The notes under the pieces are model-generated. The model made no database searches, was not told where the DNA came from, and saw nothing but the letters and a program-made list of their open reading frames with translations. Positions 1 to 23,622 of a stretch of 23,622 nucleotides of DNA are shown here, piece by piece; the first letter of the stretch is position 1; every line of letters starts with the position of its first letter. The DNA is taken from the IMG/VR virus record IMGVR_UViG_3300020186_000254, positions 1 through 23,622 of that record; one strand, given 5' to 3'. This DNA is from a virus. A program made the translations under genes and the position numbers.

Positions 1-96
1 GAGTTCCTCGACGTGTCCTGCAGTGAACGTGCGAGCGTTCGGGTCCTGCAGGACTGTCGCGACTCGGGTCTTCAGCGCTCCGAAAGTGGTGCTCAC
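1..96 (-). CDS. Partial CDS: possible head-tail adaptor / neck protein, N-terminus only
   Basis: Only the first 32 codons lie in the window; the gene continues past the left edge with no stop. The start is a GTG at 96 preceded by a strong ribosome binding site, GAGGAG on the minus strand (101-106), four bases upstream. The visible protein begins MSTTFGALKTRVATVLQDP and continues with a short T-F-T-A-G-H-V-E-E-L segment. That style (helix with a basic repeat, then 'DP-N', then a second helix onset) resembles the N-termini of phage adaptor or neck proteins, where the next segment is usually '...INEAL'. Its place after the capsid and decoration genes fits. The function is inferred from a short stretch only; the existence of the gene is well supported by the ribosome binding site and open frame. 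Confidence 0.7.
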   Translation of the reverse strand, partial: MSTTFGALKTRVATVLQDPNARTFTAGHVEEL

Positions 97-148
97 ACGG
101 CTCCTCTGTACTGGCTATCGGGGCCGCCCGGAGGACGGCCCCTGTTGA
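97..148 (-). terminator. Stem-loop between decoration-type gene and adaptor-like gene
   Basis: GGGGCCG (120-126) pairs with CGGCCCC (136-142). Two more G-C pairs follow inside after one mismatch, giving a stem of about ten pairs with a three-base loop at 130-132. It lies in the 52-base gap after the stop at 149. No T-run follows on the minus strand, so it is not a classical intrinsic terminator; an attenuator or an mRNA-stabilising 3' hairpin is as likely. The ribosome binding site of the next gene lies just downstream. Confidence 0.4.
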
Positions 149-616
149 CTAGACGGTGTTGCCGACGTTGCTGCCGAGGCCGAGGCCCTTCTCGTCGAAG
201 ACGAAGGCGATGTTGCCAGTTTCGCTCTGGCCCATGTTCGCGACGGTCAGCGAGAGCTTCCCGCCGACGACGATGTCGCGGTTGACGTTCGTCGCGTCCA
301 CCGCAGCGGTGACGGCCGAGCCATCGTTGGTCACGATGACCTGCGTCGGGCGGAAGGCGACCGCAGTCCCCTCCGTGCCCGTCGTGAAGGTGACGATGGG
401 GGCTCCGGACTTGGTGTCCGACAGCGTGATGACGGCCGAGGCGTCGCAGCCCCCGTCGTAGAACACGCCGACCAGCCTACCGAACGCCGCTCCGATGACG
501 GCGGCGGGGATGTCGCCCCGTCGGCCGTTGCGGTCGTGGCGAGGGCCACGCTGATGGCGAACGACCCCGCGCTGGCGATGCTTGGTAGGCGCCGCCGCGA
601 TGACGGTTCCTGCCAT
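149..616 (-). CDS. Decoration-type structural protein, paralog B, with an apparent compensating frameshift pair
   Basis: This 155-aa frame is a paralog of the gene at 619-1056. Both begin MAGTV and share G-x-F-G-R-(L/I)-V-G-V, (F/Y)RPTQVI-x-T-N, V-N-R-D-I and G-K-L-x-(L/V)-x-V-A-N. The family looks like an all-beta small phage structural protein (decoration or head fibre type), inferred from its position after the capsid gene. Residues about 10-33 read as an Arg/His-rich string unlike the paralog. In the +1 frame the same bases (about 589 to 519) encode Ser/Ala/Thr-rich sequence ending ALATTATADG, matching the paralog's character, and nearly every third base is G or C. One extra base near 589 and one missing base near the C-run at 516-519 would explain this. 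The start at 616 has GAGGCGG seven bases upstream. Stop TAG at 149. Confidence 0.75.
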   Translation of the reverse strand: MAGTVIAAAPTKHRQRGVVRHQRGPRHDRNGRRGDIPAAVIGAAFGRLVGVFYDGGCDASAVITLSDTKSGAPIVTFTTGTEGTAVAFRPTQVIVTNDGSAVTAAVDATNVNRDIVVGGKLSLTVANMGQSETGNIAFVFDEKGLGLGSNVGNTV

Positions 617-618
617 GA

Positions 619-1056
619 CTAAGCCGCCTCTTCGATGAAGAGCGTCAGCCGGGCCGAGTCGCCGTTGACGGCGTTCGCGACGGCGACATTCAGCTTGCCC
701 GCGACGAAGATGTCGCGGTTGACGTCCGTTGCCGTGGCGGCAGCGGTGACGGCGACGCCCGCGTTCGTCGCGATGACCTGCGTCGGACGGTACAGGGCCG
801 CAGCGCCGCCGACGCTCAGGTCGGCAACGATGGACGCACCGCTGGCAGCGTCCGTGAGGAGGATGTCGGCGGCGGTGTCCATGGTCGTCCCGGCGCCAGC
901 GACCGGGTCGATGATGACCCCGACGATGCGGCCGAAGAACGAGCCGATGGACGCGGCAGCGATGGTGGTGGACGACGTGACCAGAAGGTCAACGTCAACG
1001 CGGATGGTGCCGCGCCCCTTGCGGGATGAGGTGGTGGCTGTGACGGTTCCTGCCAT
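619..1056 (-). CDS. Decoration-type structural protein, paralog A
   Basis: A 145-aa protein, rich in Ala, Thr and Val, with alternating patterns typical of beta sandwiches and no transmembrane segment. It starts with MAGTVTATTSSRKGRG, a form of N-terminus common in small phage structural proteins lying next to capsid genes. It shares several motifs with the next gene (149-616), indicating tandem duplication. The ATG at 1056 has AGGAGAAG upstream at good spacing. A 111-base gap upstream carries an extended -10-like element (1119-1127) and a small hairpin, so this gene and those to its left may have their own late promoter. The role as capsid decoration, head fibre or tail-associated protein is inferred from position and composition only. 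Confidence 0.75.
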   Translation of the reverse strand: MAGTVTATTSSRKGRGTIRVDVDLLVTSSTTIAAASIGSFFGRIVGVIIDPVAGAGTTMDTAADILLTDAASGASIVADLSVGGAAALYRPTQVIATNAGVAVTAAATATDVNRDIFVAGKLNVAVANAVNGDSARLTLFIEEAA

Positions 1057-1096
1057 GGTGGCTTCTCCTGTTCAGACCTGATGCTCAGGCCAGTGG

Positions 1097-1110
1097 CGGG
1101 CGGTCGCCCG
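1097..1110. other. Small perfect dyad in the leader of the decoration-type genes
   Basis: CGGGCG (1097-1102) and CGCCCG (1105-1110) are separated by two bases. It lies just downstream of the extended -10-like element, so it would be at the very 5' end of a leftward transcript, where a hairpin could protect the mRNA or act as an operator. No function is proven. Confidence 0.4.
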
Positions 1111-1118
1111 TATCTCTG

Positions 1119-1127
1119 ATTGTAGCA
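1119..1127 (-). promoter_or_regulatory. Candidate extended -10 promoter element for the decoration-type genes
   Basis: On the minus strand the sequence reads TGC-TACAAT, an extended -10 form (TGn plus a TATAAT-like hexamer). It sits in the only sizeable gap (1057-1167) of the left part of the structural block, about 60 bases before the ATG at 1056. I see no good -35 hexamer 16-18 bases upstream, so activity would rest on the extended -10 or on a phage-encoded factor. A similar GCTACA-type hexamer occurs twice in the control region at the right. Confidence 0.35.
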
Positions 1128-1167
1128 GGGCCCATACTGTGGACAGCACTGCGGGATGCTGTACAGA

Positions 1168-2334
1168 CTATGCGTACTGTTCGTAGAACCACATGTGGCC
1201 GCCCGCCCCAAGTCCAGCCATGCCGTGGAACGTGATGCTGTAAGACGTGTCGCCCGGGTCGATGAGAGGCCATGTCGCGTCGCCGGTGAAGGCGATGCGG
1301 GACATCTGCGGGGCCTCGACGCTGGACTCCTCGAAGGTCAGGACCTTGTCGTCCTTGACGCGGATGGTCCGATTGACGGTCGAGGCCGGGACGGTGATGG
1401 TGAAGACGCTGTCGCCGACAGTGGCGCTGATGGTACCGGCCCCGGCGCCCACGATGAACAGGCCGTTGAACTTGCCGAGGTACGTTCCCCGATTGCTCCA
1501 CGTGCCCGCGAACGTGACGCTCTTGACGTAGCTCGCGTCCGTGTAGTTGACGGTTACGTCCACGGCCGAGCCAGCGAGGGTCAGGCTGACGGCGAAGGCG
1601 GAGGCGGTCAGCCCGGTGGCGATGACGTAGTAGGCCACACCGAGGGTGAGCCCGGTGCCGCCGGTCAGGGAGCTGAAGGTCACCCGGTCGTTGGCGACGA
1701 GGCCGTGGGTCGCCTTGGTGACTAGGTTCGTGGCCGCGTTGATGGTGGCGGAGGTGGCTAGGGCCGGGTACGGCTCGAACTCGACGTCCACTGGTGCCTG
1801 CGCGTAGATGCCCGGGTCCTTGCAGATGAAGGTCGCCTGCCATGGGATGGCGAGGGCCTCGTTGTCCTCGCCACCGAGCGAGTCCCGCTGCGTGACGTGC
1901 TGGACTCCGCGCGGGATGGCCTTGACCATCAGGTCGATAGCGCCGGACGGATAGTCGTCGGCCCGGTTCGTCGGGACGCTGAAGTAGAGGGGGCGGTAGC
2001 CCTTGTCGAGCGGCTCTTCGCGCTGTGCGAGCACGGGGTTGAGCGCGGCCCGGAGCGATAGCAACTCGTCGAACAGGGTCAGACGAGTCGTAGCGTACAG
2101 GGTTCCCGCGACGCGGACACGGCGCGGGCCGAGGAAGGCATCGCCAGCGTCGGAGCCGTCGGCCTGAGAGCGCTTCTCCAGCCACTGCACGACGTCCACG
2201 TCCGTGAAGTCGAAGGTGTCCACCACGCAGCCGCTGATGCCGCTGCCCGAGGCGCCTCCGCCGACGATGCCGGACTGGATATCGGCGTCGTTCAGTAGGT
2301 AGGCGCGGTAGGTGATATCGCGAGTCGTGTCCAC
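1168..2334 (-). CDS. Tail/baseplate-type structural protein (distal-tail-like) with an inserted beta domain
   Basis: A 388-aa protein starting at GTG 2334. The N-terminal part (about 1-180) has the flow of siphovirus distal tail/tail component proteins: an aromatic-rich start, then R-V-R-V-A-G-T-L-Y and an F-D-E-L-L-S-L-R-A-A-L-N-P helix, followed by beta strands with Y-F-S-V-P-T. At about 190-258 there is an insertion with T-H-G-L-V-A-N-D-R-V-T-F-S and V-A-Y-Y-V-I-A-T, the pattern of small beta-rich FCCH/Ig-like inserts often found in phage structural proteins. The C-terminal part returns to beta strands and ends in H-M-W-F-Y-E. It follows the capsid gene after a perfect hairpin. The only Shine-Dalgarno-like run (GGGGGG) lies inside that hairpin, 13 bases before the GTG. 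The tail role is inferred; another virion surface role is possible. Confidence 0.7.
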   Translation of the reverse strand: MDTTRDITYRAYLLNDADIQSGIVGGGASGSGISGCVVDTFDFTDVDVVQWLEKRSQADGSDAGDAFLGPRRVRVAGTLYATTRLTLFDELLSLRAALNPVLAQREEPLDKGYRPLYFSVPTNRADDYPSGAIDLMVKAIPRGVQHVTQRDSLGGEDNEALAIPWQATFICKDPGIYAQAPVDVEFEPYPALATSATINAATNLVTKATHGLVANDRVTFSSLTGGTGLTLGVAYYVIATGLTASAFAVSLTLAGSAVDVTVNYTDASYVKSVTFAGTWSNRGTYLGKFNGLFIVGAGAGTISATVGDSVFTITVPASTVNRTIRVKDDKVLTFEESSVEAPQMSRIAFTGDATWPLIDPGDTSYSITFHGMAGLGAGGHMWFYEQYA

Positions 2335-2345
2335 TGCAATAGTAT

Positions 2346-2375
2346 AGCCCCCCTGCCGTTCAAGGCAGGGGGGCT
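2346..2375 (-). terminator. Perfect 12-bp stem-loop between capsid and tail-type genes
   Basis: AGCCCCCCTGCC (2346-2357) pairs perfectly with GGCAGGGGGGCT (2364-2375) around a six-base loop. It fills most of the 55-base gap after the capsid stop (2390). On the minus strand it is followed by ATACTATTG, a poor U-tract, so termination would be partial. The second arm also supplies the only G-rich ribosome binding candidate for the GTG at 2334. It could therefore terminate, stabilise the capsid mRNA 3' end, or hide the next gene's ribosome site. Confidence 0.7.
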
Positions 2376-2389
2376 TCCGAGGCTAGGAG

Positions 2390-3367
2390 CTAGATGCTCG
2401 AAGCGCCGGACTCGATGCGGATGTACCGGGGACCGGCCTCGTCGATGAGCATGGCGCCGATGCGGCACTTCCACCCAATGGACGCGACCTGCGCCAGCTC
2501 GTCGCCGTGCCCACCCGGCGCAACGTAGTGCGTCGTGATGTTGCCCCAGTCGCCGAAGGCGAAGAAGTCCGGTCCGAAGACGATGGTCGAGTAGATGTCG
2601 GCCGAGCCAGCCCCACCGGCCGCGAAGGACCGAGCGTTGGCGGACTCTTGGAAGCGAACGCCACCGTACTTGCCCAGCTCACCGGCGAGGATGTTCCCCG
2701 GGGACGAGTAGGTCCCGATGGCCTTCCAGCCACCCATGGACTCGTCCTCCTCGAAGTCGAAGACGACTGCGGGGCTGACCAGAGCGTGGTAGGTGCCGTC
2801 CCCGAACATGGGGACCGAGTCGAGCTTCAGGCCCTGCGCGACGCGTCGCACGAGCGTGCCCGTGAGGGTGTCCGTGCTCCCGACGTCCGTGCGGACGGTG
2901 TTGCCCGAACCGGCGAAGACGGCGTTCGTCCCGCCAGCGAGGATGCGGCCGACGTACTCGTCGATGGTCGCAGCGGCCTGCCGCGCGACGCGGACAGAGG
3001 CAGCGGCCATGAGGTCCTGCGGGTTCTCGTCCAGTGCGAGGTCAGACAGCTCGACGCGCTGCCCGGCCTGATAGGCCGTGAACTCCTCGGAGCCGAAGCT
3101 GAGTGCCTGCGCAGTGGGCGCGACAGCCTCAGTCAGCCACGGAGCGGTACCGGCCGCGACCGTACCGCTGTTCGTGGTGACGGTGAGATGGGGGATGCGC
3201 AGGAAGCGCATGGTGCTATTGGTGCCCTTGACGAAGGTCGCCTTGACGAAGGCGCCCGTGTCCTGCAGGTGCGGAAGCGTCGGGAGAAGCTCCTGCTCCA
3301 GCTCCTTGCGGATGAGGACCTGAACGAACTTGTCGAAGTTGGAGGTGCTGGTGAGCGTGACGGTCAT
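2390..3367 (-). CDS. Major capsid protein, N4 gp56-like family (HK97 fold)
   Basis: A 325-aa protein that would form the icosahedral shell. The N-terminal helix with K-E-L-E-Q-E-L-L-P-T-L-P is followed by a P-domain/A-domain pattern. The central motif V-E-L-S-D-L-A-L-D-E-N-P-Q-D, then a long helix with A-A-A-T-I-D-E-Y-V-G-R-I-L-A-G-G-T-N, is characteristic of the N4 gp56-type capsid family. Later strands include Y-H-A-L-V-S-P and I-V-F-G-P-D-F-F-A-F-G. Length is in the usual range. There is no obvious prohead protease gene in the window. It sits directly after the scaffold gene, the usual order. The ATG at 3367 has GAAAGG eleven bases upstream. Hairpins lie both before (3390-3405) and after (2346-2375) the gene. 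Confidence 0.9.
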   Translation of the reverse strand: MTVTLTSTSNFDKFVQVLIRKELEQELLPTLPHLQDTGAFVKATFVKGTNSTMRFLRIPHLTVTTNSGTVAAGTAPWLTEAVAPTAQALSFGSEEFTAYQAGQRVELSDLALDENPQDLMAAASVRVARQAAATIDEYVGRILAGGTNAVFAGSGNTVRTDVGSTDTLTGTLVRRVAQGLKLDSVPMFGDGTYHALVSPAVVFDFEEDESMGGWKAIGTYSSPGNILAGELGKYGGVRFQESANARSFAAGGAGSADIYSTIVFGPDFFAFGDWGNITTHYVAPGGHGDELAQVASIGWKCRIGAMLIDEAGPRYIRIESGASSI

Positions 3368-3389
3368 GGTGTTCTAAACCTTTCAGATA

Positions 3390-3405
3390 TCGGGCCGGGG
3401 CCCGA
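3390..3405 (-). other. GC-rich dyad before the major capsid gene
   Basis: TCGGGCC and GGCCCGA flank a two-base centre in the gap between the scaffold stop (3416) and the capsid start (3367). On the minus strand it precedes the capsid ribosome binding site by a few bases. It lacks a U-tract. It may be an RNA processing or stabilising element that lifts capsid expression, or a chance GC-rich palindrome. Confidence 0.35.
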
Positions 3406-3415
3406 GTGGTTGACG

Positions 3416-3970
3416 TTACTGGCGCGGGGCCAGACCGAAGGCTTCTCGCGGGAGCGTTTTGATGTGCGCCTGCAGTTCTGCCGAGGTCATGTCCTCGTAG
3501 TTCTTGGTGGCGGTCGTCCGCTGCGGGTTGTTGCCAACCGGCCGGGGCGTCTCCGTCTCCGTTTCGCCTGAGTCCTTGGCCGACGTGAGTCGGGCCTCCA
3601 AGGCGGCGAGCTTCTCGCTCGACATGGTCGCGATGTCTTCGCCCAGTTCCGAGTATGCCTCGGGGTACTTGGCGCCCTTCGCGGCGAGCGCCGCTGCCTT
3701 CTCGCCGTCAGAGAGCTTGGCTTCGAGTTCGGCGATGCGCTTGTTCAGCACGTCGTCGGTCCCTGCCTTGCCTGCTGCGGCCTGTTCGGCTGCGGTTCGG
3801 CCCGTTCGCTCGTCAGCCAACTGCTTCTGCAGTTCGGTGACCTTAGCGTTCAGTCCTGAGTTTCGGCTCTTCAGCGATGCCAGCTCGTCGGGCGTCTGCG
3901 GGGCCGCCGCAGCTTCCGCTGCTGGGGCCTCTACGGGCGCTGACGTGGTGTCTTCGGTTTCGTCTGCCAT
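3416..3970 (-). CDS. Capsid scaffolding protein
   Basis: From the ATG at 3970 this encodes 184 aa: an acidic, Ala/Glu-rich N-terminus (MADETEDTTSAPVE), then a long predicted coiled coil with heptad-like S-L-K-S-R-N-S-G-L-N-A-K-V-T-E-L-Q-K-Q-L and later I-A-E-L-E-A-K-L. The C-terminus is basic and polar and ends in L-A-P-R. This is the standard make-up of phage scaffold proteins, which guide capsid assembly through coiled-coil dimers and bind the shell with a basic C-terminal tail. It lies immediately before the capsid gene. An in-frame TTG at 3997 would add nine residues, but the ATG gives the more natural N-terminus. AAGGTGG lies upstream at rather long spacing (about 13 bases). Confidence 0.85.
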   Translation of the reverse strand: MADETEDTTSAPVEAPAAEAAAAPQTPDELASLKSRNSGLNAKVTELQKQLADERTGRTAAEQAAAGKAGTDDVLNKRIAELEAKLSDGEKAAALAAKGAKYPEAYSELGEDIATMSSEKLAALEARLTSAKDSGETETETPRPVGNNPQRTTATKNYEDMTSAELQAHIKTLPREAFGLAPRQ

Positions 3971-4017
3971 TGGGGTAAGTGTACCACCTTGCTTCAAGGG
4001 GCTGCTTCGACGGGCTG

Positions 4018-7000
4018 CTAACGCAGCGCTTCCTGCAACTCCTGCATCACGCGCTGCATGGTCGGCTTCAACTCACTGGCGCGCACCAGCCTGTTGTGGT
4101 CCTGTTCGTCCTTCAGTTCCTGCTTGGGCGTCGGGGTGCCGAATGCCTCCTCGCCAGCCCTACCGGCCCATGGTAGCCCAGTGGACGTCAGGGGCGAGAG
4201 CTTCTTCAGGGAGGCCACTGCCGGGTCCAAGAGGCCGATGTTCTTCAGGTTCTCCGGGTCGGTCTTCGCCTTCTTCTCATTCGCGATGCCCTGCTCGGCG
4301 AGCTTCCGCAGCGCGGGCGGGGCGCCAGCGGACAGGTCCCACGGCAAGCCGGGGATGAAGTAGCTCAACAGCGACAGGACCTGCGAGCGGCCCATCTCCT
4401 CGATGTGCGCGTCGAACTCCGGGTCGAACTCGCGACGGAGCGCGATGGATGCCTGCACGTCGAGGAGGCTGTACAGGAGGCCGCCGGTCCGGTGCCCGAA
4501 CGGGCGGGCGGCGAGGAACAGGGCCAGCTCCGGAAGGACTTTGCCGAACATGTAGGAGGCCGGGTACATGCCGAACATGGGGTGGTTGATGGAGCGCTCC
4601 AAGAAGGTGCGCTCCTGAGCGAAGTATTGCAGGCGGTGGGCATCGTCGAACTTGCGGGCGATGGAGGACATCGCGAGGTTCGCGACCTGCGCCTCGGTGA
4701 AGTTGTAGGGCACGGCACCGCCGGTGGGGAGGCCGCCAATCTCCTTCAGGAGCGGGCCGAAGATGCTGTCCTCGCCGCGCAGCAGGCCGTTGTTGACCAC
4801 GGCCTCGCTCCACTTCCCGAACATCCGAGCGGCGCGGGAGACGTCGGGGTTCGACTCGACGTGCTTGCTGCGGCCGACGAAGCGGTCCACGAACTCGTTA
4901 ATGTAGGGCTGGGGCAGGAGGCCCGCCTTCTGGGGGGCGTAGACCGTGCCGCGCTTGATGGCGTTGACCTCTCGGATGGTCTTGCCCGCCATCGGGTTCG
5001 GGGCGGAGGCGGCCTTCGGGACCCACTCGCCGCTGTCGCGCATGAACTGCTGCCACTCCTCGACAATCTCGCGCAGCTCGTCGCTCGCGATGTCGGCGAC
5101 CACGAGTTCCGGGTTGCTTGCGAAGGAGCCCAGCTCGGCCGCGAACTCCTGACTGTTCGTCATCCCGTACTCGGACAGGTCGAGGCGCCCGGTGGAGGAC
5201 TCAAAGCGAACCATCATCTCGTGGTAGGGCTCGTCGGCGGCAGAGCGCGCGACCTGCTCGTTGGAGGCATTGCGCGGGCGTCGCGAGATGTCGTACGCAT
5301 GGAAGCCCTCATGGCGGCTGACCTGAGCGATGTCGATAGTGCCCGCGTTATGGGGCGTGCCGACGTTCGACCGGCGCGGCATCCCGGTCTGGAGGCCGGT
5401 TGCCGGGTCCGTCTGCAGGAAGTGGCTCCACGAGCGCGTGAACTGGTTGCTGGCCTCCTTCGCGGCCCAGTCCGCGCTCTGGTCGTAGTGACGCAAGTTG
5501 AACAGGATGACGGACTCGTCGTCGTCCGCGCCCCACGTCAGGGCGATTGCGTCCTTGTGCTTGGTCTGGCCCAATCCGATGATGTCATCGACGCCCTCGT
5601 TGGCAAAGTTGAAGGGCGCCTCGAAGTCCACGACGTCAATGTGGTGAACGCGCATGCCCGGGAATTCGTCGAACAGGTCGGCGAGAGGCTGCAGGATGGC
5701 GGCCTGCATCTCGACCGGCAGGTCGCGGATGTTCTGTCCGACTCGGCGAGTGTACTCGTACACCATGTACTGCTCGCGGCCGAGGTAGTCCGTGCCCGAG
5801 AGCTGGATTTTGCCATTGCCATCGTCGAAGGGGACGTCGGGGTCAGGCGACGCGGACCCGGCGTCGTACGCGGCCTGCTGCCGCTCGGGCATGGCGAACG
5901 GGAAGCGGGCCTCGAAGTCGTCGGCCGGGTAGTCGGCGTCCAGCTCCTTGGGGACAAAGGTGTCGGTCGGCTGATAGATGTCGTCGCTGTAGTTGACGTA
6001 GGACGTATGGCCGTGCGTCTCGGTGAGCATCGCCGGTCGGCCCTCGTTCGAGAACATCCGGGCGTGCTTGGCGGCGGCGTTCAGCTCGCCGCGCGGCCCG
6101 AACTCAAAGCCCTCGGCCGCATGCCCGAAGACGTCATGGACGGCTCGGAACATGACGTTCTGCTCGTTCGTCATCAGGGGGTGGTCAGAGGCGCCGCCGA
6201 AGACCTTCAGGCGCCCGGCCTCCAAGTCCTTGACCATGGCGGCCCGGCCCGCTGCGTCGGCCGTGTACGGGTCCGTTCGCGTGACCGTGACCTTGATGCC
6301 CATGCCGCCCTTGTCCTTGGCTCTGGTCATGTAGTCGTACTGGTTGCTGGTGTCCACCATGAAGGACTGGTAGGACCGGTAGGTCGCATTGTCCACGCCA
6401 GCGGGCTGGGGCTTCAGGTCCGGGCCCGCCTTCTTCAGGCCGCCCGCGTTCGGGATGCGGCCCGTCTTCTCGTACTCGATGTCGGGCAGGTCGCGGAAGT
6501 GCGCGGCCCCCTCCTCGTAGTGGGCGTCCATGTCGGCGTCGTGCCTGAAGTGCGGGCGCCCGCCGAGCGGCTCGACGCCCATGTCGCGCATGTAGCGGGT
6601 GGAGGCATCGCGAGCGAAGGCCGAGCCGCTGGTGACGTCCAAGTCGTCGAACGGGTGGGACGGCGCCTTGCCGTCCATGTACCCGAGGATGCGGTCGGCG
6701 AGGGCCTCATCGCCGACCTCGTTCCACATCCGGTCGAGTTCGCCGAGGTCGAACTTCAGGTCCCCGTCGTTGACGGCCTTGACCAGCTCGGGATGGAACT
6801 CCTTCAGCAGGGCTCGCTTGGCGCTCGGGTCGAGGTGCGCGCTGAAGGTGCGGGCTAGCTGGCGAACGAGGTCCTCGCGGGTGCTGGTCCCCTCCTTGCC
6901 AGCGAGCTGGGTCCGCGTCTCGGCGAACTTGGCTTCGAGGGGCTTGACTCGGCGGCCAGCGGCGCGGGCCTCGCGGAGCAGGCGGACGGTACCCTCGATG

Positions 7001-10000
7001 TGTCCGAGGACGCCCTCGGTGCCGTCGATGAGGCTCGGGCTGAATATCTGGGACATGAACTCGACGGGAGTCACGTCTCGCAGCTTGGCGGCCTCGGCCA
7101 TCATGCGCTGCAGGGCGCGGGACTCTTCGCCGGTGAGGCTGAAGCGCTGGGCCGCCTGCCCCCAGAAGCCGTTCCACGAGAAGTTCAGGGCGTTCCGGGT
7201 GCGCCGGATGTAGTCGGGGTTGGCGCCCAGTTGCTTCAGGCTGGCCTCCACCTTGTCCATGACGCCGGGCTCGGTCACGAGCGCCTGACGCAGGTCGGCT
7301 AGGTTCTCGACGATGCTGCCGTCCGCCCGAACGATGCGCAGGCTCTCGGCCATATGGTCGAGGTCGAGCGAGCGCAGCTCTCCCATGTCGGTCGGGATGT
7401 AGTAGGCAGCGCCCTTTACGGTGTTCGCGAAGTTGACCTTGGGGCCGAACTTCCCGACGTTGTCCATGACCTTGCTGACGAAGATGTCGTTCGCGTACGC
7501 ATTCTCGGACACCATCTGGAGGGCGAAGTCGTCGTCGTTCAGAAGTCGCCCGAAGCGGGCCTCTGCGGCCTCCTTCATGCGCTGGTAGTCTCCGGGCCTG
7601 ACCTCGTCCCACGACTTCCTCAGCTCCTGCCCGAGCCCCTTGCGCATGGTGCGCAGCATGTTCAGTCGCTTCATGCCCTGCACGTCACCAAGCGCGTGTC
7701 CGACGCGGCGCAGAACATTCAGTTGCGTGCCCGGGGTGCGGGACAGTCGCCTCGTAGTGGAACTCCATAGAGCCGCCGGGCTGTACTCGAACGCCTCGAT
7801 GGAGTCAGAGTACCGGACGAGGCTGTGGGAGGTCATGGTGTCGAGCAGGCGGGCGGTCAGGCGGTCGCCCTCGTTCATGGTCGTGCTGGTCGCTACATCC
7901 ACGCCCCGGCCGATGCCGAGGAAGATGGGCTCCAGCTTCTCCTGAAACTGGAAGAGCGGGTTGTACCGGAACTTCATCGTGGGCCATGCGTGCTCGGCGA
8001 GCTGGCCCGCGAAGTTGTTCGTCCCGCCAAGGGAGAGCATCGTCTTCAGGCGGCCGGACAGCTTCTGCGTCAGCCCGATGTAGCGAATGTCGCCATCATA
8101 GGCGCGCAGCACGGTGTAGAGGATGTCTTCCGGGGACAGCGCGTTGTCCCCGGACAGGGCGGCGCGGGGGATGAGGTCGCCCTTCAGTAGCTCATCGTAC
8201 AGGTCGCCCTTGCCCATGCCCCTCGGGCCGCTGTAGCCCTGATGCGCTCGGGTGTACTCAGTCAGGCGCTCGAACCACGAGTTCGCCACCACCTCGGTCA
8301 CGCCACGGTCGCCGAACTCCTCGGTCGCCAGCATGGCGAACCGGGCGCGGGCGGTTTCAGTCACCATTGCGGAGCTGACCTGCAGCTTCATGATGCGGGC
8401 GGCCGAGTCCATGTGGTCAACCATCTTGGTCACGGCCCGCACGCCATACAGGTTCGGCAGGGGGTGTCCCATGATATTCGTGCGCAGGTAGTTGGCTGGC
8501 CTGTAGGCGCGAGCGCCGTCGGCGACGTGGTCCACCCACGCCGGGCCGGATGGTGAGTACAGGCCGGTCCCGTTGTCGCGCGACAGGCCCCACTTGAAGT
8601 GGTCCTCCGGCGCGAAGCCGAGGCTGTACTCACCTGCGACGGAGCGCAGGTCCTCGCCCTCCTTGCCGAGCGCCTTCAGCTCGGAGTTCTTCAACTGCAT
8701 CGGCAGTCGAGGCAGGTCCTCTTCGAGGGTCATGATGAAGCGGTCAACGGACCTTCCGAGGTCCTTCGGGTCGATGGCGATGTAGCGCAGGCTCTGGTAC
8801 TTCTCCTGCCATTCGGCAATGAGGCGGGCGCGCTGCTTGGTGCTCTTCATGGCGGTCAGCTTCGTGAGCAGGGACTCGCCGCCGATGCGCGTCAGGGTGC
8901 CCTTGGCGACGAGGATGATGCGGCTCGGGTGGACGGAGAACTTCGCCACGGCCTCTGCCGACAGGCCATCCGTCAGCTTGATGAGTTTCTTGTTGGCCTC
9001 TCCGTAGACGGCCAGCTTGTAGAATGACTTCTGTTCCTTCGAGAGCTTGGGCAGTAGCTCGACCCACTCCTCCTCGGTGAGCGTGTTGAAGGCGTGCGAG
9101 AGCTGACGAGCGAGCGTCGCGTGGTCAACCGCCGACCACTGCTGCTGAAGGACGTGCTTGACCGTGTTCAGTCGCAGCCACTTCTCCAAGTCGCGGTGCT
9201 TGGTGGACTGGACGGCGGCATCGAACAGGTCGGGGTCCCCCGGCAGCTTCGCCATCAGCTCCTCCCCTAGCTTCCCGGCGATTTGATTGCGGCGGAACAT
9301 GTCGATGACGCCGTTCCGGGCATGGTTCGCCACGGCGACGCCGATAGCCTCGGTGAACCGGGTGGTCATACCGCCCGTGGGGTCCTGTCGGAGAGTCTCG
9401 TTGAGAATGCCCTTGTAGTGGTGGACGCCGAGCGTGTCGGCCACGTTGCGCATGACGCTGTCGGAGTAGATGTCCGCCATGCGGGCCGAACCCGGCATGC
9501 TCAGGTCGAGGGCGTGAAACGGGTCGATGATGGTCCGCGCGACCTTAGAGGCCTTGCCGAGGCTCGTCCCTTCGAGCGCGCCGTACGCCCTGCCGAATGG
9601 CTTGAACATGCTGGCAACTGCCTCGCTGCCCTCGGCCGCTCGGGCCACCACGTTGAGGCGCTTGATGCCGGTGCCCGTGGAGTGGTACTGCTTCGCGGCA
9701 TCGACGGCCCGCTGGGCGGTCAGCACGTCGGCCTCCGCGACCTTCAGGGCCTTGCGGGCGGTGGACAGGTTCTCTGCTCCGACGCCGCCGACGCGGGCGG
9801 CCTTGACCGCAATCTCGGCCGCCTCGTACGTCTTGCCGACCCTCACGAGCGTGGCGTTGGTCGTCGCAGCCAGCTTGACGATGCGGGAGCCCGTGCTGCC
9901 CAGCTTGGCGGCGACCCCCGCGCCGAGAGTAGCGATGTTGATGGGGTCCAGCAGGACCTCGCCGAGCAGGTTCCCGATGGCCCCGTGGTCGTACGCCTGA

Positions 10001-11004
10001 CCCGTGTTCGCGAGGAAGTCGGCCGCTTGGTCACGGGTCCAGTCGCCACTCTTCATCTTCTCGTAGACGAGCTGCTCCGTCGTATTCAGACCCGTGGTCG
10101 GGTCGCCAGCCAGCAGGCCCGTCCCGAGCAGGCCCTTGTCCTCGGCGTAGGCGGCGTCCCCGTCGCCGACCTCCGTGATGTAGTCAATGCGGTCCGTGCC
10201 CTTGCCGGGCGAGAGGTCGTCGAGCTGCGCCCAGTGCTTCGAGATGATGCGCGGGCTCGACTCGAAGACGTCGATGAAGAGCTGGACTTGGTCGGACAGC
10301 GAGCCCGGGGCCGTGAAGGCCCCCGGGTTCAGGGTCGGGTCGGAGTAGGCCGCCTCCTTCGCCCAAGCGCGGACGAAGAGGTTCTTCATATGGAGGTCGT
10401 CGTCGAGGATGCCCGTTCCGAACAGGCCGTGCTCGCGGTCGATTGCGGCCTGCGTGTCAGCCAGAAGGGCCTGTCCGTTCGCCGTCTTGGACGCCTCGGC
10501 CACGGCGGCGGCGTATTGCTCCTCCAAGAGCGAGGCCGTTGTTGCGGACGGCAGGCGCTCGACGAGTCCGCCGACGGCGGCTGCTGCTCCGCCGATGACC
10601 TCGCCTGCGCCACCGAGTCCATCCGCGATGAGGCCGAGCGGACCCTCCAGAGCGGCGAGCGGGCCCGCCTGCGCGAGCAGGCTTGCGCGGCGGGTGGCCT
10701 CTGCGGCCGGACCCTCGTCGCCGCTCCCGATGGTGGCCTGACGCAGGCCGTTCATGATGGTGCTGATGGGGTCCGACTCGACCGTGGCGATGGGGTCCAA
10801 CAGGCTGATGTTGACCGTTCCGACGGTGGCGTTCGGGTCGGTGGCGGGAGGCGGCGGCTCGGGCGCACCTGACGGGGTCGGAGACCACGTGGCGGGGGAG
10901 ACACCCCCGGTGGGCACCCCGGAACCCGTGTTCGAGAACTGGCGGCCGTCAGTGGGCCCGGAGAGTGCTGGCGATGCCTTGAAGCGCTCGCTCCATGCGC
11001 TCAT
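4018..11004 (-). CDS. Giant 2328-aa multidomain virion/polyvalent protein with HExxH metallopeptidase motif
   Basis: This single open frame fills almost 7 kb between the 877-aa gene and the scaffold gene. Its ATG overlaps the upstream stop as ATGA. Residues 1-60 are Pro/Ser/Gly-rich. A Gly/Ala-rich amphipathic stretch follows at about 115-150, then L-L-D-P-I-N-I-A-T-L-G-A-G near 350, a pattern seen in large phage ejected proteins. The middle is mostly helical. At 1617-1672 there is a conserved-looking domain with V-H-D-V-F-G-H (H1623 to H1628) and E-T-H-G-H. At 1898-1902 is H-E-G-F-H, the HExxH zinc metallopeptidase signature, followed by Q-E-F-A-A-E (E1953 or E1957 as a possible third ligand). 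This make-up matches phage polyvalent proteins thought to enter the host with DNA. Position argues for a capsid-internal or portal-proximal protein rather than a tape measure. No RNA polymerase motifs were seen. Exact role unknown. Confidence 0.8.
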   Translation of the reverse strand: MSAWSERFKASPALSGPTDGRQFSNTGSGVPTGGVSPATWSPTPSGAPEPPPPATDPNATVGTVNISLLDPIATVESDPISTIMNGLRQATIGSGDEGPAAEATRRASLLAQAGPLAALEGPLGLIADGLGGAGEVIGGAAAAVGGLVERLPSATTASLLEEQYAAAVAEASKTANGQALLADTQAAIDREHGLFGTGILDDDLHMKNLFVRAWAKEAAYSDPTLNPGAFTAPGSLSDQVQLFIDVFESSPRIISKHWAQLDDLSPGKGTDRIDYITEVGDGDAAYAEDKGLLGTGLLAGDPTTGLNTTEQLVYEKMKSGDWTRDQAADFLANTGQAYDHGAIGNLLGEVLLDPINIATLGAGVAAKLGSTGSRIVKLAATTNATLVRVGKTYEAAEIAVKAARVGGVGAENLSTARKALKVAEADVLTAQRAVDAAKQYHSTGTGIKRLNVVARAAEGSEAVASMFKPFGRAYGALEGTSLGKASKVARTIIDPFHALDLSMPGSARMADIYSDSVMRNVADTLGVHHYKGILNETLRQDPTGGMTTRFTEAIGVAVANHARNGVIDMFRRNQIAGKLGEELMAKLPGDPDLFDAAVQSTKHRDLEKWLRLNTVKHVLQQQWSAVDHATLARQLSHAFNTLTEEEWVELLPKLSKEQKSFYKLAVYGEANKKLIKLTDGLSAEAVAKFSVHPSRIILVAKGTLTRIGGESLLTKLTAMKSTKQRARLIAEWQEKYQSLRYIAIDPKDLGRSVDRFIMTLEEDLPRLPMQLKNSELKALGKEGEDLRSVAGEYSLGFAPEDHFKWGLSRDNGTGLYSPSGPAWVDHVADGARAYRPANYLRTNIMGHPLPNLYGVRAVTKMVDHMDSAARIMKLQVSSAMVTETARARFAMLATEEFGDRGVTEVVANSWFERLTEYTRAHQGYSGPRGMGKGDLYDELLKGDLIPRAALSGDNALSPEDILYTVLRAYDGDIRYIGLTQKLSGRLKTMLSLGGTNNFAGQLAEHAWPTMKFRYNPLFQFQEKLEPIFLGIGRGVDVATSTTMNEGDRLTARLLDTMTSHSLVRYSDSIEAFEYSPAALWSSTTRRLSRTPGTQLNVLRRVGHALGDVQGMKRLNMLRTMRKGLGQELRKSWDEVRPGDYQRMKEAAEARFGRLLNDDDFALQMVSENAYANDIFVSKVMDNVGKFGPKVNFANTVKGAAYYIPTDMGELRSLDLDHMAESLRIVRADGSIVENLADLRQALVTEPGVMDKVEASLKQLGANPDYIRRTRNALNFSWNGFWGQAAQRFSLTGEESRALQRMMAEAAKLRDVTPVEFMSQIFSPSLIDGTEGVLGHIEGTVRLLREARAAGRRVKPLEAKFAETRTQLAGKEGTSTREDLVRQLARTFSAHLDPSAKRALLKEFHPELVKAVNDGDLKFDLGELDRMWNEVGDEALADRILGYMDGKAPSHPFDDLDVTSGSAFARDASTRYMRDMGVEPLGGRPHFRHDADMDAHYEEGAAHFRDLPDIEYEKTGRIPNAGGLKKAGPDLKPQPAGVDNATYRSYQSFMVDTSNQYDYMTRAKDKGGMGIKVTVTRTDPYTADAAGRAAMVKDLEAGRLKVFGGASDHPLMTNEQNVMFRAVHDVFGHAAEGFEFGPRGELNAAAKHARMFSNEGRPAMLTETHGHTSYVNYSDDIYQPTDTFVPKELDADYPADDFEARFPFAMPERQQAAYDAGSASPDPDVPFDDGNGKIQLSGTDYLGREQYMVYEYTRRVGQNIRDLPVEMQAAILQPLADLFDEFPGMRVHHIDVVDFEAPFNFANEGVDDIIGLGQTKHKDAIALTWGADDDESVILFNLRHYDQSADWAAKEASNQFTRSWSHFLQTDPATGLQTGMPRRSNVGTPHNAGTIDIAQVSRHEGFHAYDISRRPRNASNEQVARSAADEPYHEMMVRFESSTGRLDLSEYGMTNSQEFAAELGSFASNPELVVADIASDELREIVEEWQQFMRDSGEWVPKAASAPNPMAGKTIREVNAIKRGTVYAPQKAGLLPQPYINEFVDRFVGRSKHVESNPDVSRAARMFGKWSEAVVNNGLLRGEDSIFGPLLKEIGGLPTGGAVPYNFTEAQVANLAMSSIARKFDDAHRLQYFAQERTFLERSINHPMFGMYPASYMFGKVLPELALFLAARPFGHRTGGLLYSLLDVQASIALRREFDPEFDAHIEEMGRSQVLSLLSYFIPGLPWDLSAGAPPALRKLAEQGIANEKKAKTDPENLKNIGLLDPAVASLKKLSPLTSTGLPWAGRAGEEAFGTPTPKQELKDEQDHNRLVRASELKPTMQRVMQELQEALR

Positions 11005-13634
11005 ACGGCCTTCGGACCCATGCCGCCGCTGCCGCTGCCGCCAGTGCTGCCGGTCGGCGAGGTCATGCCGGACTGCGATGAGGTCGGCGCGGTCATGCCG
11101 GACTGCGAGTTCGGCAGGGCCGGGGGCTGGTATGTCGTGCCGGTCGGCTGCTGCCCGAGGAGGGCAACTGTCGTCTTCACGTCCGGCATCGCCACCTTGA
11201 TGCTCTTCACAGGCTTGATTGTAAACCGAGTGTCCTTGGCGTCCGCCAGCGGCCTGATGCTGCTCGTCTTCGGGAAGAAGGCATTGCCCAGCGCCTCGAA
11301 CGGAGTGCCCTTCACGAGGTCCGTGGCGAGCGGGCGCAGGTCGGGGAAGCTGGTCGTCGAGTCAGACTTCCCTGCGGGCGAGCCCGTGACCGTGCGCTGG
11401 AACAGACCGGCCGCCTCCGAGATGAAGCCCATGAGGCTCTTCGCATGGGCCGCGATGTTCTGCTGGCCGAGGTCCTTGTTCAGCTTGGTCTGGTCGGCGT
11501 TCGCACCGGGCACCCAAGCGCCGGTCTTGAAGTCGCGGTCGAACCCGGCGCCGCGATAGGCGTCGTCTTCCATGGTCTGGCGGAATGCCGGGTGCTTGTC
11601 GAGGTCGTTCAGGATGGCCTGCCCCTCCGAGTCGGCCATCAGGGTGGACAGGGTCAGGCTGCCGAAGTCCGTGATGGGGTCCGGCGCCCCGAGCGCGCCA
11701 CGTGTGCCGCTCCTCCACGCGAAGTCCTGCGGGTCGAACGAGATGGCCGATGGCTTGTAGGCGTTGGTCTTGGGGTCGATATCGGTGGAGGCCCGGACCT
11801 GAATGCCGACCGGCAGGTTGGCGTCAGCGGACAGGTCGGGAACCTTGGTCCACATGCCGGTCACTGGGTCCTTGTCGGCGAAGCCGAGATGGGCGGCGAC
11901 CTCGTCGCTGTAGTCAACTTCGAGGTGGTTCCCGCCCTTGCTGCTGGCCGTCATCGGCTTGTCTCCGGACAGCGGGTCGGAGGTGAAGATAGGGCCGTCC
12001 CTCGTCGTGTAGGCGTACTGCGTCGCCTTGCCGGGGAAGTCGTACGCGTAGCCGATGGGCTGGATATTGCCGTTCGTGGACAGGGGCTTGCCCGTGAGTG
12101 GGTCCTTCGCGGTCGCGTAGATGGGGATGGCCGTCACGGACATGGTGATGGGCGAGCCGCCACGCGGGTCGGCCACGGTGACCGTCTGCGCATTCAGGCC
12201 ACCGGCAGCGATGGTCTCCTGCGTCGCCGCGCCAATCATCTTGCCGCCCGCCTTGGGGACGAACACGCCAGCGTCGTTGAGTTCCCCGAGCGTCCAGAGG
12301 GCCGCGCCCGACTTGACGGACTCAATCTGCGCGCGGACGAACTCGATAGCGTTGAAGTTCTCCATCGCGTCGGTAGAAGCGCTCGGATTGAACTGGCTGT
12401 TCGCCAGTCCGGTGAAGGACTCGTTGAGGGTCGGGACGCCAGCGGTGCCGAGGACCTCGGCCATGATGCGGACTCTGAAGGCGTCGTCGGTCGCGATGCC
12501 CGGGTCCTTGGACAGGGCCATCAGCCCTCCCACATAGTCGGTCCACGCATTCATCAGGGCCTGCGGCGAGGCGGTGCGGTCCCTCTTGACGGCGTCGTAG
12601 GTCTCCCGCAGGTCCATGTACGAGTCCTGCACGTCCATGGAGCCCACGGTGCGCTTGATGAGGCTCAGATACGACTTGCTCTTCGTGAGGTTGTTCACGT
12701 CCGTCATGTGGCCGGTGGACTTGGCTCGCGCGATGCGCTCGTCCAGCCCACGCCCGGCCGTCTTCAGGTAGTCCACGACTAGGGCGGCGTCGAAGGGCAC
12801 GCCCGGCTTGAAGTTCGGGTCGAGCTTGCCGAGCTGCTGCAGGATGCTCTTGCCGGTGACCGGCTGGCCGTCGTCCGTGTGATACAGGACAGTGTCGGAG
12901 CCCCTGAACTCGCCGTCGCCAGTGATGACGAGGGTGCCGCTGATGGTCTTGCCCTCGGACGTGATGGCCGCGATGAGGTTGTTCATGATGTCCGGGTCTT
13001 CGGTCGTGAAGTCGGTGAAGTCGGAGCCCGAGCCGGGCTGGGCGATAGCCATAGGCAGACCGAGTGCGGCAACGCCGGACTGGGCCAGTCGGCGCAGCGT
13101 CTCGACGAGGTACTCGGCCGGGGCCTCCATCTGCTTCTGCGTGTCGGCCTGCTGCTGCTGGTAGCGCTCCTCCTTGCGCCGGTTCGCTTCGGCCCGCCCG
13201 TTGGAGCGCTGGACGCGCATGTACTGACCGGCATCGCGCTGCAGGACGCGATAGAACTCGCTGTCCTTCGGGACCTTCTTGGCCCAGTTGAGGTAGAAGG
13301 CGACCATGCGCTGGTCCTGCGCGCCGCCCTTGGGGGAGGTCGCGTACCACGCGGTCATCTTGGACTCGCTGATGGTGTAGTCGAGCTGGGTGTGCGCGTT
13401 CTTGTACGTGTCGTACAGGGGGTCGTCCTTCGAGACGCCCGCCGCCTTGTCCTTCCAGAACTTCAGGACCTTGTCGTCCGTGGCCTTCGAGCCCTCGAAC
13501 ATGCCGCCCTTCTGCCACGCGTCCATGATGTTTTGGGCGCGCTGGTTCTGAAACTCCCTCGCGATGGCGACAAGCGTCGCGGTCAGGCTGGGTGCGCTAC
13601 GAGGGGAGCGGCCGAACCGCCCGGTCCGGGCCAC
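11001..13634 (-). CDS. 877-aa predicted virion or ejected structural protein, function unknown
   Basis: The gene starts with a GTG at 13634 that overlaps the portal stop (TAGTG) and ends in a 4-base ATGA overlap with the giant gene, so the three are translationally coupled. The N-terminus (about 1-180) is basic and helical. It includes Y-L-N-W-A-K-K-V-P and a Gln/Glu-rich likely coiled coil near 150-170 (R-Y-Q-Q-Q-Q-A-D-T-Q-K-Q). The middle contains alternating helical and beta segments with no catalytic motif I recognise. The C-terminal ~50 residues are low-complexity (Gly, Ser, Thr, Pro) with a repeated S-Q-S-G-M-T-(A/S)-P-T unit, encoded by an 18-base direct repeat (11061-11078 and 11091-11108). 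Its place between portal and giant protein suggests an internal or portal-associated protein co-packaged with the giant protein. Confidence is for the gene; the role is inferred. Confidence 0.8.
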   Translation of the reverse strand: MARTGRFGRSPRSAPSLTATLVAIAREFQNQRAQNIMDAWQKGGMFEGSKATDDKVLKFWKDKAAGVSKDDPLYDTYKNAHTQLDYTISESKMTAWYATSPKGGAQDQRMVAFYLNWAKKVPKDSEFYRVLQRDAGQYMRVQRSNGRAEANRRKEERYQQQQADTQKQMEAPAEYLVETLRRLAQSGVAALGLPMAIAQPGSGSDFTDFTTEDPDIMNNLIAAITSEGKTISGTLVITGDGEFRGSDTVLYHTDDGQPVTGKSILQQLGKLDPNFKPGVPFDAALVVDYLKTAGRGLDERIARAKSTGHMTDVNNLTKSKSYLSLIKRTVGSMDVQDSYMDLRETYDAVKRDRTASPQALMNAWTDYVGGLMALSKDPGIATDDAFRVRIMAEVLGTAGVPTLNESFTGLANSQFNPSASTDAMENFNAIEFVRAQIESVKSGAALWTLGELNDAGVFVPKAGGKMIGAATQETIAAGGLNAQTVTVADPRGGSPITMSVTAIPIYATAKDPLTGKPLSTNGNIQPIGYAYDFPGKATQYAYTTRDGPIFTSDPLSGDKPMTASSKGGNHLEVDYSDEVAAHLGFADKDPVTGMWTKVPDLSADANLPVGIQVRASTDIDPKTNAYKPSAISFDPQDFAWRSGTRGALGAPDPITDFGSLTLSTLMADSEGQAILNDLDKHPAFRQTMEDDAYRGAGFDRDFKTGAWVPGANADQTKLNKDLGQQNIAAHAKSLMGFISEAAGLFQRTVTGSPAGKSDSTTSFPDLRPLATDLVKGTPFEALGNAFFPKTSSIRPLADAKDTRFTIKPVKSIKVAMPDVKTTVALLGQQPTGTTYQPPALPNSQSGMTAPTSSQSGMTSPTGSTGGSGSGGMGPKAV

Positions 13635-15589
13635 TACCTGCGCCCGAGCTTCTGTTGCGTCATGATGCGGCCCTTGGCCTCACCACCCTGCACCATTCCC
13701 TGCATGACTGGAGCGTTGTCCGGCGCGCTGACGAGCGACTGCTCTCCACCGGCGTTCGGGCTCGCACCCGGGATGGGCGGCGTGATGCCCTCGGCTTCGG
13801 GCGCTCCGCCCGGGCCGGGTCCGCCAGCCATACCGTCGGGCGTGGCGGCTCCAAGCGACTGTCGCAGGCCCTCGGTCGCGGAGCCAGCCTGTGCTCCGGC
13901 GGCGGCCTGAGCGCCCTGCGGCGCGTCGATGCCGAGGCTCTGCAGCGCTCCGAGGAGCTGGGCCATGACCTGCACGTCGGCCGGGAAGAGTGTCGCGTCC
14001 GTCCGCTCGTCGCGGATGAAGTCGAGTTCAGTCTCGGGGTCGTCAACGCCGACCGCGTCCATGGCCCGGCGAACCGACCAGAGCTTGGCGTTCACGAGGT
14101 TGATGGCCCGGGTGGCCGTTTCCAGCTCGTCGCGCGGGTTGAGGCTGGGGTCCTGAATGTCGAGGAAGCCGCCGCCACGCCCGATGATGGCCTTCACGTC
14201 GGAGTTCTTCTCGGCGAAGATGTCGCGGGCGAGGTTCCACACGTCGCGGCGCCACTTGTACAGGAGCTTCCGGCGGATGGAGAGGCGGGCCTCGTAGTTG
14301 CTGATGAGGGCGTTGATGGCCTTCGAGGACGAGAGGACCTGCGCGGGGGCGAGGCCGAGGAGCAGCTCGTTCAGGCCGCTGATGGTAGCCAGCTCGCGGT
14401 CGAGGCGGGTCAGGAACTGTTCGAGCTGGAACTGGGCGATGAAGGGCTGGATGACCTCGATGCGGTTACCCGGGCCGGGGGCGACGATGGCGCCCTTGAC
14501 GGGCTTCAGGCCCTGCGGCACCCGCAGCGGAGCGTCCGGGCCGGTGAGCTGGTAGGCGTCGCCGCCAGTGACGTTCGCAATCATCTGCGAGCCGTTCGTG
14601 ATGCGCTCCATCTTCTCGCGGATGAGGGGCTCGATGTCGAACAGGTCGGGGCGCCCGCTCGGGACGCCGGGGACGAACGTGTTGAAGAGGGGCACGTAGG
14701 GCAGGCGGCCCTTGTACTCCGGGTACTTGGTCGGCTCGCGGACGACGACGTTGCCCGCCACGACCACGTTGTACGTGTCCATGCGGACGAACTTCTGGCC
14801 CTTCCAGACGGGCTGGCGGTACCAGTAGTCCCACACTTCGATGCGAGTGTGGCCCAGCGCGGTGGCCGGACGTGCGGGGATGTCGTCCCAGCTCTTCTGC
14901 TGGACGAAGGGCAGCGTGTACCCGTCGTCGGTCTTGAAGGGGACGACCTCGACGCCGAACTCCTCGGTCAGGGAGTCGGGGTCGTAGTACATGCGGTAGG
15001 CGGCCCATTCGAGCTGGTCGAAGTTGTCCGTCTTCCAGCCGAGGAACAGGTGGCGGGGCTGGTTGATGACCTCGACGACGGGCGCCTTGGCCTCGGCGTC
15101 CCAGTAGACGCGGGCGGCGGTTCGGCCGTAGAGCGACTTGGTCACGATGGCCTTGTGCCACTTCAGGTCGAAGTCGCCCTCGTTCTTCCACGCGACGTAG
15201 ACGCGTTCGAGGGCAGAGGCGGCCTCCACCTCTTCGTCGCTCTGGCCGGTGGCGAGGATGTTCTCAATGGGCTCGACAGCCTGCAGCGCGGAGGGGATGT
15301 CCACGTACGGAGTCGGCAGCGATAGCGAGACGTGCTGGCGGCCGTTGACGTTCGCGGACTCGTGCTCGGGCCAAAGGTCGGAGCCGCTTCGGTCGTTGAT
15401 GGTGGCCGGGTAGTAGAGCTTGTCGGCGCGGTCGCACCACTGGCGGAAGACTTCGTGCTCCTCGCGAACGGACTCGACCTTCCCGTTCAGGCGGATGAGG
15501 AGTTCCTTCGTCTCCGGTGAGGCGGCGTGCTTGATGCCGCGACCGAGGGTCATGTTCGCGTATCGAGCGTCGTCGAGGTACTCAGCCAC
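13634..15589 (-). CDS. Portal protein
   Basis: A 651-aa protein just downstream of the large terminase, as usual for the dodecameric portal through which DNA enters and leaves the capsid. The N-terminal part has a helix-rich wing region with A-L-E-R-V-Y-V-A-W-K-N-E-G-D-F and V-T-K-S-L-Y-G-R-T-A-A-R-V-Y-W-D, then V-I-N-Q-P-R-H-L-F. The stem region runs through L-P-Y-V-P-L-F-N and D-I-E-P-L-I-R-E-K-M-E. A clip/crown-like helical segment includes L-D-R-E-L-A-T-I-S-G-L-N-E-L-L-L-G and S-S-K-A-I-N-A-L-I-S-N-Y-E-A-R-L. All of this is typical of portals. The C-terminus is Ala/Gly/Pro-rich. The GTG at 15589 overlaps the terminase end by 8 bases; the ribosome binding site is poor, suggesting coupled translation. 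Confidence 0.9.
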   Translation of the reverse strand: MAEYLDDARYANMTLGRGIKHAASPETKELLIRLNGKVESVREEHEVFRQWCDRADKLYYPATINDRSGSDLWPEHESANVNGRQHVSLSLPTPYVDIPSALQAVEPIENILATGQSDEEVEAASALERVYVAWKNEGDFDLKWHKAIVTKSLYGRTAARVYWDAEAKAPVVEVINQPRHLFLGWKTDNFDQLEWAAYRMYYDPDSLTEEFGVEVVPFKTDDGYTLPFVQQKSWDDIPARPATALGHTRIEVWDYWYRQPVWKGQKFVRMDTYNVVVAGNVVVREPTKYPEYKGRLPYVPLFNTFVPGVPSGRPDLFDIEPLIREKMERITNGSQMIANVTGGDAYQLTGPDAPLRVPQGLKPVKGAIVAPGPGNRIEVIQPFIAQFQLEQFLTRLDRELATISGLNELLLGLAPAQVLSSSKAINALISNYEARLSIRRKLLYKWRRDVWNLARDIFAEKNSDVKAIIGRGGGFLDIQDPSLNPRDELETATRAINLVNAKLWSVRRAMDAVGVDDPETELDFIRDERTDATLFPADVQVMAQLLGALQSLGIDAPQGAQAAAGAQAGSATEGLRQSLGAATPDGMAGGPGPGGAPEAEGITPPIPGASPNAGGEQSLVSAPDNAPVMQGMVQGGEAKGRIMTQQKLGRR

Positions 15590-17216
15590 GGAGGGTTCTC
15601 GCCTTCAGGCGCTCGTGGGCAAGCTGCTGGGCCATGGTGCGGACGGAGTTGGACTGCTCGAAGACGTGGGTCCCGTCAACGTCGAAGGGGGCTGGCTCGG
15701 CGTCGGAAGTGTGGGTGATGCGAAGGAGGTGGACGGCGCATACGAGGGCCATCACTGCGTCCTGTTCGATACCACGGTCCTCCAACTTATACCCGAGAAG
15801 CTGACGGCGAACCTTCAGCCAGATGCCTGTGTGGGGGAGGATGAGCCTACCCTCGTCGATGAGTGTGCGTAGGTCGCCAAGGAGCTTCCGCTTGCGCTGG
15901 ACCGTCCCGCCGAACTCGACGTTGGTGACGTTCGGGACTTCAAGGTCAAGTGCCTCTCGGAACATCTTGCCACCGAAGCCTGTCGCGTCAGTGGCAGTAT
16001 AGCAGTGCGAGCCGAGCCTCTCCCGCTCGTACCCGTTGAAGCCGTTGACGGCCAGCCCAACCAGCGTCTCCGTGCTCTTCTGGCCCATGGCCTCCTGAGC
16101 GTAGACTCCCACGAGGAAGGGACGGGCCGGGTCCGCGTCGTTATCCACGACCTTCAGCACGATGGACCACGCGCTGTCCTGCGTCTTGGCCGGGTCGATG
16201 CCCTGCAGGTACGTGCCGCCCCTGACGGCCTTCACCCGGTCCGGCATGCCGGACACGAAGACGTGCTCGACGTTATCGCCGTGGAAGTAGGCCGCCTTCG
16301 GGTTCAGGAACTCGCCCTCGACGTTCTGGCGAATGGTCCGGGCGTCCATGTCGCCGGTCAGGCGCTCGAACATGTCCTTGGTGATGCCGTAGCCGACGTT
16401 GTCCCGGGTGCTCATGCGCATGGACTGCCACGACTCCTTGCGGTCGCGGCTGCCAGCGTCGCCCAGAGCCCAGTTGTCGGCGAACGCGAAGCCGAGGTCC
16501 TCGGATGGCGTGGAGACCATGATGAGCTGGCCGCCCGTGCCGAGCCGCCGCATGCCGAAGACCTCCTTGATGAGGAAGTCGAGGTGCGCGCTGATGCCCG
16601 CCTCGTCGAACGAGATGCCGTGCATGTCCTTGCCCAGCGAGCCGAGGGCCTTCTCGCCCGTGGTCCGGAAGTGGACCTCGGCGCCACCGACCTCGGGGCT
16701 GAAGCGCATCCAGCGGTAGTCGCCGTACTCCTTCGATGTCCAGTCGGCAATCTCGCGGCCCTCCGCCATCGGGCAGCCGCGCCCTTCCTGCCCCCCGTGG
16801 TTGCCGCCGAGGATGCGGACCATGTCGTTGAACACGAGGTCGGCGACCTCTTGGCTGATGCCGAAGTGGTACCAGTGGTACTCCAGCTTCAGCCAGCGCG
16901 CGGCCTCCTCCTCGTTGGCCGGGATGGGCCGGTTCAGCTTGCGCAGCACGCAGTAGATGATGAGCATGGCGAGCAGGGACGTCTTGCCTGCCCGGTTGCC
17001 GGACGACAGGAAGAGCGTGAGGTACTTGGCCGTGTACGGGGTGACCGGGTGCCGGAGCAGAACGCAGGCGGCGAAGGCCACCTGCCCTACGTGGACGTCG
17101 ATGCCGAGAGCCGTCCGGCAGAAGGCCCGGAACTGCTGTCCAGCGACTAACTCTTCCGGAGTTAGCCGAAAGCGCTTGACTAGGATGCGGTCCTGCGCCT
17201 GCCACGAGAGCTTCAT
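15582..17216 (-). CDS. terL: Terminase large subunit (ATPase and nuclease)
   Basis: A 544-aa DNA packaging motor. The ATPase domain has a Walker A at 73-80 (G-N-R-A-G-K-T-S), and a Walker B at 201-205 (I-S-F-D-E) followed by A-G. A coupling-type segment follows at 231-238 (L-I-M-V-S-T-P-S). The RNase H-like nuclease domain shows D341 in G-I-D-P-A-K, D410 in A-T-D-A-T-G-F-G, and D486 in E-Q-D-A-V-M-A, the expected acidic triad. Length fits the family. The ATG at 17216 overlaps the stop of the upstream gene (ATGA). It would cleave concatemers and pump DNA through the portal encoded next. The termination mode (cos, headful or other) cannot be told from the window. Confidence 0.95.
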   Translation of the reverse strand: MKLSWQAQDRILVKRFRLTPEELVAGQQFRAFCRTALGIDVHVGQVAFAACVLLRHPVTPYTAKYLTLFLSSGNRAGKTSLLAMLIIYCVLRKLNRPIPANEEEAARWLKLEYHWYHFGISQEVADLVFNDMVRILGGNHGGQEGRGCPMAEGREIADWTSKEYGDYRWMRFSPEVGGAEVHFRTTGEKALGSLGKDMHGISFDEAGISAHLDFLIKEVFGMRRLGTGGQLIMVSTPSEDLGFAFADNWALGDAGSRDRKESWQSMRMSTRDNVGYGITKDMFERLTGDMDARTIRQNVEGEFLNPKAAYFHGDNVEHVFVSGMPDRVKAVRGGTYLQGIDPAKTQDSAWSIVLKVVDNDADPARPFLVGVYAQEAMGQKSTETLVGLAVNGFNGYERERLGSHCYTATDATGFGGKMFREALDLEVPNVTNVEFGGTVQRKRKLLGDLRTLIDEGRLILPHTGIWLKVRRQLLGYKLEDRGIEQDAVMALVCAVHLLRITHTSDAEPAPFDVDGTHVFEQSNSVRTMAQQLAHERLKARTLRG

Positions 17217-17707
17217 GTTGGCGTTTCGCCAACTTCAGCCGCTTCGCCCTCGATGGTGCGTCCGTCGTCCAGCTCGGGCGGCGGAGCGGACTCGTTGAGT
17301 CGGGCCAGCCATATCTGCAGCGAGAGGGCGCCTGCGGCGATGCCGAGCTTCTTGTTGACGGCCTCGCGCTTGTCGAGCATGGCCTGTGCCTTCAGTCCGG
17401 CGTTCAGGGAGGGCCCCAGCTCGGCGCCCATGAGCATCAGGCCCTCCCCGGGCATGTCCGTGATGGCCTCGACGACCTTATCGCGGACCATGATGGCGAG
17501 GTCCCGCTGTGTGGGTGTCGGCGCGTCGGGATTGACCGGCTTCGACCAGTGCCCGGCCTTGTGGCGCGCCACCACGTCGGGGTCGAGGCTGCCACCCATG
17601 GCATCGACGCCCGCAGAGACGGCCCGGTTGCTCAAACCCTTATTCAGGGCGGCGTCAACGTAGTCTCGGAGGGCGGGGACCCCGCAGATGCGGCACCTAA
17701 CTGCCAA
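17213..17707 (-). CDS. Probable terminase small subunit / DNA-binding packaging protein
   Basis: A 164-aa protein encoded immediately upstream of the large terminase, with a 4-base overlap. The start is a TTG at 17707 with GAGGGAG six bases upstream, overlapping the previous gene by 11 bases. The N-terminus has C-R-I-C-G (C5 and C8, only one Cys pair), then a helix-turn-helix-like stretch with A-L-N-K-G-L-S-N-R-A-V-S. This resembles how small terminases recognise packaging sites: a Cys motif or HTH followed by helical oligomerisation segments. The rest is helical, including L-N-A-G-L-K-A-Q-A-M-L-D-K-R-E-A, with an acidic C-terminus. Function comes mainly from position and architecture; I see no diagnostic signature. 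Confidence 0.7.
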   Translation of the reverse strand: MAVRCRICGVPALRDYVDAALNKGLSNRAVSAGVDAMGGSLDPDVVARHKAGHWSKPVNPDAPTPTQRDLAIMVRDKVVEAITDMPGEGLMLMGAELGPSLNAGLKAQAMLDKREAVNKKLGIAAGALSLQIWLARLNESAPPPELDDGRTIEGEAAEVGETPT

Positions 17708-18119
17708 GTGGGGCTCCCTCGTTCAGAATGGTGGTCACGCGCCCCTCGCGTAGGTCGCTGGGCTTGATGATGATGGCATAGTTTCCTGTCGAGTTTAGCA
17801 AACGGAGCCAGAGCCACTGCTCGTCGTCTACGACGCCCTCTTCGCGCTTCAGCTCGATGAAGATGAGGCGATGGCCCTCCTTCGCGAGGGTCAGGTCGGG
17901 CCATCCGGGGCTCATGGGCGTGATGAACTGGCCCGTACCGGCCTCGCGGTCGCCGACCCACGCCCTACCGGCGTGCGCGACCTTCCAGTTGCGCCTCTTC
18001 GCGCGTCCGACGACGCGGTCCTGCAGGGTCTTCTCGCTCATGGTGCGGTCGAGACACTGGTCGGCCGTGATGGTGCGGTGCCGGACGCCGCAATGGGGGC
18101 ACTGCTCTCGCTCGCTCAC
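17697..18119 (-). CDS. VRR-NUC domain nuclease (PD-(D/E)XK fold)
   Basis: A 140-aa protein with the VRR-NUC signature: G72-W-P-D75-L-T-L, then I-F-I-E89-L-K91, then D-D-E-Q-W-L-W-L-R-L-L. These give the D, E-x-K and Q residues of the PD-(D/E)XK core. The N-terminal extension has C-P-H-C-G-V-R-H (C7, C10, H14), a possible small zinc knuckle absent from minimal versions. Stand-alone VRR-NUC proteins are common in phages near replication genes and are thought to process branched or structured DNA. Here it lies between the replicative helicase and terminase genes, so it could resolve replication intermediates before packaging. The GTG at 18119 overlaps the helicase stop as GTGA. The family call is firm; the substrate is inferred. 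Confidence 0.88.
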   Translation of the reverse strand: MSEREQCPHCGVRHRTITADQCLDRTMSEKTLQDRVVGRAKRRNWKVAHAGRAWVGDREAGTGQFITPMSPGWPDLTLAKEGHRLIFIELKREEGVVDDEQWLWLRLLNSTGNYAIIIKPSDLREGRVTTILNEGAPLGS

Positions 18120-19576
18120 GGGTTCTCGTCCTCGTCGGCTTCCTGCTCGGCCAGAGCCATGGCGCCAAGCAGCGCAAAGCCCTCCCAGCGCATGCCGAAC
18201 TTGGTCTTCTTCTTCAGGAAGCCCTTCTTCTGCAGGGTGGCGGCCCAGCGGACGGTGCTGAGGACCTCACCGGGTGCGCTGGAGGTGGAGTGCCACTCCG
18301 CGTAGGACTCGTACGCCACCTGCGACGGGGAACCGGCGCCGGACTCGCGTCGGCAGCGCTCGTTGAGCCAGTTCGCGACCGGGTCGTTGCGCTCCATGAA
18401 GTCCTTCGACTGCTCGACGACGCGCTCGGGCAGGATGAGGCCGCCGCTACTGGCCTCCCAGCGCTGGTACCAGATGCTGGCGGCCCAAACGAGGATGGAG
18501 AGGATGCCAGAGGCCTCCTTCTGCAGCGCGCCGTACAGGCGCCGGTCCTGCCGGTCGCCCTCGTAGGACTCGCGGAAGTCGGCCACCATGACGCGCTCGC
18601 CCATGGACGGGCCGACGTCCTCGACGGCGGGCATGTTGTTGGTCAGGAAGTTGATGCTATGGGTCGGGTCCCAGCTCTGGATGTTGTTCGAGTACAGGGC
18701 TCTGGCGCTGATGCGGTCCTGCCCCGTGTGCGCCTTCAGCAGCTCCTCGTTGAACTGCCCGCCCGAGGGCTCCGAGAAGAACGTGATGCGCATTCCCTTC
18801 AGCTTGATGAGGTCGGCCCGGGCCTCGTTCGAGCGGGCACCGCCGAACTTGCTCCGCATGTACAGGCTCGCGTCCAGCTCCTCCGAGTAGTCGCCCGTCG
18901 CCTTCAGGACGGCGTGCTTCAGCGCGCCCTTCCCGTTCCGGCCGATGCCGGTCATGAGCAGGAAGCGCTGCTCGGGGCTGAAGCCGAACATGCTCGCCCC
19001 GAACCAGAACAGGAGCCACGCCACCATGTCCTCGTCGCCCGACATCCACTCCTTCATGGAGGTCATAAAGCGGGGAGCCACGCGCTCGAAGTCGTCAGGT
19101 CCGGCGATGGCCTCGAAGGGGCGACCGGTGGTCTTGGTGATGTTCTGCTCGGGAGAGGCCGGGATGAGCCGGTTCTCGCGAAGGTCCACGACCCCGTTCT
19201 TCACGCCCAGCAGGAACGGGTCCGAGTCCCACTCGTCGCCGTTCGTCCCGTAGCCCGGGATTGTCGCAAGCGCCTTCAGGACGCGCTCCTGTGTCGGCCA
19301 CTGCATCAGCGAGAACAGGCGCTTCTGCTCCTCGCCACCGATGCCGTAGGACTTCAGCGTCTGGCTAGCCACCTTGTGGATTTGGAGGTGGACGGCGTTG
19401 GTCTGGTCGGGCGCCCACCGGGAGCCGTTGAAGTGCAGCCACTTGCCCGTTGTGTGGTCGAAGCGCCACTTCAGTTGGAGGCGCTGGGCCAGCCACTCGG
19501 CCTGCCGGTAGTCCTCGGGCCCGATGCCTGTCGATGACTCTTCCTTCGGCTCTTCGTCGAACTCCTCCTCAGACAT
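18116..19576 (-). CDS. Phage primase-helicase, D5/P4-type (SF3 helicase)
   Basis: From the ATG at 19576 this encodes 486 aa. The upstream in-frame extension is Arg/Ser-rich shadow sequence, and the ATG has GGAGGT just before it, so I chose the shorter form. Residues about 110-165 form a D5_N-like region (F-L-L-G-V-K-N-G-V-V-D-L-R). The SF3 ATPase has a Walker A at 210-218 (G-I-G-R-N-G-K-G-A), a Walker B-like M-R-I-T-F-F-S-E-P with E269, a sensor motif I-N-F-L-T-N-N-M-P (308-316), and R328 in G-E-R-V as a possible arginine finger. A C-terminal winged-helix region is likely. It should unwind DNA as a hexamer at the fork, working with the primase-polymerase encoded just upstream, with which it overlaps by 8 bases. 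Confidence 0.92.
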   Translation of the reverse strand: MSEEEFDEEPKEESSTGIGPEDYRQAEWLAQRLQLKWRFDHTTGKWLHFNGSRWAPDQTNAVHLQIHKVASQTLKSYGIGGEEQKRLFSLMQWPTQERVLKALATIPGYGTNGDEWDSDPFLLGVKNGVVDLRENRLIPASPEQNITKTTGRPFEAIAGPDDFERVAPRFMTSMKEWMSGDEDMVAWLLFWFGASMFGFSPEQRFLLMTGIGRNGKGALKHAVLKATGDYSEELDASLYMRSKFGGARSNEARADLIKLKGMRITFFSEPSGGQFNEELLKAHTGQDRISARALYSNNIQSWDPTHSINFLTNNMPAVEDVGPSMGERVMVADFRESYEGDRQDRRLYGALQKEASGILSILVWAASIWYQRWEASSGGLILPERVVEQSKDFMERNDPVANWLNERCRRESGAGSPSQVAYESYAEWHSTSSAPGEVLSTVRWAATLQKKGFLKKKTKFGMRWEGFALLGAMALAEQEADEDENP

Positions 19577-20492
19577 TGGACCTCCGTGCCGACCTGATGG
19601 TGCGCTTGACCTCGACCTTGTCGAGCCCGGCGGCGAGCGCCACCTCCGCAAGGCGCTCGAACTCCTCGTCGCTGCCGCCCTCTTCATTCAGGGTAGCCGC
19701 CGCCCAGTGCAGGTAGTTGTTCCGGTTCCCGCCCTCGGCCTTCGCCATGCCATCGACCAGTGCGTCGTGGTTCGCCTGAGCGAAGAAGGTCTTGTCGCCC
19801 TCGACGTACTTGGGACCCCATGCGTGGCGACGGATGTCGCGGGCGTCCAGTTTGCCCTTCAGGTCGAAGACATGGTTTTCGATGCGCTCTCGCAGCGGCT
19901 CTGGCACCTCCTTCGGAGGCACCGTCGCGCTCGGCGCAATGAGCCACTTGTACGTGCCGCCGTCCGGGTGGCGGCTCGGCGGGACGGCGACGTAGCCGCC
20001 CTGCCCCTTCAGGTCGAGCTTCGGCCCGAGCTTGATGGTACCCGTGGGCTGGGACGAGCCGAACCAGAGGTGCAGTCCTCGCCCGGTCTGGGCGACCCAC
20101 GTCAGCGTGTCCCCGACCAGCTCCTCGGCCAGCAGCTCCGGACCGAGCAGGTCGCCCCACTGGTCGGCCCCGTCCGGCCCGTCGATGTCAACGACCACGT
20201 ACGGGTAGGAGATGACGATGGCGATGCCGGTCGTATCCGGGTGCTCGAAGACGTCGCGCAGGACGCCCTCGATATCGGCCGGGTCGGGTGCGCCGGACAG
20301 GGCCTGATGGAGCCCGGCCTTGTGGACCCGGACGTTCGGAGTCTTACCGGTAAGCGCGATGACACTCAGGCCGAGGTTGAGATATTCGACTGCGGCCTCA
20401 ACCAATGGGTTGAGGGCGGTCACCGGACGGTGCCCGGATACAGGAGGCGCTGGTGGCTCTCGCAGCGACGGAAGCCACTGCGGTGCCACCAA
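19569..20492 (-). CDS. Primase-polymerase (Prim-Pol / AEP-type bifunctional DNA primase/polymerase)
   Basis: A protein of about 307 aa with the archaeo-eukaryotic primase signatures: V-V-V-D102-I-D104-G (metal-binding acidic pair), Q-T-G-R-G-L-H141-L-W-F (nucleotide-binding histidine), and K-G-Q-G-G-Y-V-A-V-P-P-S173 followed by H-P-D-G-G-T-Y. It synthesises primers and may also extend DNA. The start is uncertain: TTG at 20492 or GTG at 20489, both weak for ribosome binding. It overlaps the helicase gene by 8 bases, giving the frequent Prim-Pol plus D5-helicase pair. No separate replicative polymerase is found in the window, so this enzyme may carry more of the synthesis, unless one is encoded elsewhere. 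Confidence 0.9.
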   Translation of the reverse strand: MVAPQWLPSLREPPAPPVSGHRPVTALNPLVEAAVEYLNLGLSVIALTGKTPNVRVHKAGLHQALSGAPDPADIEGVLRDVFEHPDTTGIAIVISYPYVVVDIDGPDGADQWGDLLGPELLAEELVGDTLTWVAQTGRGLHLWFGSSQPTGTIKLGPKLDLKGQGGYVAVPPSRHPDGGTYKWLIAPSATVPPKEVPEPLRERIENHVFDLKGKLDARDIRRHAWGPKYVEGDKTFFAQANHDALVDGMAKAEGGNRNNYLHWAAATLNEEGGSDEEFERLAEVALAAGLDKVEVKRTIRSARRSNV

Positions 20493-20532
20493 GGGAACCA
20501 GCGGGGGCTGTCGCAGTTGGGGCGAGAGCAGC

Positions 20533-21177
20533 TCACCGGTGACGGCCCTCGCTCACGTCGGCCACGCCTCCGCCCGGGTTCCATACGCTGGGCGCCCGCA
20601 GGTAGCCCCGGTCGAGCATGGACCGTCGCAGGTGGGAGTGAGCGTGGACGTCGGATAGCACGCGCCGCCGGGTCAGCTCGATGCCGCGCGGGGTCAGGCG
20701 GTTGGCCTCTCGCCACGAGGTCTGGCTCATGTGGAACTTCTCCAAGGGGATGCCCAGCTCGCACTTCGGCTTCAGCGTGTCGATGAGGAACTCCTGCGTC
20801 GCGGGCAGGTCCGCCTTCTTGAACAGGTCGAGCTTCGTGTCGCACGAGAGCTTGGCCTTCATGAGGGGGAGGTCCAGCTCGTAGAGCATGGCGTTCGTGA
20901 TGGGCAGGTCGTGGCGCCGGATGTAGTGCCCGGTCACCATGTCGGCCTCGTTGTAGCGCTCGATGAAGCGGCCGAGCATGGCTCGCTCGTCATCCTCGGT
21001 GCTGTCCGGCAGGAGCATGTAGTCCACGCGCAGGCTGTCGTGGTCGCCCACCCACATCGAGGCGATGGACGTAATCTGCGCGGTCGGCATGTCGGGCACC
21101 CAGTAGGTGAGTGGCCGGTTCTCGATGTCCCAGTCGAGGATGCGCAGGTCGCGGGCGGGGGCGTTGAGGGCGCTCAC
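20533..21177 (-). CDS. Stand-alone 3'-5' exonuclease, family-B-polymerase/DnaQ-like
   Basis: A 214-aa protein. It has Exo I as L-D-W-D17-I-E19-N, Exo II as V-T-G-H-Y-I-R-R-H-D90-L-P, and Exo III as V-L-S-D176-V-H-A-H180-S-H-L. These are the motifs of the RNase H-like proofreading domain in family B DNA polymerases, yet no polymerase domain follows: the frame stops after 38 more residues and the Prim-Pol gene begins 40 bases later. It may proofread for the Prim-Pol or trim DNA ends. The GTG at 21177 overlaps the preceding stop as GTGA. It could be the remnant of a split polymerase, but all catalytic acidic residues are present, so I regard it as active. Family call strong, role inferred. Confidence 0.88.
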   Translation of the reverse strand: MSALNAPARDLRILDWDIENRPLTYWVPDMPTAQITSIASMWVGDHDSLRVDYMLLPDSTEDDERAMLGRFIERYNEADMVTGHYIRRHDLPITNAMLYELDLPLMKAKLSCDTKLDLFKKADLPATQEFLIDTLKPKCELGIPLEKFHMSQTSWREANRLTPRGIELTRRRVLSDVHAHSHLRRSMLDRGYLRAPSVWNPGGGVADVSEGRHR

Positions 21178-21377
21178 CGGTCGCCCGACACGAACTCCGC
21201 GAGGAGCTGGGAGACCTGCGGGAGCTGGCCGTCCTGCACGGACTTATTGAACGCGTTCTCCACCTGCGGGAGGACCTCGTTCAGCTCGGCGTCGGCCGCG
21301 AGGCTGTGGCGCAGGCGGACCATGGAGCGGGCCGCCTTCAGGAGCGCGGCCTTCCGCATGGCGATGTCGTCTTTCAT
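21174..21377 (-). CDS. Small helical protein, 67 aa, unknown function
   Basis: The protein begins MKDDIAMRKAALLKAARSMV and is predicted to be two or three helices (basic N-terminal helix, then A-A-D-A-E-L-N-E-V-L, then V-S-Q-L-L-A-E-F-V). No catalytic motif or membrane segment is seen. The ATG at 21377 overlaps the upstream stop (ATGA) with GAGGAA just upstream, and its end overlaps the exonuclease start, so it is a true operon member. Small helical proteins in this position are often accessory replication proteins or dimerising adaptors, but I cannot assign a role. Confidence 0.7.
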   Translation of the reverse strand: MKDDIAMRKAALLKAARSMVRLRHSLAADAELNEVLPQVENAFNKSVQDGQLPQVSQLLAEFVSGDR

Positions 21378-21631
21378 TGGGTTCCTCGCTGGACAGCTTT
21401 GTGGCGGACATCGGTCAGGATGCCCCTAGCAGTGCCACGGTACTTGTGGACCGCTCGTAGGTGGGACTCGCGGCGGCACGGGAGGCAGCGGCCGTCCCAC
21501 GTCATGCCGGTCAGGGCGAGACAATGTCGCCCGGACCGGCAGATGCGGTGTGGTTGCAGGCCGGGAGTTGCACCCTGCTCTCTGGGGTATGAGCCCTGTG
21601 TGGTCGCTCCGACCACCTGCCTGCCTTGCAC
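21374..21631 (-). CDS. Small Cys/His-rich protein, possible zinc ribbon
   Basis: An 85-aa basic protein with I-C31-R-S-G-R-H36-C37, then W-D-G-R-C49-L-P-C52. This spacing suggests a single zinc-binding ribbon or treble-clef-like knuckle. Short phage proteins of this style, with a C-x-x-G-H start and a G-R-C-x-x-C end, are frequent in replication or nuclease-like modules; there is no full HNH catalytic set, so nuclease activity is not claimed. The GTG at 21631 overlaps the stop of the hairpin-domain gene (TAGTG), and the end overlaps the next gene by four bases. Nucleic-acid binding is the simplest guess. Confidence 0.65.
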   Translation of the reverse strand: MQGRQVVGATTQGSYPREQGATPGLQPHRICRSGRHCLALTGMTWDGRCLPCRRESHLRAVHKYRGTARGILTDVRHKAVQRGTQ

Positions 21632-21858
21632 TAGCCTAGCTCATGGGAGGATGGGTCCCGGGCGATGGCGGCGTGTGCCCAGAACGTAGCCTCCTCGAAG
21701 GCGGTGAAGGCGAGCGCCTTCTCCCGGCCTTCGGGCAGCTGCTGAAGCCCGTGGATGGCGAAGAGCTTTGACTGAATCCGGAGGTCCGTATGCAGACGCT
21801 GTGCCGGGCCTGCTGGGGCGTGATAGTCGAACCGGCGCTCAATCTCGGCGTACTCCAT
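21631..21858 (-). CDS. Acb2/Tad1-type hairpin-domain protein, predicted cyclic-nucleotide sponge (anti-CBASS/anti-Thoeris type)
   Basis: This 75-aa protein starts at the ATG at 21858, which overlaps the upstream TAA (TAATG). It shows the pattern of the Acb2/Tad1 hairpin domain: E-R-R-F10-D-Y12-H-A-P near the N-terminus, a long helix, then R45-E-K-A-L-A-F-T-x-F-E55-E-A-T-F-W60-A-H-A-A-I-A-R67 in the second helix. Known Acb2 proteins from other phages form oligomers that bind cyclic di- and trinucleotides and so block CBASS; related Tad1 sequesters Thoeris signals. Length fits (Acb2 is under 100 aa). It sits inside a replication operon between a possible ssDNA-binding-type gene and a Cys/His gene, so it would be made early in infection. 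Position 62 is His where I would expect Asn in the usual W-A-N-A pattern. Family match is by pattern memory; ligand unknown. Confidence 0.82.
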   Translation of the reverse strand: MEYAEIERRFDYHAPAGPAQRLHTDLRIQSKLFAIHGLQQLPEGREKALAFTAFEEATFWAHAAIARDPSSHELG

Positions 21859-22316
21859 TACTTGCTCGCGGCGGCCCGGGCCTTGCGGGCCGGGATGACG
21901 TTCCCGATGCCGGGCCAGCCATTCTCCTTGACGAAGACCTCGACCTGCACCTTGCGGCCGATGAGCGCGTCCTCGTCCACGCCCTCGCCTGCCTCGAACT
22001 TGGCGAACTCCGGACCGGTCTGCAGGGCCTTCAGAACGCGGACCTCCTGCGGGACGGTCTTGCTGGCGATGTTGAAGCCCGTGCCCGTGAGCTTCGTCAG
22101 CTCGATGGGGTCGCCCTCGTCGAACAGCTCGTTGCCCTCGTCGTCGAGGAGCGTGAACTTCCATTCGAGCTTCAGGTCACCTTTCTCGGTGTCCTTGATG
22201 TAGAGCCCGCCCTTGACGCGCTTGCTCTCGGTTCCGTCGAAGCGGGCGTCGTACATGCCCTCTTCGACGTTGGGGGCCTCGGCGGCCTTGCTGGTGGCGG
22301 TAAACGTGGTGCCCAT
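21858..22316 (-). CDS. Early phage protein, possible single-stranded DNA-binding type (beta-rich), first gene of leftward operon
   Basis: A 152-aa protein with beta-strand alternation: V-E-E-G-M-Y-D-A-R-F-D-G, then L-K-L-E-W-K-F-T-L-L-D-D-E-G-N-E-L, then R-K-V-Q-V-E-V-F-V-K-E-N-G. The C-terminus is Ala/Lys-rich. It resembles small phage replication-associated proteins with an OB-like build, but I cannot name a family with confidence. An ATG lies at 22316 with GGAGGG (22324-22329) seven bases upstream; in-frame Met codons further upstream are poorly placed and rejected. It is the first gene after the control region, and its stop overlaps the Acb2-like start. A role in binding ssDNA at the fork fits its neighbours but is inference. 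Confidence 0.75.
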   Translation of the reverse strand: MGTTFTATSKAAEAPNVEEGMYDARFDGTESKRVKGGLYIKDTEKGDLKLEWKFTLLDDEGNELFDEGDPIELTKLTGTGFNIASKTVPQEVRVLKALQTGPEFAKFEAGEGVDEDALIGRKVQVEVFVKENGWPGIGNVIPARKARAAASK

Positions 22317-22362
22317 GTGGGAACCCTCCGTACTGCGCAGCCCATCTGACTGCGACCCATTC

Positions 22363-22371
22363 ATTGTAGCC
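22363..22371 (-). promoter_or_regulatory. Candidate -10 element for the leftward operon
   Basis: The minus strand reads GGC-TACAAT with the hexamer at 22363-22368, giving a transcript start near 22356 and a leader of about 40 bases before the ATG at 22316. No convincing -35 is seen at 16-18 bases upstream. It overlaps the left arm of a perfect 10-bp inverted repeat (22366-22375), so a bound regulator would cover this promoter. Confidence 0.4.
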
Positions 22372-22424
22372 CGATGCCCCGACACCCACGTGGTTCGCTG
22401 TGGGGCGTAGGTCAATCGGGCTAC
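22366..22424. repeat. Perfect 10-bp inverted repeat flanking 39 bp, possible operator pair
   Basis: GTAGCCCGAT at 22366-22375 and its reverse complement ATCGGGCTAC at 22415-22424. The arm centres are 49 bases apart, close to a whole number of helical turns (between four and five). The left arm overlaps the candidate -10 for the leftward operon. Two such sites could bind a dimer pair and loop the promoter. Confidence 0.5.
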
Positions 22425-22431
22425 GTCGAGA

Positions 22432-22440
22432 ACTGTAGCA
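22432..22440 (-). promoter_or_regulatory. Second candidate extended -10 element, leftward
   Basis: The minus strand reads TGC-TACAGT (hexamer 22432-22437), an extended -10 form. The best upstream hexamer at 17 bases is CGAACA, a weak -35. It lies about 115 bases before the first gene of the leftward operon and could be an alternative start. Confidence 0.3.
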
Positions 22441-22508
22441 GACGACCCGTCCCTTGTTCGCGAATGTTACGCAGGCCGTCACATTGACGCGGTCCACAGC
22501 TTGCGGAC

Positions 22509-22569
22509 CGGCTCGCCGACCACGAGGTCATGATGTCCTCGTGGTTTCCCCGACGGCTCGCCGACCACG
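22509..22569. repeat. 16-bp direct repeat with an included 9-bp stem-loop
   Basis: CGGCTCGCCGACCACG occurs at 22509-22524 and 22554-22569, 45 bases apart. Between and partly inside the first copy, ACCACGAGG (22519-22527) pairs with CCTCGTGGT (22537-22545) around a nine-base loop. On the plus strand it is followed by TTCCCC, not a clear U-run. It could be a terminator-like barrier, operator or origin element. Confidence 0.5.
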
Positions 22570-22619
22570 GCCGGGCCGATTGGCGGGGCGAGGTCCTGAG
22601 AGCGAGGTGCGCGGTGCAC

Positions 22620-22737
22620 GGTGCAGGGTTGTGAAGGGTTTGCTGGGTACTACGGAAAAGCCCCTATACGAGTTCAATCTAGTAGGTCTTGGTGTAACCC
22701 TGCAATCCCTTCACCCTGAGCGTGCTAACCCTGCACC
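22620..22737. repeat. Composite inverted and direct repeat cluster, possible origin/iteron-like element
   Basis: GGTGCAGGGTT (22620-22630) pairs with AACCCTGCACC (22727-22737), perfect over 11 bases. The adjoining GTGAAGGG (22631-22638) pairs with CCCTTCAC-type sequence at 22707-22714. TAACCCTGCA is also repeated directly at 22695-22704 and 22726-22735, a 31-base period (about three helical turns). The same word set is thus used in both orientations, as in initiator-binding iterons. Confidence 0.5.
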
Positions 22738-22950
22738 CGATGCTCCAAACGGGAAGGGGACCTTTCGTTTCGGGCTCTGGGCGGCCCCTTTCCCCCCGGT
22801 GGTGGTCGTCCGCTGAATGGGGCCCCGGTAGTACCTATCAGAGAGGCTCCGGCATGTCCACAGCCACAGCCCGGAGCACGCAATGACGGGGGTACCGGGG
22901 TGCCACCGTGACTGTTCCGAACTGCGCGCGCCCGCGCACAGGGACCGCAC

Positions 22951-22964
22951 GCGCAGCACTGCGC
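22951..22964. promoter_or_regulatory. Candidate operator, dyad copy 1 (GCGCAG-CA-CTGCGC)
   Basis: A perfect 6+6 dyad with a two-base centre. It is one of three copies with identical arms in the divergent region; the others lie at 23059-23072 and 23396-23409. A degenerate copy, with only the right arm intact, lies near 22914-22927. Confidence 0.5.
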
Positions 22965-23058
22965 ACGCCGTCCCCCTGCCCACCCTCAGGCAGTTAGTTG
23001 CATGGTTGCACATAACTAGGCCGACCTGATGGACATGCCATGCTGCGCTGCCCATGGC

Positions 23059-23072
23059 GCGCAGAACTGCGC
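23059..23072. promoter_or_regulatory. Candidate operator, dyad copy 2 (GCGCAG-AA-CTGCGC)
   Basis: Same arms as copy 1, with AA at the centre. It overlaps a 24-bp near-perfect palindrome (23065-23088) whose core is GCCCCATGGGGC, with one mismatched pair. Two different overlapping dyads could allow competition between two DNA-binding proteins. Confidence 0.5.
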
Positions 23073-23088
23073 CCCATGGGGCACAGTT
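23065..23088. repeat. 24-bp near-perfect palindrome
   Basis: Arms AACTG and CAGTT flank the perfect core GCCCCATGGGGC at 23071-23082, with a single C/A mismatched pair between arm and core (23070 and 23083). It overlaps dyad copy 2. It is long enough to be a strong protein-binding site. Confidence 0.5.
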
Positions 23089-23123
23089 GGAGGAGGACAG
23101 GTCGCCAAGGGGTCGCATCACGC

Positions 23124-23229
23124 GCCCACAGGCGTCTTTCCAGACGCAGGCACGAGGCTGGAACCGATTGCAGCGCTGCGGCGATGGGTTCCGGAAACGT
23201 TTCCTCGCGCCCACAGGCGCCCACAGGCG
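23124..23229. repeat. Three 11-mers GCCCACAGGCG
   Basis: Copies lie at 23124-23134, 23209-23219 and 23219-23229; the last two share one base and are effectively tandem. The longer word CGCGCCCACAGGCG is common to the first two. They lie between the palindromes of the control region and resemble short iterons or protein-binding boxes. Confidence 0.45.
23193..23204. repeat. Perfect 12-bp palindrome GGAAACGTTTCC
   Basis: An unusually A/T-bearing palindrome in an otherwise very GC-rich stretch, immediately before the tandem GCCCACAGGCG copies. It could be an operator. Chance cannot be excluded. Confidence 0.4.
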
Positions 23230-23258
23230 TGGCAGGATTGACGCGGGCACGAGGTTTG

Positions 23259-23272
23259 CCCCTTGCAAGGGG
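23259..23272. repeat. Perfect 14-bp palindrome CCCCTTGCAAGGGG
   Basis: A symmetrical site with no spacer, downstream of the GCCCACAGGCG boxes. It could bind a dimeric regulator or form a cruciform. No adjacent promoter is evident. Confidence 0.4.
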
Positions 23273-23395
23273 TTCGGTCTGGTGGGGTCTGGTGTGGTCG
23301 CCGAGCCGAGCCGAGCCTCGCGCGCGCTCCGACTTCGTCGGCAGATTGTGCCGAAAACAGGGCCTGCCGCCAACGGTGCGACCCCGTGTCACGGC

Positions 23396-23409
23396 GCGCA
23401 GTTCTGCGC
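23396..23409. promoter_or_regulatory. Candidate operator, dyad copy 3 (GCGCAG-TT-CTGCGC)
   Basis: Third copy of the GCGCAG-NN-CTGCGC dyad; its TT centre makes it the exact reverse complement of copy 2. The dyad extends by one base on each side (23395-23410). It lies about 125 bases upstream of the rightward gene, so one regulator could act on both divergent units. Confidence 0.5.
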
Positions 23410-23480
23410 GTGGTGTCGAGGCGCGCGCGTAACGACGGAGTCGTCGCGAGTGCGCGCGCCGTTGGAGCCAGATTGGTGAA

Positions 23481-23509
23481 GCCGAACAGCCCCAAACGGG
23501 GCAGTCGGC
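23481..23509 (+). promoter_or_regulatory. 5' leader stem-loop of the rightward gene
   Basis: GCCGA (23481-23485) pairs with TCGGC (23505-23509), and GCCCC (23489-23493) with GGGGC (23498-23502) around a four-base loop. The result is one two-part hairpin with a small internal bulge. It ends ten bases before the ribosome binding site, so it would stand in the transcript leader of the gene at 23533. It may protect the mRNA end or act in attenuation. Confidence 0.45.
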
Positions 23510-23532
23510 AGACAGCTCGAAGGAGTCAGACG

Positions 23533-23622
23533 ATGACAGCTCGACGCAACAAGGCAGTTCTCCCCGGCCTCTCCCGCAGTATCAAGTGCCAGAGGTCTGC
23601 CAAGTGCCAGAGGCTCGACGGC
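23533..23622 (+). CDS. Partial CDS: N-terminus of a rightward gene, function unknown
   Basis: Thirty codons are visible from the ATG at 23533, with no stop before the window edge. A strong ribosome binding site, GAAGGAG (23519-23525), stands seven bases upstream. The protein begins MTARRNKAVLPGLSRSIK and then has C-Q-R-S-A-K-C-Q-R-L-D-G, where K-C-Q-R occurs twice, encoded by a 13-base repeat (23583-23595 and 23601-23613). The segment is basic with two Cys. It is the only plus-strand gene I accept, marking the divergent rightward unit. I cannot assign a function from this fragment. Confidence 0.7.
   Translation, partial: MTARRNKAVLPGLSRSIKCQRSAKCQRLDG

Follow-up and report, generated by a model that had tools for sequence, protein, structure and literature searches.

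Gene organization of the locus

The window analyzed here spans the whole of an IMG/VR virus record (23,622 bases). A gene encoding a 75-aa protein, P0001, lies on its minus strand, and the features of the surrounding region are as follows.

21858..22316, minus strand: upstream gene, OB-fold ssDNA-binding-type protein, 152 aa (from an AF2 model), with a TAATG overlap with the acb2-like gene
21631..21858, minus strand: acb2-like gene (P0001), short-form Acb2/Tad1 hairpin protein, 75 aa (PF24729, PHROG 1454, 9ptq, and AF2)
21374..21631, minus strand: downstream ORF with four Cys, 85 aa, with a TAGTG overlap; coding status doubtful
21174..21377, minus strand: small ORF, 67 aa, normal codon composition
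20533..21177, minus strand: exonuclease-type protein, 214 aa (PHROG 403, "DNA polymerase exonuclease subunit"; E = 1.1e-9)
19569..20492, minus strand: Prim-Pol primase/polymerase (PF09250; E = 3.6e-21)
18116..19687, minus strand: D5-type primase/helicase (PF08706, E = 9.5e-17; PHROG 1156, E = 1.4e-70)
17697..18119, minus strand: VRR-NUC nuclease (PF08774; E = 2.4e-5)

Read from position 21858 down to 21631, the protein is MEYAEIERRFDYHAPAGPAQRLHTDLRIQSKLFAIHGLQQLPEGREKALAFTAFEEATFWAHAAIARDPSSHELG (75 aa), and stop codons interrupt the plus strand of the same interval. The gene is real. The interval 21631-21858 reported in the initial annotation was confirmed, with minus as its strand, and the motifs quoted from the protein, including His at residue 62, are all present in the translation. 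Both gene overlaps described there were also found in the sequence, i.e., TAATG at 21858 with the upstream gene and TAGTG at 21631 with the next ORF. The proposed setting in a replication operon agrees with the gene order: an OB-fold gene is located upstream, and the exonuclease, Prim-Pol, D5 helicase, and VRR nuclease genes are located downstream, with the terminase and portal genes coming after this block.

No sequence family was found for the 152-aa upstream protein. Its AF2 model (pLDDT of 61) matches PrgE of plasmid pCF10 (E = 6e-4, probability = 1.00), an OB-fold ssDNA-binding protein, and also the RPA core (probability = 0.75); the earlier label of this gene as "ssDNA-binding type" is therefore reasonable. 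Homologs of the gene are located upstream of acb2 in two related contigs, L001 and L002. The downstream ORF at 21374-21631 had been described as a Cys/His gene joined by the TAGTG overlap; the overlap is present, but the coding status is doubtful because the family search gave no match and the codon-position composition is atypical, with G+C contents of 69/59/71% at the three positions compared with 85-96% at the third position of the surrounding replication and terminase genes. The ORF is possibly spurious.

A search of positions 20400-23622 for sigma-70-type promoters found none. In the apparently noncoding end upstream of the operon (22933-23427), a palindrome-like element, GCGCAGNNCTGCGC, occurs in three spaced copies, which are possibly an origin or operator. 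Elsewhere in the window, positions 4018-11004, or 30% of the record, encode a protein of 2,328 aa in which a single stretch matches a phage family (PHROG 3170, function unknown). A homolog of this protein is also present in the contig L033, which is described below.

Family assignment and predicted fold

The initial annotation proposed a search with an Acb2/Tad1 hairpin-domain profile, and the curated profile PF24729 gave a significant match to the 75-aa protein, with 43.9 bits, well above its curated cut-off of 27 (E = 2.8e-11). The alignment covers residues 12-67 of the protein and positions 2-58 of the 58 in the profile. PHROG 1454 matches with an E value of 3.6e-19, and the two results together place the family match far beyond chance. 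In a second scan, the PF24729 model gave 71.4 bits for the verified Acb2 of phage T4, and the family call thus links P0001 to a sponge with experimental verification; two actinophage homologs scored 59 and 64 bits. The best match among solved structures is 9ptq ("Acb2 homolog 43"), with an E value of 0.0038 from the single sequence and 8.2e-9 with a four-sequence profile, in a gapless alignment of residues 10-66 (57 columns). When nine sequences were used for the profile, Tad1 also matched weakly in the segment where 9ptq had aligned.

PADLOC and NCBIfam gave nothing for the protein, and tblastn run with it directly against phage records gave no match; the homolog L007 bridged the search to 166 phage records. 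At the DNA level, nothing was found for the window in phage records, and a scan for the sponge across bacterial and archaeal genomes found none. By sequence, we assign the protein as a new member of the Acb2/Tad1 family, of a known kind and in a short form; those members of the family that have been assayed sequester cyclic-nucleotide alarm signals of bacterial anti-phage defence; we regard such homology as proof of the domain family only and not of a function.

The AF2 model of the single chain (pLDDT of 87.9) contains helices at residues 3-11, 20-36, and 45-67 and no strands, so that the predicted architecture consists of a short N-terminal helix and two long antiparallel helices with nothing else. 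Structure prediction had been suggested as a further check, and for the single chain it yielded the two-helix hairpin with this additional short helix. The Acb2 protomer has likewise been described as a short helix plus two long helices (PMC10419184). The hairpin is approximately 20 residues shorter than those of the T4 and Pseudomonas phage proteins and equal in length to that of 9ptq, and P0001 is thus a short form; what had been called a divergent first helix is simply this short-hairpin form. Foldseek searches against viral models retrieved Acb2/Tad1 hairpin proteins with probabilities of up to 1.00 and weak E values (0.03), and the matches among solved structures (PDB) included no Acb2 entry and nothing meaningful. 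Weak Foldseek results are to be expected when the query is a helical monomer of 75 aa, yet they are no positive proof. Taken with the residue correspondence described below, the curated profile, the solved-structure relative, the predicted fold, and the gene order bear out the original description of an Acb2/Tad1-type hairpin protein within a replication operon.

Residues of the putative ligand sites

Residues were counted over 21 compared homologous sequences, and the codons of the positions considered are as follows.

21823..21825, minus strand: Tyr12 (PF24729 column 2, residue 12 of P0001, residue 8 of T4 Acb2)
21778..21780, minus strand: Arg27, proposed phosphate contact (spacing read from the sequences)
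21724..21726, minus strand: Arg45, start of R-x6-T, proposed cyclic-trinucleotide site (Arg in 20/21)
21703..21705, minus strand: Thr52, end of R-x6-T (Thr in 20/21; also T68 of T4 Acb2 and in Tad1)
21673..21675, minus strand: His62, the residue singled out by the initial annotation

The counterpart of Tyr12 in the Pseudomonas phage Acb2 is Tyr11 by alignment, and the Y8A mutation of T4 Acb2 disrupts cyclic-dinucleotide binding (PMC12657218). Position 12 is variable across the compared family (Y, S, H, W, V, F, and P). Arg27 is located 15 residues past Tyr12, as Lys26 is past Tyr11 in the Pseudomonas phage protein and Lys23 past Tyr8 in that of T4, and Arg occupies this position in 16 of the 21 sequences. 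Lys26 of the Pseudomonas phage Acb2 presumably contacts phosphates, and Arg27 in place of the Lys of the known members is a conservative change, although the substitution counts against the sponge reading proposed below. The R-x6-T motif (R45/T52) is common to P0001, the Pseudomonas phage Acb2, and Tad1, whereas T4 Acb2 has the Thr without the Arg. We take the corresponding pair in the Pseudomonas phage Acb2 (R67/T74) to belong to the trinucleotide site and to contact the ligand. Reviews describe a salt bridge to the phosphates and a Tad1-like trinucleotide site at the trimer interface, in which the residues are not named (PMC12043709, PMC10419184).

His62 had been read as a sign of a different ligand preference at a position where Asn would be expected. 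The expectation holds to the extent that Asn is usual in the actinophage proteins that we looked at and in Tad1; however, His is a common alternative, with His in 8, Asn in 8, Lys in 4, and Met in 1 of the 21 sequences, and His62 by itself therefore indicates no other ligand. The aligned residue is Cys in T4 Acb2 and Thr in 9ptq. It is quite improbable, in our judgment, that the His-type short-form subfamily (P0001, L001, L002, L003, L007, L008, L011, and L012) has moved to a signalling nucleotide outside the range of the known Acb2 and Tad1 proteins; if true, such a shift would suggest that the hosts of these environmental phages use a CBASS-like signal yet to be described.

Presence and absence among relatives

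Seven IMG/VR contigs were compared (L001, L002, and L028-L032), all of which share the OB-fold, Prim-Pol, and D5 genes. In each of them, the OB-fold gene also has a small helix-turn-helix gene on its downstream side. In L028, L030, L031, and L032, the helix-turn-helix gene starts within a few bases of the OB-fold stop codon, i.e., the site is empty, and a search across these four loci found no hairpin protein anywhere. In L002, acb2 is located exactly at this site, and in L001, the same slot holds acb2 and one further small gene. The slot of L029 contains a divergent hairpin protein with 24.6 bits, just under the cut-off of 27, and a PHROG 1454 match with an E value of 3.4e-6. This protein (L029:1016-1228) is without Tyr at position 12 and keeps R-x6-T, a possible change in specificity.

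The closest relative found is L033, with identities of 65% for the terminase, 61% for the portal, and 50% for the OB-fold gene product; no acb2 was found within the 13.6 kb examined of its 16.3 kb. L033 (SHYV01000112.1) is a contig listed as part of a Myxococcales MAG from the depths of Lake Baikal, and its replication module differs in that an AAA_25/PriCT protein and an endonuclease VII replace Prim-Pol, D5, and VRR. It was the one contig retrieved when bacterial and archaeal genomes were scanned with the terminase, and a search of 50,697 phage records gave no terminase homolog. The MAG label is too weak an indication to name Myxococcales as the host, as phage contigs are often mis-binned.

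The four empty sites and the absence of the gene from the examined part of L033 indicate that acb2 has been gained or lost while the replication genes stayed. The acb2-like gene is an accessory cassette, with a probable role in counter-defence, and not a core replication part. That it is accessory is what the relatives newly reveal, and the finding adds an uncultured phage lineage, with no similar terminase in those phage records, to the carriers of Acb2-type sponges. Phages with and without acb2 at one slot also provide a clean natural comparison and fit the idea that sponges come and go as add-ons beside replication genes. Such a pattern is expected if sponges bring both a benefit, in the form of escape from CBASS, and a cost, in that Panoptes-type systems are triggered by them. 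Sponge activity can indeed also trigger Panoptes defence (PMC12657218), and a cost of this type would fit the patchy presence of acb2.

Selection on the acb2-like gene

Of the proteins compared between the window and L001/L002, that encoded by acb2 is the best conserved, with 61-68% identity, compared with 27-54% for the other shared proteins (OB-fold, 27-33%; Prim-Pol, 31-34%; D5, 36-39%; VRR, 47-52%; terminase, 37-39%). Its fourfold sites differ at 60-69%, a saturation at least that of D5, and dN/dS is approximately 0.22-0.35, a rough value given the 75 codons and near-saturated silent sites. As the gene is the best conserved despite saturated silent sites, acb2 is under purifying selection. 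The same saturation rules out recent transfer as the cause of the high conservation, which thus reflects an old constraint. The third-position G+C content of acb2 is 79%, below that of its neighbours.

Proposed function and alternative explanations

We consider it likely that the protein is an accessory, short-form Acb2-type sponge that binds cyclic oligonucleotide signals during replication, and the most likely mechanism would be the sequestration of CBASS-type cyclic oligonucleotides in early infection. For P0001, we infer the hexamer, the binding, the ligands, the timing, and the target system. The gene would probably be cotranscribed early with the ssDNA-binding and replication genes, and its product, which is predicted to fold as a two-helix hairpin with a short N-terminal helix, may assemble as a hexamer as its relatives suggest. 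It would then bind cyclic oligonucleotide alarm signals without cutting them, holding cyclic dinucleotides in pockets via Tyr12 and Arg27 and cyclic trinucleotides at the trimer interface via Arg45 and Thr52. As a result, CBASS effectors would stay off while the phage DNA is copied, and type III CRISPR effectors that share cA3 would perhaps also be kept off. CBASS is blocked by Acb2 proteins, in which dinucleotides and trinucleotides occupy distinct sites (PMC12043709). The initial annotation had gone further and derived a host range that includes bacteria with CBASS, Thoeris, or related defence; the present data, however, support no statement about the host or the defences that it carries.

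A narrower version of the sponge reading, possible although on the unlikely side, is that only the R45/T52 site works and that the protein sequesters cyclic trinucleotides (cA3 and cAAG) without a functional dinucleotide pocket. The near-invariance of R45 and T52 while position 12 varies is in line with this version, as is the reported difference in ligand range among Acb2 homologs (PMC12043709), but in P0001, Tyr12 is retained and is followed by a basic residue at the same distance as Lys26 in the Pseudomonas phage protein. Retention of these nucleotide-binding positions also argues against a role in replication or recombination, in which the protein would be a small partner of the ssDNA-binding protein next to it, with no more than the hairpin fold in common with the sponges. 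The overlap of acb2 with the OB-fold gene inside the replication block, the adjoining OB-fold-type genes in L001 and L002, and an SSB gene nearby in phage StellaBean would suit such a partner; it is nevertheless improbable, as related phages without acb2 keep the ssDNA-binding, Prim-Pol, D5, and VRR genes and the verified T4 homolog sits in another setting.

Binding of gcADPR by a Tad1-like anti-Thoeris sponge is a much weaker candidate that we regard as very improbable: the R-x6-T..EEA..W hairpin segment and the joint Pfam domain are common with Tad1, but the N-terminal β-sheet domain around the gcADPR pocket of Tad1 is absent and the 75-aa model is entirely helical, which makes the Thoeris activity suggested earlier unlikely. 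We give almost no credence to a decayed or nonfunctional Acb2 remnant. The sub-cut-off version in the same slot of L029 and the lowered third-position G+C content of acb2 might be read as decay, whereas the frame of P0001 is intact, all of the family-invariant residues are kept, and the low dN/dS is obtained with saturated silent sites. The preferred reading remains that of an accessory Acb2-type sponge.

Comparison with known systems

The solved homolog 9ptq is a short hairpin of identical length that shares the PEGREKS...T..EEA.F core with P0001, and its entry contains six chains, as for a hexamer; it differs in having Thr at position 12, Lys at 27, and Thr at 62, which are Tyr, Arg, and His in P0001. 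T4 Acb2 (Vs.4; PDB 7uq2) belongs to PF24729 like P0001, at approximately 23% identity; its gene setting differs from the replication block described here. The T4 and Pseudomonas phage (8h2j and 8ixz) proteins share with P0001 the base-stacking Tyr, a basic residue 15 positions later, and the arrangement of one short and two long helices, whereas the additional residues of their longer hairpins lie between the basic residue and the Thr.

Short-form proteins with a core similar to that of P0001 are found in the actinobacteriophages StellaBean (gp101) and Jasmine (gp9) and in Statler (gp57). The StellaBean protein is annotated as a "cyclic nucleotide sequestering protein," and Statler gp57 is labelled a putative Acb2 in its own paper. 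The actinobacteriophage Acb2-like proteins are approximately 39-43% identical to P0001, and position 62 is Asn in those of StellaBean and Jasmine. Directly after gp9 of Arthrobacter phage Jasmine, gp10 (L025:4192-4419) is a weak second hairpin-like protein (E = 0.001) and possibly a tandem duplicate of gp9. In L012 and L013 (3518-4573 in each), an Acb2/Tad1 hairpin domain (37.6 bits) occurs within one 351-aa open frame, after a likely membrane-spanning segment and ahead of a Pro/Ala-rich tail; the start codon is provisional, and the protein is possibly a membrane-anchored sponge.

Tad1 consists of an N-terminal β-sheet domain beside C-terminal helices (PMC12043709). Its C-terminal hairpin carries R-x6-T and EEA..W, as P0001 does; however, the extra N-terminal domain, which helps form the gcADPR pocket, is absent from the all-helical P0001, and P0001 is therefore not a Tad1.
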